NCBI GenBank assembly: GCA_017434885.1
Contig: JAFSGE010000030.1
Location: 282,197-346,196 of the forward strand
Reading direction: 5' to 3'
Origin: Lachnospiraceae bacterium
GTDB taxonomy: Bacteria > Bacillota > Clostridia > Lachnospirales > Lachnospiraceae
Length of the DNA stretch: 64,000 nucleotides
Shown here: in pieces, positions 1-64,000 of the stretch
Position numbering within the stretch: position 1 is the first letter of the stretch
Layout: each line of letters starts with the position of its first letter
Notes under the pieces: model-generated
The model's input: only the letters and a program-made list of their open reading frames with translations
Told to the model about the DNA's origin: nothing
The model's database searches: none
Made by a program: the position numbers and the translations under genes

Positions 1-1624
1 CATCCGCAATGGCATCGCGTATCCTGCAGAACATGTCATATTCCAAAGTAAACAGCTTATCTTCTGCATTTAAAATGGAATCCTCAAGTTCCTTTAATCT
101 GGCATTGGTATAACGCTCTGCATTGGCAAGGGTCTGCTTGCGGATATAATCTTCCGGCACCAGATTCTGATAGGAGTTTGTCACCTCAAAATAATAACCA
201 AACACTTTGTTATATTTGATTTTCAAGTTTTTAATTCCGGTTCTTGCCCGGTCCTCTTCTTCCAGCTGCGCAAGCCAGGTTTTTCCCTCTGTTTTGGCAT
301 TCCTGAGGGAATCTATGGTATCGTCAAAGCCTTCTTTGATAATACCGCCCTCTTTGATGGCAATGGGAGGTTCTTCCGTAATAGAACTGTCTATCAAGGC
401 AAAAATATCTTCCAAATCATCCATCTGCCGGTTAATTTCAACCAGATATTCCGCATCAAAATCTGCAAGCAGTGTTTTGATGTGAGGAAGCATCCGCAGG
501 GAATTACGAAAAGCAATTAAATCTCTTGGATTTGCTGTTTTATAGCTTACTTTTCCTAAAAGACGTTCTAAGTCATAAATGGGATTTAAGTATTCCCGAA
601 TTTCCTCCCGAATCATGGGATTTTTACTTAAAGCGGATACTGCATCCAGTCTTTTTTCGATTTGTGTTTTATCAATCAATGGCTGTTCAATATACTGGCG
701 CATACATCTGGCACCCATAGCCGTTTTGGTCTTGTCAAGTACCCATAAAAGGGAACCTTTCTTCTGCTTCTCGCGTAAGGTTTCCGTAAGTTCCAAATTT
801 CTTCTTGTAGAACTGTCAAGAAGCATATATTTACTGGTTAAGTAAGGATACAAATGAGTGAAATGTGACAGGGAGCTTTTCTGTGTATCATAAAGATACT
901 GCATTAACGCTCCCGCAGCAATTAATCCTGCAGGGAAATCCTCAATTCCCATGCCTTGAAGAGTCGTCACATGAAAATGTTTCAAAAGACATTTTCTGCA
1001 TCTGTCATCATCAAAAAAATGAGGTTCCAAAGAATATACAGTTATGCTTAATCTGTTTCTTAAATCCTGTATATCCAAACCACTGACTAAAAAAGCATCA
1101 TTACAAATAATTTCACTGGGATGATATTTATTGATTTCATCTAAAAGCTTTCTGTCATCATCTGTTTCCGTCAAATAGTAATCACCTGTGGTAACGTCTG
1201 CTATGGAAATTCCCGTTTTCCCTTCAAAATATGCAACGCTCATGAGATAGTTGTTTTTTGCACTGTCCATGGCCTGTACATTTAAATTTGTACCGGGGGT
1301 TACAATACGGACAACTTCACGTTTTACAATTCCTTTTGTCAGTTTCGGATCTTCTACCTGCTCGCATATGGCTACTTTATATCCTTTTGAAACCAGTTTG
1401 TTTAAATAGCCCTCTACGGCATGATGGGGGACTCCGCACATGGGGGCGCGTTCTTCCAGACCACAGCTTTTACCGGTAAGGGTAATCTCCAACTCTTTGG
1501 AAGCAGTCAAGGCATCATCGTAGAACATTTCGTAGAAATCGCCCAGTCTGTAAAATAAAATACAATCCGAATATTCTTTTTTGGTTTCCAGATACTGTTG
1601 CATCATAGGAGTTAATTCAGCCAT
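1..1624 (-). CDS. mutS: DNA mismatch repair protein MutS, N-terminal part (runs off the left edge)
   Basis: MutS recognises base mismatches and small loops as a dimer and recruits MutL. The open frame runs from an ATG at 1624 to the window edge, about 541 codons, with no stop. Near the N-terminus GDFYEMFYDD (F30, E32) is the mismatch-reading Phe-x-Glu motif, followed by the connector, core and lever regions. The core has 'KIKYNKVFGYYFEVT', typical of MutS. The C-terminal Walker ATPase lies outside the window. The gene sits downstream of miaB on the same strand, as in many Clostridia, but a sulP gene lies between them. The ribosome binding site (GACGGTGAA) is weak. Confidence 0.96.
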   Translation of the reverse strand, partial: MAELTPMMQQYLETKKEYSDCILFYRLGDFYEMFYDDALTASKELEITLTGKSCGLEERAPMCGVPHHAVEGYLNKLVSKGYKVAICEQVEDPKLTKGIVKREVVRIVTPGTNLNVQAMDSAKNNYLMSVAYFEGKTGISIADVTTGDYYLTETDDDRKLLDEINKYHPSEIICNDAFLVSGLDIQDLRNRLSITVYSLEPHFFDDDRCRKCLLKHFHVTTLQGMGIEDFPAGLIAAGALMQYLYDTQKSSLSHFTHLYPYLTSKYMLLDSSTRRNLELTETLREKQKKGSLLWVLDKTKTAMGARCMRQYIEQPLIDKTQIEKRLDAVSALSKNPMIREEIREYLNPIYDLERLLGKVSYKTANPRDLIAFRNSLRMLPHIKTLLADFDAEYLVEINRQMDDLEDIFALIDSSITEEPPIAIKEGGIIKEGFDDTIDSLRNAKTEGKTWLAQLEEEDRARTGIKNLKIKYNKVFGYYFEVTNSYQNLVPEDYIRKQTLANAERYTNARLKELEDSILNAEDKLFTLEYDMFCRIRDAIAD

Positions 1625-1706
1625 TTTTTCACCGTCCGTATTTCAATCGCTTTCTCATTTGCGTTATATAAAATTTATACACTCTGCGTCATATTATTCG
1701 ATAAGA

Positions 1707-1738
1707 AAGCGGATATGCATCAAAAGGCATACCCGCTT
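1707..1738 (-). terminator. Probable terminator downstream of sulP
   Basis: An imperfect hairpin has arms AAGCGG-A-TATGC and GCATA-C-CCGCTT with one mismatch. It starts about 20 nt after the sulP stop codon. On the minus strand it is followed by TTTCTTAT, a weak U-tract. It may separate sulP from mutS or allow readthrough. Confidence 0.5.
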
Positions 1739-1758
1739 AAATATATCATAATTTTAAT

Positions 1759-3432
1759 TTATTGTAAATCTTCTGCTCTCTTTAAAGCATCATCAATATG
1801 AGCACAGAAATTATTTTCTCCTACAAGCTTATCAAAACCGGCTTTATGCATTACCTGCATAGGCTGTTCATTGACATGAGAAAAAATCATCTGCACATTT
1901 TTCTTCCTGCATGTTTCGAATAATTGCTCCAAATTATGCATTGCTGTTGCGTCAATGGCGTTTACGCTTCTCATTCGGATAATCAGGCTCTTTGTGCTTT
2001 CGGGCACGGAAATCTTGAGAAGTTTATCGGCTGCCGCAAAGAACATGGGGCCACTGATTTCGTATACAAGTGTTCCTTCGGGCACCATACGAAGCTCTAT
2101 GGCATCGGGATCATTCTCATTCTGAATATATTTCCAGCCTTCCACCTGTGTCACATCGCTCATTCGTTTCATAAAGAGAATGGCTGCAAACAGAATGCCT
2201 ACCTCAATGGCAACAACAAGGTCAAATACTACTGTCAGAACGAAAGTAACTATTAAAACGGCAATGTCACTCTTAGGTGATGTCTTGACAAGATAAACAA
2301 ATTCTCTCCAGCCGCACATGTTGTATGCTACCATAAATAAGATTGCCGCAATGGCAGGCATGGGAATCAGTGCTGCATAAGGCATAAACAATACCAAAAC
2401 CAAAAGTAGTACCACTGCATGTACCATACCGGATATGGGAGAACGTCCGCCATTCTTTACATTTGCCGCTGTTCTGGCAATGGCACCTGTTGCAGGAATA
2501 CCTCCGAACAAAGCACTTGCCACGTTACCGGCACCCTGGGCTACCAGTTCCATGTTGGAATTGTGCTTGGAGTTAATCATACTGTCAGACACCACACAGG
2601 AAAGTAAGGACTCTACCGCCGCTAAAATTGCAATGGTAAGGGCGTTACTAAACTGGCCGCTGATTAATTCAAAATTGATAACCGGCAACTGAAAAGTCGG
2701 CGGCTTATTGGAAATTTCATATAAGGTTCCAATGGTGTTAACTTTCATACCAAGACCGCTCACCATGGCAATTCCTGCAAAAACCGCAAGTAAGGAAGGG
2801 GGTATGCTTCCTGCTATTTTACCGGCTTTACCGGGAAGTACTTTAGATACATAAGGCCATGCAATCAAAATAAATAAACATACAGCACCAACCAGTAATG
2901 CCTGTATATTAATTGTTCCGATATGGGCAATCACTGCTTCTGCCTTTTCCATGGTTTCAACAGGACTTAATCCCTGAGGATAAGTAAGTCCGAGAAAATC
3001 TTTTATCTGTCCGATGGCGATGGTTACCGCTATACCTGCCGTAAATCCTGTGGTAATGGTATAGGGAATAAAACGAATCAGATTTCCCAGGCGGAGAACA
3101 CCCATTAGAATCAGCAGAATACCGGCCATTACTGTTGCTACTGCAAGACCTTCCATACCATCGGTTGCCACAATACCTGCAACGATAGTTGCAAATGCTG
3201 CGGTGGGACCGGAAATCTGTACACGGCTTCCGCCTAAAAAAGAAATAACAAAACCTGCCACAATGGCGGTGTATAAGCCTTTTTCAGGACTTACGCCGGA
3301 AGCAAGGGCAAGGGCAATTGATAACGGCAATGCAATGATTGCCACAATAATACCTGCCACAAGATCTTTGATAAATTGTTCTTTGGAATAATGTTTTAAT
3401 ACATAAAACAGTTTCGGTTGTAACTTTTCCAT
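1759..3432 (-). CDS. SulP family inorganic anion transporter with STAS domain
   Basis: This is a membrane anion transporter of the SulP/SLC26 family (sulfate, bicarbonate or another anion; the substrate cannot be read from the sequence). The 557 residues match the family length. The first 430 or so are hydrophobic helices, including the segment LVAGIIVAIIALPLSIALALA near the N-terminus and GSRVQISGPTAAF, a classic SulP signature. The last 120 residues form a cytoplasmic STAS domain containing LIIRMRSVNAIDATAMHNLE. It has its own likely promoter and lies between miaB and mutS, which are more often adjacent. There is no obvious functional link to either neighbour. Confidence 0.93.
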   Translation of the reverse strand: MEKLQPKLFYVLKHYSKEQFIKDLVAGIIVAIIALPLSIALALASGVSPEKGLYTAIVAGFVISFLGGSRVQISGPTAAFATIVAGIVATDGMEGLAVATVMAGILLILMGVLRLGNLIRFIPYTITTGFTAGIAVTIAIGQIKDFLGLTYPQGLSPVETMEKAEAVIAHIGTINIQALLVGAVCLFILIAWPYVSKVLPGKAGKIAGSIPPSLLAVFAGIAMVSGLGMKVNTIGTLYEISNKPPTFQLPVINFELISGQFSNALTIAILAAVESLLSCVVSDSMINSKHNSNMELVAQGAGNVASALFGGIPATGAIARTAANVKNGGRSPISGMVHAVVLLLVLVLFMPYAALIPMPAIAAILFMVAYNMCGWREFVYLVKTSPKSDIAVLIVTFVLTVVFDLVVAIEVGILFAAILFMKRMSDVTQVEGWKYIQNENDPDAIELRMVPEGTLVYEISGPMFFAAADKLLKISVPESTKSLIIRMRSVNAIDATAMHNLEQLFETCRKKNVQMIFSHVNEQPMQVMHKAGFDKLVGENNFCAHIDDALKRAEDLQ

Positions 3433-3477
3433 CTCTTTTTCCCTCGTTAATAAATTGTTAAAAAACCAACAGTTTTG

Positions 3478-3506
3478 ATAATATACCCAATTGAATCAGA
3501 TTGCAA
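3478..3506 (-). promoter_or_regulatory. Candidate sigma-A promoter of sulP
   Basis: On the minus strand TTGCAA (3506-3501) and TATTAT (3483-3478) are separated by 17 bp. They lie about 45 bp upstream of the sulP start and just after the miaB terminator, which fits sulP being a separate transcription unit. Confidence 0.5.
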
Positions 3507-3508
3507 GG

Positions 3509-3548
3509 AAAAAATAATGCGACAGGTAAGAATTTCCTACCTATCGCA
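3509..3548 (-). terminator. Intrinsic terminator of the gtrA-to-miaB unit
   Basis: The hairpin has arms TGCGA-T-AGGTA and TACCT-G-TCGCA with one internal mismatch (3518-3548). On the minus strand it is followed by TTATTTTTTCC. It begins 14 nt after the miaB stop codon. Confidence 0.8.
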
Positions 3549-3562
3549 ATTCATAAGTTCGT

Positions 3563-5002
3563 TTATTCCACGATTTCTCCCAAATAGTAAAAGCCGTGAC
3601 ATTCTTTTAAATATACGGAAACAATTTTACCAATCAGTTCTTTTCCGCCTTTGAAATGGACAATGGTGTTATTAGACAGTCTTCCGGTCAAAAGAGAGGC
3701 GTCCTGCTCATTTACTTCCTCAACAAGCGCATCTAAGATTTTTCCTTCAAGCAAAGCAACTCTCTCTCTTGCGGTATCCTGTACAGTTTTCAACACCTTG
3801 TCAAACCCTATTTTCACAACATCTTCCGGCACTTGATTTTCCATGGCTGCCGCAGGTGTTCCTGTACGTTTGGAATAAATAAAAGTAAATGCGTTTTCAT
3901 ATTTTACTTTATTTATTACATCAATGGTTTCTTCAACATCTTCCGGTGTTTCGCCCGGAAAGCCCACAATAATATCGGTAGTCAATGCGATGTCCGGGAT
4001 TTCCGTTCTGATTTTATTTGCCAGTTCCAGATATTGCTCCTTGGTATATCTGCGGTTCATCTCCTTCAAAATACGGGTAGAACCGGATTGCAACGGCAAA
4101 TGTAAATGGCGACAGATTTTCTTTGACTTTTTCATCACCTGAATCAGTTCATCCGACAAATCCTTGGGATGGGAAGTCATAAAACGAATCCTCTCAAGCC
4201 CTTCTATCTTCTCAATCTCTTCAAGAAGCTGTGCAAACGTAATGGGTTCTTCCAAATTCTTTCCGTAAGAGTTCACGTTTTGCCCCAGCAACATGATTTC
4301 TACCACACCATCTGCTACAAGGCGTTCAATTTCACGGATAATATCTTTGGGATTACGGCTTCGCTCCCGCCCTCTTACATAGGGAACAATACAATAGCTG
4401 CAGAAATTATTACAGCCAAACATAATGTTAATGCCGGACTTAAAAGCATATTTTCTTTCAACGGGTAAGTCTTCCACAATTTGGTCGGTGTCTTCCCAAA
4501 TATCAATCACCATGCCTTCCTGTTCAAACATGGCAACTAAAAGCTCTGCAAATTTGTAAATATTGTGTGTACCGAAAATCAAATCAACAAACCGGTAACT
4601 CTTTTTAATTTTTTCAATCACAGACGGTTCCTGCATCATACAACCGCACAATGCAATTTTCTTGTGAGGATTTTTCTTTTTCAGACTGTTCAAATGTCCC
4701 AAGCGACCGTAAACACGCTGATTGGCATTATCACGTACGGTACAGGTATTATAAATGACAAAGTCCGCATCTTCGTCCTCAATCAGTTCATAACCTGCAA
4801 GTTCCAAAATACCGGCAAGTTTTTCGGAATCTCTGGCATTCATCTGACACCCAAAGGTAGTTACACAGCAAGTAGGCTTTCTGCCAAGTTCTTTGCTAAG
4901 TGTCTGAACATATTCTTTTGCTTTCTCAATAAAGAGAAACTGGCGTTTTGTTTCTTCTGCGCCGTTTATTTTTTCTGTAATCTGACTTATTTTCTGACTC
5001 AT
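3563..5002 (-). CDS. miaB: tRNA-2-methylthio-N6-dimethylallyladenosine synthase MiaB
   Basis: MiaB is a radical SAM enzyme that adds the methylthio group to i6A37 of tRNAs reading UNN codons. Three domains are visible in 479 residues: the N-terminal domain with auxiliary-cluster cysteines (TTFGCQMNARDSEK, C52; YNTC, C87; GC, C121), the radical SAM core with C197-x3-C201-x2-C204, and a C-terminal TRAM domain. A leader of about 40 residues before the first domain is common in Clostridia. The gene starts 9 nt after the stop of the preceding PD-(D/E)XK-like gene, so they are probably co-transcribed. Confidence 0.97.
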   Translation of the reverse strand: MSQKISQITEKINGAEETKRQFLFIEKAKEYVQTLSKELGRKPTCCVTTFGCQMNARDSEKLAGILELAGYELIEDEDADFVIYNTCTVRDNANQRVYGRLGHLNSLKKKNPHKKIALCGCMMQEPSVIEKIKKSYRFVDLIFGTHNIYKFAELLVAMFEQEGMVIDIWEDTDQIVEDLPVERKYAFKSGINIMFGCNNFCSYCIVPYVRGRERSRNPKDIIREIERLVADGVVEIMLLGQNVNSYGKNLEEPITFAQLLEEIEKIEGLERIRFMTSHPKDLSDELIQVMKKSKKICRHLHLPLQSGSTRILKEMNRRYTKEQYLELANKIRTEIPDIALTTDIIVGFPGETPEDVEETIDVINKVKYENAFTFIYSKRTGTPAAAMENQVPEDVVKIGFDKVLKTVQDTARERVALLEGKILDALVEEVNEQDASLLTGRLSNNTIVHFKGGKELIGKIVSVYLKECHGFYYLGEIVE

Positions 5003-5011
5003 AATTTTCCT

Positions 5012-5749
5012 TTATTCTACAACGCGGTAAGCATATGCCCTTCCTTCTTTACCGCATCGGTCAATGATATTTAAATAATTTAATATATGAAGTACTTTTC
5101 CGGCTTCATGGTTTTTAATCTTTACGGCTTTTGCAAAATCTGCAACCGTAAACGGCTCTTTTATATCATAGGGAATCAGTTGCAGGTAATCCTCTATTCT
5201 GTCAAATCGCACCTCGTCCACCATAGCAATCGGGATTCTGTCAAAACGGCATGACCCTTTTTTTCGGTCCTTGCTGTATCCGTTTAAGAGGCGGTATTCT
5301 TCGATATCAAGAAGCGGAAAACATAATTTTAAATTCGGATTGCTTAAATAGGGTTTAATTTTGTAAAGTTCAAAAAAAGCCTTATAAACATTTCCCTTCA
5401 CAGGACTTTTACGGAGCGCAGAACACTCCCCCGTTTCTTCATCCATCCATGACAGCCATTTAATATGAGGAATCGGATAAACGATAGTGACAGGATACTC
5501 CGGCAAAAAGCTGTCCAGCTTGTCCCGCATTTTATTAAAATTAGCCGTCTGAATTTCAATAATTTCTTTTCCCGTAAAAATGTCGGCAACATATCCGTTT
5601 ATGGGAATTTCCTGCATTTCTTTATCAGGGGCATAATAGTCCTTCAATATACCGTGAACCGTCTTTTCCTGTAAGGTTCCGATTCCGTAACGCTTTCTGG
5701 CGGTAGATATAAAGTTATTTTTGCATTCTTCAAACCGCTTTTTATCCAT
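5012..5749 (-). CDS. Uncharacterised protein with PD-(D/E)XK nuclease-like core and C-terminal winged-helix-like region
   Basis: The family name is not recognised. Counting from the chosen ATG at 5749, residues 20-95 show a helix with E28, then YVADIF (D56), then EIIEIQT (E65-x-Q67), followed by a helix rich in K and R and a strand TIVYPI. That E...D...ExQ spacing resembles the restriction-endonuclease fold. Residues 185-245 look like a small winged-helix domain (FTVADFAKAVKIKNHEAGKV). An in-frame TTG at 5764 could add five residues, but the ATG is favoured. It sits between gtrA and miaB in one unit. Nuclease activity is inference only. Confidence 0.75.
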   Translation of the reverse strand: MDKKRFEECKNNFISTARKRYGIGTLQEKTVHGILKDYYAPDKEMQEIPINGYVADIFTGKEIIEIQTANFNKMRDKLDSFLPEYPVTIVYPIPHIKWLSWMDEETGECSALRKSPVKGNVYKAFFELYKIKPYLSNPNLKLCFPLLDIEEYRLLNGYSKDRKKGSCRFDRIPIAMVDEVRFDRIEDYLQLIPYDIKEPFTVADFAKAVKIKNHEAGKVLHILNYLNIIDRCGKEGRAYAYRVVE

Positions 5750-5770
5750 AGATAATATCCGCAAACTGTT

Positions 5771-6196
5771 TTATTTTCTCTCTAAAAAAATCTTTCTGGA
5801 AATAAAGTTGTAAACCATAACAACTCCCGTTGCAATGATTGATGCAACAGAAACCATCCATTCATAAGAAAGCAATTCCTGCAGCACTGCCATATGCATA
5901 TAAATGACGTCAATACAGATAAACATAACCACTTCATTAATCAAAAGTCCGATTACGGAAAGAACAAAAAAACCAATAAATTCTTTGTTTTTGTTCATTT
6001 CTTTTTTCTGAGTAAATACAAATTTAATACTCAGGATATAATTGATAACGGCAGAGATTACAAATCCAAAAAACTTGGAAACCAGATAATGTACACCCAA
6101 AATATTGGTAAGTACAATTGTGATTCCGAAATCAATAAAAAAGCAAATAAAACCGACTACACCAAACTTAAGAATCTGTTCGATTAAATTTTTCAT
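5771..6196 (-). CDS. GtrA family membrane protein
   Basis: This is a small polytopic protein of about 141 residues with four predicted membrane helices (for example FGVVGFICFFIDFGITIVL and FFVLSVIGLLINEVVMFIC). GtrA proteins are linked to moving lipid-linked sugars across membranes for cell-surface glycosylation. The start was placed at 6196 because AGGAG lies 7 nt upstream; an upstream in-frame codon would add 17 residues without a binding site. The next gene begins about 20 nt downstream. No glycosyltransferase partner is nearby, so the substrate is unknown. Confidence 0.88.
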   Translation of the reverse strand: MKNLIEQILKFGVVGFICFFIDFGITIVLTNILGVHYLVSKFFGFVISAVINYILSIKFVFTQKKEMNKNKEFIGFFVLSVIGLLINEVVMFICIDVIYMHMAVLQELLSYEWMVSVASIIATGVVMVYNFISRKIFLERK

Positions 6197-6227
6197 ATTG
6201 TTGCTCCTATCTTTTCCTTTTGCAGGC

Positions 6228-6271
6228 AAAAAAAGAATGCCATGCATAGGCTATTATAACATGACATTCTT
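6228..6271 (-). terminator. Intrinsic terminator of the Cys-rich protein gene
   Basis: A 12-bp stem with one mismatch (arms 6233-6244 and 6260-6271) is followed on the minus strand by seven T residues. It lies 19 nt after the stop of the Cys-rich gene and upstream of gtrA. Confidence 0.75.
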
Positions 6272-6290
6272 ATTTTGAAATATAAAATTT

Positions 6291-6614
6291 TTAAAAATTA
6301 CCGAAACTGTTAAATGTTTTAGGTTCTAAACGTACATCAGACCGGTTATCACCGCATCCGCAATCCATGTCGTTATTGTTTCTACTGCTTCTGTTACACT
6401 CACAGTCATCACCGCTGTTACGACGACTATTGTTATCACACTCACAGTCACAATTATCGTTTCTGTCACGGTCTTTTAATCGACATTCGTGATTTCTTTC
6501 GTACGAATGGTCATTTCCGCATCCGCAACTGCTATTGCCGATTCTTCTGTCACCGCCGCAAATACCGTTATCTTTGCAACAGCAAAGTAAAATAATTAAC
6601 CATATACAATTCAT
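6291..6614 (-). CDS. Small Cys-, Asp- and Asn-rich protein of unknown function
   Basis: The 107-residue protein starts with a hydrophobic segment ending in three cysteines (MNCIWLIILLCCC) and continues as a low-complexity region rich in Cys, Asn, Asp, Arg and Ser with repeated CGCG, CDCEC and DCECN units. A strong TAAGGAG lies about 7 nt before the ATG and a terminator follows, so it is a real single-gene unit. Similar short Cys-rich proteins with a hydrophobic start occur in spore-forming Clostridia and may be envelope or spore-coat material. That role is inference. Metal binding is possible from the Cys content. Confidence 0.7.
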   Translation of the reverse strand: MNCIWLIILLCCCKDNGICGGDRRIGNSSCGCGNDHSYERNHECRLKDRDRNDNCDCECDNNSRRNSGDDCECNRSSRNNNDMDCGCGDNRSDVRLEPKTFNSFGNF

Positions 6615-6677
6615 AACCTTATCACTCCTTATTTCTATGCTTTATCATATGTTGCACAGAAACAAAAAGTTATTGAA

Positions 6678-7217
6678 TTATGCCTTTTTATTTAAAATAT
6701 TTTTTCGGATATAAGAAAAAGTAGCTTCTTCTCCTTCTTCGGCCAGCATGTACAGAAATTTTTCCAGTAAAGCTTTGGTTTCTTCATGAATAGGTGCTTT
6801 TTCTTTTCCTTTCAAATAATAATTCAAAGGGTCTTTCTGGGTATATGTTTCTCCGTTATAAATTTTGCAGGCAGCAATACGGTCCATTAACATTTCAACC
6901 ACATATTTATGCGGCATTGGTGCCGGTGCCATTCCTCCGGTAATATCTTTGGTACTGTAATCAATCCAATATTCATAATGATGTTTATTTCTTCCTTTGT
7001 GATGAAGCCATGCAGAAGAATACCCGATAGCTTCTCTTTCGGCGTTATTGGGACTGCGATTTCCTTGATAATATTTTACGCCTACAAGAAATTCTGTGAG
7101 TCCGTACTTTGACATATCATGAAATAATCCCTGTTTATACAATCCTACTTTAAAACAGCCTTTCATTACCTGCCATTTATGACGTGTAATGGTTTTAAAA
7201 TGTTTCCATGCTTTCAT
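6678..7217 (-). CDS. DUF5662 family protein (HD-like)
   Basis: This 179-residue protein resembles the DUF5662 family. Histidine-aspartate clusters are prominent: GLFHDMSKYG near residue 35 and WLHHKGRNKHHYEYW near residue 73, arranged like metal ligands of an HD-type fold. No reaction is known to me. The start lies inside the 3' end of the upstream GH13-like gene (23 nt overlap), with GGAGAT about 10 nt before the ATG, so translation of the two is probably coupled. Confidence 0.82.
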   Translation of the reverse strand: MKAWKHFKTITRHKWQVMKGCFKVGLYKQGLFHDMSKYGLTEFLVGVKYYQGNRSPNNAEREAIGYSSAWLHHKGRNKHHYEYWIDYSTKDITGGMAPAPMPHKYVVEMLMDRIAACKIYNGETYTQKDPLNYYLKGKEKAPIHEETKALLEKFLYMLAEEGEEATFSYIRKNILNKKA

Positions 7218-9093
7218 GTTTGTTACGATCTCCGTTTTCTTTTACTGATGGAGCTTTCTTTTTTTGCGTTGCTGTCTTCTTTTCTTTCAAAAAGGATTCA
7301 TCAGGTACTGCACTGTAAAGGCATACACTGCGGCCTTCTGCCAAAATCAGATGCTCCGGCATAGTTCTTTCTTCTTCAATTTGCCCGGATGTGGAAAATA
7401 TCCGTTGCCATTTCTGTCCTTTGGGCAATTTGGGTAATGCCAGTCTGTGGGCTTCCCAATGCATATTGTACGCAAGGTAAAGAGCCTGCGTCTGCTCTCT
7501 TTCATCATTTTGGCAAAGCATAATCCCTGTCATACGGCTAATGTAAGAAACATCCGGTCTCCAGGCCTCTGTTCCGTGATAAGAAATATCAGGATAACCG
7601 CAGGATGTGGCGTCAATTCCTTTCAATTCCTGCTTTTGATGGAGAATTTTATACTTTTTGCGTAGCGCAATCAATTCACAGGCAAAAGCAAACAAATCTG
7701 TTGCAAAACGTCCGTTACTCCATTTCACGTAACCAATTTCATTATCCTGACAATAAGCGTTGTTATTTCCGAATCTGGTATTACCGAATTCATCACCGCT
7801 GAACAGATACGGTATCCCCTGTGATAAAAACAGAAAAGAAAATGCATTTTTTATCTGCTTCTTTCGCAGTTCTAAAACTGCCTTTTTACGGCTTTCACCC
7901 TCTGTTCCGCAGTTCCAGCTATAATTCAAATCTGTTCCGTCATGATTATCTTCATGATTTGCCTCATTGTGCTTTTGTTCATAAGAAACCATATCATAAA
8001 GAGTAAAACCATCATAATCTGCCATGTAATTGACATACACGCAAAAATCAGAATTGTTTTTTTGATAATGTATTACCTGATTAATCAGATTTTCATCTCC
8101 CTTTAAAAATCTTCTCATATCATTTCTGAAATTACCGTTATCTGAAAGAAGATTTTTGTATAAGGGTATTTTATTCCCGTAAATATCTTCAAGAGGGAAA
8201 TAGGTACTCCGTATTTTTGTTCTTTTTAATATGGCATCTTCCGCAATCTGGATAAAGGGAATCTTAAATCCGCTAAGTCTTATTCCGTCAATGTGATATT
8301 CCCGTACCCAATATCTCAACACATCCATAATGTAGGAAGCTTTTGCTGTGGGCGGAAAATAAAAGTGCATCAAAACTTCAATTTGGTTTTTATGCAATTC
8401 TTTTACCATGTTTTTGAAGGAGATATCCGGTCGTTCCATACTGTAAGAAGCTTTTGGTGCAAAATAATATGCTTCCTGAAATCCCCAGCAATTGACACGG
8501 TTTTTCAGCTTGTCCGTCTTATCTTCCATACATTCGTCATATTCATATGCCGGCATCAATTCAACTGCGGTTATCCCCAGCTTTTTTAAATGGGGAATTT
8601 TTTCGCAGACACCTTCAAAAGTACCTTTTTTTCTAACTTTTGCACTTTTGTCCATGGTAAAGGCTCTTACGTTCAAACCGTAAATTATCGTATCTTCCAC
8701 CGGTAACTCTAACGGTTTGTCACCTTCCCAATCATATTCGGAACGGGTTAAGACACCATAAGTCTTTCTTTTTTCTTTTTCAAAATTGCCCCAAATATTC
8801 AGTCCGTTTACAAGTTTTGCATAAGGGTCCGTAAAAACGGTTTCCCCATCATAAAAATTATATGTTTCAAAAGGAAATTCCTTTTCATCCGATTCAAGCA
8901 ATACCCCGTACAAAATTCCGCATTTTCCTTTATCGGAAAACGGAATTTTAACTTCACGACCGTTCTTATCGTAAAGCAATACACCGATTTCTTTGTCACT
9001 TTCTGTCTCCGTCGCAAAAAAGTATCCTTTTTCGGCAGAATATACTCCGGCTTTATCCGGCTGATAGTAAGTAATTTTCAGTTTTGATTCCAT
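7195..9093 (-). CDS. GH13 glycogen-debranching-like protein lacking catalytic residues (probable pseudoenzyme)
   Basis: The 632-residue chain follows the isoamylase/GlgX plan: an N-terminal beta domain, a TIM barrel from about residue 135 (IIYGLNVRAFT) and a C-terminal beta domain. The fold markers remain (GTFEGVCEKIPHLKKLGI, YDGFTLYDMVSY, FLFLSQGIPYLFSGDEFG), but the catalytic signatures are changed. Region I D-x3-NH has become VLMHFYFPP (240-248). In region II the nucleophile Asp is Ser274 (DGIRLSG). The region III Glu position appears to be Thr297. In region IV the His before Asp361 is Tyr360. AGGAGG lies 5 nt before the ATG at 9093. Glycan binding or regulation is more likely than hydrolysis. 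Confidence 0.85.
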   Translation of the reverse strand: MESKLKITYYQPDKAGVYSAEKGYFFATETESDKEIGVLLYDKNGREVKIPFSDKGKCGILYGVLLESDEKEFPFETYNFYDGETVFTDPYAKLVNGLNIWGNFEKEKRKTYGVLTRSEYDWEGDKPLELPVEDTIIYGLNVRAFTMDKSAKVRKKGTFEGVCEKIPHLKKLGITAVELMPAYEYDECMEDKTDKLKNRVNCWGFQEAYYFAPKASYSMERPDISFKNMVKELHKNQIEVLMHFYFPPTAKASYIMDVLRYWVREYHIDGIRLSGFKIPFIQIAEDAILKRTKIRSTYFPLEDIYGNKIPLYKNLLSDNGNFRNDMRRFLKGDENLINQVIHYQKNNSDFCVYVNYMADYDGFTLYDMVSYEQKHNEANHEDNHDGTDLNYSWNCGTEGESRKKAVLELRKKQIKNAFSFLFLSQGIPYLFSGDEFGNTRFGNNNAYCQDNEIGYVKWSNGRFATDLFAFACELIALRKKYKILHQKQELKGIDATSCGYPDISYHGTEAWRPDVSYISRMTGIMLCQNDEREQTQALYLAYNMHWEAHRLALPKLPKGQKWQRIFSTSGQIEEERTMPEHLILAEGRSVCLYSAVPDESFLKEKKTATQKKKAPSVKENGDRNKHESMETF

Positions 9094-9184
9094 TCGGCCT
9101 CCTGCCACACTTACAACATTTTATTTTTTCATAATTATCTACTTGTCTATGATATCATAAAACAGGTAAAGTGTGCAAAAAATA

Positions 9185-9213
9185 TTGATTAATGTCACAA
9201 CTATTAGTAAAAT
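9185..9213 (+). promoter_or_regulatory. Candidate sigma-A promoter of the DUF1292 gene
   Basis: TTGATT (9185-9190) and TAAAAT (9208-9213) are separated by 17 bp, about 48 bp upstream of the start codon at 9261. Confidence 0.5.
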
Positions 9214-9260
9214 ATAAACAGAAGACGTTATTTATATTTGTATCTATGAGGAGGCAAATT

Positions 9261-9602
9261 ATGGCAAAAGATAATATGAAAAATTTTGAAACACTGGAAA
9301 CTGATGACGAAGAAATGACCGTCACTCTGGATTTGGAGGACGGAACAAGCGTTACTTGTGCCATCGTTACGATTTTGACTGTAAACGGACAGGACTATAT
9401 TGTACTTCTTCCCCTCGAAGAAGACGGGGAAAATCATGATGGTATGGTATGGTTTTATCGCTATAGCGAAAACGAAAACGATCCCAACGAAGAACCCGAA
9501 CTTGCATATATTGAAGATGATGAAGAATATGACATGGTTGCGGATGCCTTTGATGAGTATCTTGACAATGTAGAATTTGACGAAATTATTGACGGGGAAT
9601 AA
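9261..9602 (+). CDS. DUF1292 domain-containing protein
   Basis: A 113-residue, strongly acidic protein of the DUF1292 family (YrzB-like), widespread in Firmicutes and of unknown function. Visible family features are an N-terminal acidic segment followed by MTVTLDLEDGTSVTCAIV and DYIVLLPLEE, then an Asp/Glu-rich tail. The start was fixed by GAGGAGG 7 nt upstream of the ATG at 9261. Its last 17 nt overlap tail-to-tail with the helicase gene on the opposite strand. Confidence 0.88.
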   Translation: MAKDNMKNFETLETDDEEMTVTLDLEDGTSVTCAIVTILTVNGQDYIVLLPLEEDGENHDGMVWFYRYSENENDPNEEPELAYIEDDEEYDMVADAFDEYLDNVEFDEIIDGE

Positions 9603-11490
9603 ATCTCCTGATAAAGCGGGAGGGATTTTGCCCTCTCTCTTTGGTATAATAAATGGTCAGATAATCCACGGCTCTTGTTATGGCAACATACAGGAGCCTT
9701 CTTTCTTCTTCCAATCCATCCTTTGTTTTACACTGCTTTGGCGGAATGATTCCCTCATTTACATCCGGCAGAAAAACATGAAAAAATTCAAGTCCTTTTG
9801 CACTGTGCATGGTAAGTACACTGATTCCATCCACACTTGATGTACTATCTGCTTTTTGAGAAGTTACTGTAAGCATCTCTTCTTCTATTCTGTTCCAAAA
9901 AGCCATACAATCTTCATTACTTTTGTGTTTTTTCAATAACATCAATAATTCATCTGCTGTTTTAAGATACTCTGCTTCCGTCTCTTTATTTCCGGCTTTT
10001 TCTCGCAGATAATCATCATATTTCATTACATTTCTGTAATATCTGATTGCCATGGAAAAAGACAACTCTTTTACTCGTCTGATATGAGCAAAAAAGTTTT
10101 TTACAGTTTCAAGCATGGAAGGATTATTCTTGTAATATTCCAAAAAATCATTCTCCCTTACCGTTTCACCCTTGAGCGCATGTCGCGATAAGTACCGCTC
10201 CGGTTTATTCATAATTTTCAAAAAATGGCTACGCTTTTCTCCTTCCATGCAAAATTGAAGAAATGCGCAGAAGTCTTCTTTGATAAAGCTTTGGAGTATT
10301 GGTCTATTTACAGAAGGTGATGTTTTTTGGCTTTCTCTGACAGGTATGTAATGATTTCTGAGTAATTTTGCATAATGCTCCGCTTCCCTGTTGGTTCTTA
10401 CGATTATCGCACTTTGCGACAACTCTTCCCTGGACAATTTTTGAATATCCTGCAGTAAGCAATCTGCTTCCGCGGTGTAGCTTTCTTTGCAGATAATGCA
10501 TATTGTTCCTTCTTTTTTCTTACTATCAGCATTTTTTTCAATACGCTCGGTATTTTCTGATATTATCTGATTGGCAAACCGGACAATATTTTCTCTGCTT
10601 CGATAGTTTTCAGCTAAAAATAATAAATTTGCATCAGGGTAATCCTTTGAAAATTGTTTCATTATATTAGGCAGTGCGCCGCGAAAGCCGTAAATTGCCT
10701 GGTCATCGTCTCCAACAACAAATAAATTATTCTGAGGAAGTGCAAGTAATTTTATCAGTTGATATTGTACATCATTTACATCTTGAAATTCATCCACAAG
10801 AATGTGTTCAAACTGTCTTTGCCACTTTTCCCGGATGGTTATATTTTGTAAAAGCAGTTTTAAAGCACAGCCTGTCATATCATCAAAATCAAGAAGCTTT
10901 CTTTCTTGCAAAGCATCCTGATACTTCGTAAAAATTTGTTTAAAACAAGACCTGGGAAGCTCATCCGATTCATAAATAAGTCCGTTTTTCTCTTTTCCTA
11001 CTGCATCAAGTATTTCAGAAATCATGGAATAGTTTACCAATTCGGATAAAGAATATTTTTCGTTCAGGTAGCTATTCGTATGGTAAACTTCCTTAAGCTG
11101 CATTTCCATTAATTTTCTTTTTTGGGATTCTTTGATTAAAGAGTATTGACGAAATTCGCCGGATTCTTTTAACATGTGAAAACAGATACTGTGAATCGTT
11201 GAAAAACAGACTTTCCCATAAGCTAATCTCGTTTCATGGTATTGTTTGAGATAACGTTCCTGCATTTCAAGTGCAGCCGCTTTGGTAAAAGTAATACACA
11301 GAATTTTATCAGGTGAAACAGACATAGTGTTTACCAGATATTGCAGTCTTTGGATTATGGTGAATGTTTTGCCGCTACCGGGGCCTGCAAGAACTCTGGC
11401 AGGCCCTATAGTATGGCAAATTGCTTTTTGCTGTATTTTGCTGGCACCTGTTTGCATGGTGCCTTGCTTTTCATTCTGATGCTTAGGCAT
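9586..11490 (-). CDS. UvrD/PcrA-like ATP-dependent DNA helicase
   Basis: This is a superfamily 1A helicase of about 634 residues. It shows a Q-motif (KIQQKAI), Walker A ([10 protein letters not shown]), motif Ia ([15 protein letters not shown]), the [12 protein letters not shown] Walker [14 protein letters not shown], and near the end [11 protein letters not shown] and [13 protein letters not shown]. It is shorter than PcrA (about 720) and lacks the long C-terminal tail. The ATG at 11490 overlaps the gltX stop by 8 nt, which suggests translational coupling. A later ATG at 11457 is possible. It probably acts in repair or replication restart. Confidence 0.9.
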
Positions 11491-12937
11491 TCTGAAGCAG
11501 TTCAATTCCTTTTTTGATACGACGAATCGATTCTTCCTTGCCAAGAAGCTCCATGATTTCCGTTGCACCGGCAGGTGTCATCTGTTTGCCGGACACTGCG
11601 GTTCGAACAGGCCACATAGCATAACCGTTCTTACAGCCTTTTTCTTCTACATATGCTAATAAAAGCTGATACAGTGCATCGTTGGAATAATCTTCCTGTG
11701 CCTCTAATTTAGGTAAAAGTTCCTGTAATACTTCCAAAGATGATTCCTTGGTGGTCTTCATCTTTTTGTGCTCATACATAGCTGTATCGTACTCCGGTAA
11801 CTCTTCGAGGAAATCTACCAACTCACAAATATCGGGGAAAATCTCGATTCTTGTTTTTACCATGGATGCAATCTTTTTCAAATCAATATTACGGCTTAAA
11901 GCCTTCTTTAAATAAGGCTCTGCCATTTCATAGAATTTATCATCATCCATGGCTTTGATATATTCACCATTCATCCATTTTAATTTGGTATAATCAAACA
12001 CTGCGGGAGACTTAGACATATGACGATAGTCAAATTCTTTTGTAAGTCCCTCTAAGCTGAAAATTTCTTCGTTATTGCTGGGACTCCATCCAAGGAGTGC
12101 AACAAAGTTTACAATCGCTTCTGTCAAAAATCCCTGATCAATCAAATCTTCATAAGAAGAATGACCGCATCTTTTACTTAACTTCTGATGATTTTCATCT
12201 GTGATAAGCGGACAATGCACATAAACAGGTACATCCCATCCAAAAGCATCATACAAACGGTTATACTTGGGAGAAGAAGAAAGATATTCATTTCCTCTTA
12301 CTACATGGGTAATCCCCATCAAATGATCATCCACTACGTTTGCAAAGTTATAAGTAGGATATCCGTCTGATTTAATCAGAATCATATCATCAAGCTCTGC
12401 ATTATCTACGGAAATATCTCCGTAAATTTCATCATGGAAGGTAGTTGTTCCTTCTGTAGGATTATTCTGTCTGATTACATAAGGAATTCCTGCAGCAAGC
12501 TTTGCTTCCACTTCTGCTTTAGAAAGTGACAGACAGTGCTTGTCATATACATTAATTTCTTTGCCCGCTACTTCCCGGTTTAATGTAGCCAGTCTGTCTT
12601 TGTCACAGAAGCAATAATATGCTTCACCTTTTTCAACAAGCTGCTTAGCATATTCCAAATAAATCCCCTGTGCCTGTCTTTCTGACTGAACATAAGGACC
12701 AACGCCTTTATCAATGTCGGGACCTTCATCGTGGATAAGACCGGTCTTTGCGAGGGTTCTGTAAATAATATCAACTGCTCCTTCTACCAAACGCTCCTGG
12801 TCGGTATCCTCAATACGAAGAATAAAATCGCCGCCTTCATGCTTGGCAATTAAATAGGCATAAAGTGCTGTTCTTAAATTTCCTACATGCATTCTTCCCG
12901 TAGGACTGGGTGCAAATCTTGTTCTAATCTTACTCAT
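11483..12937 (-). CDS. gltX: Glutamate--tRNA ligase
   Basis: This class I aminoacyl-tRNA synthetase charges tRNA-Glu. The 484 residues match bacterial GluRS. The HIGH-type motif is [20 protein letters not shown] and the KMSKS-type motif is KLSKRCG. A Glu-binding signature [17 protein letters not shown] and an alpha-helical anticodon-binding C-terminus are present. GAGAGGAAACT precedes the ATG. No T-box is visible upstream; only 17 nt separate it from the hydrogenase gene, so it is probably read from that gene's promoter. Confidence 0.97.
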
Positions 12938-12954
12938 AGTTTCCTCTCTTATTT

Positions 12955-14442
12955 TTAACCTTCCAAATCAGGAAGTTTTTTATCAGCTGTGGCTTTGAAT
13001 CCGGCAACTTCTTTCATTGCCTGCGGAATCGGAATATTCGTTCCTGCACCGGCAATACAACCACCGGGACATGCCATACCTTCAATCAGACAGCCGTTCT
13101 TTTTTCCGGCTTTTGCAAGCATCAGCATCTTTTTACATTCCGTAAGACTTTCTGCATGCTCGATATTTACCTCTACATCCGGATAATATTCCCTAATACA
13201 GTCTTCAATGGCACTGGCTACACCACCGGCCACACCATATCCTCTTCCGGCTGCGGTCGCATCGTTTAACGCATCCCCTGCTTGCGTTTCCTCCAGATTA
13301 ATGCCTTTTGCTTCAAACATACCGGCAAGTTCTTCAAATGTAATGACAAAGTCCACATCGGAACGGATGGTTCTTCTGGAGGCCTCAAGCTTTTTAGATG
13401 CACAAGGACCGATGAATACCACACTGGCATCAGGGTGTTCTTTTTTGATTTCGCGGGCGGTTGCAACCATAGGTGTCAGTGCATTGGAAATCTTATCAAT
13501 GGTTTCCGGGAAAAACTTTTTGGCAAGCACAGACCAGGAAGGGCAACAGCTTGTCAATAAAAAGGGAACTTCTCCCGTAGCCACTTCTTTGACATAATGT
13601 TCTGCCTCAGCGATGGCACCCAGGTCTGCACCGATTGCAGTTTCATAAACATCATAAAAACCAAGCTCTTTAAGAGCCTGTTTAATCATATCGGGAGTTA
13701 CATTTTTGCCAAACTGTCCTACAAAAGCAGGTGCTACCTGAGCAATAATTTTACGCCCGGACTGAATGGCACGAATTAACTGGAATATCTGGGATTTATC
13801 CGCAATGGCACCAAAGGGACAGCTTACCATACACTGTCCGCAGGATACGCATAAATCCGTATCAATATAGGCTCTTCCTTTGGAATCGCTCTTAATAGCA
13901 TTTACGCCGCAATGATCAAGGCAGGGTCTTACCTGATGGGAAATGGCATCATATGGGCAGACTGTCTTACACTTACCGCATTTGATACATTTTTCCTGAT
14001 CAATAATTGACTTTCCGTTTTTCATGGTAATGGCACCCTTCGGGCATACTTCCCTACAAGGGTGTGCCACGCAGCCCATGCATTTATCCGTTACTTCATA
14101 GCGGTTTTCGGGACATGCATTACAGGCAGAAGGGATTACCTGCATAAGCGGCGGTTCATAATATTTTTCATCAATATTACTTTCCTCAAGCCCCTGAGTC
14201 AAATGCACAGGAATATTTTCCGGCCTGAGGGAAAGTCCCATTGCCAAACGAATACGTTCTCTTGTGATGGAACGTTGTCTGTAGATACTTTCATATTCGG
14301 ATTCATCATAATCTACAATTTTATAGGGTAATGCCTCAATATCATCCTTCAAGTTAGTGGATGTATAGGCAAGATTTGCCACTTCTTTGAAAATACGTCT
14401 TCTGTCCTTACGTACCTGTGTATCAATTCCACGCATGCTCAT
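12955..14442 (-). CDS. Monomeric [FeFe] hydrogenase, group B type
   Basis: Reversible H2 production or oxidation at an H-cluster, presumably coupled to ferredoxin in a fermentative anaerobe. The N-terminal half carries many cysteines for Fe-S clusters, including [12 protein letters not shown] (152-163) and [12 protein letters not shown] (198-209). The H-cluster motifs are TSCCPSW (297-303, with the proton-relay C299), GPCASKK (345-351) and [12 protein letters not shown] (454-465). The N-terminal arrangement and the TSCCPSW and PCASKK variants resemble group B rather than the group A enzymes with TSCCPGW. The 495 residues form a single chain with no partner subunits. The start codon has AAGGA about 10 nt upstream. 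Confidence 0.9.
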
Positions 14443-14526
14443 AATCTACGTTTCCTTTCCGTTTCTCATTCTAAGCACCTTATGTTATTTTTACACAAAC
14501 ACGAAAGGAAATCAAGGACTTTATGC

Positions 14527-14553
14527 ACCATAAATTTTACTTATCATAATATA
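14527..14553 (+). promoter_or_regulatory. Candidate mother-cell sigma factor promoter of cotJABC
   Basis: AC (14527-14528) and CATAATATA (14545-14553) are separated by 16 bp. This resembles the sigma-K pattern AC-N16/17-CATAnnnTA and, at the -10, sigma-E. It lies about 36 bp upstream of cotJA. The -35 element is too short to be convincing alone. Confidence 0.4.
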
Positions 14554-14588
14554 ATATTAAAACAAAGATTTATTTATGAGAGGAATTT

Positions 14589-14759
14589 ATGCAGGATTAC
14601 AGTTTTAACGAATATTTTGACCGTTTTCCGATTGCTATGGGCTATGTACCCTGGCAACACCTTGACAAAATTTTTGAAAATTTAGATGAAGCATATTGCA
14701 CAGGTACCATTTTCCCTGAACTTGAAAAGCCTTTCACAGGAAGGAGATGCATGAAATGA
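14589..14759 (+). CDS. cotJA: Spore coat-associated protein CotJA
   Basis: A 56-residue protein with the CotJA hallmarks AMGYVPWQHLDKIFENLDEA and GTIFPELEKPF, ending with GRRCMK. CotJA is a small spore coat component made in the mother cell and needed with CotJB and CotJC. AGAGGAAT precedes the ATG at 14589. The stop codon overlaps the cotJB start (ATGA at 14756-14759), so the operon is translationally coupled. Confidence 0.92.
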   Translation: MQDYSFNEYFDRFPIAMGYVPWQHLDKIFENLDEAYCTGTIFPELEKPFTGRRCMK

Positions 14760-15025
14760 ATAAAATGAATGATGAAAAAAGCCGTCTTTTTCATGATATT
14801 GGTGTAATTGATTTTGTGATTGTAGAAATGCAATTATATCTTAACACGCATCCCACTGACAAGGAAGCAATGGATTACTTAAGTCATTATGTACGCATGA
14901 AAAATCAGGCAATGCGAGAATATGCCATGAAATTCGGTCCGCTTCGTATTTCTGATGCCGACGGATGTCTGCAAAATGAATGGAAATGGGTTACACAGCC
15001 TTGGCCCTGGGAAGGAGGATGTTAA
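14756..15025 (+). CDS. cotJB: Spore coat protein CotJB
   Basis: An 89-residue CotJB homologue showing the family core VEMQLYLNTHPTDKEAMDYL and the conserved C-terminal WPWEGGC. AAGGAG lies 9 nt before the ATG at 14756, which overlaps the cotJA stop. In-frame ATGs at 14747 and 14765 are alternatives, but 14747 has no spacing from the binding site. The product is expected to join CotJA and CotJC in the inner coat layer. Confidence 0.92.
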   Translation: MNKMNDEKSRLFHDIGVIDFVIVEMQLYLNTHPTDKEAMDYLSHYVRMKNQAMREYAMKFGPLRISDADGCLQNEWKWVTQPWPWEGGC

Positions 15026-15028
15026 TAT

Positions 15029-15637
15029 ATGTGGTGCTATGAAAAAAGATTACAGTTTCCTGTCAATATTAAAGAACCAAATGCTAAATTGGCACAGGTC
15101 ATTATGAGTCAGTTCGGTGGTCCGGACGGGGAATTAGCTGCCAGCCAACGGTATCTGTCTCAGCGATATGCAACTCCTTACCGTGAAGTTGCAGGAACGC
15201 TGACTGATATCGGTACCGAGGAACTTGCCCATATGGAAATGGTTTCTGCTATTATTTATCAGCTGACCAAAGATTTGTCTATGGACGAAATTGTAGACAG
15301 TGGCTTTGATAAATACTATGTAGACCACACTGCAGGACTTTGGCCTCAGGCTGCAGGCGGTATCCCCTTCAACGCTTGTGTTTTCCAATCTAAAGGGGAT
15401 GTTGTTACCGATTTATTTGAAGATATGGCAGCTGAACAAAAGGCACGCAGCACTTACGATAACATCTTAAGACTGGTACGTGATTATCCTGATGTATATG
15501 AACCCATCAAATTCTTAAGAGCCCGTGAAGTTGTTCATTTCCAGCGGTTCGGTGAAGCGCTGCGAATTACCCAGGATAAATTGGATTCCAAGAACTTCTA
15601 CGCCTTCAACCCCGGATTTGACAAATGTAAAAACTAA
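15029..15637 (+). CDS. cotJC: Spore coat protein CotJC (manganese catalase family)
   Basis: A 202-residue ferritin-like four-helix protein of the Mn-catalase family. The full set of expected di-manganese ligands is visible: E35, E65, H68, E136 and H170 (GELAASQRY, EELAHMEM, AEQKARSTY, EVVHFQRF). It could therefore have real catalase activity, and Clostridia CotJC proteins have been associated with peroxide resistance of spores. GGAAGGAGG precedes the ATG, 3 nt after the cotJB stop. A strong terminator follows. Confidence 0.94.
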   Translation: MWCYEKRLQFPVNIKEPNAKLAQVIMSQFGGPDGELAASQRYLSQRYATPYREVAGTLTDIGTEELAHMEMVSAIIYQLTKDLSMDEIVDSGFDKYYVDHTAGLWPQAAGGIPFNACVFQSKGDVVTDLFEDMAAEQKARSTYDNILRLVRDYPDVYEPIKFLRAREVVHFQRFGEALRITQDKLDSKNFYAFNPGFDKCKN

Positions 15638-15662
15638 CTATCTGTCTTTTGGATAAAATACA

Positions 15663-15705
15663 AACCGGGTCTTCTATGATTTCCTCATAGCAGGCCCGGT
15701 TTTCT
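15663..15705 (+). terminator. Intrinsic terminator of cotJABC
   Basis: Outer stem AACCGGG/CCCGGTT (15663-15669 and 15695-15701) and inner stem CTATGA/TCATAG, followed by TTTCTT on the plus strand. It starts 26 nt after the cotJC stop. It may also act against readthrough from the converging minus-strand lipoprotein gene. Confidence 0.85.
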
Positions 15706-15722
15706 TAAGCTTTATTACACAT

Positions 15723-17462
15723 TTATTCTGCCCATTCGAGAGCTTCCTCTAACGTTTCCACCTCTAAAATGTCCAACATAAACTCTGTATATTCTTCGGC
15801 TTCATCAGTATCTATGTATTTAAAAACATCTTTTATATATTTTTCACTTTTATCACAATTATAGATTCCAAAGGCAAGTCCCTGTTCCATTTCTTCCGGT
15901 GCATCGGTCTGACGGTTCATAATAAAGGCCTTGATATATGGATTTGCTTCTAAAATATAATAACAATAAGCAAACGCGGCAGCCTGTAGCTTCTCTCCCT
16001 CGCGGGAAGTAAATCCAAGCTCTGTAATGGTAATATTTCTCACTTTTCCGTCAGCATTCAAATATTCATCCTGTTTTAAAAAATCCGTCAAAACATTCAG
16101 ATTCATAATAGTTAACACTTCGGCATCCTGTGTTTTGTCATACTCCTGCTTCCAGTATTCCACTTCAGAAATCGGATTCGGATAAGGATGTATGGCAATT
16201 CCCCAATCATAATTTCCATGCTTTTCTGCCATGTCATTAAATGCAACTATCAAATCTTTTCCGTTAAAAAACTTCGAGTTTTTGCCACCATTACTGTTCC
16301 AGTCATGGTCAATGCTGAAATACACCTGCGAATTTGCATACTGACTTTTGGCTGCCTGATAAAAAATTCGGAATGCTTTTTCAAATTCCTGTGCATAATA
16401 CTCTACGTCTTCGGTATTCATATAGTTCCAGATATTTTGCTGATTAATTTCATTGGCAATTACCCAGCTGTGTACCAGTCCGTATTCCCCACCGGAATAA
16501 CGTTCTGTCAAAAAACTTGCTATGGCTTCCAGTTCTCTGGCTCCGCCTTGCTCTGTCGCATTAAACATATAATAATATGCTTCGTTACTCTTTTTTCTTG
16601 CCTTGGGATGAATCATTTCAATATGGTCATCGTTCCAGTCATTTAAAATAATAGCTGTACAACTCATTCCCATGTGATTTAAATAACTGAATAAACCATC
16701 ATAGCCTCTCAGTGCTGCTCCGTTAAAAAGGTAATCTTTTCCTTTATAATTATAAACAATGGTCGGAACCTCCTCATCTGTGGTTTCACCCATAATAATA
16801 GACAAAGGAATATTATAGATTGCATGTTTGACACCAAGGTCGATTGTTTTTTCCGTTCCAACGATAGTTGGGTCAAGCAAAAGCCCTTTCTTAGATTCTG
16901 TCTGAGGATACGCCTGCGTATTTTCTGCCAATGCTTCCGGATTGGACAAATAAACCCCTCCGCATAACGGAACATATTTCCCATTAATCAGTAAGGAAGG
17001 TACAAAACGCGCAAAAAGAAATTCATTTTCATATTCAAAGGTAATTTCGCAATCTGTTCCCTTCAAGGCTGATGCAACAGGTTCTCCAAACAGTTTATAT
17101 TCATTTTCAAAAGTTTCTTTGCTAAATAAATAGATATATGCGTCATCACTTTTCGGTATCTGCTCCATTTTGCAGGAATACATCAATTGCTCATTATCTT
17201 CCTGATAAGTAAGCATTGCATCCGTTGCATACCCGGTCAGTTCTTTTGTTTTTATTTCAATATCGCCGTTTGTAAGCTTCTGTAATTCTTCTTGTCTCTT
17301 CCGTTCTTCTTCAGCCGCTTCTGCATCTTCGCTTAAAGACATAGCGGTTGCTTCTTCAGCAACATTTTTATCACCACAGCCGAACAAAAATGCTATTGAT
17401 AAGAGCATACACATAAAAAGTAATATAAAATTTTTCTGTCTCCACCGGATTTCCTTATCCAT
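15723..17462 (-). CDS. Surface lipoprotein with clan GH-A-like catalytic motifs (DUF5722-like)
   Basis: A 579-residue lipoprotein. The N-terminus has a short basic region, a hydrophobic core and lipobox LFGC with lipidated C29, then an acidic linker (about 35-65). The rest resembles DUF5722. VHSWVIANEINQQN contains the dipeptide NE (E338) and ITITELGF contains E481, the spacing and context of the acid/base and nucleophile in clan GH-A TIM-barrel glycosidases; IHPYPNP and SIDHDWNS fit barrel strands. AGGAGAA precedes the ATG. It follows the SpoVAF gene but has a terminator between. Glycosidase activity is inferred. Confidence 0.75.
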   Translation of the reverse strand: MDKEIRWRQKNFILLFMCMLLSIAFLFGCGDKNVAEEATAMSLSEDAEAAEEERKRQEELQKLTNGDIEIKTKELTGYATDAMLTYQEDNEQLMYSCKMEQIPKSDDAYIYLFSKETFENEYKLFGEPVASALKGTDCEITFEYENEFLFARFVPSLLINGKYVPLCGGVYLSNPEALAENTQAYPQTESKKGLLLDPTIVGTEKTIDLGVKHAIYNIPLSIIMGETTDEEVPTIVYNYKGKDYLFNGAALRGYDGLFSYLNHMGMSCTAIILNDWNDDHIEMIHPKARKKSNEAYYYMFNATEQGGARELEAIASFLTERYSGGEYGLVHSWVIANEINQQNIWNYMNTEDVEYYAQEFEKAFRIFYQAAKSQYANSQVYFSIDHDWNSNGGKNSKFFNGKDLIVAFNDMAEKHGNYDWGIAIHPYPNPISEVEYWKQEYDKTQDAEVLTIMNLNVLTDFLKQDEYLNADGKVRNITITELGFTSREGEKLQAAAFAYCYYILEANPYIKAFIMNRQTDAPEEMEQGLAFGIYNCDKSEKYIKDVFKYIDTDEAEEYTEFMLDILEVETLEEALEWAE

Positions 17463-17546
17463 TTTTGTTCTCCTGTTGTGTCAAAATTATTCCAAAATTT
17501 TACTGCAGTATTTATAGTGTACCACTAAATGATTATTATTGCTACA

Positions 17547-17581
17547 AAAAGATGCAGCTATTTTGGGTAGCTGCATCTTTT
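17547..17581 (-). terminator. Intrinsic terminator of the spoVAF gene
   Basis: A perfect 14-bp stem (17547-17560 and 17568-17581) with a 7-nt loop, followed on the minus strand by TTTTTG. It is about 34 nt after the spoVAF stop. Confidence 0.9.
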
Positions 17582-17614
17582 AACACAAATTTCCACAGTA
17601 AGCTTGTATTCCGT

Positions 17615-19075
17615 TTATTCTCTTGCCCCCGGAAGGCGTAATCGTAAAAAGCGTTTGGAACATTGTCTGAAATTAAAAGGAAACAACGGATATACATAGC
17701 TTTTTCCCGATATTGTTTTGTTGGCAATCACTGAAACAATTAAAATAATTACTGCACCAATATATCCCCAAATACCGAAAATTGCTGTCAAAATCAGATT
17801 TAAAATTCTCATAAATTTAATGGCATAACCAAGTTCATAATTTGCCTGTGTATAACTGGACAGAGCAACAAACGCCATATACAACATAATTTCAGAATTA
17901 AACCATCCACTGTTTACGGAGAATTCTCCAAGTACCAATGCCGCCATGATACTTAACGGTGTACTTAACATATTAGGGGTATTAACCGCTGCAAGTCGCA
18001 GTCCGTCTATGGCAAGCTCTAAAATCAAAAATTGCCAGATAATCGGAACATTGGAGGGTTCTTTGATAATAATAAATTCAAATCCCGGTGGTATCCATTC
18101 AGGTCGTTGCATCAAAAGCAGGAAAGTCGGTGTTAAAAAGTACATCAAAATTGCAATAAACATTCTGGATAATCTTAAATAAGTCCCTGTAATAGGAGGA
18201 AAATAATAGTCATCTGCTTCTTCAATTATGTCAAATATAGATGTCGGAGTTATCATTGCCGATGGTGAATTGTCTACCAGAATTACAACATCTCCTTCTA
18301 AAATCTGAGCCGCTGCCGTATCGGGACGCTCTGTAAACTTGAATTTGGGAAAAGGGTTGTACCATTTCTTTTTGTAGAGACATTCTGCAAGACTTTCCTG
18401 ATTCATGGTAAGTGCATCCACCTGTATATTTTTGATTCGCTCTTTGATAGCTTCCAAATATTCATGGTCAACCCTGTTATTCATATAGCAAAGAACAATA
18501 TCTGTCTGAGAGCTGTTTCCCGCATGGAACATTTCCATGCGCAGTTCATTGCTTCTGATTCTTCTCCTGATAAGCGCTGTGTTAAAAACAACTGTTTCCA
18601 CAAAACCGTCTTTAGAGCCGCGAAGCGCTTTGTCTTTTTCCGGTTCGGACACACTTCTGGCAGGATATGTTCTGGAATCAATCAAAAGACATCTGTCATA
18701 TCCGTCAATAAATAGTGCAAAAACCCCTGACAGAATAAAATATTCAATCTGTTCCCATTTATCCTGTAAATCCACTTCCACATAAGGCATACAGCGTTTT
18801 GACATTTCATGAGCATTTTCAGGAAGTTCATCTTCTTTTAATGCCATAAAATATTGGAGCATTTTTTGCATCAGTTCGTCTTTACAAAATCCGTCAATAA
18901 AATAAATACAGGCATTCCTCTCCCCGACTCTGATTACCCGGTATACCAAATCAAAACTTTCATTTACTGCCAATTTCTGATTCAAATATTTCATATTTTC
19001 ATCCAAGGAAGATGTCATAACGGCATTTACTTCAGTATTTAACGGCGTTTGATTGTTTCTGCTATTTATATCCAT
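17615..19075 (-). CDS. spoVAF: Spore germination protein of the GerA-A family, SpoVAF type
   Basis: A 486-residue A-subunit homologue: a soluble N-terminal part (about 1-290) with NPFPKFKFTERPD and EGDVVILVDNSPS, followed by membrane helices from about residue 300 (MFIAILMYFLTPTFLLL) and the tail YVYPLFPFNFRQ. It would act in the spore inner membrane during germination. The segment AAVNTPNMLSTPLS and the tail look more like SpoVAF than nutrient-receptor GerA-A. No GerB/GerC partners and no spoVA genes are adjacent, so it is an orphan here. The ATG at 19075 was chosen because GGAAGGAG lies 7 nt upstream, inside a terminator-like stem. Confidence 0.82.
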   Translation of the reverse strand: MDINSRNNQTPLNTEVNAVMTSSLDENMKYLNQKLAVNESFDLVYRVIRVGERNACIYFIDGFCKDELMQKMLQYFMALKEDELPENAHEMSKRCMPYVEVDLQDKWEQIEYFILSGVFALFIDGYDRCLLIDSRTYPARSVSEPEKDKALRGSKDGFVETVVFNTALIRRRIRSNELRMEMFHAGNSSQTDIVLCYMNNRVDHEYLEAIKERIKNIQVDALTMNQESLAECLYKKKWYNPFPKFKFTERPDTAAAQILEGDVVILVDNSPSAMITPTSIFDIIEEADDYYFPPITGTYLRLSRMFIAILMYFLTPTFLLLMQRPEWIPPGFEFIIIKEPSNVPIIWQFLILELAIDGLRLAAVNTPNMLSTPLSIMAALVLGEFSVNSGWFNSEIMLYMAFVALSSYTQANYELGYAIKFMRILNLILTAIFGIWGYIGAVIILIVSVIANKTISGKSYVYPLFPFNFRQCSKRFLRLRLPGARE

Positions 19076-19132
19076 CAAAAAACTCCTTCCGTTCACAAAA
19101 TGGTGATAAAACCATTATGTGGAAGAAGGAGT
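19076..19132 (-). terminator. Terminator of dut whose 3' arm contains the spoVAF ribosome binding site
   Basis: Arms 19082-19089 and 19125-19132 (ACTCCTTC/GAAGGAGT) plus an inner stem CACAAAATGG/CCATTATGTG close an 8-nt loop. On the minus strand the hairpin ends in GGAAGGAG followed by TTTTTTG and the spoVAF ATG. It lies 12 nt after the dut stop. It can act as an intrinsic terminator and would also hide the ribosome binding site in any readthrough transcript. Confidence 0.75.
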
Positions 19133-19143
19133 ATTTTTATACA

Positions 19144-19578
19144 CTATTGTTTTCCGGTGCTTCCGAAACCGCCTCTGTCGGTTCCTTCAAGCGATGTTAC
19201 TTCATCAAATACAATTTTAGGCTGATTTTCCATAATACGGAACTGGCAAATTCTGTCATTACAGGATATATGAGTATCTCTTACTGCAAGAACCGGCATA
19301 AACCACTGGTCATTATCACCGCAGTAGGAACAATCAACTACGCCCTGATGATTAGTCTGAATAATGCCAAAGTTCTTAAAGGTAGAACTTCTGGGAACAA
19401 TATGTGCCTCGTAGCCGGCAGGAAGCTGCATGGCAATGCCAAGGGGAATCAATTTGAATTCTCCCTGTTTTAAATCCACATCCTCTGCCGCGCGAAGATC
19501 AATCCAATCAGACTTACCGTCTATGTATGTCAGTTTATCAATTTTATCTGTAAAATATTTAATTTTAATGGTTTCCAT
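19144..19578 (-). CDS. dut: dUTP diphosphatase
   Basis: Trimeric dUTPase, hydrolysing dUTP to dUMP and pyrophosphate to keep uracil out of DNA. The five motifs are visible in 144 residues: [34 protein letters not shown] (catalytic Asp), DRICQFRI and the C-terminal GGFGSTGK. It follows nrdG by 20 nt, so it probably belongs to the NrdR-controlled nrdDG-dut unit, joining deoxynucleotide synthesis with dNTP clean-up. Confidence 0.96.
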
Positions 19579-19598
19579 AGTTTGCTTTTCTCCTAATA

Positions 19599-20108
19599 TT
19601 ATGCATAATCTCCACAGTGTAATACCGGAACGGAAGGATCTGTCTGCTTTAAGGATTTCTGAACATCAATGACTCTTTGGTTAGAGCTGCCCTTCCACAG
19701 AAGCTTGATATCCTTCTTGGCTACTTCAAATTCTCCGTCCACAAGTACATCCACATATTGCATAATGGCATAATGCATAATGTTTTCCCAGGTATCACCG
19801 GTATACATCCAAATTGTCTTGTTCGGATATTTTTCTTTGATTTCTGCCATTAAATTCCGAACTTCAAACCGGTTTGCAGAGTGAAGCGGATCTCCCCCGG
19901 AAAAGGTAATTCCTGAAATATAAGGTTTGTCAAGCTGTTCAAAAATTTCCTGCTTTGCATCTTCATCAAAAGGAAGTCCGCCGTTAGGATCCCAGGTAAT
20001 GGGATTCTGGCATTCTTTGCAACAATGAGAGCAGCCTGCAACCCAAAGCACAACACGAAGTCCGTCTCCGTTTAACATATCATCTTTGGTTATATTATGG
20101 TACCTCAT
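19599..20108 (-). CDS. nrdG: Anaerobic ribonucleoside-triphosphate reductase activating protein
   Basis: A radical SAM activase that installs the glycyl radical on NrdD. The 169-residue protein has the typical CxxxCxxC cluster site in [17 protein letters not shown], a SAM-binding FSGGDPL motif, and the usual N-terminal [18 protein letters not shown]. It starts 3 nt after the nrdD stop. Start and length are standard. Confidence 0.97.
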
Positions 20109-20111
20109 TTA

Positions 20112-22298
20112 TTACATACTCTTCCTTTCTGCAATTTCTGCCATTTTTGCTTCATTTAGTCTGGTATCACCATGTACTCTTGAATAAGACAGATAACCGT
20201 TCATACGCTCAATCTTCGTCAGATTTTTACTGCCGCATTTCGGACATACATCCATTTCAAGCTCCTGATGACCACAGTCGTCACAGTATGCCAGAGAAAG
20301 GTTTACTCCTTCATAAAATCCCATGTCCATTGCTCTTCTGATTAAAGTCTTAATTGCTTCAATATTGTAATCTATCGGATATTTTACATATTGAATTTTA
20401 CCGCCGTTTGAAAGTTCCCAGAAACGATATTCCAAATCCTGTTTTTCAATTGGTGTAATATCCTCGGAAACGTGGCAATGGAAGCTGTTGGAAACATAAT
20501 CCCTGTCGGATACACCTTCAATAATACCGTATTTTGCTCTAAACTGTTTTACCTGCAAACCGCAAAGACTCTCTGCCGGTGTTCCGTAAATAGCATAAAG
20601 ATTTCCGTCTTCCTGCTTAAATTCTTCAATTTTCTTATTAATATGCTCAAGAACTTCAAGGGCAAACTGTCCGTCCTCCACCAAAGACTTACCGTTATAA
20701 AGTTCCTGAAGTTCGTTAAAAGCTGTAATACCAAAGCTTGCAGTTGCTGCTTTTAAAATAGGCTTAATCTTGTCAGTCAGCTTTAAGTTGCCGCCAAGGA
20801 AACCACCTTCACAATACGCAAGCGGGTTCGTGGAAGCACGCATTTCACCAAGATATGCATACGTTCTGATATGCAGCTGACGAATCAGATTCAAGTAATA
20901 ATCAAGCACTTCATAAAAATCCTTACTTTCCTGTCTGGATTTTGCCAGAATCATGGGTAAATGCAAGGATACTGCACCAATGTTAAAACGCCCAACAAAA
21001 ATTGGGGAATCATTTTCGTCCGCAGGATACATGCCGCCTCTTTCATACCAGGGAGACAGAAAAGCACGGCATCCCATAGGAGAAATTACTTTTCCGTATT
21101 GCTTATACATACTTGCAATATATCCCTTACCTGTCAAGGAAAGCCAGTCGGGATACATAGTCTTTGCAGAACACTTTACCCCTGCATCAAATACGTCTTC
21201 CAAGTCCTTTCCGGGTCCATGAAGATTTTCGTCATACAGGAACACTATTTTGGGGAATAATACCGGTTTCTTACAATCTTTCTTCCCCTGTCCTCTTCTG
21301 CGGACATTAAGAAGGGAAATAGTTGCAAGACGCGCAAAACGGCCGGTACCGATACCTGCTGTTACAGTGATAAAAGGATAATCCCCTCTACTGGAAGCTA
21401 CAGTATTGAATTTGTACTCCCAGCCCTGAAATCCCTGCTCAAATTCTCTTTTTACATCTGCATAAGCTTCTGCTTCCGCTGTTTCCTTATCAATACCGAG
21501 ACGGGCATATTTTTCAAGGCTCTTTTGATAAGTTTTTTCAGCATAAGGCTCTAATATCTTATCAACTTCCGGCACAGTAAAACCACCATACTGCTGACTT
21601 GCCGCACTTAAAACAATATCACCGATAACATCAAATGCAACATCAAGTGTCTTTGGTTCGTTATACCAGATGTTACCCATCTCAAATCCGCCGGAAAGTA
21701 CGTTAGATACATTAAACAGACAACAGTTCATGGTATCACGTCTTGCGGACATATCATGAACATAAATATAGCCGTCACGGCATGCCTGGATTTCTTCTGT
21801 AGTCATAAAGAACTTTTGATATAACTCTTTGTTAAACTGGTTAAAAATAAGACTTCTCTTGGTAGATACAAGGGCACTGTCGGTATTGGCATTTTCCTTA
21901 TCGCCTACATACATAATGGACTGGCTCTTCTTGTACACATCGTCCATCATTCGCACGAAATCCTGCTTGTAGTTACGGTAATCACGATAACTTTTTGCCA
22001 CAATAGGCTTTACATCTTCCAGTGCACTTTCTACGATATTATGCATAATCGGAATGGGAATCTGATCCTGTTCCAGTTCATTTACTTTTTCTACAACATA
22101 TTGACAAATATGTTTCTTTTCTTCTTCTGTAAATTTGGTCAGTGCACGGTAAGCACTTTTTCCTACTGCATCAATTACTTTCTGCACATTAAATAATTCA
22201 AGACTGCCATCTTTCTTAATAACCTTTACATCACGAATAGGCTTAAAGATTTCACCATAGGCAATCATATCGCTTTGTACTTCATTATTACAACTCAT
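20112..22298 (-). CDS. nrdD: Anaerobic ribonucleoside-triphosphate reductase (class III)
   Basis: This glycyl-radical enzyme reduces NTPs to dNTPs without oxygen. The 728 residues start with an ATP-cone regulatory domain (VIKKDGSLELFNVQKVIDAVGK, about 24-110), then the catalytic barrel. A C-terminal zinc site is formed by CDDCG and CPKCG, and the glycyl-radical loop is RMNGYLSYSR with G701. GGAGG precedes the ATG by about 7 nt. A consensus promoter and two NrdR-type boxes lie upstream. An oxygen-dependent reductase is not present in this window. Confidence 0.97.
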   Translation of the reverse strand: MSCNNEVQSDMIAYGEIFKPIRDVKVIKKDGSLELFNVQKVIDAVGKSAYRALTKFTEEEKKHICQYVVEKVNELEQDQIPIPIMHNIVESALEDVKPIVAKSYRDYRNYKQDFVRMMDDVYKKSQSIMYVGDKENANTDSALVSTKRSLIFNQFNKELYQKFFMTTEEIQACRDGYIYVHDMSARRDTMNCCLFNVSNVLSGGFEMGNIWYNEPKTLDVAFDVIGDIVLSAASQQYGGFTVPEVDKILEPYAEKTYQKSLEKYARLGIDKETAEAEAYADVKREFEQGFQGWEYKFNTVASSRGDYPFITVTAGIGTGRFARLATISLLNVRRRGQGKKDCKKPVLFPKIVFLYDENLHGPGKDLEDVFDAGVKCSAKTMYPDWLSLTGKGYIASMYKQYGKVISPMGCRAFLSPWYERGGMYPADENDSPIFVGRFNIGAVSLHLPMILAKSRQESKDFYEVLDYYLNLIRQLHIRTYAYLGEMRASTNPLAYCEGGFLGGNLKLTDKIKPILKAATASFGITAFNELQELYNGKSLVEDGQFALEVLEHINKKIEEFKQEDGNLYAIYGTPAESLCGLQVKQFRAKYGIIEGVSDRDYVSNSFHCHVSEDITPIEKQDLEYRFWELSNGGKIQYVKYPIDYNIEAIKTLIRRAMDMGFYEGVNLSLAYCDDCGHQELEMDVCPKCGSKNLTKIERMNGYLSYSRVHGDTRLNEAKMAEIAERKSM

Positions 22299-22390
22299 CT
22301 TCTTTCCTCCGTTTCATTTTTAAATGATGAAAAACAACCATGTTCTCGAATATTTTTCATCATTCCACATTCCCCCAAGCAAATATATAA

Positions 22391-22406
22391 ACACCAAATC
22401 TAGTGA
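22391..22406 (-). promoter_or_regulatory. NrdR-type box, proximal to nrdD
   Basis: Read on the minus strand this 16-mer is TCACTAGATTTGGTGT. It matches the known NrdR box ACACwATATATwGTGT at 12 of 16 positions, including both outer CAC/GTG halves. Its start is 32 bp from the second box, three helical turns, the usual spacing of paired NrdR sites. Confidence 0.75.
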
Positions 22407-22422
22407 TATATTATGTTAATAC

Positions 22423-22438
22423 AATCTATATATTGTGG
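22423..22438 (-). promoter_or_regulatory. NrdR-type box, distal, overlapping the expected transcription start of nrdD
   Basis: On the minus strand this reads CCACAATATATAGATT, a 13-of-16 match to the NrdR consensus with the central AATATATAG intact. It starts about 9 bp downstream of the -10 element, where bound NrdR would block initiation. Confidence 0.78.
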
Positions 22439-22446
22439 TAACTTCT

Positions 22447-22475
22447 AGTATAAAGAATGAACCTGTTTATGTCAA
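22447..22475 (-). promoter_or_regulatory. Consensus sigma-A promoter of nrdD-nrdG-dut
   Basis: On the minus strand TTGACA (22475-22470) and TATACT (22452-22447) are separated by exactly 17 bp. It is about 150 bp upstream of nrdD and immediately upstream of the two NrdR-type boxes. Confidence 0.88.
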
Positions 22476-22508
22476 CGCATTCTCTGTACAAAAAAATATA
22501 CAAAAAGA

Positions 22509-22538
22509 GGGTGAAAAATTTGTTGTAATTTTCCACCC
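22509..22538 (-). terminator. Intrinsic terminator of the aminotransferase unit
   Basis: A 12-bp stem with one mismatch (GGGTGAAAAATT and AATTTTCCACCC), followed on the minus strand by TCTTTTTGTATATTTTTTT. It is about 48 nt after the aminotransferase stop and before the nrdD promoter. Confidence 0.85.
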
Positions 22539-22585
22539 GTACTTTAGTACCACATAATGATATAATGATAAATTTTATAATTTTC

Positions 22586-23755
22586 TTATTTTATCATACC
22601 TGAATTTTTGACAGCCAGCACCGCTTCTTCAATTTTCTCAACCGGCATGGTAAGAGCAAAGCGGACATGTCCTTTTCCCAATTCCCCAAAACTGCTTCCC
22701 GGTGTACAAAGAACACCTGATTTTTCCAAAAGTTCCATAACAAATGCCACGTCGTCTGTATACCCTTCCGGAATTTTTCCCCAGGCAAACATGGTGCCTT
22801 CACTGTCGGGAATTTCCCATCCGATACTGCGAAGACCACCGCAAAGCGCATCTCTTCTCTTCTGATATTCACCGCACTGCTCAATAATCATATCGTCAGG
22901 GCCGTTTAACGCCGCAATCGCACCGTACTGAACCGGCAGAAATGTTCCGTAATCAATCTGGGAACGCAGTTTTTTGAAATTCTGTACCAAAAATTCATTT
23001 CCCACCAAAAATCCCATTCTGGCGCCTGTATAATTATAGCTCTTTGACAGAGAATAAAATTCAACACAGACTTCCTTTGCGCCTTCAAACGAAAGAATGG
23101 ATTTTCCGACTTTACCGTCAAAAATAATATCGGAATAAGCATTATCATGAAGAATAATGATATTATTTTCTTTGGCCCATACAATCAGTTCGCGGTAAAA
23201 GCTATCAGGAGCTGTCTTACATACAGGGTTTAAAGGATAAGATACTATCATAAATTTAGTTTTTTTGCAGAGTTCTTTGTCAAGTCCCTTTAAATCCGGC
23301 AAATAATGATTTTCTTCCGTCAAATGATAGGTCACAATTTCAGCATTTGCAAGAGAAGGACCGATAGCAAAAATCGGATATCCCGGGTCCGGCACAAGCA
23401 CTATATCTCCCGGATTACAAAGAGATAGTCCGATATGGGCAATCCCTTCCTGGGAACCATATACGGAAGTAATCTCATTTTCCTGCAGTGCCACACCATA
23501 ACGCTTCTGAAAACGGTTGATTACCGCCTGTATCAGTTCGGGAATATCTTTTAATGCATATTTGTAATTGTCAGGGTCTTTTGAAGCTTCTGTTACCGCC
23601 TGCATAATATGCTCCGCCGGCTTAAAATCCGGTGTTCCTACAGAAAGGTTGTACACCTTACGTCCGCTTTTTTCTACCTGTTCTTTTTTTTCGTTTAATA
23701 CCTGAAAAATTCCTTCCTGATAATCTTTCATTCGATCTGCAACTTGTAATTCCAT
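22586..23755 (-). CDS. PLP-dependent aminotransferase, class I/II (LL-diaminopimelate aminotransferase-like)
   Basis: A 389-residue fold-type I aminotransferase. The PLP lysine lies in SLSKSYNYTGARMGF. Further family markers are VGTPDFKPAEH, VPDPGYPIF, SYPLNPVCKTA (with P in place of the usual N) and the C-terminal VRFALTMP. The overall pattern is close to DapL-like and alanine-type aminotransferases, but the substrate cannot be decided from motifs. AAGGATGTTAAA precedes the ATG. It follows the WYL regulator by 17 nt and is probably co-transcribed. Confidence 0.88.
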   Translation of the reverse strand: MELQVADRMKDYQEGIFQVLNEKKEQVEKSGRKVYNLSVGTPDFKPAEHIMQAVTEASKDPDNYKYALKDIPELIQAVINRFQKRYGVALQENEITSVYGSQEGIAHIGLSLCNPGDIVLVPDPGYPIFAIGPSLANAEIVTYHLTEENHYLPDLKGLDKELCKKTKFMIVSYPLNPVCKTAPDSFYRELIVWAKENNIIILHDNAYSDIIFDGKVGKSILSFEGAKEVCVEFYSLSKSYNYTGARMGFLVGNEFLVQNFKKLRSQIDYGTFLPVQYGAIAALNGPDDMIIEQCGEYQKRRDALCGGLRSIGWEIPDSEGTMFAWGKIPEGYTDDVAFVMELLEKSGVLCTPGSSFGELGKGHVRFALTMPVEKIEEAVLAVKNSGMIK

Positions 23756-23772
23756 TTTAACATCCTTCTTTT

Positions 23773-24765
23773 CTATTCATATTGGGATAAAATTCCCTTT
23801 AAATAACTTTGGTATTCCTTTTTGGTCTGTTCAGGGGATAGAATCGTTACACTACCGCCAAGTCCCGTAAGCCATCCGTAGAACTGATTACTTACCGCAA
23901 CCTTAATTCTGGCACTGACAAGTCCTTCTTCCCGTCTTCTGACAGTCACATCCTTGCCAAAACGGTCCATAATAATTCCTATCATGGCATCCGGCAACAA
24001 AATCGTTACATCGATAGTTTTGCCGCCAAACATACCAAATGTTTTGTTGGTATATTCCGCAATGTCAATTTTTCCAAATTCTTCAAGTCCTTTACGACTC
24101 TGTCCTTCGAGACAGCAAATATGGTTCATTTTATCAACTCTGAAATGCTTGATTTTCTCCTCTTTGTTATCATAGGCAATCAGATAATAATTTTCATCTT
24201 TCCAGGTAAGTGCAAGGGGACTTGCTTCATACCGTTCCCCGTCCCTTCGTGGTTGTAATTTCTTGCTGATATTCCACTCCAGATAAATAAAGGTGATAGC
24301 AACATTTTCCTGAATGGCCTTATGAATTTCATCCACATTATAATAGATACTTTCATTATCAGCTTTGATTCGTCCCGCCACAAGCACTTGTCTTTGCAAT
24401 TTTTTTGCTTCATAAGGTCCTGCCAGTTTTTCAATCTTGGCAATCAGCTCTCTCGATTTTTTCTGAGTAATAAATCGCGAAGCCTGTACCGCATCCACCA
24501 AAAGCTTCAATTCCGGTAATTCAAATTCGCGGCTTGCCAAATAATAACCACCGTTACACCTTGCCTTAATATAAACGATATCATAGCCAAAGGATATCAG
24601 ACAGTCCATATCATCATAAATACTTTTCCTTTCCGCTTTGATATCATACCGCGCAAGTTCATCAATCAGCATCTGTGCTGACATACAATGATTTTCGTCT
24701 GTTTTTTCGCTGAGTATCTTTATCAGATACAAAAGTTTTAACTTTTGATTGGATGACTTAGCCAT
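23773..24765 (-). CDS. WYL-domain transcriptional regulator
   Basis: A 330-residue regulator. The N-terminus (about 1-75) is an HTH domain (KLKLLYLIKILSE, MSAQMLIDELARYDIKAERKSIYDDMDCL), and the middle (about 150-230) is a WYL-type domain (ITFIYLEWNISKK, YLIAYDNKEEKIKHFRVDKM). A WCX-like C-terminal domain follows. WYL proteins sense ligands, often nucleic acids or nucleotides. The start codon overlaps the end of the upstream phosphatase gene by 8 nt, with AAAGGAT upstream, so the genes are coupled. Its targets are unknown. Confidence 0.9.
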   Translation of the reverse strand: MAKSSNQKLKLLYLIKILSEKTDENHCMSAQMLIDELARYDIKAERKSIYDDMDCLISFGYDIVYIKARCNGGYYLASREFELPELKLLVDAVQASRFITQKKSRELIAKIEKLAGPYEAKKLQRQVLVAGRIKADNESIYYNVDEIHKAIQENVAITFIYLEWNISKKLQPRRDGERYEASPLALTWKDENYYLIAYDNKEEKIKHFRVDKMNHICCLEGQSRKGLEEFGKIDIAEYTNKTFGMFGGKTIDVTILLPDAMIGIIMDRFGKDVTVRRREEGLVSARIKVAVSNQFYGWLTGLGGSVTILSPEQTKKEYQSYLKGILSQYE

Positions 24766-25450
24766 ACAGTATATCCTTTACTTCCCATAAATTCTGAATT
24801 TCATAATCAATTCTAACATCTGTGTTGTTTTGCAGTTTATTTGGATTATACCAGCAACAAGTGATTCCTGCATTATTTCCGCCCTTCATATCACTGGTTA
24901 AGGAATCGCCTATAATAATGGTTTTTTCTCTTTCAAAACCGGGAATCTTTCCAAAGCAGGCATCAAAAAAATCAGCTTTCGGTTTGGGACTTCCGATTTG
25001 TTCGGAAATAAAAATTCCGTCCATCAGTTTATCAAATCCTGATAACGACAACTTATTCTCCTGCGTCCATGTCACGCCGTTGGTCACAACATATTGTTTA
25101 AAATCTTTTTTCAGTTCTTTGCAAAGAGTGAATGAATCGTCTCTGTAATAATATACACTTCCCAAAGCGGTCTGATAGACGGGCATAAAGTCCTGTACAT
25201 CAATATCCGTAATATTCATTGCTTCAAACAGGCTTTTAAACCTTCCGTAAAGAACCTCCTTCTTACTGATTTCTCCCTTTTCAAGACGTTTCCAATAAGA
25301 TTCATTAATTCCGGCATACAGCAAAACCGTCTCATTATCAATCGTTCTTCCATGTTTCCTAAATGCATGTTTAAGTGCATAATCCTGAGACAAACCAAAA
25401 TCAAGCAGTGTATCATCTATATCCCATAAAATCACACTATATTTCTTCAT
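24758..25450 (-). CDS. HAD family hydrolase, YjjG-type pyrimidine nucleotidase
   Basis: A 230-residue HAD phosphatase. The motifs are in order: WDIDDTLLDFG (nucleophile Asp), VTNGVTWTQ (motif II), PKPKADFFDACF (Lys, motif III) and IIGDSLTSDMKGGNNAGI (motif IV). The GDSLTSDMKGG sequence and a helical cap resemble YjjG, a nucleotidase for non-canonical pyrimidine nucleotides. The ATG at 25450 was chosen for AGGAG about 10 nt upstream; a longer frame upstream reads through the preceding terminator and is rejected. Confidence 0.88.
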   Translation of the reverse strand: MKKYSVILWDIDDTLLDFGLSQDYALKHAFRKHGRTIDNETVLLYAGINESYWKRLEKGEISKKEVLYGRFKSLFEAMNITDIDVQDFMPVYQTALGSVYYYRDDSFTLCKELKKDFKQYVVTNGVTWTQENKLSLSGFDKLMDGIFISEQIGSPKPKADFFDACFGKIPGFEREKTIIIGDSLTSDMKGGNNAGITCCWYNPNKLQNNTDVRIDYEIQNLWEVKDILYG

Positions 25451-25472
25451 TACAAATACTCTCCTACAAAAA

Positions 25473-25496
25473 TAGAGTTCCGCACAGGGAACTCTA
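25473..25496 (-). terminator. Terminator of the small membrane protein gene
   Basis: Perfect 9-bp stem TAGAGTTCC/GGAACTCTA with a 6-nt loop, followed by TTTTTGTAGG on the minus strand. It starts about 18 nt after the small gene's stop. The ribosome binding site of the HAD gene follows directly. Confidence 0.8.
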
Positions 25497-25514
25497 TCAT
25501 GAAAACCTATTCGT

Positions 25515-25676
25515 TTACTCTGTTTCTGTTGTCTGCGCAATCTGCTCTTCTTTGGCATTTTTATTCTTTCTCATTTTAATTCCGATAAAAACACCAATTC
25601 CTGCCAGTACAACGATTACTGCCATTAAAAGCAAATATGACATAAGAGAATTCGCAAATAAAATTGCATTATTCAT
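25515..25676 (-). CDS. Small single-span membrane protein
   Basis: A 53-residue protein not named in any family I know. Residues 12-33 form one membrane helix (MSYLLLMAVIVVLAGIGVFI), followed by a basic stretch (KMRKNKNAK) that suggests a cytoplasmic C-terminus ending in a Thr/Glu tail. AAAGG lies about 12 nt before the ATG, a rather long spacing. A terminator follows, supporting a real short gene. It lies 77 nt downstream of the membrane-anchored MutS-like gene. Confidence 0.65.
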   Translation of the reverse strand: MNNAILFANSLMSYLLLMAVIVVLAGIGVFIGIKMRKNKNAKEEQIAQTTETE

Positions 25677-25753
25677 GCTGACACCAAGCCTTTCTTACAA
25701 TCGCAACTTTTCTGTCTCTTATCATACCATTTGAGAAAACATCCGTCAAGCCA

Positions 25754-27439
25754 TCAGGCGTTTTCGCCCCAGTTACCTGTCCTGATAAAAGCGGCCGCCA
25801 TCTCTTCTGCTTTTTGAATCAGACTTTCTTCATATCCCATAATTCCCAAAAGTCTGATAGCATTTCTGCTCTGAGCACGTCCATGCATAATTTTGTAACT
25901 AAAAGTAATATCATTATCTTCTATTTGTTCTTCAAAATGGTAATTATTATATTCTTTTTCCAGTAAATGGGTCAGTTCAATATCATGGGTCGCTGCAAAG
26001 CAAAGACAGTTTCCCATGCATAAGCTCTGCAATATCTGTACGGATGCCGCAATTCGCTCTACTGTATTGGTTCCTCGAAGCACTTCATCCACAAAGCAAA
26101 GTACCGGTACTCCCGGCGTTTTCAGTTCATCCATGATTCGCTTTAGTGCCTTAATTTCTACCATATAGTAGCTGTCGCCGCCCTGAATATCATCCCGAAG
26201 CGCCATGGAAGAACATACCCTGAAAAAAGTAGTTTCATAAGAAGCAGCCATACAGGTATTTATAGTCTGTGCCAAAATCTGGTTTAAAGCCACCGTCTTC
26301 AAAAATGTAGACTTACCGGAAGCGTTGGAGCCTGTTATTAATACGCTCTTTTGTGTATCAATACCGTTTTTAACCGGTTCTCTTAAAAGCGGATGATAAA
26401 TTCCTTCTGCAACCAGCTTTTTTTCCTGACCAAATGAGGGAATGCAATGTTCAGGGTTTCCTTCACGGAAAGCACCAATGGAAATCATTGCCTCAATTTT
26501 TCCTACAAGGGTAAGCATAATATCAATTTCACTGATATGTTTGCGTACCTCTGAAAGCATATGGTTAAACTGTATCAAATCAAGATGCCATGCCATTCTC
26601 ATATAATCAAGAACGATTTCTATCGGATTACCGGATGCCGACATTCGTCCTGATGACATCAATAGATAAGAACCTCTTTTAAATCCGGAAAATTTCTTGG
26701 CTGTGCTTTTTAGTTCATCAAGTTCCTCTTTTAAAACCGGTATTTTTACTTTTGTTAGTTCTGCCGACATATCAAGTAATTTGAATATATAAGAAAAACT
26801 TGTAATATACGGATCAATTTCACTTTTAATTTTAAAATAACTCAAAATGTTTATCACGAGAACAAGCACTAATAAAAGAAGTCCCATCGGTAAATTGAAA
26901 AACATAAAACCGATTGCTGCCAATACCATGACAAGTGCAAGATAATGTTTCAAATTGCTGCGTTCACCAAGACCATCCAGATAATCTAAATAATCATAAA
27001 TGGAGAACTTGCCGGTTCTGCCTAACTTCTTAAATAAAAGCTGACAGAGAACTCTTTCATCCGCATGGGTACGGAAGAAAGAAATGATTTCTTCCTTCCG
27101 TATCAGTTCCTGCTTATCAAAAGAAGGGGTTCTGAGCATATAATATAAGTATTCCTCACCGGCTGCCGAATAAGTGTCATTCATTGACTTAAACACTTCA
27201 TCCATATTCAGGTCATTCCATGTAATGTCATCAATAAAAAAACCGTCTTTATGTTTTTGAAAGTATTTTGCAATATTGGCAAACTGTTCCGGCTTATACT
27301 CCCTTTGAGGAATAATGCCATAATCCTTATACCGTTTTTCTTTAAATTTTTTTAATTCGTTCCGGTAGTCAATATAGCCTTTTATCATGATAACAATAAT
27401 AAATAAGACAACTGCTACCGCAAAAATGACGTATTCCAT
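25754..27439 (-). CDS. Membrane-anchored MutS-family ATPase
   Basis: The C-terminal half (about 330-560) is a complete MutS-type ATPase: Walker A in GSNASGKSTFLKT, then YYMVEIKALKRIM, Walker B in VLCFVDEVLRGTNTVERI and CFAATHDIELT. The core helical region precedes it. The N-terminal mismatch-binding domain is absent. Instead residues 1-22 form a membrane helix and about 165-205 form a hydrophobic hairpin (MVLAAIGFMFFNLPMGLLLL). Proteins of this kind are annotated as MutS-related in Firmicutes, with function unproven. AAGGGG precedes the ATG. It lies downstream of the MTA/SAH deaminase. Confidence 0.87.
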   Translation of the reverse strand: MEYVIFAVAVVLFIIVIMIKGYIDYRNELKKFKEKRYKDYGIIPQREYKPEQFANIAKYFQKHKDGFFIDDITWNDLNMDEVFKSMNDTYSAAGEEYLYYMLRTPSFDKQELIRKEEIISFFRTHADERVLCQLLFKKLGRTGKFSIYDYLDYLDGLGERSNLKHYLALVMVLAAIGFMFFNLPMGLLLLVLVLVINILSYFKIKSEIDPYITSFSYIFKLLDMSAELTKVKIPVLKEELDELKSTAKKFSGFKRGSYLLMSSGRMSASGNPIEIVLDYMRMAWHLDLIQFNHMLSEVRKHISEIDIMLTLVGKIEAMISIGAFREGNPEHCIPSFGQEKKLVAEGIYHPLLREPVKNGIDTQKSVLITGSNASGKSTFLKTVALNQILAQTINTCMAASYETTFFRVCSSMALRDDIQGGDSYYMVEIKALKRIMDELKTPGVPVLCFVDEVLRGTNTVERIAASVQILQSLCMGNCLCFAATHDIELTHLLEKEYNNYHFEEQIEDNDITFSYKIMHGRAQSRNAIRLLGIMGYEESLIQKAEEMAAAFIRTGNWGENA

Positions 27440-27474
27440 TGTTTCCCCTTTCGCATCGTCACTTATTCCGAAAT

Positions 27475-28773
27475 TTAACGATATTTATTAATAATGTCAT
27501 TTGCCTTTCTGTAAATTGTTTCCGGTTTATCTTTCGTCAGAAATTTGCCGTCATTATAAAGAATTTTTCCGTGAATCATGGTCATTTTTACATTCTGCTT
27601 ACTACCACTGTAAACAATATTTTTAACAATGTTGTTCACCGGTTGCATATTAGGTTGGTTTAAGTCAATCATAATCAAATCTGCCAGTTTTCCTTCTGCG
27701 AGTACATCCGCATCCTTAAGCCCCATGGCAAGAGCACCGTTTACGGTAGCCATTTTTAACACTTCGGTAGCATCTACTGCAGAAGCATCCTGTTCTTTCA
27801 ATTTAGCAAGAGCCGTTACAAGGAACATTTCACGGAACATATCAAGGCAGTTATTGCTTGCCGGTCCGTCTGTTCCCAGGGCAACAGGAATGCCTGCTTT
27901 TAAATATTTCCCGATGGGCGCAATTCCGCTTGCCAGTTTGGCGTTGGATGCAGGATTGGAAACAACATATAATCCTTTTTCTTTCATAATGGCAATTTCC
28001 TCATCCGTCACATGTACACAGTGATAACCGCCACCGCCATATTCAAACATTCCCAGGGAATTAAGAAAAGCAATGGGTGTCATGCCATAACGTTCCATGC
28101 AACCCGCAACTTCCCCTTCTGTTTCACAAATATGGGTAAATACCGGTGCCTGATACTTTTTTGAAAGTGCGGCTATCTTTTCAAGCAGTTCTTTGGAGCA
28201 GGTATATTCTGCATGGAATCCCAAAATATAAGATTGCAACGGACTCTTGTTATTTAATTTCAAATACATCTCTTCCACAAGTTCCGGAGACTGACTGAAA
28301 TTATTTACCGCCCCTACCTGTACACAGCGCATTCCCATGTGATCACAGGCGTCTGCAATGGTTTCCGGTGTCAGATACATGTCAAAAATTGCAGTAATAC
28401 CACTTGTTAAATATTCCAAAATTGCCAGTTTCGTAAGTTCGTAAATATCTTCTTTCGTCATTTTGGCTTCCACAGGAAATACCTGTGTGTTTAGCCAGTC
28501 ATTAAGCGGAAGGTCATCAGCATAGGAACGAAGCAGTGTCATGCCTGAATGGGTATGGGCATTTTTAAATCCGGGCATCAGAAGATTTCCTTCACAGTCG
28601 ATTTCTTCATCCCATGTTATTTCAGTCATCCCCTTTTCTTTGCAAATCTTGTCGGCATCACTTCCGTCTCCAACATAAACAATCTTTTCATTTAGAATTC
28701 GGATTTCTCCAAAGAAAATATTTTTTTCTTCTTCCATAGTTAAAATTCTTGCATTATATAAACGAATCTTCAT
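27475..28773 (-). CDS. mtaD: 5-methylthioadenosine/S-adenosylhomocysteine deaminase (amidohydrolase)
   Basis: A 432-residue amidohydrolase of the TRZ/ATZ group. The metal site is visible as AHTHSGM, a later HAEYTC and FTHICETEGEV (His), and GTDGPASNNCLDMF (Asp). This pattern fits deamination of MTA or SAH to inosyl products, feeding purine salvage. It is 18 nt from cdd and upstream of the MutS-like gene. Confusion with guanine or other adenosine-type deaminases of the group is possible. Confidence 0.85.
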   Translation of the reverse strand: MKIRLYNARILTMEEEKNIFFGEIRILNEKIVYVGDGSDADKICKEKGMTEITWDEEIDCEGNLLMPGFKNAHTHSGMTLLRSYADDLPLNDWLNTQVFPVEAKMTKEDIYELTKLAILEYLTSGITAIFDMYLTPETIADACDHMGMRCVQVGAVNNFSQSPELVEEMYLKLNNKSPLQSYILGFHAEYTCSKELLEKIAALSKKYQAPVFTHICETEGEVAGCMERYGMTPIAFLNSLGMFEYGGGGYHCVHVTDEEIAIMKEKGLYVVSNPASNAKLASGIAPIGKYLKAGIPVALGTDGPASNNCLDMFREMFLVTALAKLKEQDASAVDATEVLKMATVNGALAMGLKDADVLAEGKLADLIMIDLNQPNMQPVNNIVKNIVYSGSKQNVKMTMIHGKILYNDGKFLTKDKPETIYRKANDIINKYR

Positions 28774-28791
28774 GTCATTTCCTTCCTTTGC

Positions 28792-29214
28792 TTATTTTAG
28801 ATGGTCCGGTCCAAAGCTTTCCGGAAGCAGTTGGTTTAATGTATAAGTCTGATATTCTTCACAGCTTTTTGCTACAATCACCATCATTTCGTCAGGGTTA
28901 CAAAACTCCCTCATTACCTGCCTGCATACACCACACGGAAAAGCATACTGAGTAATTGCATCTCCCTCTTTATCTCCTACAACAGCAATTGCTTTTAACT
29001 TTCTTGCTCCTTCACTGACTGCTTTGTATATCGCGTTTCTTTCCGCACAGATTCCGGGACTGTAAGCTGCATTTTCAATATTACAACCGGTATAAATGCG
29101 AAGTTCACCCGTAAGAACTGCTGCACCGACTTTAAAATGTGAATATGGGGTATAGGCTTTTTTTCTTGCCTCTATGGCAGAAGTAATCAACTCTTTTACC
29201 GGAATATCCGTCAT
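28792..29214 (-). CDS. cdd: Cytidine deaminase
   Basis: A 140-residue zinc enzyme converting cytidine and deoxycytidine to uridine forms. The catalytic motifs are CAERNAI (C, with A-E) and PCGVCRQV (two Cys). GCNIENAAYSPGICAERNA is diagnostic. The start was placed at 29214 because GGAGG lies 9 nt upstream; ATGs closer to the site have no spacing. It sits with pnp and mtaD in a nucleoside salvage set. Confidence 0.95.
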   Translation of the reverse strand: MTDIPVKELITSAIEARKKAYTPYSHFKVGAAVLTGELRIYTGCNIENAAYSPGICAERNAIYKAVSEGARKLKAIAVVGDKEGDAITQYAFPCGVCRQVMREFCNPDEMMVIVAKSCEEYQTYTLNQLLPESFGPDHLK

Positions 29215-29243
29215 GGTAATCATCCTCCGTTCCAAAAAGTTCA

Positions 29244-29271
29244 CGGCACCGAATCCGTCTTTCCGATGCCG
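29244..29271 (-). terminator. Terminator or attenuator between pnp and cdd
   Basis: Arms CGGCATCGGAA and TTCGGTGCCG (with G-U pairs) form a hairpin followed on the minus strand by TGAACTTTTTGG. It is about 18 nt after the purine phosphorylase stop and just before the cdd ribosome binding site, so it may tune expression of cdd and mtaD. Confidence 0.55.
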
Positions 29272-29288
29272 CTCAAAATCATATTGAC

Positions 29289-30110
29289 TTAAAATGAAAT
29301 AATTGACTGTGTAATCAATTTTTTGAAGAGCGGTGCTGCTTCATCTGCTGCAGCCTGCACTTCTTCATGGGTAAGCGGGTTCTTTGTCATACCTGCCGCT
29401 AAGTTTGCCACACAGGAAATACCGCAGATTTTCATTCCCATATGATTTGCAGCAATGGCTTCCACAACAGTACTCATCCCCACAGCATCTGCTCCTAAGG
29501 TACGGAGCATTTTAATTTCTGCCGGTGATTCAAAGGAAGGACCTGTAAGCTGTACATAAATCCCTTCTTTCAACAAAATATTTTCGTCTGCAGCTGCTTT
29601 TCTGATTTTTTGCTGTAATTCAATATCATAAACATGACTCATATCAGGGAATCGCACGCCCAGTTCATCGATATTTTGTCCAATCAAAGGATTCGGTGCA
29701 AAGCAGGAAATATGGTCAGTAATCAACATAAAATCTCCTGCGCCGAAAGAAGGGTTAATACCGCCGGATGCATTTGTCAAAAATAATATTTCCGCTCCCA
29801 TCATATGCATCAGTCTGGCAGGTAATACCACATCTGAAATAGGATATCCTTCGTAGTAATGTACACGTCCCTTCATACATACCACCGGAACTTCGCCTAC
29901 ATATCCGAAAATAAACTTGCCTGCATGTCCGGGTACGGTAGATACAGGAAAATCCTTCACTTCACTATAATCAATTTCAGCCTTTACATCCATGGAATCT
30001 GCATAGTTGCCAAGTCCTGAACCAAGAACCAATGCCACCTTGGGAGTAAAGGGAATTCTGTCCTTAATGCTTTCATAACAATCTGTCACTTTTTGATATA
30101 CCTGATTCAT
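29289..30110 (-). CDS. punA: Purine-nucleoside phosphorylase, trimeric type
   Basis: Phosphorolysis of inosine, guanosine and their deoxy forms. The 273 residues show VALVLGSGLGNYA, FPVSTVPGHAGKF, MKGRVHYYEGYP, FLTNASGGINPSF, LTGPSFESPAE and GADAVGMSTVVEAI, all of the low-molecular-weight PNP family. GGAGG precedes the ATG. An inverted repeat sits in the 5' leader. Downstream cdd and mtaD complete a salvage group. Confidence 0.95.
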   Translation of the reverse strand: MNQVYQKVTDCYESIKDRIPFTPKVALVLGSGLGNYADSMDVKAEIDYSEVKDFPVSTVPGHAGKFIFGYVGEVPVVCMKGRVHYYEGYPISDVVLPARLMHMMGAEILFLTNASGGINPSFGAGDFMLITDHISCFAPNPLIGQNIDELGVRFPDMSHVYDIELQQKIRKAAADENILLKEGIYVQLTGPSFESPAEIKMLRTLGADAVGMSTVVEAIAANHMGMKICGISCVANLAAGMTKNPLTHEEVQAAADEAAPLFKKLITQSIISF

Positions 30111-30122
30111 AAAAACCTCCTG

Positions 30123-30139
30123 TTATCATTTATTGATAA
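30123..30139. promoter_or_regulatory. Perfect 17-bp inverted repeat in the pnp leader
   Basis: TTATCA and TGATAA flank a 5-bp AT spacer. It lies 13-29 bp upstream of the pnp start codon, so it could be an operator for a dimeric regulator. In an AT-rich leader it could also arise by chance. Confidence 0.3.
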
Positions 30140-30218
30140 AACTTACTTATATTCATTATTTTATGTTACCACATTCTTAACTTTCCAACAAGACATGATT
30201 CCTTACCGTCATCAAAAA

Positions 30219-30259
30219 AAGATGATTGCAGAAACACAAGTTTCCTACAACCATCTTTT
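30219..30259 (-). terminator. Intrinsic terminator of spoIVA
   Basis: A long stem (about 17 pairs including G-U pairs) closes a short ACAA loop, and the minus strand continues as TTTTTTTGATG. The hairpin begins about 6 nt after the spoIVA stop. Confidence 0.85.
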
Positions 30260-30264
30260 CTTTC

Positions 30265-31752
30265 TCAGATAATAATACAAACCATACCGCCATTACTGTC
30301 ATTGACTATTTTCTGCATGGTCTCCTGTAATTTAAGCTGACTTTCTTCTCCTATCATGGTAAGCTTTCCCGTAATACCGTCGTTCACAAGTTGTTCCACA
30401 GTTTTTCCGAAAATATTGGTCTCCCAGATACCTTCATCCCTGTTACCGGAATCGGAAATGTAACGAATCAAATCCTGTGCCTGTTCCTCACTTCCTACAA
30501 TAGGCGAAATTTCTGTTTCAATATTTGCTTTTATCATATGAATACTGGGACTCTCTGCCTTAATCTTGACACCGAATTTATTACCGTGTTTAATCAGTTC
30601 CGGCTTTTCCAATCTGATTTCTTCTCTATTGGGAGTAACCACACCATATCCTTTGCTTCGTACGGAATTCACCGCATGAAGTACTCTGACATACTCATTT
30701 TTCATGGCCGACATTTCCCTAAGAACATGCAAAAGCTGATATTCTCCGTTAATGGGTTCTCCTACCAGTTCACTGAGCATTTCATAGTAATAAGCATCAT
30801 CTACTTCAAGCCAGATTTTGATACATCCGTCCGCCATGTTAATGCTGTCTGTTTTGCACCGTTTAATATACTCGCTTTCCATGGCAATCGGATGATTCAT
30901 CACATCTCGGATACACCGGTAGTCACTCATCAGTTCCTTAACCTTACCAACAATTTCCTGCTTCATCTTATGGTCAGCAGGAAGCATTTCCACCCATTTA
31001 GGCATATAAAATTCAATCATGGTAAGGGGAAACTCGTATAATACTTTTTCTAAAATCTGATGAATATCATCTTTTTTCAGTTGCTCGCAGTTTACAGGCA
31101 TAACCGTCACATCATATTTTTCGGCAAGCTCTGCAGCCGCCTTCTGTGCCTCGTCACTGTAAGGCCTTATGGTATTAAGCAGCACCACAAAAGGCTTTTT
31201 TAATTTTTTCAGTTCTTTAATGGTTCTTTCCTGTGCAGCAAAATAATTCTCGGCAGGAATATCTCCAAAACTGCCGTCACAGGTTACAACAATTCCGATG
31301 GTGGAATGGTCGTTAATTACCTTTCTGGTTCCCATTTCCGCCGCCATGGTAAATGGAATTTCTTCCTTCGACCAGGGGGTTTTTACCATTCGTTCCTGTC
31401 CGTTTTCCAGATGACCGCCGGCACCGTCTACCATATACCCTACACAATCAATCAGCCGGACCTTTGCATCCAGACCTTCCGCCATGGTAATCTGTGCCGC
31501 TTCCTTTGGAATGAATTTCGGCTCCGTTGTGGTAATGGTAGTTCCTTTGGCACTTTGGGGAAGTTCATCTGTCACACGCTCTTTTTCGAACGCATCCTCC
31601 ATATTAGGTAATACCATCAAGTCCATAAACCGTTTGATAAAGGTTGATTTTCCGGTCCGTACCGGTCCTACCACTCCGATATAAATTTCTCCGCCGCAGC
31701 GCAGCTGTATATCTTTGTATAAATCGTATGTATTACCGCTTACATTTTCCAT
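30265..31752 (-). CDS. spoIVA: Stage IV sporulation protein A
   Basis: A cytoskeletal ATPase that forms the basement layer of the spore coat on the outer forespore membrane. The 495 residues have Walker A in GPVRTGKSTFIKRF, VRLIDCVGYMV and an N-terminal DLYKDIQLRCGGEIYIG typical of SpoIVA. The C-terminus ends with GGMVCIII. The start at 31752 was chosen for AGGAGG 7 nt upstream; the in-frame TTG two codons earlier is unlikely. A sigma-E-type promoter lies just upstream. In related genomes it usually follows gpsA, but here about 13 kb separates them. Confidence 0.97.
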   Translation of the reverse strand: MENVSGNTYDLYKDIQLRCGGEIYIGVVGPVRTGKSTFIKRFMDLMVLPNMEDAFEKERVTDELPQSAKGTTITTTEPKFIPKEAAQITMAEGLDAKVRLIDCVGYMVDGAGGHLENGQERMVKTPWSKEEIPFTMAAEMGTRKVINDHSTIGIVVTCDGSFGDIPAENYFAAQERTIKELKKLKKPFVVLLNTIRPYSDEAQKAAAELAEKYDVTVMPVNCEQLKKDDIHQILEKVLYEFPLTMIEFYMPKWVEMLPADHKMKQEIVGKVKELMSDYRCIRDVMNHPIAMESEYIKRCKTDSINMADGCIKIWLEVDDAYYYEMLSELVGEPINGEYQLLHVLREMSAMKNEYVRVLHAVNSVRSKGYGVVTPNREEIRLEKPELIKHGNKFGVKIKAESPSIHMIKANIETEISPIVGSEEQAQDLIRYISDSGNRDEGIWETNIFGKTVEQLVNDGITGKLTMIGEESQLKLQETMQKIVNDSNGGMVCIII

Positions 31753-31779
31753 AGTCAATCCTCCTGCATATGCTGTTAC

Positions 31780-31808
31780 AATATATGCAAAAAGAAGGAA
31801 AATATAAC
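31780..31808 (-). promoter_or_regulatory. Sigma-E-type promoter of spoIVA
   Basis: On the minus strand GTTATATT (31808-31801) and CATATATT (31787-31780) are separated by 13 bp. They match the mother-cell sigma-E pattern GTCATATT-N13-15-CATACAnT at 7 of 8 and about 6 of 8 positions. The site is 27 bp upstream of the spoIVA start; spoIVA is sigma-E controlled in known spore-formers. Confidence 0.75.
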
Positions 31809-31829
31809 CTTTATTACTTGTTTAAAATT

Positions 31830-34538
31830 CTAAGGAACAAGCGTTTCCACCAAAGACTTTGCAAATGCTTTTACCTCGGGATATTCTGCGATTTCCCAAA
31901 GTCTTGCCGTGCACACAAGCATATCCTTTTCATAATAAAGCATACCAAGCTTATGACAGCGTTCAACGTTATCAATAGGCTGTACAATCGTTTTGACAGC
32001 TTCCTTATTGTCCAATACACTGCAATGACTGTGCATTACCATATGATACCACTGGGGTGTGGAATATGTTTCACAAGGGAAATTTTTCAACAGTTCATTT
32101 TCTTTATCAATATACAAACCAAGCGTTCCTACCGGAACCTTACGCTTCACACTCTCGGAAATGGAACGGAACATAGGATAATTCCAAAAATCGGTACAAT
32201 AGGTTCCCTCTACATCTCCTTCTGCCGGCTCCGGTATGTAAATATACGGTATTTTTGCAGTCTCAAATTCATTTATTGCATCTATAGAACGTGCAATATG
32301 CAATGTTCTGCCGTTGCTATTGATTTCTGTCTCGGAAATTGTCACATCATAATTGGGATATGCCCAAAGAACATATTCATTTTCACATTCTGTTCCTTCC
32401 ACCTGCAAGCTGATTTTAACCTGCCCCGAATGTGTTATTTCCGGAATCACAAAGTTGACTGTACCGATTTCCTGTAATCTGGAATCGCATTTCGTAATAG
32501 GAAGTATGGTTTCCCCAATCACATCATTATCAAATATCACTTTGCATGTTAATGCTGTTCCCGTAAAGGATTCTCTATCGCATACCGACAGCTTAACAGG
32601 CATTTGAATATTCTGTCCTGCAGTTACTACAAAACTTTCAAGCTCTGCAAGGATAACGGTGTCGCCACAAAAACGTCGCCATTCTTTTTCACTAATCAGT
32701 CCTTTATTTTCAAGCCATGCGTTCAATACTCCCACAAGTGCCACACATTGTCCGGGGAAATCCTGTAAATCCAAAAGCTGAAAACCACTCAGTTCTTTGC
32801 ATCGAAGAGCTGTTTCGATTTCTCTGCGATAACAATCCACCGCAAAGGTTCCCGTTGCCTTATAAAAATCTTTCCACTGTTTATAGGTATCGCTCTTTTC
32901 CATACGCTCCCTGTAAATTTTCAGATACAGCGGTTGCTGGGAACCTTCATATTTATCAAGTTCATTAAAATCCGGAAAGAAATCATATTGTCCGATTTCA
33001 TGGGAAACTACAGGAATTTGCGGTATCAGAGCCTGTTCTGTACTGACTGCTTTCACCTTCTTTGTCCCTGTTCCGTACTGAATTTCAATATAACCGTCTT
33101 TTCCGCTTTCGCCTTCTGCCACCTGCACAGGAGCAATGATGTCATCATAACTGTGCGAAGAGTTCGGTGCTTTTGTCTGTAAATGTCCCTGTGGTGCATC
33201 ACACATTGCATAAGAGCCTCTGAACAGTCTGTCACTTGCAAGTCGGACTCCGCAAAAGACATCCTCATCAGGCAGTACTGCCGGACAAAATTGGAAGTTA
33301 TTGGAACCTTGTGTGTACATATGTCTCTTATCGACTTTTTTGTACTCATGAAGGAAGCTGTTGATTCTCTCCATACTGCCCCAAAGCTCATTTCCCATGG
33401 AAAGCATAACGAAAGACGGATGATTTCCGAAATCTTTCAGTATTCGGTAACCTTCATCAATTAAATATGATTGTTCTTCTTCGTTATAGCCTTCCTCACC
33501 CGGTGCCTGAATGGTTCCCCAGAAAGGAAGTTCCGGCTCCATATAAATTCCCATCTCATCTGCCGCCGTAAATGCTGCATCCGGTGGGCAACAGGTATGA
33601 AAACGATAATGATTGATGCCGTATTCCTTCACCGTGGCAAACACTTCTTTCCACTCATCTACTGTCATCGGTGCATAGCCGGTCTTGGGAAATACTAATC
33701 CGTCATGTTTTCCCCGCCAGAATACTTCCTTATCATTGACAAGCAGACGGCGTACATCATGGGATAACTTACGGATACCAAAGGTAGCGGATACGGTTTC
33801 CGCACCTACCGTCACCTCTGTCTGCAATAAATTGGTATGATATTCATCCCAAAGCAAATTTTCTCCATCCAAAGAAACTTCTGCTTGTAACTTTCCTTCT
33901 GAATAAACACAACTATCTTGATATAGCACTTCGCCACTCTTTTTGGAAATTTTGATTTCGGCAAGGCCATCGCTGTTTCCGTAAATATTTGCAGTTACAC
34001 AGATTTTTCCCGGCGTTTCTGCCGCGATTTGTAAATTGTCAGGATAACACTTCTCTCTGATTTGCAGCTCTATTCTTCCCACAATACCATTCCAGTTGGT
34101 CTGCGTATCCGGGGATGTCATATGTCCTCCTCTTGTAGGATAATCTGTATTATTAACCCTGACTGTAAGCTGATGTTCACCTGCCGTCAGTTTCCCTGTC
34201 AGGTTGTGCCTGTGAAATCCGCAAAGACTGTTTTCCGTATTAATTTCTTCCCCATCTATGTATACTGTAGAAATTCTGGTACGTTCCAAAAACAGTGTAA
34301 TCTCCTTATCACACCACTCTTTCTCCACCTGAATTCTTCTGGTATACCATGCATACCCTTCAAAATAATATCTGTCGGTCATATAGTCTGTAGTAGGTGT
34401 TTCATTTAGTGTTCCTTTTTTTGCATGGGCTGTGCTGTCCGGCAACACAATAGTATCATTTCCTTTTGGCGGTTTATCATATTGTTTATCAGCATCCAGA
34501 TATAGTTCCCATACCCCTTGTAAATCCTTAATTATCAT
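31830..34538 (-). CDS. Glycoside hydrolase family 2 enzyme
   Basis: A 902-residue GH2 protein: N-terminal sugar-binding-like jelly roll, immunoglobulin-like domain, TIM barrel from about residue 280, and extra beta domains at the C-terminus. The acid/base is E384 in MGNELWGSM and the nucleophile probably E514 in SHEIGQYDFFPDF. FHRHNL, RTRISTVYIDG and NHYRFHTCCPPD are typical of the family. No signal peptide is seen, so the enzyme is cytoplasmic. Substrate (beta-galactoside, glucuronide or other) is undecided. It is the last gene of a GH74-DUF45-GH42-GH2 set; AAGGAG precedes the ATG. Confidence 0.9.
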   Translation of the reverse strand: MIIKDLQGVWELYLDADKQYDKPPKGNDTIVLPDSTAHAKKGTLNETPTTDYMTDRYYFEGYAWYTRRIQVEKEWCDKEITLFLERTRISTVYIDGEEINTENSLCGFHRHNLTGKLTAGEHQLTVRVNNTDYPTRGGHMTSPDTQTNWNGIVGRIELQIREKCYPDNLQIAAETPGKICVTANIYGNSDGLAEIKISKKSGEVLYQDSCVYSEGKLQAEVSLDGENLLWDEYHTNLLQTEVTVGAETVSATFGIRKLSHDVRRLLVNDKEVFWRGKHDGLVFPKTGYAPMTVDEWKEVFATVKEYGINHYRFHTCCPPDAAFTAADEMGIYMEPELPFWGTIQAPGEEGYNEEEQSYLIDEGYRILKDFGNHPSFVMLSMGNELWGSMERINSFLHEYKKVDKRHMYTQGSNNFQFCPAVLPDEDVFCGVRLASDRLFRGSYAMCDAPQGHLQTKAPNSSHSYDDIIAPVQVAEGESGKDGYIEIQYGTGTKKVKAVSTEQALIPQIPVVSHEIGQYDFFPDFNELDKYEGSQQPLYLKIYRERMEKSDTYKQWKDFYKATGTFAVDCYRREIETALRCKELSGFQLLDLQDFPGQCVALVGVLNAWLENKGLISEKEWRRFCGDTVILAELESFVVTAGQNIQMPVKLSVCDRESFTGTALTCKVIFDNDVIGETILPITKCDSRLQEIGTVNFVIPEITHSGQVKISLQVEGTECENEYVLWAYPNYDVTISETEINSNGRTLHIARSIDAINEFETAKIPYIYIPEPAEGDVEGTYCTDFWNYPMFRSISESVKRKVPVGTLGLYIDKENELLKNFPCETYSTPQWYHMVMHSHCSVLDNKEAVKTIVQPIDNVERCHKLGMLYYEKDMLVCTARLWEIAEYPEVKAFAKSLVETLVP

Positions 34539-34574
34539 TGCACGTTCTCCTTAATACCTTCCCTATATTATCTG

Positions 34575-36521
34575 TCATTTATCTAATAATTCAATTTGCA
34601 TCTCAAAAGGTGCAAGACACAGTTCTTTTCCTTTCAGGCTAAACGTCTGCATATTATCGGTATCATTAAATATAAACCGTACTTTTTTGCCGTTTCCTTC
34701 CCTTATAGTCACCTCAACATTTTCAGGAAGCCCATCAATAAAATCCACTTTGCTCTTTAACAGAATCTCTTTTACCAGTTTATTATATAACTTCTTTTCC
34801 CCTACTGTGCCTACATAATATGCCAAACCTTCCCCATAGACATTCTCGGTAATAGCTGCTTTTCCTTTGTAAAACTGACTGTCATAGGTGGCAAGCACTT
34901 TTGCATTTTCTGCACAAAGCACATCACACCACTGTCTTCCTTTGTATTCAGAACCATCTGCAAACCGCAACGCTACGGTATCTTCTCCGATAGGGTCATA
35001 TTCTTCCACACAGACTCCTGCCAAATTCTTAAAAACAGTAGGCAAAGGAGACATAATACATTTGTTATTCTCATCCTTTACACCGCTTCTGTTAGTCAGA
35101 ATCACACTGCCGCCTGTCTTCGTAAATTCATAAAGACGTTTTACTACATCTTCGTCTGTCACATACATCTGTGGTGCCACAATGATTTTGTATCCGTCAA
35201 AGGCTTCATGTTGTCCTATAATATCTACATTTATACCATATCGGGAAAATGCTGCATGAAAAAGTTTCATTTGTTCCAAATAATACATTCCGCGTGTCTG
35301 CGGTTGAATTTTGAAAGCATATTCATTGTCAGATGAATACAAAATTGCAACCTGTGACTTTATCTCTGTTCCATCGATAAAATCCAGTTCTTTTGCCTGC
35401 TTGCAAAGCTGAGCAAACTCATCAAAACGTCTGCCGGGCACATTGGAATGGTCAATCAGACCATGCCAGAACATTTCAGCACCGCTAACGGCTGTTCTCC
35501 ATCGGAAATGTACCACAGTATCGGCACCGTGAGCCAGCGCCTGTAAAGAATATCCTTTTATCATTCTGGGTCTTGGGGTATGCACCATAGGCATCCAACA
35601 TCCCATACCGCCGCTGAGCTGTTCCATAATCCAGAAGTTTTGTCTTTTAATGCCGCGCATCAAATCCAAATGAAATGCATGGCTATAATACTCTTCCGAA
35701 TTTTCAGGAATCTTAGTGATTGGGTAATTATCATAAGATACGAAATCCAAATCCTGAAAAGTCTTATAAAAATCAGGCATATTTTCACAAAACCAGGTAT
35801 TGGTGGTAATCATGGTTCCCGGACAGTTTTTGCGTATAATTTCAGCTTGCATTTTCACATATTTTATCATATTGTCCGACGCATATCTGTTAAAATCCAA
35901 CATAAACGAAGGATTAAACCACGCATAAGGATGACTGCCGTATGCCGGTTTAATCTGTTCCCATGCAGAGTATTCGCCGCTCCACATATTGTTACCGTAA
36001 GCCTTATTTACCGCTTCTATACTGCCATACTTTTCTTTTAGCCATTGACGGAACTCTCCGATACAGATTTCACAATGACAAAAATTAGCCTCCAGTTCAT
36101 TATCAATCTGCCATGCTATAACCGACTTATGATTTGCATACCGTCTTGTCATCTTTTCGATGATTTGTTTGGAATGTCTGATAAAGTCCGGATTGTTGTA
36201 GCATCTGTGACCTCGGATTCCCGTCGCTATTTTGTGTCCGTCCCTGCCTGTCATAACGGCATCCGGATACTTTTCATAAAGCCAGAGAGGCGGACAATTG
36301 GTCGGTGTACAAAGAACCACATCTATTTTGCGCTCTGCAAAAATATCCATTATCTCATCTAACCACGTAAAGTCATATTCTCCCTCCGCAGGTTCAAATC
36401 TGCACCATGCAAATTCTCCCATGCGGACTACTTCTACACCTGTTTTTTGCATCAGGTCCGCATCCTTTTCCCAAAGCGCCTTATCCCAATGCTCCGGGTA
36501 ATAATCCACACCAATTTTCAT
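34575..36521 (-). CDS. Beta-galactosidase, GH42
   Basis: A 648-residue GH42 enzyme with the standard three domains. The acid/base is E142 in WQIDNELEANF and the nucleophile E300 in WIMEQLSGG. The Zn-binding cysteines C107, C148, C150 and C153 are present (CHCEIC). The N-terminal MKIGVDYYPEHW is diagnostic. No signal peptide is seen, so it would act on imported galacto-oligosaccharides, possibly galactose-bearing xyloglucan fragments. It is about 36 nt from the GH2 gene. Confidence 0.95.
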   Translation of the reverse strand: MKIGVDYYPEHWDKALWEKDADLMQKTGVEVVRMGEFAWCRFEPAEGEYDFTWLDEIMDIFAERKIDVVLCTPTNCPPLWLYEKYPDAVMTGRDGHKIATGIRGHRCYNNPDFIRHSKQIIEKMTRRYANHKSVIAWQIDNELEANFCHCEICIGEFRQWLKEKYGSIEAVNKAYGNNMWSGEYSAWEQIKPAYGSHPYAWFNPSFMLDFNRYASDNMIKYVKMQAEIIRKNCPGTMITTNTWFCENMPDFYKTFQDLDFVSYDNYPITKIPENSEEYYSHAFHLDLMRGIKRQNFWIMEQLSGGMGCWMPMVHTPRPRMIKGYSLQALAHGADTVVHFRWRTAVSGAEMFWHGLIDHSNVPGRRFDEFAQLCKQAKELDFIDGTEIKSQVAILYSSDNEYAFKIQPQTRGMYYLEQMKLFHAAFSRYGINVDIIGQHEAFDGYKIIVAPQMYVTDEDVVKRLYEFTKTGGSVILTNRSGVKDENNKCIMSPLPTVFKNLAGVCVEEYDPIGEDTVALRFADGSEYKGRQWCDVLCAENAKVLATYDSQFYKGKAAITENVYGEGLAYYVGTVGEKKLYNKLVKEILLKSKVDFIDGLPENVEVTIREGNGKKVRFIFNDTDNMQTFSLKGKELCLAPFEMQIELLDK

Positions 36522-36549
36522 AATTTCACCCTACCTTCTCTTTCCGCTG

Positions 36550-37239
36550 CTATATCTGATACAGCCTCGCAGAATTTTCCTTAAGCCATTTTTTACAACT
36601 TTTATATCGGGGACAGACGCTACCTACCAGATTCCAAAATTCTTCCGAGTGATTCATATGCACCAGATGACACAATTCGTGCCAAATCACATAATCACAC
36701 ACCTCTTTCGGTGCCATCAGAATGCGGAAATTAAAATTCATATTTCCCTTGCTGCTACAACTTCCCCATCGGCTTTTCTGGTCTTTCACGGAAATCCCTT
36801 CATAATGCACACCCAGAGTCTTTGCAAATCGCTCTGCTTTTTGAGGCAGCAGTTCTGATGCCATTTTGCGGTACCATTTCTCGACCAGAAGCCGTCTGAA
36901 TTCATAGTCCGCATCATAAGGAATCCATAGCAAAAGACGGTTTTGGATCTGTTTGACTCTTCCTGTTTTTCGTTCTTCCCGAATCACTGTCAGTGTCAGT
37001 TCATCCCCCAGTAATGTAAGCACATCACCACTGTTTAAAGCAAGACGTTCTTTTTGTTCACGCTCTTTTGCATTTAATAAGCGGATTCTGGTGGCTGTAA
37101 TCCATTCTTCTTTTTCTTCCACAAAGGCATCAATCTGTTTTTTGCCGACCCATCCTGGCGCTTTTACCACCACATTTGCATTCTTGTCAAACGAAATGGA
37201 AATGGTTTTTCTTTTGCTTCGTATCAGTTCATATTGCAT
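36550..37239 (-). CDS. YgjP-like/DUF45 metallopeptidase
   Basis: A 229-residue member of the YgjP/DUF45 zinc peptidase group. The catalytic motif is WHELCHLVHMNHSEEFW (HExxH with a downstream Glu), preceded by RWGSCSSKGNMNFN and KDQKSR, the usual signature. Its substrate is unknown. It lies between GH74 and GH42, starting 1 nt after the GH74 stop, so it is co-translated with a carbohydrate set without an evident role in it. Confidence 0.92.
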   Translation of the reverse strand: MQYELIRSKRKTISISFDKNANVVVKAPGWVGKKQIDAFVEEKEEWITATRIRLLNAKEREQKERLALNSGDVLTLLGDELTLTVIREERKTGRVKQIQNRLLLWIPYDADYEFRRLLVEKWYRKMASELLPQKAERFAKTLGVHYEGISVKDQKSRWGSCSSKGNMNFNFRILMAPKEVCDYVIWHELCHLVHMNHSEEFWNLVGSVCPRYKSCKKWLKENSARLYQI

Positions 37240-37240
37240 T

Positions 37241-39589
37241 TTATTCTTCTGCCATTTCTCCGTATTTTAGTCCAAAGGAACCTGTTGCAATATAATATCT
37301 TCCGAAATGACGGCAATCACCGTCGATACTGTTAATATCACCAAATTGCTGTGTATCGTTGTTGATTTTTTCCCAGCTTGCCCCGTCATCAAAGGAACGG
37401 AAAAATCCGTATATACCGTCAATTTCGCCGCAAATATACAAGGCTTTGTTTTCTTTCAGATAATCAGCACCCTCCCCAATTAAGCCAAGACCTGCGCGGA
37501 ATACCTTTTCGCCCTCTTTGGTCAGACGTTTTGCCACTGCCTTTTTATTTGCAATATCCATAGAAATCTTAAAAAGTCCGTAAGCCGAAACTGCTGCATA
37601 GAAAATACCTTTTTTTCCTGCTTCACCACGAATTTCCGTTTTATTGGCACAGTCAATCAGGCCGAATACCATTTCTCCTGCCGGAAAACCTTCTGTTTCC
37701 ATTTGACAGAAATGATTTCCCTTATCTGTGCTGAGATAAAGTGTAAAGTCATCCCCAAATCCGTAGAATACATCGGGATTTACTCTGTCGGAAAATACTT
37801 TCATATGTAACCCTAAGTCCGAAATATCTTTTCCCTGTTTATCAAAAACACTAACTTTTCGGAAAGACTTGCCAAGGTCATTGCTGACAATCACGCCCTT
37901 CATAAAAAGGTCAATTCCTTCCGCAACACAATATACAATGGTATCCGCAGAACTGTTGATTGCCACCCATCCCGCATTTACATTAGGACATTCAATCTGT
38001 CTGAACCGTTCATCCAAATAATCGGAAATACCAAAAGGCAAGGGAATTCTGTTAAAAGACTGTCCGTAATCATGTGAAAGAATCAAACCGCCTTTTGTTT
38101 TTCCTTTCCAGTTTCCTCTTGGGGTTACCACAACAATTTCTGCCTTTTCATCCGGGAAATCTGCATTAATACAGGTAATATAACGGTTACCCTCCGCATC
38201 TGCAAATGAATTTTCGCAGGGAGTGTCTAAATCCGTAAATGCAAATCCTCCCAAATCTCCCACGATATCAAGTGCCTGCACAGGCCCCTTTGGCATACCG
38301 TAAACATTCAGATGAACGGTCTCTTCAATTCCTTTACAGCAATCCACAAAGTTTCTGTTCTTTGTGGTAAATAATTCGCTTCTGAACACACCGGTTCCGC
38401 TGTTAAACCACACTTCATCCGGGTTAAAAGGATTTATTTTAACATCACTGAGCCAGTGAATTAGGCTGTGACCACCGTTATAACAAGGCTTCATATATGG
38501 TGTTTCAAAATGAAGATTGCCCAATTCCAAATCATAAAGTGCCGCTTCCCAGCTCTCACCATAATCGTAGGAAATAAATATCATATCCCCGTCATCCTTG
38601 CAAAGACTGCTGGCGGCAAGAAGTCCCGGTTTTGCCTTGCAACTGCTGATACCACCGAAACCGAACCGATATACGCTGTTCTTGTCCGCTTCATAGCCAC
38701 CATTTTCGTTCCAAAGACAAGTAGGCGTGATATCAGTATACTCACAGATTTTCCCCTGTTCGTCAAAGGAATATCGGATAATACGACCGCCAAGCACATT
38801 GCCGCAGTCACAGCTGTACCCCATCTCCGTCACATAAGCACGATCCCCGGTATTTACCAAAGTAACATAAAGATACTTGCCGTCATAATCGTAGCGGTGT
38901 GCCACGTAACCACTCCACTTGGAGTCTTCTATCAGAATACTTTCCGGCATCATTAATTGTTCAAATGTCATGCCACTGTCATAAGAAACATAAAGACTGT
39001 GTCCGCGCATTTCTTTAGTTCCCGTAGCAACACCTGCGGTTCCTGCCACAACGGTTTCTCCGTCAGGAGATGCCCATACACAGGTCATGTAAGTTTCCTC
39101 TCCTGTCTTTCTCTTTTCCCACGTTTTTCCTAAATCAGGAGAATAGAATAATCCGTCCTTCTGGCTTGCAAAGTAAATACCGCCGTTTTTGACAGGGTCA
39201 CTAATCAATCGGTAGCCGGTTCCCCTGCCGTTCAAATTACCATGCACAAAGCAAGGCATATCATAATGAATAAAGGTTTTTCCATAGTCATTTGAAAGAC
39301 TGAACTTACCTGCTGCATCCTCACGGTTTACCCCACTGACAATCATCAGCCTTTCAGGGCGCTTTTCATCTGTTGCAAGTGCAATCGGATATGTTTCCCG
39401 CAGGTCAAACATGCTGACCGACTCGGTCAGGCTATGCCATTTGTTTTCTTTATAATCAAATTTATAACTTCCGCCGATATCCGTTCTGATATACAAGACA
39501 TCTTTTTCCTGTGGATGAAATAAAAAACCGGTCACGTAACCACCGCCCGGAATTTGTAAATTTTTGTAGCTATACGAAACCTCTCTCAT
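37241..39589 (-). CDS. GH74 family xyloglucanase-like protein, no signal peptide
   Basis: A 782-residue protein with two seven-bladed beta-propeller halves as in GH74. The signature GGGYVTGFLFHP...YIRTDIGGSYKF is at the N-terminus, with the probable catalytic aspartates D37 (RTDIGG) and D445 (GDLGGF). Asp-box-like units such as SYDSGMTFE, SHDYGQSFN and SNDLGKSFR recur. Most GH74 enzymes are secreted; here there is no signal peptide, so the enzyme is probably intracellular. The ATG at 39589 follows AAGGAG by about 7 nt. It heads the DUF45-GH42-GH2 unit. Confidence 0.88.
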   Translation of the reverse strand: MREVSYSYKNLQIPGGGYVTGFLFHPQEKDVLYIRTDIGGSYKFDYKENKWHSLTESVSMFDLRETYPIALATDEKRPERLMIVSGVNREDAAGKFSLSNDYGKTFIHYDMPCFVHGNLNGRGTGYRLISDPVKNGGIYFASQKDGLFYSPDLGKTWEKRKTGEETYMTCVWASPDGETVVAGTAGVATGTKEMRGHSLYVSYDSGMTFEQLMMPESILIEDSKWSGYVAHRYDYDGKYLYVTLVNTGDRAYVTEMGYSCDCGNVLGGRIIRYSFDEQGKICEYTDITPTCLWNENGGYEADKNSVYRFGFGGISSCKAKPGLLAASSLCKDDGDMIFISYDYGESWEAALYDLELGNLHFETPYMKPCYNGGHSLIHWLSDVKINPFNPDEVWFNSGTGVFRSELFTTKNRNFVDCCKGIEETVHLNVYGMPKGPVQALDIVGDLGGFAFTDLDTPCENSFADAEGNRYITCINADFPDEKAEIVVVTPRGNWKGKTKGGLILSHDYGQSFNRIPLPFGISDYLDERFRQIECPNVNAGWVAINSSADTIVYCVAEGIDLFMKGVIVSNDLGKSFRKVSVFDKQGKDISDLGLHMKVFSDRVNPDVFYGFGDDFTLYLSTDKGNHFCQMETEGFPAGEMVFGLIDCANKTEIRGEAGKKGIFYAAVSAYGLFKISMDIANKKAVAKRLTKEGEKVFRAGLGLIGEGADYLKENKALYICGEIDGIYGFFRSFDDGASWEKINNDTQQFGDINSIDGDCRHFGRYYIATGSFGLKYGEMAEE

Positions 39590-39618
39590 ACCATTCTCCT
39601 TTTGCTTATGCAAGTAAC

Positions 39619-39644
39619 GCTCCCGAAGTTAAACTTCGGAAGCG
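39619..39644. other. Hairpin between tyrS and GH74, first of two
   Basis: Arms GCTCCCGAAGTT and AACTTCGGAAGC with one mismatch. On the plus strand it is followed by CAACTATTTTTC, but no plus-strand gene ends here. On the minus strand it lies in the GH74 leader and lacks a U-tract. It may be a leader structure or a tyrS 3' end. Confidence 0.5.
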
Positions 39645-39664
39645 CAACTATTTTTCTTACACGC

Positions 39665-39709
39665 GCAAACAAGCAATTACGTTTTTCACCTGCTTTGCAG
39701 ATTGTTTGC
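39665..39709. other. Hairpin between tyrS and GH74, second of two
   Basis: GCAAACAA and TTGTTTGC enclose an inner CTGCTTTGCAG hairpin. It lies about 25 nt after the tyrS stop on the minus strand, with no long U-tract. The two structures together fill most of the 145-bp space between tyrS and GH74. Confidence 0.45.
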
Positions 39710-39734
39710 ACTATTACATTATACCATTGTTTTC

Positions 39735-40958
39735 TTATTTCAGCACTACTTTACGGAAATTCTTTTTACCACGTTTAATAACAACGCCGTCTCCCATAAA
39801 GGTATCTTTATCATATGCTGCTTTAATATCATTTACTTTGTCATTTCCTACAGTAACACCGCCCTGTTCAATGGCACGTCTTCCCTCGGAACGGGAAGCT
39901 ACCAGACCGGATTTGCAAAGTACACTGATTAAATCAATGCTTCCGTCTGCAAAATCTTCATCTGTCAGTTCTGCGGTAGGCATATCAGCTGCAACACCGG
40001 CACTGAACAATGCTTTTGCACTTTCCTGAGCTCTTACTGCCTCTTCTTCACCATGTACAAGCTTGGTCAACTCGTAAGCAAGAATTTCCTTTGCCTGATT
40101 TAACTGACTGCCTTCCCATGCATCCATCTTTTCAATTTCTTCCAAGGGAAGGAATGTCAACATACGGATACATTTGAGAACATCTGCATCCGCTACGTTT
40201 CTCCAGTACTGGTAGAACTCAAAAGGAGATGTCTTATTGGGATCAAGCCATACAGCCCCCTTCTGGGTCTTACCCATCTTCTTACCTTCTGAGTTAAGCA
40301 GCAATGTGATAGTCATTGCGTAAGCATCTTTTCCTAATTTACGTCTGATTAATTCGGTACCACCAAGCATATTACTCCACTGATCATCTCCACCGAACTG
40401 CATGTTACAGCCGTATTTCTGGAATAACTCATAGAAGTCATAGCTCTGCATAATCATGTAGTTAAATTCAAGGAAGCTCAATCCTTTTTCCATTCTCTGC
40501 TTGTAGCACTCTGCACGAAGCATGTTGTTTACGGAAAAATGAGGACCTACTTCTCTCAAAAATTCAATGTAATTTTTGCCAAGGAGCCAGTCAGCATTAT
40601 TTACCATCAGTGCTTTACCATCGGAGAAGTCAATAAACTTACTCATCTGCTCCTTAAAGCAGTCACAGTTGTGCTGAATGGTTTCTGTAGTCATCATGGA
40701 ACGCATGTCGGTTCTTCCGGAAGGATCACCAATCATGGCTGTACCTCCACCGATTAAGGCAATTGGTTTATTACCTGCCATCTGCAGACGTTTCATCAGG
40801 CAAAGTGCCATGAAGTGTCCTACGTGAAGGGAATCTGCTGTAGGGTCAAAACCGATATAGAAGGTTGCCTTTCCGTTATTAATCAGTTCTTTAATTTCTT
40901 CTTCGTCAGTGAGCTGTGCAAGAAGCCCTCTGGCTTTTAATTCGTCAAAAATTGTCAT
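39735..40958 (-). CDS. tyrS: Tyrosine--tRNA ligase
   Basis: A class Ic synthetase of 407 residues. The HIGH-type motif is in [15 protein letters not shown], the KMSKS-type motif is KMGKTQKG, and Tyr-specific [13 protein letters not shown] and GGDDQWSN are present. The C-terminal 80 residues form an S4 RNA-binding domain ([18 protein letters not shown]). The ATG at 40958 was chosen because AAGGAG lies about 8 nt upstream and the T-box leader ends just before. Expression is expected to respond to uncharged tRNA-Tyr. Confidence 0.97.
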
Positions 40959-40976
40959 GGTTTTCTCTCCTTTTCC

Positions 40977-41250
40977 ATAAAAAAACTCGCCCTTATCAAA
41001 AGGACGAGTTATCACTCGTGTTACCACCTAATGTTCCCATAAAGCTCACGCTCTATAGCTTAGTAAGTATCAAAATACTATGGCGGATATCGGTGCCTGC
41101 CGGTAAAGCCTACTAAAATATAATTTGTTCGGTTTACTGCTCCGAGATGTACTTCCCATTGTTCTTCCCCGCGCCTCTCACCAACCGGCAACTCTCTGTC
41201 AGTCTTTAAACAAAGGTACTCTTCTCATCATTGCTTTTTCTTTTTTAATT
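40977..41250 (-). ncRNA. T-box riboswitch leader of tyrS
   Basis: Read on the minus strand, the leader has a Stem I region with GAGAG and a specifier TAC (41151-41149; Tyr codon) in AAGTACATCTC, then the T-box core GGTGGTAACACG (41028-41017), and a terminator AACTCGTCCTTTTGATAAGGGCGAGTT followed by seven T residues (about 41010-40977). Uncharged tRNA-Tyr should favour the antiterminator and allow tyrS transcription. Confidence 0.93.
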
Positions 41251-41256
41251 GTCATC

Positions 41257-41285
41257 ATTATACAAAGCTTAAAAATCTTTGTCAA
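41257..41285 (-). promoter_or_regulatory. Consensus promoter of the tyrS T-box leader
   Basis: On the minus strand TTGACA (41285-41280), 17-bp spacer, TATAAT (41262-41257): a perfect sigma-A match. It begins only 3 bp beyond the stop codon of the VWA gene. Confidence 0.92.
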
Positions 41286-41288
41286 TCA

Positions 41289-42497
41289 CTATTTATTACT
41301 AATCAGCTTCATCATTGCCTGATTGAGTCCGTCCACTGTCAGCTTATACATGGGAAACATAGCCTTCACTGCCGTTTCTGCTTCTCTCCACGGTGCATGA
41401 CCGGGAGCCATCTTAGGATTCAGCCATACAATTTTCCTATAATGCCTTTTCATAAGCTGTAGCCACTCATATCCCGAAAGACCGCCATTAGGTCCTCTGT
41501 AATTTCCGGTAGTGGAATAAAGCTCCTCAGGTGCCATAGCCGCATCACCTACAATGATCACTTTGTAATCACTGTCAAGATTCCTGAACATCCACTCAGT
41601 ATCAATCCATTCTCCGTTTTCACATTCAGGTGTTTTATATAGCTTGGAATAAATACAGTTATGAAAATAATACACCTTTACATCCTTGTAATGGTTGGAT
41701 TTGTTAACCGACTGGAACAAATCATTCAGCAATGAACTGTAGGGAATCATGGTTCCGCCTGAATCCATCAAAAGAAGAAGCTTCACCGCGTTCTTCCTGG
41801 GACGTTCCATCACAATCTGCAGACAACCACCATTATTACAGGTCTTATCAACAGTTCCGTTAATGTCAAGTTCCGTCTTTGGTATGTCGAGCTTCGTAGA
41901 AAACTGACGTAATTTACGAAGTGCCAACTGGAATTGTCTGTTTTCCAATACTCTGTCATCACGGAAATCACGGTACTTACGGGCGCCAATTACCTGAAAA
42001 GCACTTTGATAACCTGTTTGACCGCCTACACGGATACCGCCCATATTGCCACCGGCATTACCAAATGAGGTTTTACCCATACTTCCGATCCAAAAGCTAC
42101 CGCCGTTGTGTTCACTGTCCTGATCCCGCAAACGCTCTTTAAACTTTGCTTCAACCTCGTCTTTATCAAGATCGGTAAAGATTCCGTCCTGCTCATTCAT
42201 CCGGAATCTGTCTTCTTCATCAACCATATCAATCAGTTCAGACTTATCCAACCAACGCAGCATGTTCTTGGAAATTTCATTTTCTGACTGCACGCCTTTA
42301 AAGACCTCTTCAAAGGCCATATCAAATTTATCAAAATCAGTTTCGCTTTTTACCAAAATCATTCTGGCAAGATAATAAAACTCTGTAAGGCTGCTTCCGG
42401 CAAGCCCTTTCTCTAAAGCCTCCTGCAACGCAAGCCACTCGGTCAAGGCAATGCGAAGTCCTTTTGCCCTACAGGTGTAAAAGAACTTGGTAAACAT
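41289..42497 (-). CDS. VWA domain-containing protein (CoxE-like)
   Basis: A 402-residue protein: a helical N-terminal part, a Gly-rich middle (SMGKTSFGNAGGNMGGIRVGG, unusual), and a C-terminal VWA domain from about residue 245 with a MIDAS-like LLLLMDSGGTMIPY in which the usual DxSxS is DSGGT. It pairs with the MoxR ATPase gene upstream; MoxR/VWA pairs act as metal-insertion or complex-assembly chaperones. The target here is unknown. The ATG at 42497 was chosen for AAAGGA about 12 nt upstream; a longer start adds 13 residues. Confidence 0.88.
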   Translation of the reverse strand: MFTKFFYTCRAKGLRIALTEWLALQEALEKGLAGSSLTEFYYLARMILVKSETDFDKFDMAFEEVFKGVQSENEISKNMLRWLDKSELIDMVDEEDRFRMNEQDGIFTDLDKDEVEAKFKERLRDQDSEHNGGSFWIGSMGKTSFGNAGGNMGGIRVGGQTGYQSAFQVIGARKYRDFRDDRVLENRQFQLALRKLRQFSTKLDIPKTELDINGTVDKTCNNGGCLQIVMERPRKNAVKLLLLMDSGGTMIPYSSLLNDLFQSVNKSNHYKDVKVYYFHNCIYSKLYKTPECENGEWIDTEWMFRNLDSDYKVIIVGDAAMAPEELYSTTGNYRGPNGGLSGYEWLQLMKRHYRKIVWLNPKMAPGHAPWREAETAVKAMFPMYKLTVDGLNQAMMKLISNK

Positions 42498-42558
42498 GCT
42501 GATACCATTCCTTTCCGCAGGTGTTTCACAGCGCAATCGTAAAGCCTGCTCACAATCA

Positions 42559-43368
42559 CTAGTTTAGTCTTTGCTGTAAGCCTTCCAAGTCTTCATCCTT
42601 CTTAACAATCACCCCTACAAAAGGAAGTTCCGCCTTAATCTTATTTGCGGGAATACCGCCGATTTGCAGTGCATTAATCCAGTCAATCAGTTCTGATGTG
42701 CTGGGCTTTTTACGGATATCCTTTAAGGAACGAATCCGATAGAACACATCCATAGCATTTTTGAGGAGATTTTCCTCAACGTCCGGATGATGGGTTCTTA
42801 CGATTTCTTCCATCAACGCTTCATCCGGGAAATCAATGTAATGAAAGATACATCTTCTCAGAAATGCATCCGGAAGCTCCTTTTCCGCATTAGAGGTAAT
42901 AATTACAATGGGACGCTGTTTTGCTTTCACAGTTCTCTTTGTCTCATGAATATAGAATTCCATCTGATCAAGCTCCCAAAGAAGGTCATTGGGAAATTCA
43001 AGATCCGCTTTGTCAATTTCATCAATCAGAAGAATGACCTGTTCATCGCTGTCAAAAGCCTCACCAAGCTTACCCAGTTTAATGTATCTGGCAATGTCAT
43101 CCACTCCCTCTTCCCCAAACTGTCCGTCGTACAATCTCTGAATGGTATCATACATATAAAGACCGTCTTGTGCCTTGGTGGTAGACTTAATATTCCAAAT
43201 AATTAACTTTTTGCCGAGAGACTTTGCTACAGCCTGTGCAAGCATAGTCTTACCTGTTCCCGGTTCCCCCTTTATTAAAAGAGGCTTCTTTAAAGCGATG
43301 GCAACATTTACGCTTGCCATAAGCTGCTCGGATGCCACATATTCCTGTGTACTTTCAAACTGCTGCAT
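42559..43368 (-). CDS. MoxR-type AAA+ ATPase
   Basis: A 269-residue AAA+ protein of the MoxR/CoxD type. Walker A is GEPGTGKTMLAQAVA, Walker B VILLIDEIDKAD, sensor 1 IVIITSNAEKELPDAFLRRC with the arginine finger at the end. It precedes the VWA partner by about 60 nt and follows two membrane proteins of unknown role, which might be its clients. That link is inference from order only. Confidence 0.92.
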   Translation of the reverse strand: MQQFESTQEYVASEQLMASVNVAIALKKPLLIKGEPGTGKTMLAQAVAKSLGKKLIIWNIKSTTKAQDGLYMYDTIQRLYDGQFGEEGVDDIARYIKLGKLGEAFDSDEQVILLIDEIDKADLEFPNDLLWELDQMEFYIHETKRTVKAKQRPIVIITSNAEKELPDAFLRRCIFHYIDFPDEALMEEIVRTHHPDVEENLLKNAMDVFYRIRSLKDIRKKPSTSELIDWINALQIGGIPANKIKAELPFVGVIVKKDEDLEGLQQRLN

Positions 43369-43382
43369 AATCCTTCCTCCCT

Positions 43383-43874
43383 TTATAAATCAATCTCTAT
43401 TGTCTGCTCACTATCTGTTCTGTAATTGTTATATGTCACAGTAAATCCCCTGCACCCATCTTCAATACAAAGCACTTCACTGCAGGTTGCTTCCTTTCCT
43501 GCCGGAATGCAATTCGCTTCATCAGAACCGAAAGCCTCCTCTTCTATCGGCATAACGCTGTAGTATTCCCAGTCATTCCCTCCGTAGGCGGAGCTGTCAT
43601 AATGAAGATAAACACTGCTTGTATTATGATTGTAGTTGCTGTGATTTTCTATGGTTACATAAAGGCGATAATAGGAAAATCCATCTTCCGATTCCCCATG
43701 GTATTCATCACCTAAATATTCTATTTCCGCAGAAGTAATAATTGGCTCTGTATGTCCGTCCGCTTCATATTTCAGGTAATCGGTTTCACTGAAAAAAATA
43801 GCTGCAGACAGCAGACAGATAAACAAACTCATCATTGCCACAAACACCGTGATAACTATTTTAACAACTTTCAT
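43383..43874 (-). CDS. Membrane-anchored extracytoplasmic protein of unknown function
   Basis: A 163-residue protein with one N-terminal helix (VKIVITVFVAMMSLFICLLSAAIFF) and an exported beta-rich domain with two cysteines in CIEDGC and one in EANC. It resembles small secreted beta-sandwich domains, but no family is claimed. Its ATG overlaps the stop of the preceding gene by 1 nt (TAATG), so the two are coupled. It lies upstream of the MoxR/VWA pair. Confidence 0.78.
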   Translation of the reverse strand: MKVVKIVITVFVAMMSLFICLLSAAIFFSETDYLKYEADGHTEPIITSAEIEYLGDEYHGESEDGFSYYRLYVTIENHSNYNHNTSSVYLHYDSSAYGGNDWEYYSVMPIEEEAFGSDEANCIPAGKEATCSEVLCIEDGCRGFTVTYNNYRTDSEQTIEIDL

Positions 43875-44764
43875 TATTCTGCCTCCTTACTGTCTTCTAT
43901 AACAGGAAAAGACACATAATAAACCGTTTCAATCACATCAATATAATTTTCTTTGACTGTCTTTGGCATATATAAGGTTACTTCCTCTACCTGCATAGGT
44001 ACAAAGAAGAACAAATACCCCTCATCATCGATTCCGTTCCCTAAACCATAGCTCTCCAAAATTTCTTCTCTTGCAAAGCCCTGACTTGACGCATAAGGAT
44101 AAATCACATCCCGTCTGGGAATTTCCTGATAATAAGGTCTGCCGTCTATTTCATATCCCAAATAAATATCATGAAGCACATTGGCACCGGTTATGTATTT
44201 ACTGCTGTTGACCTCAAGATAGATTCCTATCAGCTTTTGTTCTTTCGGAAAACCGGTGAAATTCTCTTCACTGACATAGGAAACCGCATTCTCTGCAAAT
44301 GCCACCTCATTATATTCATCAAAGAAAAATACATGGTCCGCTTCTTTTTCTGCATAGCTTACCTGATTGGCAGTCTTAATGGCACTTTTCTTGGCCATGG
44401 AATATGATGCAAAAGCTCCTATAATACTGAATATTGCAATGGTAATAAATGTTAAGCAGATAATTGTATGTACATGTATTTTCTTTTTGGGTTTCTCAAG
44501 TACTTGTCCGTTTAAAACAGTCTCCCTCACAGGCTGCTGCGATTGCTGCGTTTCATAAGAATAGGAACTTACATCCCGATTCAGATAGGGATTTACCGCT
44601 TCTTCTCGCACTGCAGTATTTGCCTCATATTGATAACTGAAAGAATCGGAAACTGTTTCCGCACTTTGCTTATCACTCTTAAGCCAGTCATCGGAAGCTA
44701 CCGGCTTACTCCAAAAATCATCATCGTTAGATTCCCAAAAATTATCGTTATTTCTTTCAGCCAT
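43874..44764 (-). CDS. Single-pass membrane protein with long Asp/Ser/Gln-rich cytoplasmic tail
   Basis: A 296-residue protein of unknown function. The N-terminal 100 residues are low-complexity and probably disordered (repeated WES, DDDFW, SYSYETQQSQQP). A membrane helix follows (about 105-128, HTIICLTFITIAIFSIIGAF). The C-terminal 165 residues are outside the cell and may be a beta-rich sensor-like domain. The ATG at 44764 has AGGAAG upstream; an upstream TTG would overlap gpsA. It is coupled to the next gene and lies 8 nt after gpsA. Confidence 0.8.
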   Translation of the reverse strand: MAERNNDNFWESNDDDFWSKPVASDDWLKSDKQSAETVSDSFSYQYEANTAVREEAVNPYLNRDVSSYSYETQQSQQPVRETVLNGQVLEKPKKKIHVHTIICLTFITIAIFSIIGAFASYSMAKKSAIKTANQVSYAEKEADHVFFFDEYNEVAFAENAVSYVSEENFTGFPKEQKLIGIYLEVNSSKYITGANVLHDIYLGYEIDGRPYYQEIPRRDVIYPYASSQGFAREEILESYGLGNGIDDEGYLFFFVPMQVEEVTLYMPKTVKENYIDVIETVYYVSFPVIEDSKEAE

Positions 44765-44772
44765 ACTTCTTC

Positions 44773-45810
44773 CTACCAATCAGTTTCTTCTGCATTTTCT
44801 CCAAACTGTCTTAAGTCAAAATTTTCTATTTTTTTGTCACGAAGCATCAGCTCTTTTACTGCTTCCGACGCAGGCATATTTTCAAACAACACTTTATTCA
44901 CATGCTCTACAATAGGCATGCTGACATCATATTTCTTGGCAAGTGCATAGCCTGCCTTTGCGGAATAAACCCCTTCTACCACCATCTTCACTTCCGCCAT
45001 GGCCTCTTCCATGGTAGCACCCTTGCCGATTAAAATACCGGCTCTTCTGTTTCTCGAATGCATGGAAGCACAGGTTACTATCAAATCACCAATTCCGGTA
45101 AGACCGCAGAAGGTTTCAATTCTGCATCCCATTTTAACGCCCAATCTTGTAATTTCTGCAATTCCTCTGGTAATCAGTGCCGCTTTGGTATTATCACCAT
45201 AGCCAAGCCCGTCCGCAATACCTGCCGCAAGCGCCACCACATTTTTCAGGGCGGCACCAAGTTCAATGCCAAGCACGTCAGAGCTGATATAAACACGGAA
45301 CACTTCGTTCATAAACAGGTTCTGTAAGTATTCTGCAGTCTCTTTTTTCTTAGAACCTACCACAATGGTTGTAGGAATTCCTCTTCCAACCTCTTCTGCA
45401 TGGGAAGGTCCGGAAAGAACCGCAACGTCTGCCTGCGGAATTTCTTCTTCTATAATTTCAGAAAGGGTCATTAATGTTGCTTCTTCAATTCCCTTGGCAA
45501 CATTCACGATTTTTTGACCTTCTGCAACAAAAGGCTTCATCTGCGCGGAAGTCTTTCTGGTAAAAGGTGACGGTACTGCCAGAACCAACACCTCTTTATC
45601 TACAACTGCTTCCTGCAAATCAGTAGTAAATATCATATCTTCCGGTAATTTTACTCCGGGCAGTTTATCTTTCTGTTCATGTTCTTCTTTCAGCATGGTA
45701 ATTTCATCTTCCAGTGCTGACCAAATTGTAATTTCATTTCCGTTTTTATGTAATAAAACAGAAAGTGCGATTCCCCAGCTTCCGGCGCCGATAATTCCGA
45801 TTCTTGCCAT
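44773..45810 (-). CDS. gpsA: Glycerol-3-phosphate dehydrogenase [NAD(P)+]
   Basis: Makes sn-glycerol-3-phosphate for phospholipids. The 345 residues begin with the Rossmann motif IGIIGAGSWGIAL, and later have VLAVPSPFTR, VNVAKGIEE, LSGPSHAEEV and ALKNVVALAAGIADGLGYGDNTKAALITRG, all GpsA markers. It follows plsY by 25 nt, the usual membrane-lipid pairing in Firmicutes. Confidence 0.97.
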   Translation of the reverse strand: MARIGIIGAGSWGIALSVLLHKNGNEITIWSALEDEITMLKEEHEQKDKLPGVKLPEDMIFTTDLQEAVVDKEVLVLAVPSPFTRKTSAQMKPFVAEGQKIVNVAKGIEEATLMTLSEIIEEEIPQADVAVLSGPSHAEEVGRGIPTTIVVGSKKKETAEYLQNLFMNEVFRVYISSDVLGIELGAALKNVVALAAGIADGLGYGDNTKAALITRGIAEITRLGVKMGCRIETFCGLTGIGDLIVTCASMHSRNRRAGILIGKGATMEEAMAEVKMVVEGVYSAKAGYALAKKYDVSMPIVEHVNKVLFENMPASEAVKELMLRDKKIENFDLRQFGENAEETDW

Positions 45811-45835
45811 AATCTGTCCCTTCCTTTATCTCCGA

Positions 45836-46489
45836 TTAGTCTACTTTATTTTTTTTGAATAAATAAGTTTTACGCTCGTTGCCTTTTAAGAGGCGTCCGA
45901 TATTTTCTCTATGTTTATAATACGCCATAATTGTCAAAAATGCAGTAATTATATACATTTCAATAAGAACTGCCTGGGATGCTGCTCCAAATACACCAAG
46001 TTGTCCACAGATAACCATTTCAATCATAAGACCTGCATAAACAAGCAGAGAACCTAATGATACATAATGTGTTGTTAAAAAAGCACCAAAAAACAGAATA
46101 ACCCCCATCGGAATAAAATAAGGATGGAAGGCAAGAATCAGACCTGCTGTTGCCGCAATTCCTTTTCCTCCGCGGAAATGTAAATAAAAAGGAAAATTAT
46201 GTCCCAAAATGGCACCGGCAGCACCATATAGTCTCAAAAGATATGCTTCCTCCGGATGAGATGACGCAAAAATCGCACTACATACTACCATTGCAAGAAT
46301 ACACTTAATCACATCTCCTGCAAAAACAATCAGTCCCGCTTTGGTTCCAAGTACACGAAGTGCATTGGTGGTTCCGGCGTTTCCGCTTCCATGCTCCCTG
46401 ATGTCAATGCCATGCATCTTTCCGTAAATAAATGCTGTCTGAAACAGACCGAACACATAACCGATTATAATACAAATAATACGTTCCAC
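45836..46489 (-). CDS. plsY: Glycerol-3-phosphate acyltransferase (acyl-phosphate dependent)
   Basis: A membrane enzyme that acylates G3P with acyl-phosphate, the first step of phosphatidic acid synthesis. The 217 residues carry several helices and the conserved GSGNAGTTNALRVLG, GHNFPFYLHFRGGKGIA and HRENIGRLLKGNE motifs. It appears to start with GTG, 1 nt after the der stop, so translation is probably coupled to der. It supplies GpsA product to lipids. Confidence 0.96.
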   Translation of the reverse strand: MERIICIIIGYVFGLFQTAFIYGKMHGIDIREHGSGNAGTTNALRVLGTKAGLIVFAGDVIKCILAMVVCSAIFASSHPEEAYLLRLYGAAGAILGHNFPFYLHFRGGKGIAATAGLILAFHPYFIPMGVILFFGAFLTTHYVSLGSLLVYAGLMIEMVICGQLGVFGAASQAVLIEMYIITAFLTIMAYYKHRENIGRLLKGNERKTYLFKKNKVD

Positions 46490-46490
46490 G

Positions 46491-47828
46491 TTACTTATTT
46501 TCCTTTCTTTCTCTTATGATAAATTTAAGAGGTGTTCCTTTAAAGCCAAAAGCCTCTCTTATTTTATTTTCAATATATCTGGTATAAGAAAAATGCATTA
46601 ATTCCTTATCATTTACAAAAATAACAAAGGTCGGCGGCTTAACGGCTGCCTGGGTAATATAGTAAAGACGCAGTCTCTTTCCTTTGTCTGAAGGGGGCTG
46701 TTGCAGTGCTACCGCTTCTGCCATAATCTCATTCAGCACGCCGGTTCCCACACGCATTGCATGATTTTCTGCTACCATATCAATCAAATCAAAGAGCTTG
46801 GGTAGTCTCTGACCCGTAGCCGCAGAAATAAAAGTAATTTCCGCATAAGGCATGTAAGAAAGAATATTTCTGATTCGGTCTGTATACTGATTCACCGTCT
46901 TGTTATCTTTCTCTACGGCATCCCATTTATTCACCGCAATAATAACGGCCTTGCCTCTCTCATGAGCAATTCCTGCAATTTTAGCATCTTGTTCGGCGAC
47001 GCCTTCCACCGCATCAATGACAAGCACAACAATATCTGCACGTTCCACCGCACTGACGGTACGCACAATCATAAAACGCTCCAGTTCTTCTTTAATCTTG
47101 TTTTTACGACGAAGACCAGCCGTGTCAATAAAAATATATTCTTTGCCGTTGTGCTTTACGGGAGTATCTACCGCATCTCTGGTAGTTCCGGCAATGTCGG
47201 ATACAATCAGTCTGTTTTCACCCAGCATCTTGTTTATCAGGGAAGATTTTCCCACATTGGGTTTTCCGACGATAGCTACCCGGATACGGTCATCTTCTTC
47301 CTCTTCTGTTCCTGCATCACCAAAATAGCTGATAACCTCATCCAGCATATCACCGATACCCAGCTGATTGGCCGCAGAAATAGCATGCGGCTCTCCAATT
47401 CCCAAATTATAGAATTCATATACATCTGCCATGTATTTTTCAAAATTATCTACCTTGTTGACAACAAGCACCACCGGCTTGTGGGAGCGGCGAAGCATAT
47501 CCGCTACCTTCGCGTCTGAATCCTGAAGTCCCTGCTTTACATCTACCATAAACATAATGACATCTGCCGTATTCATGGCAATTTCAGCCTGTTCCCTCAT
47601 CTGGGACAAAATCACATCTTTGCTGTCCGGCTCAATACCGCCTGTATCAATCAGGGTAAAGGAACGGTCAAGCCATGTCACGTCAGCATAGATTCTGTCC
47701 CTGGTAATTCCCGGTGTGTCTTTTACAATTGAAATTCTCTCTCCTGCCAATGCATTGAACAAGGTAGACTTTCCAACGTTAGGGCGTCCTACAACTGCTA
47801 CAATGGGCTTTCCTCTTCTTTTACTCAT
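46491..47828 (-). CDS. der: Ribosome-associated GTPase Der (EngA)
   Basis: A tandem-GTPase 50S biogenesis factor. The 445 residues contain two G domains, P-loops GRPNVGKSTLFN and GKPNVGKSSLIN, with NKVD and NKWD base-recognition motifs and DTGG/DTAG switch regions, then a KH-like C-terminal domain. It lies between the DUF512 protein and plsY, as in many Clostridia. Confidence 0.98.
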   Translation of the reverse strand: MSKRRGKPIVAVVGRPNVGKSTLFNALAGERISIVKDTPGITRDRIYADVTWLDRSFTLIDTGGIEPDSKDVILSQMREQAEIAMNTADVIMFMVDVKQGLQDSDAKVADMLRRSHKPVVLVVNKVDNFEKYMADVYEFYNLGIGEPHAISAANQLGIGDMLDEVISYFGDAGTEEEEDDRIRVAIVGKPNVGKSSLINKMLGENRLIVSDIAGTTRDAVDTPVKHNGKEYIFIDTAGLRRKNKIKEELERFMIVRTVSAVERADIVVLVIDAVEGVAEQDAKIAGIAHERGKAVIIAVNKWDAVEKDNKTVNQYTDRIRNILSYMPYAEITFISAATGQRLPKLFDLIDMVAENHAMRVGTGVLNEIMAEAVALQQPPSDKGKRLRLYYITQAAVKPPTFVIFVNDKELMHFSYTRYIENKIREAFGFKGTPLKFIIRERKENK

Positions 47829-47848
47829 AACTTAAACCTCTTTCAATA

Positions 47849-49177
47849 TTACAATTTAAGAATTGTGTTCACAAAGTCATATCCGCTTGATTTTACAATA
47901 TCTATCGGCACTTGTAAAGCCTTTTCCATTTCCGCAAGAGTTACATCATCCAGAAAAACTTCCTCGCCGCTTCGAAGCATATTCTGAGGAAGCAATAACC
48001 TCTCTCCCAAAGGCTTGTCTTTTAACTGCCCGATAATATCCCTACCTGTCAAAAGACCGGAAACCGTAATCATTTCTCCAAAGAAATCATTCCTAATTGC
48101 ATAAACTTCAATCTGCAGTCCGGAAATAATCGTCATCAGTTCTTCCGCCATCTGTTTGATATAAGGATATGCCAGCTTTCCCGTTGCCATGGATATAGTC
48201 CGGGCATTACGTGAAACTACATTTCCGGCAGCCGCATTTTTCTTTAATCCGTTAACAGCGTCCTGAAATTCTTCCAATAAAAGACGAATCATTCCTACAC
48301 CGTTCTCAAGTTGCAAGTAACCGTCATATGTCTCCTCCGCCGGCAATTCCTGATCGGCGAGAATATACCACTCGTCACTGGCATGAATAAAATGTGTTCC
48401 ATGCTTTTCATAGGCTTCCTTCTGAAATCCGTGAATAATTTCCAATACTTCCGCTGCATCTGCCTTTGTAAACGGTTCTAACGGATACAGTCCGTCACGA
48501 TACTTGGAAAGACCTACCGGAACCACGGAAACACTCTCTAAATGAGGCAGATATTTCATCATTTCCTTAATGCTAAAGCGTAGCTCGTCACCGTCATTCA
48601 CACCCTTACAAAGAACAATCTGTCCGTTCATGGTAATTCCTGTCTCAAACAGTCTGTCAACTTTCTTCAGGGCATCTCCTGCAAAACGGTTATTCAGCAT
48701 TTTGCAGCGAAGATCCGGATTCATGGTCTGAAAAGAAATATTAATCGGTGATAAGTGATATTTGATGATTCGTTCAATATCATGTTCCGACATATTGGTC
48801 AGCGTCACATAATTTCCCTGCAAAAAGGAAAGTCTGGAATCATCATCCTTAAAATATAAAGTCTCCCTCATCCCTTTCGGCATCTGGTCAATAAAACAGA
48901 AAATACATTTATTGTGACAGGAACGGTAATCATCCATCAGTCCGTTGTCAAACACAATGCCAATATCTTCATCCTCTTCCTTGTCAACTTCTAAAATCCA
49001 CTGTTCTCCATCACTTTTTTCTATTAATATTTCAATATAAGTATCTTCAACATAGTACTGATAGTCAAAAATATCTTCAATTTCCTGATTGTTGATTGCC
49101 AGCAGATAGTCACCGGATTCAATTTCCAGTTCTTCGGCAATACTGCCCGGCACCACTTCTTTTATCAAATGTTTCAT
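47849..49177 (-). CDS. DUF512/radical SAM-like protein with N-terminal PDZ-like domain
   Basis: A 442-residue protein with three parts: a PDZ-like domain (about 1-60, VVPGSIAEELEIESGDYLLAINN), a cysteine motif CHNKCIFCFIDQMPKGMR resembling a radical SAM cluster site, and a C-terminal DUF512 region. Its reaction is unknown. It commonly precedes der in Clostridia. The start at 49177 is supported by GGAAGG upstream, though about 12 nt away; a longer start is possible. Confidence 0.85.
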   Translation of the reverse strand: MKHLIKEVVPGSIAEELEIESGDYLLAINNQEIEDIFDYQYYVEDTYIEILIEKSDGEQWILEVDKEEDEDIGIVFDNGLMDDYRSCHNKCIFCFIDQMPKGMRETLYFKDDDSRLSFLQGNYVTLTNMSEHDIERIIKYHLSPINISFQTMNPDLRCKMLNNRFAGDALKKVDRLFETGITMNGQIVLCKGVNDGDELRFSIKEMMKYLPHLESVSVVPVGLSKYRDGLYPLEPFTKADAAEVLEIIHGFQKEAYEKHGTHFIHASDEWYILADQELPAEETYDGYLQLENGVGMIRLLLEEFQDAVNGLKKNAAAGNVVSRNARTISMATGKLAYPYIKQMAEELMTIISGLQIEVYAIRNDFFGEMITVSGLLTGRDIIGQLKDKPLGERLLLPQNMLRSGEEVFLDDVTLAEMEKALQVPIDIVKSSGYDFVNTILKL

Positions 49178-49222
49178 ATCGTTTCTTACTTCCTTCCGAT
49201 ATATTATTGTACTAGAAATTCC

Positions 49223-49251
49223 TTGACGTGTCACTAGCATAATGTTATAAA
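49223..49251 (+). promoter_or_regulatory. Sigma-A promoter of prs
   Basis: TTGACG (49223-49228), 17-bp spacer, TATAAA (49246-49251), on the plus strand, about 47 bp before the prs start. Confidence 0.75.
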
Positions 49252-49297
49252 TTATATGGAAGTTTATTTGAAAATTACGATATTTTTGGAGGTTATC

Positions 49298-50500
49298 ATG
49301 CCTAATTTACGTGAGCTTGAAGCAGCCCTTCCGGTTGCCCCCTTAAAACTGATTGTTCTCGACTCTGCCATAAAGCTTGGCAACAGCGTCAACAATTATC
49401 TGGTTAATTTCAGAAGAGATGTCAAAAATGTTGCCAAAAACGAACCTGCTTTTGAAGGTTACGTTTCCGACAATTTTATTGTAGATTCCTCTTGCCCCCG
49501 TTTTGGTTCCGGCGAAGCAAAAGGCTCTATCGCCGAATCTGTAAGAGGTAAGGATTTATTTATTCTCGTTGATGTGTGTAACCACAGTATTTCTTACAAA
49601 ATGAACGGTTACACCAATTACAAATCTCCTGACGACCATTATCAGGATTTAAAAAGAATTATTGCTGCCGTAAACGGAAAGGCGCATCGTATCAACGTAA
49701 TTATGCCCTTCCTCTACGAAGGCAGACAGCACAAAAGAACCGGCCGTGAATCTTTAGACTGTGCTTATGCCATTACAGAACTTCGCAATATGGGCGTTCA
49801 CAACTTTATCACCTTTGATGCCCATGACCCCAGAGTCATGAATGCAGCACCTCTTTGCGGTTTTGATAACTTCATTCCGCCTTACCAGTTTATCCGTGCT
49901 CTTCTTCATACAGAGGAACATCTCCTGGTGGATAAGGATCATTTAATTGTTATCAGTCCCGATGAAGGCGCACTTGACCGCGCTGTTTATTTTGCTAACG
50001 TTCTCGGTGTGGATACCGGTATGTTTTATAAGCGTCGTGATTACTCTACCATTGTAAACGGCAAAAATCCAATCGTTGCACATGAGTTTTTGGGTGACAA
50101 CATTGACGGAAAGGATGTTATCATCATCGATGATATGATTGCTTCCGGCGGAAGTATGATTGATACCGCTAAGCAGTTAAAGGCAATGAATGCAAAACGC
50201 GTTTATATTTGCTGTACCTTCGGTTTATTTACGGAAGGCTTATCCAAATTTGACGAAGCTTATGAAAAGTGTTATTTTGATAAGGTTATCACCACAAACC
50301 TCACTTATCAGATTCCCGAATTAAAAGACAGACCTTACTATGTAGAAGCTGACATGAGTAAATTCCTTGCTTCCATTATTGACTTTATGAATCACGATTC
50401 TTCCATGGCAAACGTTTATACTCCTACAGAGAAGATTCATGAAATTCTTGCAAAGTATAATAACCGCGAAATCGGTCTGATTCAGGACGATCCTGCATAA
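49298..50500 (+). CDS. prs: Ribose-phosphate pyrophosphokinase
   Basis: Makes PRPP from ribose-5-phosphate and ATP for nucleotide synthesis. The PRPP-binding motif is VIIIDDMIASGGSM; other markers are INVIMPFLYEGRQHKRTGRESL (a flexible-loop type region) and FITFDAHDP. At 400 residues it is longer than the usual 310-320, with an N-terminal extension and a longer C-terminus, an alternative form seen in Lachnospiraceae. GGAGG lies 5 nt before the ATG at 49298. It is alone on the plus strand and ends in a strong terminator. Confidence 0.93.
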   Translation: MPNLRELEAALPVAPLKLIVLDSAIKLGNSVNNYLVNFRRDVKNVAKNEPAFEGYVSDNFIVDSSCPRFGSGEAKGSIAESVRGKDLFILVDVCNHSISYKMNGYTNYKSPDDHYQDLKRIIAAVNGKAHRINVIMPFLYEGRQHKRTGRESLDCAYAITELRNMGVHNFITFDAHDPRVMNAAPLCGFDNFIPPYQFIRALLHTEEHLLVDKDHLIVISPDEGALDRAVYFANVLGVDTGMFYKRRDYSTIVNGKNPIVAHEFLGDNIDGKDVIIIDDMIASGGSMIDTAKQLKAMNAKRVYICCTFGLFTEGLSKFDEAYEKCYFDKVITTNLTYQIPELKDRPYYVEADMSKFLASIIDFMNHDSSMANVYTPTEKIHEILAKYNNREIGLIQDDPA

Positions 50501-50538
50501 TTTACTTCAACACGGTTTTAAATTATTTTACCGCACAA

Positions 50539-50568
50539 AACGCCCGTTGCCATCACGCAACGGGCGTT
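50539..50568. terminator. Bidirectional terminator between prs and the histidine kinase gene
   Basis: A perfect 12-bp stem AACGCCCGTTGC/GCAACGGGCGTT with a 6-nt loop (50539-50550 and 50557-50568), followed on plus by CATTTCTTATTGTTTC. On minus it is followed by TTTTGTGCGG, so it may serve both converging genes. Confidence 0.85.
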
Positions 50569-50612
50569 CATTTCTTATTGTTTCTCGTTTACATTTCTTT
50601 TCTGCACAACAG

Positions 50613-53123
50613 TTATTGATTCTCCAGCAACGGGAAGGTAAGAACAACCTTAAACAAATCACCGTCTACCATAATTTCAAATTTACCTTTCTGCACCTCT
50701 GTCAGGTTCTTGGCAATGGATAATCCCAGTCCGCTTCCTTCCGTAGTTCGGGACTCATCACCTCTGATAAAACGTTCTGTCAGTTCCTCCGTGTTAACCT
50801 TAATCGGATTAGTTGAAATATTGAGGATTGAAAGTGTCACGAATCTGCCGCCTTCTGTCTGCATTTCCTGCAAATCAATATATACTCTGGTACCTGCAAG
50901 GGCATATTTGAAAATGTTGTTAAACAAATTCTCAATCACTCTCCAGATTCTTCTGCTGTCTGCCTCAATCAGCATACTGTTTTTTGCGGTCCGAAGAACC
51001 GGTGTCAATGATTTTTCCTCAAATTTTTCAGAAAACTCGCCAATTGTCTGATTGAGCAATTCTACAAGATTAATCTTTTCCCATGAAAGAACAATGTTGC
51101 CGGAGGATATTTTGGAGGCTTCTACCAAATCATCCGTAAGCTGCTTCAGTCTTTGAGATTTCACATCAAGAATTTCAATGTATTCTTTTACCTTGGGATT
51201 ATCTACATTTTCTCTCTTTATCAAATCAACATAATTGATAATGGAGGTTAAAGGCGTCTTGATATCGTGAGAAACATTGGTAATCAGGTCTGCCTTCATT
51301 CTCTCATCCTTCATACTGGTGGCAACTGCAACTCGGATACTCTCACCGATACCGTTTACCGCATTTGCCAATATCAAATTGTCTCCGTGAAGTCCTGTTT
51401 CATCAATCTGATGTTCCATATCTCCACTGTTGATTTTTTCAATCCCGCGCAGAATCCTCTGTCTGTCCTGAGCAGATTTATAAAGAAATACCCCTATCAG
51501 AACATCGATGATTCCTGCTATCACAACGCCCTGCACTTCAAACAAGCCAATCAACAGAACATTTATCAATATAAATACGCAAAAAGGAACCCATACCCGA
51601 AGTACTACCGCCGCATTATCATAGATATGAAGCAGGCTTACTTTTATCCATTTATATAAACGTCTGAGCAAGCTGTTTTTCCACAAAGTACGTGCCTTAA
51701 TTCTTCTTACCAGACTGTAATAGAAGAAAGAAAAGGCAAGGCTGATGCACAGCACACCAAGGCATGCAATTACAATAATTTCTGCTTCTGAGCCATACAT
51801 TCTTCTGAACAGACTGCTTCCCAAAACCAGTTTTCCTGTAAAAACAATTACAGCAGCCGCAGCAATCGCCAGTATCAGCATCATTTCTGTAGGAATTTTG
51901 TCCTCGCGTTTTAAGCGAATCACTGTTTCACCTGTTGACTTTATCTTTACTTTTCCTTCTTCTATGGTCAGAACAACAAGCAAAAGCAGATATAACAGTA
52001 TGGCAACGATACCTCCAATCAAATACTGCCAGAAATTAGGTGAATAGTTATTGTATCCCTTACGCGCCTGTGAAAAAGCATCAGATGCATGAAAATCCTT
52101 CACCACACCAATGTAAACCTGTGTATTATCCGGATACGCATATTCATAACCATTTAATACGTACCGAAGAGTATCTTCTTCGATTCTGGTATTTGTTTCA
52201 TATACCATATTTTCCGGATCGTAAATAATATAACTGCCGCAAAGTTCCTTAAGCTGCTTTTCAACGGCACTTGCTTTTTCATCGGTTACTTTTTGGTTAC
52301 TGTATACTTCTACGTCATTTCCGATTGTTTTTCTGATAAAATAAACCACATTGGAATTATCAGCATCATAATATTCTTTATACTTTAAATATTCTTCATA
52401 ATTAATATTTAAATCTTCTGCCGCCTTTTGCACATTGGCACAAAGTTCATAGTATTCATCCCAGGAAGAAACATGGCTTTCAATAGTTTTTCCTCCTGTC
52501 GTCAGATAACGGTTTTTCATTACATTAGCAAGAGCATTATCCCTAAGTGACTGTCCGTCTTCCAAAAGGACATTCCCTGATACATCTTTTACCTGCGTCA
52601 TTTTTTCCACATCGGAATTTAAGTAGCTTACTGTTCCGCCGCCGTAATTTCCGTCAGAAAAATCTACAACAGTTACCGTCCTTTTACGGGAAAGAAAATC
52701 ATCCACTTCCTTTCCGGTCATATAAATTTCTTCCGTTTCAAACCCATAGCGGTCCCATTTAATCAAATCTTCCAAAAAATATTCCGCTGTAATATATTCT
52801 GTCTTAAGACCGGTATATCTGTCTGCAAATGCAGTGACATCAACAGGCTTTACAGGGTCATACTGTCCGTCCGTCTCCATCTGTCCCCTGATTGCCCCAA
52901 AACAGATAATATCCGTCACACTATTTCCCAAAAGCTGATTAAAAAGTTCAGAATCCTCAAATTCTATTCCGCTTTCTTTTGCCGATATCTCATAATACTC
53001 TGTTCCGTCCTTGCCGTCCACATAGACAAATGCCCCGAAAAATACTGCTATCAACGCTGCAACACCGCCAACCAGGCAAACATGTTGCAATAGATGCATA
53101 ATCACATTGCTTCCTTTTTTCAT
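50613..53123 (-). CDS. Sensor histidine kinase with large extracytoplasmic domain
   Basis: An 836-residue kinase. An N-terminal helix (about 8-30) leads to an extracellular domain (about 30-365) with no family recognised, then several membrane helices (about 366-550), a HAMP region (SAQDRQRILRGIEKINSGDM), an HisKA with the phosphorylated His in NVSHDIKTPLTSIINY, and an HATPase domain (ENLFNNIFKYALAG, GSGLGLSIAKNL). It is 21 nt downstream of the response regulator gene. The signal is unknown. The large extracellular part and extra helices are uncommon for a HAMP kinase. Confidence 0.94.
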   Translation of the reverse strand: MKKGSNVIMHLLQHVCLVGGVAALIAVFFGAFVYVDGKDGTEYYEISAKESGIEFEDSELFNQLLGNSVTDIICFGAIRGQMETDGQYDPVKPVDVTAFADRYTGLKTEYITAEYFLEDLIKWDRYGFETEEIYMTGKEVDDFLSRKRTVTVVDFSDGNYGGGTVSYLNSDVEKMTQVKDVSGNVLLEDGQSLRDNALANVMKNRYLTTGGKTIESHVSSWDEYYELCANVQKAAEDLNINYEEYLKYKEYYDADNSNVVYFIRKTIGNDVEVYSNQKVTDEKASAVEKQLKELCGSYIIYDPENMVYETNTRIEEDTLRYVLNGYEYAYPDNTQVYIGVVKDFHASDAFSQARKGYNNYSPNFWQYLIGGIVAILLYLLLLVVLTIEEGKVKIKSTGETVIRLKREDKIPTEMMLILAIAAAAVIVFTGKLVLGSSLFRRMYGSEAEIIVIACLGVLCISLAFSFFYYSLVRRIKARTLWKNSLLRRLYKWIKVSLLHIYDNAAVVLRVWVPFCVFILINVLLIGLFEVQGVVIAGIIDVLIGVFLYKSAQDRQRILRGIEKINSGDMEHQIDETGLHGDNLILANAVNGIGESIRVAVATSMKDERMKADLITNVSHDIKTPLTSIINYVDLIKRENVDNPKVKEYIEILDVKSQRLKQLTDDLVEASKISSGNIVLSWEKINLVELLNQTIGEFSEKFEEKSLTPVLRTAKNSMLIEADSRRIWRVIENLFNNIFKYALAGTRVYIDLQEMQTEGGRFVTLSILNISTNPIKVNTEELTERFIRGDESRTTEGSGLGLSIAKNLTEVQKGKFEIMVDGDLFKVVLTFPLLENQ

Positions 53124-53144
53124 TTCTTATCCTCCGGTAATTTC

Positions 53145-53837
53145 TTATTGCTTTTCAATCTTGTATCCTACTCCCCAAACAACCTTAAGGTATCTTGGTT
53201 CTTTCGGATTAATTTCGATTTTTTCCCGGATATGTCTGATATGCACTGCTACCGTATTATCCGCACCAATGGCCTCTTCGTTCCAAATACTTTCATAAAT
53301 TTGGTCGATGGAAAAAACACGTCCCTGATTCTTTACAAGCAGCAGTAAAATATTATATTCAATAGGAGTCAGCTTTACATTTTCACCGTCCACCGTCACT
53401 TCCTTGGTATCGTCATTGATACAAAGACCGCCTACTGTAAACAGCGCATTGTTCTCTACATTCAAATTCCCAAGCTGAGTATAACGGCGCAAATTTGACT
53501 TTACCCTTGCAACCAGTTCCAATGGATTAAAAGGCTTGGTCACATAATCATCAGCTCCGATATTAAGTCCCAGTATCTTATCTGCATCTTCCGATTTTGC
53601 AGAAAGAAAGATAATCGGAATACTGCTGTATTCCCTGATTTTCATTGTGGCACGAATACCGTCAAGCTTAGGCATCATAATATCAATGATAAGAAGCTGA
53701 ATATTCAGTTCCTTGAGCATCTTAATCGCCTGCTCACCGTCATAGGCTTTATGTACCTGATAACCTTCCTGATTTAAATAAATTTCAATCGCATCCACAA
53801 TTTCTTTGTCATCATCACAAACAAGTATGTTTACCAT
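53145..53837 (-). CDS. OmpR-family response regulator
   Basis: A 230-residue regulator with a receiver domain (phosphoacceptor Asp in IIDIMMPKLDG; acidic CDDD; Lys in KPFNPLEL) and a C-terminal winged-helix DNA-binding domain (LTPIEYNILLLL, AVHIRHIREKIE). It pairs with the sensor kinase encoded directly downstream. Regulated genes are not evident nearby. Confidence 0.95.
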   Translation of the reverse strand: MVNILVCDDDKEIVDAIEIYLNQEGYQVHKAYDGEQAIKMLKELNIQLLIIDIMMPKLDGIRATMKIREYSSIPIIFLSAKSEDADKILGLNIGADDYVTKPFNPLELVARVKSNLRRYTQLGNLNVENNALFTVGGLCINDDTKEVTVDGENVKLTPIEYNILLLLVKNQGRVFSIDQIYESIWNEEAIGADNTVAVHIRHIREKIEINPKEPRYLKVVWGVGYKIEKQ

Positions 53838-53925
53838 ATCCTTATACGCCTTTCTCCTACATCTTTTGGTTTTTCTCTGCTGTTTGATACTATCAGTAAA
53901 ACATATAATTTTTAAGTGTTTGTTA

Positions 53926-53951
53926 GGAAAAAAATTAAGACTTTCTTAATT
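53926..53951 (-). terminator. Terminator overlapping the pgeF stop codon
   Basis: An 8-bp stem AATTAAGA/TCTTAATT with a 3-nt loop spans the last three codons and stop of pgeF (stop at 53937-53935). On the minus strand seven T residues follow. The A/T-rich stem is short, so strength is uncertain. Confidence 0.6.
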
Positions 53952-54807
53952 CCATAAAAGCACCCAGATTTCCTCGCTTGCCGTTGCTTGCCCGGTGAGA
54001 AAAAAGATACTCCGGATTACAACAGGTGCAAATATCCGTCACTTCCAGATTCTCCGGCAAAATTCCGGCATCAAGCAGAATTTTTTTGTTTGCTTCCCAC
54101 AAATTCAACTGATACTTTCCTTCTTCTTTTCCCGGATACAAAATCTCTTTCGGACAATCCTTAAACAAAAGCATAAACTGTTCTGCCACATCCCGGCTGA
54201 CCTCATAGCATTCCTGACAAATGGAAGGTCCGATGGCCGCCTTTACCATCTCCGGTCTCGTTCCAAAGGCTTCTTTCATTGCCTGCAAGGTGCACTCTCC
54301 CATCTTATTAACAGTACCTTTCCAGCCGGAATGACTAAGTCCGATTGCCTTATGTTCCGTATCCACAAAATAAAGAGGTACACAATCCGCATAAAAGGTT
54401 GCCAGTATGATTCCAGGCTCATCTGTGATTAGTCCGTCCACATCTGTGTAGTCTTTGGGCGTTATCACACCCTTACCGCAATCCTTTTTTGTAACAAGAC
54501 GGACATTGGTAGTATGGGTTTGGTCCGAACAGACAATCTTCGAAACATCACTGCCAAACACAGCCGCAATCCTTCTGTAATTTTCATCTACAGCTTCTTT
54601 CTCATCCCCTCTGGTATAACTGACATTCATGGAAGAATAAATTCCTTTGCTGACTCCGCCTTTTCTGGTGGTAAACAAATGATTTACCAGTCCGCACGCT
54701 CTAAGTCCCGGAAACGTCAGATATTCCAGCTCTCCCGCTATCCTACGCTCCAAAACTGCTTTGCCCGGTTTTCTTTTTATAGTTGTCATTTCCTGTTTTT
54801 CATTCAT
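53935..54807 (-). CDS. pgeF: Peptidoglycan editing factor PgeF (laccase-domain/YfiH family)
   Basis: A 290-residue YfiH-family protein, known to remove misincorporated muropeptide residues and to carry purine nucleoside phosphorylase/deaminase activity. Metal-binding residues are in YADCVPLYFVDTEHKAIGLSHSGWKGT and GPSICQECYEVS. The ATG at 54807 was chosen because AAGGA is about 9 nt upstream; the preceding ATG at 54816 has no spacing. It is the last gene of the trmD-to-pgeF string. Confidence 0.93.
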   Translation of the reverse strand: MNEKQEMTTIKRKPGKAVLERRIAGELEYLTFPGLRACGLVNHLFTTRKGGVSKGIYSSMNVSYTRGDEKEAVDENYRRIAAVFGSDVSKIVCSDQTHTTNVRLVTKKDCGKGVITPKDYTDVDGLITDEPGIILATFYADCVPLYFVDTEHKAIGLSHSGWKGTVNKMGECTLQAMKEAFGTRPEMVKAAIGPSICQECYEVSRDVAEQFMLLFKDCPKEILYPGKEEGKYQLNLWEANKKILLDAGILPENLEVTDICTCCNPEYLFSHRASNGKRGNLGAFMELRKS

Positions 54808-54833
54808 ACTATACATTCCTTAATCTTGTTCTT

Positions 54834-55202
54834 TTACCAGCCCATTGCTGCTCCCCGATAGGAAAATGCATTTTTATACCAGGTAATCACTTCGCCCAAA
54901 ACAGCAATCACATCAAAGCGTACCTGCATATGCTGATATTGTTTATTGCTAACACGAAAATAATCGGAGGTCCGGCAGATTTTTCTCTGCTTACTTACTC
55001 CGACTGCTTCCTCCGGCATTCCGCATCTGCCGTCCTTCCTATATTTTACTTCAAAAAAGACAAGGCAATTCTCGTGAAGCCCTATAAGGTCAATTTCTCC
55101 CTGCCTGCATCTGAAATTGCTTGCAATCAGGCGAACGCCCTGTTGTTTTAGATATTCTGCCGCCTTCTCTTCATATGTTCTTCCTGTTATAACTTTATTC
55201 AA
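54834..55202 (-). CDS. yraN: YraN family protein (UPF0102), endonuclease-like
   Basis: A 122-residue member of UPF0102 with a restriction-endonuclease-like core: E in GRTYEEKAAEYL, RCRQGEIDLIG (Asp) and VFFEVKYRK (E-x-K). Function is unproven. It begins at TTG (55202), supported by GGAGGATTTTC just upstream. It lies downstream of the orphan FlhB-like gene, as in several Clostridia. Confidence 0.9.
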   Translation of the reverse strand: MNKVITGRTYEEKAAEYLKQQGVRLIASNFRCRQGEIDLIGLHENCLVFFEVKYRKDGRCGMPEEAVGVSKQRKICRTSDYFRVSNKQYQHMQVRFDVIAVLGEVITWYKNAFSYRGAAMGW

Positions 55203-55217
55203 GAAAATCCTCCGGTT

Positions 55218-55511
55218 TTATTTTTTGCTGCCATCCATCTTTGCTTTGATTTTGTCCATAGCATCCACAAAGATTAAGATTTCCGCTACAACTTCATAAA
55301 GCTCCGGCGGAATCATATCACCGATTTCCAGTCGTGACAAGGTATCTGCAAGCTTATCATCCCTATGAACCGGAACGTCCACTTCTTTTGCCTTTTCAAT
55401 AATACGCTCTGCAAGTTCACCCTTTCCCGATGCAATAACCCTGGGCGCATCTTCCTCAGGATTATAGGCCAGAGCTATGGCCTGTTTTGGTTTGTCTTTT
55501 TTTTGTTCCAT
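55218..55511 (-). CDS. FlhB-like C-terminal domain protein (YlqH-like)
   Basis: A 97-residue protein resembling the cytoplasmic C-terminal domain of FlhB/EscU export proteins, including AIALAYNPEEDAPRVIASGKGELAERIIEKAKEVDVPVHRD. The usual NPTH autocleavage site is NPEE here, as in short YlqH-type orphans, so it probably is not cleaved. No flagellar or export genes are in this window. GAAAGGA precedes the ATG. It follows the FliK-like gene and they may form a pair. Confidence 0.85.
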   Translation of the reverse strand: MEQKKDKPKQAIALAYNPEEDAPRVIASGKGELAERIIEKAKEVDVPVHRDDKLADTLSRLEIGDMIPPELYEVVAEILIFVDAMDKIKAKMDGSKK

Positions 55512-55529
55512 AGCCGGTTCCTTTCTTCA

Positions 55530-57197
55530 TTATGCTCTGGCATCAAAAGAATATCCTGCCAGAACAGATACATTTTTATCCTGCTCCAGAATTTCATCTA
55601 TCACGTTCTGTTCTTTTTCCTGATGAATAAATGAAGCATTCATCTGATAGCCTCGTTTTTCCAACCGTTCGTTCAAAATATGGATATTATCGGCAATTAA
55701 ATCAAGGGCTTTGTCATCCTCTAAATAAAATTTGGTGGCAACCTTCATCTCCTTCATACTGACATGAACATTCACACTTCCCAAATGCTCCATATCAAGA
55801 TGTAAAAGGGCACTTACTTCGCCGTCTTCCTTGGCAAGATTTCTTTTATTGGTATAAACATACAATTCCCCGTTTGCTTCCTGTCCCTGCAATTTCAGAG
55901 GTATCTGTACATAAGTAAACATCTGATTTAACTGATTCATAAAATCAATGTTTCCCGCCATATTGGTAACAGCCTTTGCGAATGGAGTCTGCGACGCAGC
56001 CTGTTCCACCACCTGACTCAAACGGTTCATGTTGTTGTTTAATCGTTCATATAAATCTTCTACTTTTTCACCATCAGCCACATCCTCCGGCGAAAGCATA
56101 AACTGATTTTTAAACTCCTGCTTTACCAGCTTATTCAGTTCATCACCCTCTAACAATTTTCCGATATGCTCCATCGCCTCCGGTAAAAAATTCTGTGAAG
56201 ATAGCAATTTCCCAAACTGCGAAAAGAAAGTATCTTTGGTAGCCTGATTGTTAAGCACAGCATCACTAAGCTGTGTAAAACCTGCCTGTTTTAAGCTGTT
56301 TGCCAGATTTTCCGTCTCATTTTTGGTAAGACCAAGCTGTGAAAGCTCGTTTTCGCCCAAATTCGCAGTTAAAGCACCACCTGCCTCATTTCCTACCACT
56401 TGAGGATTTTGTGCCCCTGATTCAGACAAATTTAAAGTAATATCCGAAAACACATTGGCTGTCGGAGTTGCCTGCGCAGCACCGTCTCCTCCGGCTGTCA
56501 AATTCTGCTCACCCAGCATGGAAATCACTTCCTTGTACAAAGCAATTCCCTCTGCAAGATTCCCTTGTGCACTGAGATTCTGCAACGACTTTGGTAATGT
56601 ATCCGCAACATTCATAATTCCGTCAGAAATTTGATGTTCATAATTTTTGTATGCTTCAAACTGAAAAATACTTTCTTCCGTTACCGGAATCTGTAATTTC
56701 ACAAGTCCAAGTATGGTATCTAAATTTGCTTGCGGATTTAAATTCACAGTCCGCATCATCTGTTGCAGAGAATTTTTGTCAATAGACATCCCTTCCTGCA
56801 TCATGCTTTTCACTACCGCAACGGAAGTTTCTGTTTCCGGTATTCCGGCCATCTGCAATGCCTTTGAAATATTAGGGTCTGTCGCCATGTTGGTAAACAA
56901 AGGACTTAAGGTTACTTTACTTCCCATTGCACTTTTAATTGCAAAGGTTAACTGTTGCCCGATATCAATCTGGGCGCCCCCTTCTAATTTTGCCTGTAAA
57001 AGCTGATTTTTACCAATGGAAATCAGTATTTCATTGCCGTTTTTGTCCACAATAGTGCCGTTTATTGTTTCTCCCGGCATCTTGCCTGTAATTTGCTGCA
57101 TCCCGTTTCGGATATTCTGCTCCATGGCAGAAGTATCCTGCGTAACGTTCTGCGTCTGTACTTGATTTGTCTGTGAAAAAAACGAAGAAAGTTTCAT
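55530..57197 (-). CDS. FliK-like flagellar hook-length-control family protein (YlqG-like position)
   Basis: A 555-residue, Gln/Asn/Ser-rich protein with a low-complexity N-terminus (NQVQTQNVTQDTSAMEQ) and a C-terminal region (about 420-540) resembling the FliK C-terminal Flg_hook domain (SALLHLDMEHLGSVNVHVSMK, VATKFYLEDDKALDLI). Order next to the FlhB-like gene parallels ylqG-ylqH of Bacillus. Its role is unknown. GGAAAGG precedes the ATG by about 8 nt. Confidence 0.75.
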   Translation of the reverse strand: MKLSSFFSQTNQVQTQNVTQDTSAMEQNIRNGMQQITGKMPGETINGTIVDKNGNEILISIGKNQLLQAKLEGGAQIDIGQQLTFAIKSAMGSKVTLSPLFTNMATDPNISKALQMAGIPETETSVAVVKSMMQEGMSIDKNSLQQMMRTVNLNPQANLDTILGLVKLQIPVTEESIFQFEAYKNYEHQISDGIMNVADTLPKSLQNLSAQGNLAEGIALYKEVISMLGEQNLTAGGDGAAQATPTANVFSDITLNLSESGAQNPQVVGNEAGGALTANLGENELSQLGLTKNETENLANSLKQAGFTQLSDAVLNNQATKDTFFSQFGKLLSSQNFLPEAMEHIGKLLEGDELNKLVKQEFKNQFMLSPEDVADGEKVEDLYERLNNNMNRLSQVVEQAASQTPFAKAVTNMAGNIDFMNQLNQMFTYVQIPLKLQGQEANGELYVYTNKRNLAKEDGEVSALLHLDMEHLGSVNVHVSMKEMKVATKFYLEDDKALDLIADNIHILNERLEKRGYQMNASFIHQEKEQNVIDEILEQDKNVSVLAGYSFDARA

Positions 57198-57235
57198 AAA
57201 ATCTGCCTTTCCAATCTCTTACAATCCGTAACTTG

Positions 57236-57994
57236 CTATATCAGATTCTTAATAAAGCTTTTGCGATGTATGGGAGTGGGTCCGTACTTGCGAAGCGCTT
57301 CCAAATGCACTGCTGCACCGTATCCTTTGTTTGAAGCAAATCCATACTCAGGAAAAATACTGTCATAATCCACCATCAGACGGTCTCTGGTAACCTTGGC
57401 CACAATACTTGCTGCGGCAATGGAAATACTCTTAGCATCTCCTTTAATAATCGGCACCTGTTTTATTGCTACCTTCGGAATGGTAACCGCATCATTTAAA
57501 AGCAAATCCGGCTGAGGTGACAGCTTGGAAATCGCTTCTCTCATCGCCTCATAAGTTGCCTGCAAAATATTGATTTCGTCAATACGCTCAGGAGCCACAT
57601 ATCCAAGACCTACCGACACTGCTTTTTCCATAATCACGTCATAAAGCTCTTCTCTCTTTTTTTCGGACAACTGCTTTGAATCATTAAGATATAAGATATC
57701 ACAATCTTTTGGTAAAATAACGGCACCTGCCACTACAGGACCTGCAAGGGGACCTCTTCCAACCTCGTCAATCCCACATATGTAGGCATAAGAAGCATAT
57801 TCCTTTTCATATGTTTTCATTTGCTCCGTACGCGCCACTTCTTTTTCGTAATCCGCAATACGCTTTCTTGCTTTTACAAGAAGATTCTGTACACCGCTCC
57901 GCTCATCCGATTCATACATTTTTATAAGTTCAGGCAGCCTGCTAAAATCGGCTGCCTGTAAATTATTTTTGATTTCACTTATCTTCTGTTCCAT
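57236..57994 (-). CDS. rnhB: Ribonuclease HII
   Basis: Removes ribonucleotides misincorporated into DNA and RNA from hybrids. The 252 residues contain GIDEVGRGPLAGPVVAGAV with the catalytic D-E pair, a further Asp in LLNDAVTIP, and the usual SIAAASIVAKVTRDRLM. An N-terminal extension of about 70 residues is as in Bacillus RnhB. AGGGTGG lies about 6 nt before the ATG. It starts 13 nt after the nonsense-interrupted lepB copy. Confidence 0.96.
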   Translation of the reverse strand: MEQKISEIKNNLQAADFSRLPELIKMYESDERSGVQNLLVKARKRIADYEKEVARTEQMKTYEKEYASYAYICGIDEVGRGPLAGPVVAGAVILPKDCDILYLNDSKQLSEKKREELYDVIMEKAVSVGLGYVAPERIDEINILQATYEAMREAISKLSPQPDLLLNDAVTIPKVAIKQVPIIKGDAKSISIAAASIVAKVTRDRLMVDYDSIFPEYGFASNKGYGAAVHLEALRKYGPTPIHRKSFIKNLI

Positions 57995-58007
57995 AAAAAA
58001 CCACCCT

Positions 58008-58547
58008 TTACTGATGCTTTATCATTCCTATTTTGTTAAAAGGAAAAATTCTCATCCACGCCTTCCCGATAAATTCATCACGGTGAATATTTCCTACCAC
58101 CGGGTCACGGCTGTCGGAACTGTTGTTTCTGTTATCCCCCAGTACAAATTATTCATCTTCACCTAAAGTAATCGGCTCAAACGCCCGTCCCGGATCAACA
58201 ATTGTTTCCATACCGTAATATTCTTTCAAAAGTTCCCCGTTAATAAAAATACTTCCCTCTTCATCAATATATACCGTTTCACCGGGAAGTCCGATAATAC
58301 GCTTGATATAGTATGTTTTCTCTGCATAGCGGAAAGGGAATACGATAATATCAAACCGTTCCGGCTCCGAAAAACGATAAGATAATTTGTCTACAATCAA
58401 ATTATCGCCGTCACTTAACATAGGCTCCATGGAACTGCCGCTTACCTTGGTTCTCTGACCTACATATGTTACCACCAAAAAGGTTAATACCAATACAATT
58501 AACAGATACAGGCTGGTGCCCATAATCTCTTTTAGTGCTTTTTTCAC
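58008..58547 (-). pseudogene. Second signal peptidase I gene interrupted by an in-frame stop
   Basis: From a GTG at 58547 (GGAGGATTGGCA before it, GTGA overlap with rbgA), a type I signal peptidase reads for 132 codons: membrane anchor, Ser in SGSSMEPML and Lys in YYIKRIIGLPGET. Then TAA at 58151-58149 replaces the Tyr codon of the conserved GEDEYFVLGDNRNNS motif. Beyond the stop the same frame continues as FVLGDNRNNSSDSRDPVVG and ends normally at 58008, so one base change (TAT or TAC to TAA) accounts for the break. The truncated product would lack box E of the fold and is probably inactive. Confidence 0.88.
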
Positions 58548-59395
58548 TGCCAATCCTCCGGACATTCTAATGTAATTCTGCCGATTTTGCCGCTTCTGAA
58601 ATCTTCCATTACAAGATGGGATGCCCGAAGCAAATCAAGTTCTTCCCCTTTTAAGAAACAACCTCTGCTTTTGGCTATTTTTTTGAGAGCATCATATCCA
58701 TCCTGTATACTTTCAATATTGTAGCGTTTTTGCAACAAATCGGGATACTGCTTTGCAATATAATTGATGGTGGCAAGTGCCAATTCATCCATATGCAAAA
58801 TTTCATCATTGATAGAACCAATCATGGCAAGTCTCTCACCCACCTGTTGGTGCTCAAATCTGGGCCATAAAATTCCGGGAGTATCTAAAAGTTCTAATCC
58901 CTTATTCAGACGAATCCACTGTTTTCCCTTGGTAACGCCCGGCTTATTCCCTGTTTTGGCACAGGCACGCCCTGCAAAAGAATTGATAAATGTAGATTTT
59001 CCTACATTGGGGATTCCTACTACCATGGCACGGACCGGCCTGTTGATAATTCCGCGTTTTCTGTCACGTTCTATCTTTTCTTTACAGGCTTCCTGCACAA
59101 GTCCCTGAATAGATTTGATTCCGGCACCTGTTTTTGAGTTAATCAAAAGAACATGAAATCCTTTTTCTTTGAAATAATCTGTCCATTTATCATTATAAGA
59201 AGCATCTGCCAAATCAGATTTATTCAATAATATAATTCTTGATTTTCCTTTTGCCAGTTCATCAATATCGGGATTTCTGCTGCTCATGGGGATACGGGCA
59301 TCTACAAGCTCTATCACCAGATCAATTAACTTTATATTTTCCTGCATCATCCGCTTGGCTTTTGTCATATGCCCCGGATACCATTGATAATTCAT
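58544..59395 (-). CDS. rbgA: Ribosome biogenesis GTPase RbgA (YlqF)
   Basis: A late 50S assembly GTPase with circularly permuted motifs. The 283 residues show G4 NKSD first, then G1 GIPNVGKSTFIN, and DTPG (G3). The N-terminus MNYQWYPGHMTKAKRMM is typical of YlqF. The C-terminal domain contacts rRNA. It is flanked by two signal peptidase genes, and its stop overlaps the downstream GTG. Confidence 0.97.
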   Translation of the reverse strand: MNYQWYPGHMTKAKRMMQENIKLIDLVIELVDARIPMSSRNPDIDELAKGKSRIILLNKSDLADASYNDKWTDYFKEKGFHVLLINSKTGAGIKSIQGLVQEACKEKIERDRKRGIINRPVRAMVVGIPNVGKSTFINSFAGRACAKTGNKPGVTKGKQWIRLNKGLELLDTPGILWPRFEHQQVGERLAMIGSINDEILHMDELALATINYIAKQYPDLLQKRYNIESIQDGYDALKKIAKSRGCFLKGEELDLLRASHLVMEDFRSGKIGRITLECPEDWQ

Positions 59396-59407
59396 CGCTT
59401 ACCTCTT

Positions 59408-59992
59408 CTATTCAATCATTTTCATTTCAGATTCATCACACGCAAATGCAAACCAGGCTTTTCCGAAAATAGTGTCCTCATGGACAGCACCGATATTTCC
59501 CGAACGGCTGTCCTCACTGTTATTTCGGTTATCACCAAGCACAAAATATTCATTTTCACCTAACTTCAACTCTGTAGATGCAATCCCTGCATCCGCAATC
59601 TTATCATAGCTTTCGTCCTCAGCATAAAACCTGCCGTCAATATAAACATAACCGTCTATAATCTGAATGGTTTCTCCGGGAAGACCTACTACACGCTTAA
59701 TGTAATAGTGTGAGTTTTCATTGCCGTTAGGTAAAAATACAACAATATCTCCCCGATTCGGAGAAGAAAATCTGTATACAAGACGGTTTACCAAAACCTC
59801 CTGCCCATTGTACAGCCCCGGTTCCATGGAAACTCCTATCATGCTAACCTTCATTCCCACAGAAAAAACAAGTACAAATGCAAGCAACACAGCAGCAAAA
59901 GAATAGAAAATCATCCACAATATTTCTTTGATTGTGGCTTTGCTTATTTTCTTTTCCTTTTCGTAGAAAGTCAGTCCCTTTTTTCTTGCCAT
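59408..59992 (-). CDS. lepB: Signal peptidase I
   Basis: Membrane-bound serine-lysine protease cleaving Sec signal peptides. The 194-residue protein has one N-terminal helix (ILWMIFYSFAAVLLAFVLVF), catalytic Ser in GVSMEPGLYNGQ, Lys in YYIKRVVGLPGET, and the box E motif GENEYFVLGDNRNNSEDSR, all intact, in contrast to the second copy downstream. AGGTGAT precedes the ATG. It follows rplS, as in many Firmicutes. Confidence 0.95.
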   Translation of the reverse strand: MARKKGLTFYEKEKKISKATIKEILWMIFYSFAAVLLAFVLVFSVGMKVSMIGVSMEPGLYNGQEVLVNRLVYRFSSPNRGDIVVFLPNGNENSHYYIKRVVGLPGETIQIIDGYVYIDGRFYAEDESYDKIADAGIASTELKLGENEYFVLGDNRNNSEDSRSGNIGAVHEDTIFGKAWFAFACDESEMKMIE

Positions 59993-60072
59993 TTTATCAC
60001 CTAACGTAAATATCGTAAAACACTACTCATTTTATCACACTTCAAAAACAATAGAAAGTATTATTTAAAAAG

Positions 60073-60097
60073 AAAGCGCCCGACATGCGGACGCTTT
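60073..60097 (-). terminator. Intrinsic terminator of rplS
   Basis: A 10-bp stem AAAGCGTCCG/CGGGCGCTTT (minus strand, one G-U pair) with a 5-nt loop, followed by CTTTTTAAATA. It lies just after the rplS stop and before lepB, so lepB probably needs its own promoter or readthrough. Confidence 0.85.
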
Positions 60098-60102
60098 TTT
60101 CA

Positions 60103-60450
60103 TTATCTTACAAGTTCTTTTACTTTTGCCTTCTTACCTACACGTTCTCTTAAGTAGTTAAGTTTTGCTCTTCTTACTTTACCTCTTCTTACTACTTCAA
60201 TCTTCTCTACGTTAGGAGAATGTACAGGCCATGTCTTTTCTACGCCTACACCGTTAGAAGACTTTCTTACTGTGAAAGTTTCTCTTGCGCCGGTTCCCTG
60301 TCTCTTTAAAACAGTACCTTCAAACACCTGAATTCTTTCACGGTTACCTTCTTTGATTTTACCGTAAACTTTTACAGTATCACCAACGTTGAATTCTGTT
60401 ACTTCTGCCTTCAACTGAGCAGCTTCGATGTTTTTAATAATATCGTTCAT
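60103..60450 (-). CDS. rplS: 50S ribosomal protein L19
   Basis: A 115-residue L19 homologue. Markers are [29 protein letters not shown] and [23 protein letters not shown]-type C-terminus. GAGGAAAC precedes the ATG. The 126-bp leader upstream contains a small GCGC hairpin near the start, which may be a leader structure, but I did not identify it. It follows trmD, as usual. Confidence 0.97.
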
Positions 60451-60576
60451 GTTTCCTCATTTCTGCGCTTTGTGCGCTGTAAAATATTTGGATGTTCTTA
60501 ATACATAAGTAACAGAGGACCATCTCATTTATCACAACGTTAATAATTTACCATATGTTTGGGGAAAATGCAAGTG

Positions 60577-61455
60577 TTATTTTTCTGTATTTTTTGTCTC
60601 TTGTGCTATTTTCACTGCATCTTTCAACCTCTTTTGTTTTCGAAGTTCATTCCTGCGTTTGCGTTCTTCTTTCTTTGCCTTTTTGATAAAGTATTCCTCA
60701 TTTTCAGATGCCCATTTTTCGTACAAATCAGGTCGCAACTCTTTTGTTCTCTGCAAAGATTGTTCCAGCCTCCACTCATCTACCTTGGCATGATCACCGG
60801 AAAGTAACACCTCCGGTACTTTTTTGCCCATCCATTCCTCCGGTCTTGAATACTGGGGATATTCAAGTAAATAATTACTGTGGCTTTCACTATCTCCTGA
60901 CTCTTGATTGCCAAGCACCCCCGGCACCATGCGGGAAATTGCATCCATCAGTACCATGGCAGGCAGTTCCCCACCTGTAAGGACATAATCTCCGATGGAT
61001 ATATAATCTGTTACAATTTCCTCTAGCACTCTCTCATCAACGCCCTCATAATGTCCGCATAAGAAAATCAGATCTTCCTCTAAAGCAAGTTCTTTTGCCA
61101 TGGACTGTTTAAACACTTGTCCCTGTGGTGTCAGATAAATGACACGCGGCTTTACTTGCAACATTTGCGTTGTATGCTGCACATCTGTACCGTGCACACA
61201 CTCTTTCTGTTTTCTTGTTGCTATTTCCTGTGTAACAGCTCTATATGCGTCATAAACAGGCTGTGCCTGCATCAGCATGCCTGCACCGCCTCCATAAGGA
61301 TAATCATCCACTTTTTTATGTTTATTCAACGTATAATCCCTGATATTAACAGCATTTAAACTAATGGTTCCGTTTTCAATGGAACGCCCCGTAATGCTGG
61401 TGTTTAATCCCTGTATAATCATATCGGGAAATAAAGTAAGTACATGAAAGTTCAT
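60577..61455 (-). CDS. trmD: tRNA (guanine-N1-)-methyltransferase TrmD
   Basis: Methylates G37 of tRNAs next to the anticodon. A SPOUT enzyme of 292 residues with a C-terminal trefoil knot and IFLCGHYEGVDERVLEE, DYISIGDYVLTGGELPA, LLEYPQYSRP motifs. It carries an extra insertion around residues 75-100 (EIATRKQKECVHGTDVQ) and a basic tail of about 35 residues (KKEERKRRNELRKQKR), so it is longer than the usual 240-250. rimM, normally just upstream, is absent. Confidence 0.96.
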   Translation of the reverse strand: MNFHVLTLFPDMIIQGLNTSITGRSIENGTISLNAVNIRDYTLNKHKKVDDYPYGGGAGMLMQAQPVYDAYRAVTQEIATRKQKECVHGTDVQHTTQMLQVKPRVIYLTPQGQVFKQSMAKELALEEDLIFLCGHYEGVDERVLEEIVTDYISIGDYVLTGGELPAMVLMDAISRMVPGVLGNQESGDSESHSNYLLEYPQYSRPEEWMGKKVPEVLLSGDHAKVDEWRLEQSLQRTKELRPDLYEKWASENEEYFIKKAKKEERKRRNELRKQKRLKDAVKIAQETKNTEK

Positions 61456-61652
61456 TGTAATCCTATGCCTTTCTTAATTCAGATATTCTATTTTTTTCAG
61501 CAAAATCATCTATATGTACCTTATATACAAAATCTATCTGTCCTAAAATGAATAAAAAATCAAGCCCCATCAGCTATACAGACCATATATTTGAAATATA
61601 TATGTTAAAATTCTTATTCTTCTTCATAAGACTGAAATTTTCACATTATCTA
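61456..61652. other. Gene-free stretch upstream of trmD
   Basis: Very AT-rich. I see no supported gene, no rimM remnant that can be defended, and no strong terminator. A 35-codon frame ending just before trmD on the minus strand has no ribosome binding site and is not called. Confidence 0.5.
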
Positions 61653-62129
61653 CTACAATGAAAATAACGCTTTTTCGTAATCCTTAACATAATACTTAAT
61701 ATTAGTTCTTCCTTTTTGCACTACAGTATGTCCCTCATTTTCAAGCATCTCCTTTTGTACCTCAATTCCTCCGGGATATTTTGCATTTAATTCTCCATTT
61801 GCTTTTAATGTTCTCCAATAAGGGGTTTTATCCTCTACCCGCTGATAACTCGCCCATGCAACTATTGATACAAAAATTCCGGCTGTGATAGGCTCTGTAA
61901 AATCAGCACCACTTTGTTTAGCAAAATAATCTCTTATTGTACCTACTGTAAGCAATTTACCACAAGGAACAAGTCGCATTACTTTGTCATAGTCGATAGG
62001 TGGTGCAAAGTACATTTTATCTCCACCATATTTTTCAATGCTCTTTTCATCTGTGATTATTTGAACTTTAGGCATATCCTTGCTATCCATAAGCATAGCA
62101 TTAAAATCCTTTTTATCTTCATTTGCCAT
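61653..62129 (-). CDS. Alkyltransferase-like protein of the MGMT family
   Basis: A 158-residue protein with an MGMT-type DNA-binding domain (LVPCGKLLTVGTIRDYFA; later AKYPGGIEVQKEMLENEGH). At the place of the methyl-acceptor motif PCHR it has PYWR (103-106), so Tyr104 replaces the acceptor Cys. This is like alkyltransferase-like (ATL) proteins, which mark O6-alkylguanine for nucleotide excision repair. GGAGG precedes the ATG at 62129. The N-terminal 50 residues are not recognised. Confidence 0.75.
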   Translation of the reverse strand: MANEDKKDFNAMLMDSKDMPKVQIITDEKSIEKYGGDKMYFAPPIDYDKVMRLVPCGKLLTVGTIRDYFAKQSGADFTEPITAGIFVSIVAWASYQRVEDKTPYWRTLKANGELNAKYPGGIEVQKEMLENEGHTVVQKGRTNIKYYVKDYEKALFSL

Positions 62130-62225
62130 TGTAATCACCTCCAAGCCAATCATACCCCAATAAACATACTCATGCAATGAGACGGTTTTATTATTTCTCG
62201 CAAAAATTCAAAGCTTTACATGCTG

Positions 62226-62450
62226 TTACCCTATGCGGAGATACAGAATGTATCCAACCACTAAAATTATGGGAATAGCACACACTAGGTCTAAACCCAA
62301 ACATATTTTCCCTAATAGCTGCAGTTTATCAGCATTTTGTTCTCTTCTCTTTTTTATTAAAATATTTGCCGCTATCATCAAGGCAATCACAAATACAAAG
62401 ATTACTATTATAAAATACCAAAACAAAATAATGTTAGGTGCATTCTCCAT
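62226..62450 (-). CDS. Small two-helix membrane protein
   Basis: A 74-residue protein of unknown function with two membrane helices (about 6-33 and 47-70) and a short basic loop KKRREQ between them. AGAGGGG lies about 10 nt before the ATG at 62450; a TTG two codons earlier is less likely. It sits in the accessory tail between GNAT and the alkyltransferase-like gene. Confidence 0.7.
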   Translation of the reverse strand: MENAPNIILFWYFIIVIFVFVIALMIAANILIKKRREQNADKLQLLGKICLGLDLVCAIPIILVVGYILYLRIG

Positions 62451-62472
62451 AATCAATATCCCCTCTTTTCAA

Positions 62473-62538
62473 TCACTCGTAAATAACTTTTGTTATTGTC
62501 CATAATTTTGCACCATCAACTTCAGATTCACACACCAT
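62473..62538 (-). CDS. Possible 21-codon short ORF
   Basis: Reads MVCESEVDGAKLWTITKVIYE on the minus strand, with AAAGG about 5 nt before the ATG, 8 nt after the GNAT stop. It is followed tightly by the small membrane gene. It could be a leader peptide, a decayed gene end, or chance. Confidence 0.22.
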   Translation of the reverse strand: MVCESEVDGAKLWTITKVIYE

Positions 62539-62546
62539 TATCGCCT

Positions 62547-63095
62547 TTATAGCTTTTTCATCATCCATTCGGCTTCTGCATAAGTACCATCCGAATATTT
62601 TATATTATTGGGAAAAGAGCCGTATTTTTCGAAGCCTAACTTCTTATACAGTTCAATTGCACCCTTATTATTGGAAATCACTTCTAATTCAGCCTGCTCA
62701 TACCCTAAATTTTTTGCCACATCCAGAACTGTCTGCATCATCAACTTACCAATACCACATCCGCAATACTCTTGATATAGCGCAATAGCAATCTCACATC
62801 GGTGTTTATATCTCTTGTATGGTGCAATACTCATAAGCGAACAATTTCCTACATGCTTTCCGTCTATCGTTGCAACAAGCATTAATTCTCTTTCGGCGTT
62901 TAATTTGCTTTCTATAAATTGTTTTTCCTGTTCAAATGTTATCGTAACTTCCTCCGGCTCTCTTATTAAATATGGAGTTTCACCAGCAGTAATTCTAAGA
63001 TAATCAATTAAAGCAGTGGCATCAGATACTTCCGCACTTCGTAAAATAATTTTCCGACCGAGTTTATCTGTTCTTTGTATAGGATTAAACTTCAT
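62547..63095 (-). CDS. GNAT family N-acetyltransferase
   Basis: A 182-residue acetyltransferase. The acetyl-CoA motif is YQEYCGCGIGKLMMQTVLD (a variation on Q/R-x-x-G-x-G/A), preceded by HRCEIAIAL and followed by ELEVISNNKGAIELYKKLGFEK. The substrate is unknown. GAGG lies about 11 nt upstream of the ATG. It follows the HAD phosphatase gene by 24 nt. Confidence 0.9.
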   Translation of the reverse strand: MKFNPIQRTDKLGRKIILRSAEVSDATALIDYLRITAGETPYLIREPEEVTITFEQEKQFIESKLNAERELMLVATIDGKHVGNCSLMSIAPYKRYKHRCEIAIALYQEYCGCGIGKLMMQTVLDVAKNLGYEQAELEVISNNKGAIELYKKLGFEKYGSFPNNIKYSDGTYAEAEWMMKKL

Positions 63096-63119
63096 TTTTA
63101 TCTTACCTCGTCAAATTTC

Positions 63120-63773
63120 TTAGATTGATAAAATATCAAGCAATTCACTTATGCCATCAATCACATAGTCTGCTCCTGCTTCTAATAAGCTATCTTTATC
63201 TGAATTGCCATATGTTACACCACATGTATAAACACCTGCATTTTTGCCCATAAGAATATCAATAGGCATGTCCCCAACAACAAGTGTCTGTTCCGGACAA
63301 TATGATAAATCATTCAATGTTTTTATTACCGGTTCTGCATTAGGCTTCAATAATGTTGTATCTTCCGCCGCTAACAAATAAGAAAAAAAATTAGTAATAT
63401 TCATCTTATCAAGAAATTCTTTAAGAGATTTTCCGTTTCTTGAAGTGGCAATTGTACAGACAATTCCTTTATCTTTCAATTTGTTCAATGTATCTACCAT
63501 ATCTACAAATAATGTTGGCGGTACTTTTTCTTTTGTATCATCAAAAATCTTTCTATAATTTTGAACACACAAATCCAACATTTCATCTGACAATTCAGGA
63601 TAAATATTCTTAAATCCAATTTTTGCAGATAACCCAATAGTTTCTGCACAAGTTTGTTCATCTGCAATAGCAAGTCCCATTCGTCTCATTGTTTCTTGTT
63701 TTGCAATTACAATTGTCTTTCTTGTATCCATTATAGTTCCATCAAAATCAAAAATGAGTAATTTTATATTCAT
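63120..63773 (-). CDS. HAD family hydrolase, phosphoglycolate phosphatase-like
   Basis: A 217-residue phosphatase with a small helical cap. Motif I is FDFDGTIMDTRK, motif II TIATSRNGKSL, motif III LLKPNAEP and motif IV VGDMPIDILMGKNAG. The domain is like Gph/PPase-type HAD enzymes. The ATG at 63773 was taken as start (GGAAG 5 nt upstream); an earlier ATG at 63785 is possible. It lies in the AT-rich tail and is probably co-transcribed with GNAT. Confidence 0.88.
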   Translation of the reverse strand: MNIKLLIFDFDGTIMDTRKTIVIAKQETMRRMGLAIADEQTCAETIGLSAKIGFKNIYPELSDEMLDLCVQNYRKIFDDTKEKVPPTLFVDMVDTLNKLKDKGIVCTIATSRNGKSLKEFLDKMNITNFFSYLLAAEDTTLLKPNAEPVIKTLNDLSYCPEQTLVVGDMPIDILMGKNAGVYTCGVTYGNSDKDSLLEAGADYVIDGISELLDILSI

Positions 63774-63874
63774 ATTTTCTTCCATTCACTACCGAAAAAA
63801 TATTTATACATTTACAATTACTTCCAAACTCTCCACGAAACTGAAAGTTTACTCTCTGTATTACTCCAATCTAT

Positions 63875-64000
63875 CTATTTCAGACTACTAATTTCATTTT
63901 GTAAATTCGCCAAAAATCTACCTGCGTGAGCACCATCCATCTGCGTATGATGAAATTGAAAAGAAAGTGTTAGATAATATCGAAACCATTTCTTTTTGTA
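63875..64000 (-). CDS. Chloramphenicol acetyltransferase-type protein, C-terminal end (runs off the right edge)
   Basis: The last 41 codons of a gene on the minus strand. They include TLSFQFHHTQMDGAHAGRFL, matching the CAT signature HHxxxDG with the catalytic second His. The rest is outside the window, so whether it confers chloramphenicol resistance cannot be said; many CAT-like enzymes have other acceptors. It ends about 100 nt before the HAD gene start. Confidence 0.8.
   Translation of the reverse strand, partial: YKKKWFRYYLTLSFQFHHTQMDGAHAGRFLANLQNEISSLK

Follow-up and report, generated by a model that had tools for sequence, protein, structure and literature searches.

The gene studied here lies on the minus strand of a 64,000-nucleotide stretch of a Lachnospiraceae genome, which is called the window below. 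The initial annotation had placed a GH13 debranching-like protein with a strong ribosome binding site at this position; the gene is correctly delimited, its frame is intact, and an AGGAGG motif precedes its start codon (Table 1). Promoter and terminator scans scored close to what chance would give (13 where the mean was 11.5 and 3 where it was 2.6, respectively). An ORF at 6291-6614 of the window encodes a small protein with a very high content of Cys, Asp and Asn, which has no Pfam or NCBIfam match and, according to tblastn, a counterpart in just 2 of 34 other neighborhoods of the genus.

Table 1. Features of the locus, in window coordinates.
Feature	Position	Strand	Remarks
Pseudo-debranching (GlgX/isoamylase-like) gene	7195..9093	-	ATG at 9093, stop codon ends at 7195; 632 aa plus stop
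AGGAGG ribosome binding site of the pseudo-debranching gene	9098..9103	-	4 nt 5' of the ATG
Former region I, residues 243-248 (HFYFPP)	8350..8367	-	Asp, Asn and His lost; alignment and codon check
Former nucleophile codon, now Ser274	8272..8274	-	Alignment and codon check
Former acid/base codon, now Thr297	8203..8205	-	Alignment and codon check
Former region IV His codon, now Tyr360	8014..8016	-	Alignment and codon check
Retained region IV Asp, Asp361	8011..8013	-	Alignment and codon check
Retained lobe segment 1, residues 361-400, with Asn376 and Trp393	7894..8013	-	May match the border lobe of plant ISA1, as judged from residue spacing
Retained lobe segment 2, residues 433-460 (GDE...GNNNAYCQDN), with Asn443	7714..7797	-	May correspond to the ISA1 border lobe, by residue spacing
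DUF5662 gene, downstream of the pseudoenzyme	6678..7217	-	Overlaps the pseudoenzyme 3' end by 23 nt; product weakly HD-phosphohydrolase-like

Pfam assigns to the window protein the alpha-amylase catalytic domain and the isoamylase 1-3 C-terminal domain. Its best NCBIfam model is TIGR02100 (GlgX) with an E-value of 6.7e-95, and chance similarity is therefore no issue, even though the score of 318.6 bits is half the curated cut-off of 640.9 and does not reach it. Among solved structures, plant ISA1 is nearest in sequence, followed by GlgX/TreX, and a structure model predicts a complete isoamylase fold, with N-terminal domain, barrel and C-terminal domain all in place. At E <= 0.001, the same genome contains one further relative, an intact catalytic GlgX of 701 residues (L002).

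In an alignment with this GlgX and 61 other catalytic homologues, the D-x3-NH signature of region I is lost, with His243, Pro247 and Pro248 in place of Asp, Asn and His, and Ser274, Thr297 and Tyr360 occupy the positions of the nucleophile, the acid/base and the region IV histidine. These substitutions, which the initial annotation had read from the sequence, were checked at the codon level. The window protein has neither Asp at the nucleophile position nor Glu at the acid/base position, so that two of the three residues of the GH13 triad Asp-Glu-Asp are lost (Ser274, Thr297, Asp361); aligned to the catalytic GlgX of its own genome, it keeps Asp361 in region IV and Arg272 in region II. About 58 residues are missing between regions I and III, a segment that comprises 59-61 residues in 49 of 49 pseudo-type relatives as against 119-123 in 62 of 62 catalytic homologues. 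The region names and catalytic roles are those we take these positions to have in GH13 enzymes. This assignment agrees with PMC11046441. Since the window protein has neither nucleophile nor acid/base and has also lost the loop connecting regions I and III, its sequence rules out double-displacement hydrolysis, the catalytic mechanism of GH13 enzymes.

The gene had been considered kept rather than decayed, and its orthologues bear this out. Their frames read intact, and dN/dS ranged from 0.050 to 0.115 in the 11 pairs tried, all of them pseudoenzyme pairs; since synonymous sites were saturated (dS above 1) in nine of the 11 and three pairs share members, the two less saturated ones (omega 0.115 and 0.109) weigh most. 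The orthologue pairs tested are under purifying selection. Recent decay to a pseudogene was ruled out by the intact frames and by dN/dS values well below 1. Two of 60 frames read across the family were short (439 and 467 aa) and may be either broken or truncated where a contig ends.

In a scan of named genomes, the best 80 of 597 matched stretches were sorted by the nucleophile column into 19 pseudo-type and 61 catalytic sequences; 15 of these 19 are labelled Lachnospiraceae, the basis for the family name used here. Adding 30 loci of the genus to the former and the GlgX of the window's own genome to the latter gave 49 pseudo-type and 62 catalytic proteins. In a quick tree, midpoint-rooted for drawing, all 49 fall on one side of a branch with an SH-aLRT support of 100, apart from the 62, and six pseudo-type rows were flagged as long branches.

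Within the genus, 36 of 37 genomes have some match to the window protein, and in 35 the best match is its orthologue; the two without it (G009, G030) have completeness values of 59% and 78%. For 31 of the 35 orthologues, the residues at the catalytic positions were read. In the family, probably Lachnospiraceae, 214 of 299 genomes (298 genera) have a match at E <= 1e-120, and the region II Asp and the motif of the deleted loop are absent from all 60 loci that were read (the 30 best and the 30 weakest). A sample of the class yielded matches at E <= 1e-110 in 9 of 291 genomes. Eight of these are from genomes of the family itself; the remaining match (G597) spans residues 258-608 only, as pieces of catalytic GlgX do. 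Within this sample, the pseudoenzyme therefore seems restricted to the family.

The branching enzyme GlgB was found in 283 and GlgA in 289 of the 299 family genomes. The pseudoenzyme is present in 213 of the 283 genomes with GlgB and in 1 of the 16 without (p = 3e-8), and in 180 of 238 and 1 of 12, respectively, when only genomes of at least 90% completeness are counted (p = 4e-6), both tests ignoring phylogeny; put differently, 213 of 214 carriers have a branching enzyme. The link to GlgA is weak (210 of 289 with and 4 of 10 without; p = 0.03, phylogeny again ignored). The window's own genome has two branching enzymes above the curated cut-off (L207:7716-10154 and G000:C36:76872-78731), one an 813-residue form with an extra N-terminal part and a charged C-terminal tail and the other of about 640 residues, and both keep their catalytic motifs as read by eye.

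For catalytic GlgX, we searched with an active-site segment spanning the loop that is absent from the pseudo type. It was detected in 99 of the 299 family genomes: 82 have both proteins, 132 only the pseudoenzyme, 17 only GlgX and 68 neither (Fisher p = 0.003). In the genus, 13 of 35 carriers, some up to 99% complete, gave no GlgX match at E <= 1e-10; undetected genes may reflect incomplete assemblies or missed matches. Type I pullulanase had matches in 5 of these 13 genomes and, among family genomes taken first in handle order and not at random, in 12 of 30 with only the pseudoenzyme, of which one fell below the curated cut-off, as well as in 6 of 29 that lack both proteins. Thus 8 of the 13 GlgX-less genus genomes and 18 of the 30 GlgX-less family carriers tried had no detected type I pullulanase either. 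Four genomes of the genus (G016, G021, G017, G013) have GlgA and GlgB, with neither GlgX nor type I pullulanase detected. In three GlgX-less genomes that were looked at, there are neopullulanase- or cyclomaltodextrinase-like proteins, below curated cut-offs, which might supply debranching there.

Being linked to GlgB and often found where GlgX goes undetected, the pseudoenzyme therefore tracks the branching enzyme and not one particular debranching enzyme. This bears on the possibility that it is an ISA2-type subunit whose function depends on forming a hetero-oligomer with the catalytic GlgX of its genome. The intact GlgX of the window's genome (L002), the weak positive association in the family and the effect of rice ISA2, which raises ISA1 activity according to PMC12892837, all speak for such an arrangement, but the phyletic pattern, with GlgX undetected in 13 of 35 genus and 132 of 214 family carriers, lowers an obligate GlgX subunit to an unlikely reading.

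The gene had also been proposed to be translationally coupled to that of the DUF5662 protein. This is partly supported: all 35 genus loci have the two genes side by side on one strand, but they overlap in only 19 of them. In the wider family, DUF5662 lies directly downstream in 23 of 60 loci, whose neighborhoods were selected by hand (20 from the 30 weakest matches and 40 from the stronger list). Invariant His/Asp residues occur in the DUF5662 protein, whose structure weakly resembles those of HD-GYP and other HD phosphohydrolases; Pfam assigns the family no function, and we found no account of it in open-access titles and abstract openings, where absence is no proof. That the pseudoenzyme is a glycogen or sugar sensor acting together with this putative HD-type phosphohydrolase is a reading we consider improbable.

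Recurrent neighbors in the 60 family loci are housekeeping genes, DUF1292 and DUF5662. Among the neighbor clusters found in at least 5 of the 60 loci, which were inspected by eye from their first residues and of which a few were unnamed, none resembled a glycogen gene. On this inspection, a glycogen operon was rejected. In the window's own genome, the pseudoenzyme and GlgB genes are about 120 kb apart. GlgB is immediately adjacent in only one (L208) of nine loci (L208-L216), which were chosen for having GlgB nearby and give no estimate of frequency; there, a compact run on one strand (L208:6327-12929) comprises MalQ, an exonuclease-like gene, the pseudo-GlgX and GlgB. Directly downstream of the pseudoenzyme at two other loci (L216:15278-15979 and L211:14943-15626) is a TraX-family protein (PF05857), which in L216 stands between the pseudoenzyme and DUF5662; 11 of the 60 family loci have a similar protein at a distance of +1.2 to +1.4 kb.

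For residue conservation we aligned 108 pseudo-type proteins (the 49 above and 59 family loci) and compared them with the 62 catalytic ones. The losses first noted in the window protein extend to its relatives: none of the 108 keeps the nucleophile Asp, whereas 11 have the acid/base Glu, 21 the region IV His and 44 the region IV Asp, and region I has its Asp in 11, its Asn in 2 and its His in 0. These counts weigh on the idea that the protein is still an enzyme, with a non-GH13 chemistry (for example transferase or phosphorylase-like) that proceeds through other residues. In its favor, 30 of the 31 aligned proteins from the genus retain Asp361, and a debrancher slot is left open in carriers without detected GlgX or type I pullulanase, nearly all of which have GlgA and GlgB. 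Yet the pocket side, residues 251-360 (regions II and III, up to strand 7), has lost most of its conservation, with 3 columns of at least 95% identity against 35 in the catalytic enzymes, the region IV Asp is present in only 44 of 108 across the family, and three GlgX-less genomes have the neopullulanase- or cyclomaltodextrinase-like proteins mentioned above, which makes an enzyme of this kind very improbable. Least probable of all is a moonlighting or structural protein unconnected to glucan, for which the recurrent housekeeping neighbors and the long tree branches of several pseudo-type rows could be cited, against the purifying selection and the presence in just 1 of the 16 family genomes where GlgB went undetected.

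The lobe segments, residues 361-400 and 433-460, have 25 columns of at least 95% identity in the pseudo-type proteins and 33 in the catalytic ones. All 108 pseudo-type proteins share Asn376, Asp434, Glu435, Gly386, Asn394 and Glu398; 107 have Asn443-445 (the other shows a gap), 105 have Arg327 and 94 have Trp393. Conservation is lowest over the N-terminal 110 residues, so that a binding role is not favored there. Position 511 is Trp in 107 of 108 pseudo-type proteins versus 26 of 62 catalytic ones and is a candidate for a surface specific to the pseudo type.

In maize ISA1, four missense variants without detectable activity affect R504, N561, W578 and N628, which sit in a 'border lobe' on one side of the glucan channel; W578 touches glucan at a secondary glucan-binding site, SBS2, whose sequence is missing from plant ISA2 (all reported in PMC12510319). 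By spacing, these four residues would correspond to Arg327, Asn376, Trp393 and Asn443 of the window protein, and the equivalents of W578, N561, N628 and R504 are kept in 94, 108, 107 and 105 of the 108 pseudo-type proteins. The maize numbering was mapped through the spacing in Arabidopsis and rice ISA1, of which rice fits maize at all four positions and Arabidopsis is off by one at R504. Since the catalytic enzymes also conserve these residues, their conservation could be purely structural.

Taken together, selection, breadth of occurrence and the retained lobe residues indicate a binding or scaffolding role. Of the readings considered, the initial suggestion of a glycan-binding or regulatory pseudoenzyme fits best and can be narrowed: with moderate confidence, we propose a putative non-catalytic, glucan-binding accessory protein of glycogen metabolism, similar to ISA2 but of independent origin. 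It would have arisen from an isoamylase-type GlgX, its probable ancestor, by losing catalysis while keeping the whole fold and the nearly invariant lobe residues. As the lobe lines the glucan channel in plant ISA1 (border lobe, SBS2), the pseudoenzyme may bind the alpha-glucan chains of glycogen and may serve as a scaffold or regulatory subunit for the branching enzyme, for debranching enzymes where present, and for 4-alpha-glucanotransferase, much as ISA2 stands next to ISA1 or GlgD next to GlgC. Contrary to this proposal, no fixed partner stands out, 132 of 214 carriers being without detected catalytic GlgX; further, the GlgA association is weak, no glycogen gene is prominent in the 60 neighborhoods, the lobe residues are conserved in catalytic enzymes too, perhaps for structural reasons, and the GlgB association ignores phylogeny. 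More tentatively, Lachnospiraceae may have independently evolved once, and early, a glycogen organizer from GlgX that needs no catalytic isoamylase as partner, in which the lobe holds the glucan and DUF5662 possibly has a signalling part; if true, a pseudoenzyme would help to determine the structure of glycogen in one of the major gut bacterial families.

Why plants retain the dead isoamylase ISA2 is stated in PMC12510319 to be not understood. A bacterial counterpart of separate origin, in many genomes with no catalytic partner detected, would make it possible to tell a glucan-organizing role from a partner-enzyme role. Annotation by homology is likely to label the gene as a glycogen debranching enzyme, and because 132 of the 299 family genomes sampled have the dead copy only, glgX counts in gut bacteria may be inflated.

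We found no earlier description of a dead bacterial GlgX among the open-access titles and abstract openings listed, although absence there is no proof. A table of archaeal GH13 enzymes marks an 'inactive isoform' (PMC11046441), so that inactive prokaryotic GH13 copies as such have already been noted, and a review lists two glgX homologues for Blautia obeum (PMC10395257). The c-di-GMP-regulated GlgX of Streptomyces venezuelae (7u3b) is, unlike the pseudoenzyme, catalytic. Bacterial GlgX of the isoamylase type (TIGR02100), the probable ancestor, shares overall fold and family with the pseudoenzyme, which in contrast has neither nucleophile nor acid/base, is short of a loop of about 58 residues and scores 318.6 versus 640.9 bits. 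GlgD has a fold different from that of the pseudoenzyme. Standing beside GlgC in gut bacteria, it is likewise a non-catalytic subunit of the same pathway (PMC10395257), but acts at ADP-glucose synthesis.

The closest parallel is plant ISA2, which in PMC12510319 is described as having the isoamylase fold, having lost the nucleophile and other catalytic residues throughout its clade and being kept under selection; in maize, it takes part in non-catalytic effects on glucan. The pseudoenzyme differs in being bacterial and in having a catalytic isoamylase partner detected in only 82 of 214 carriers, its own genome among them. It also keeps, by spacing, the equivalents of SBS2 and the border lobe, whereas ISA2 is reported there to lack SBS2. 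Because Arabidopsis ISA1 outscores ISA2 (262.5 versus 123.5 bits, compared outside the tree) and the retained site differs, the pseudoenzyme probably originated separately from plant ISA2.
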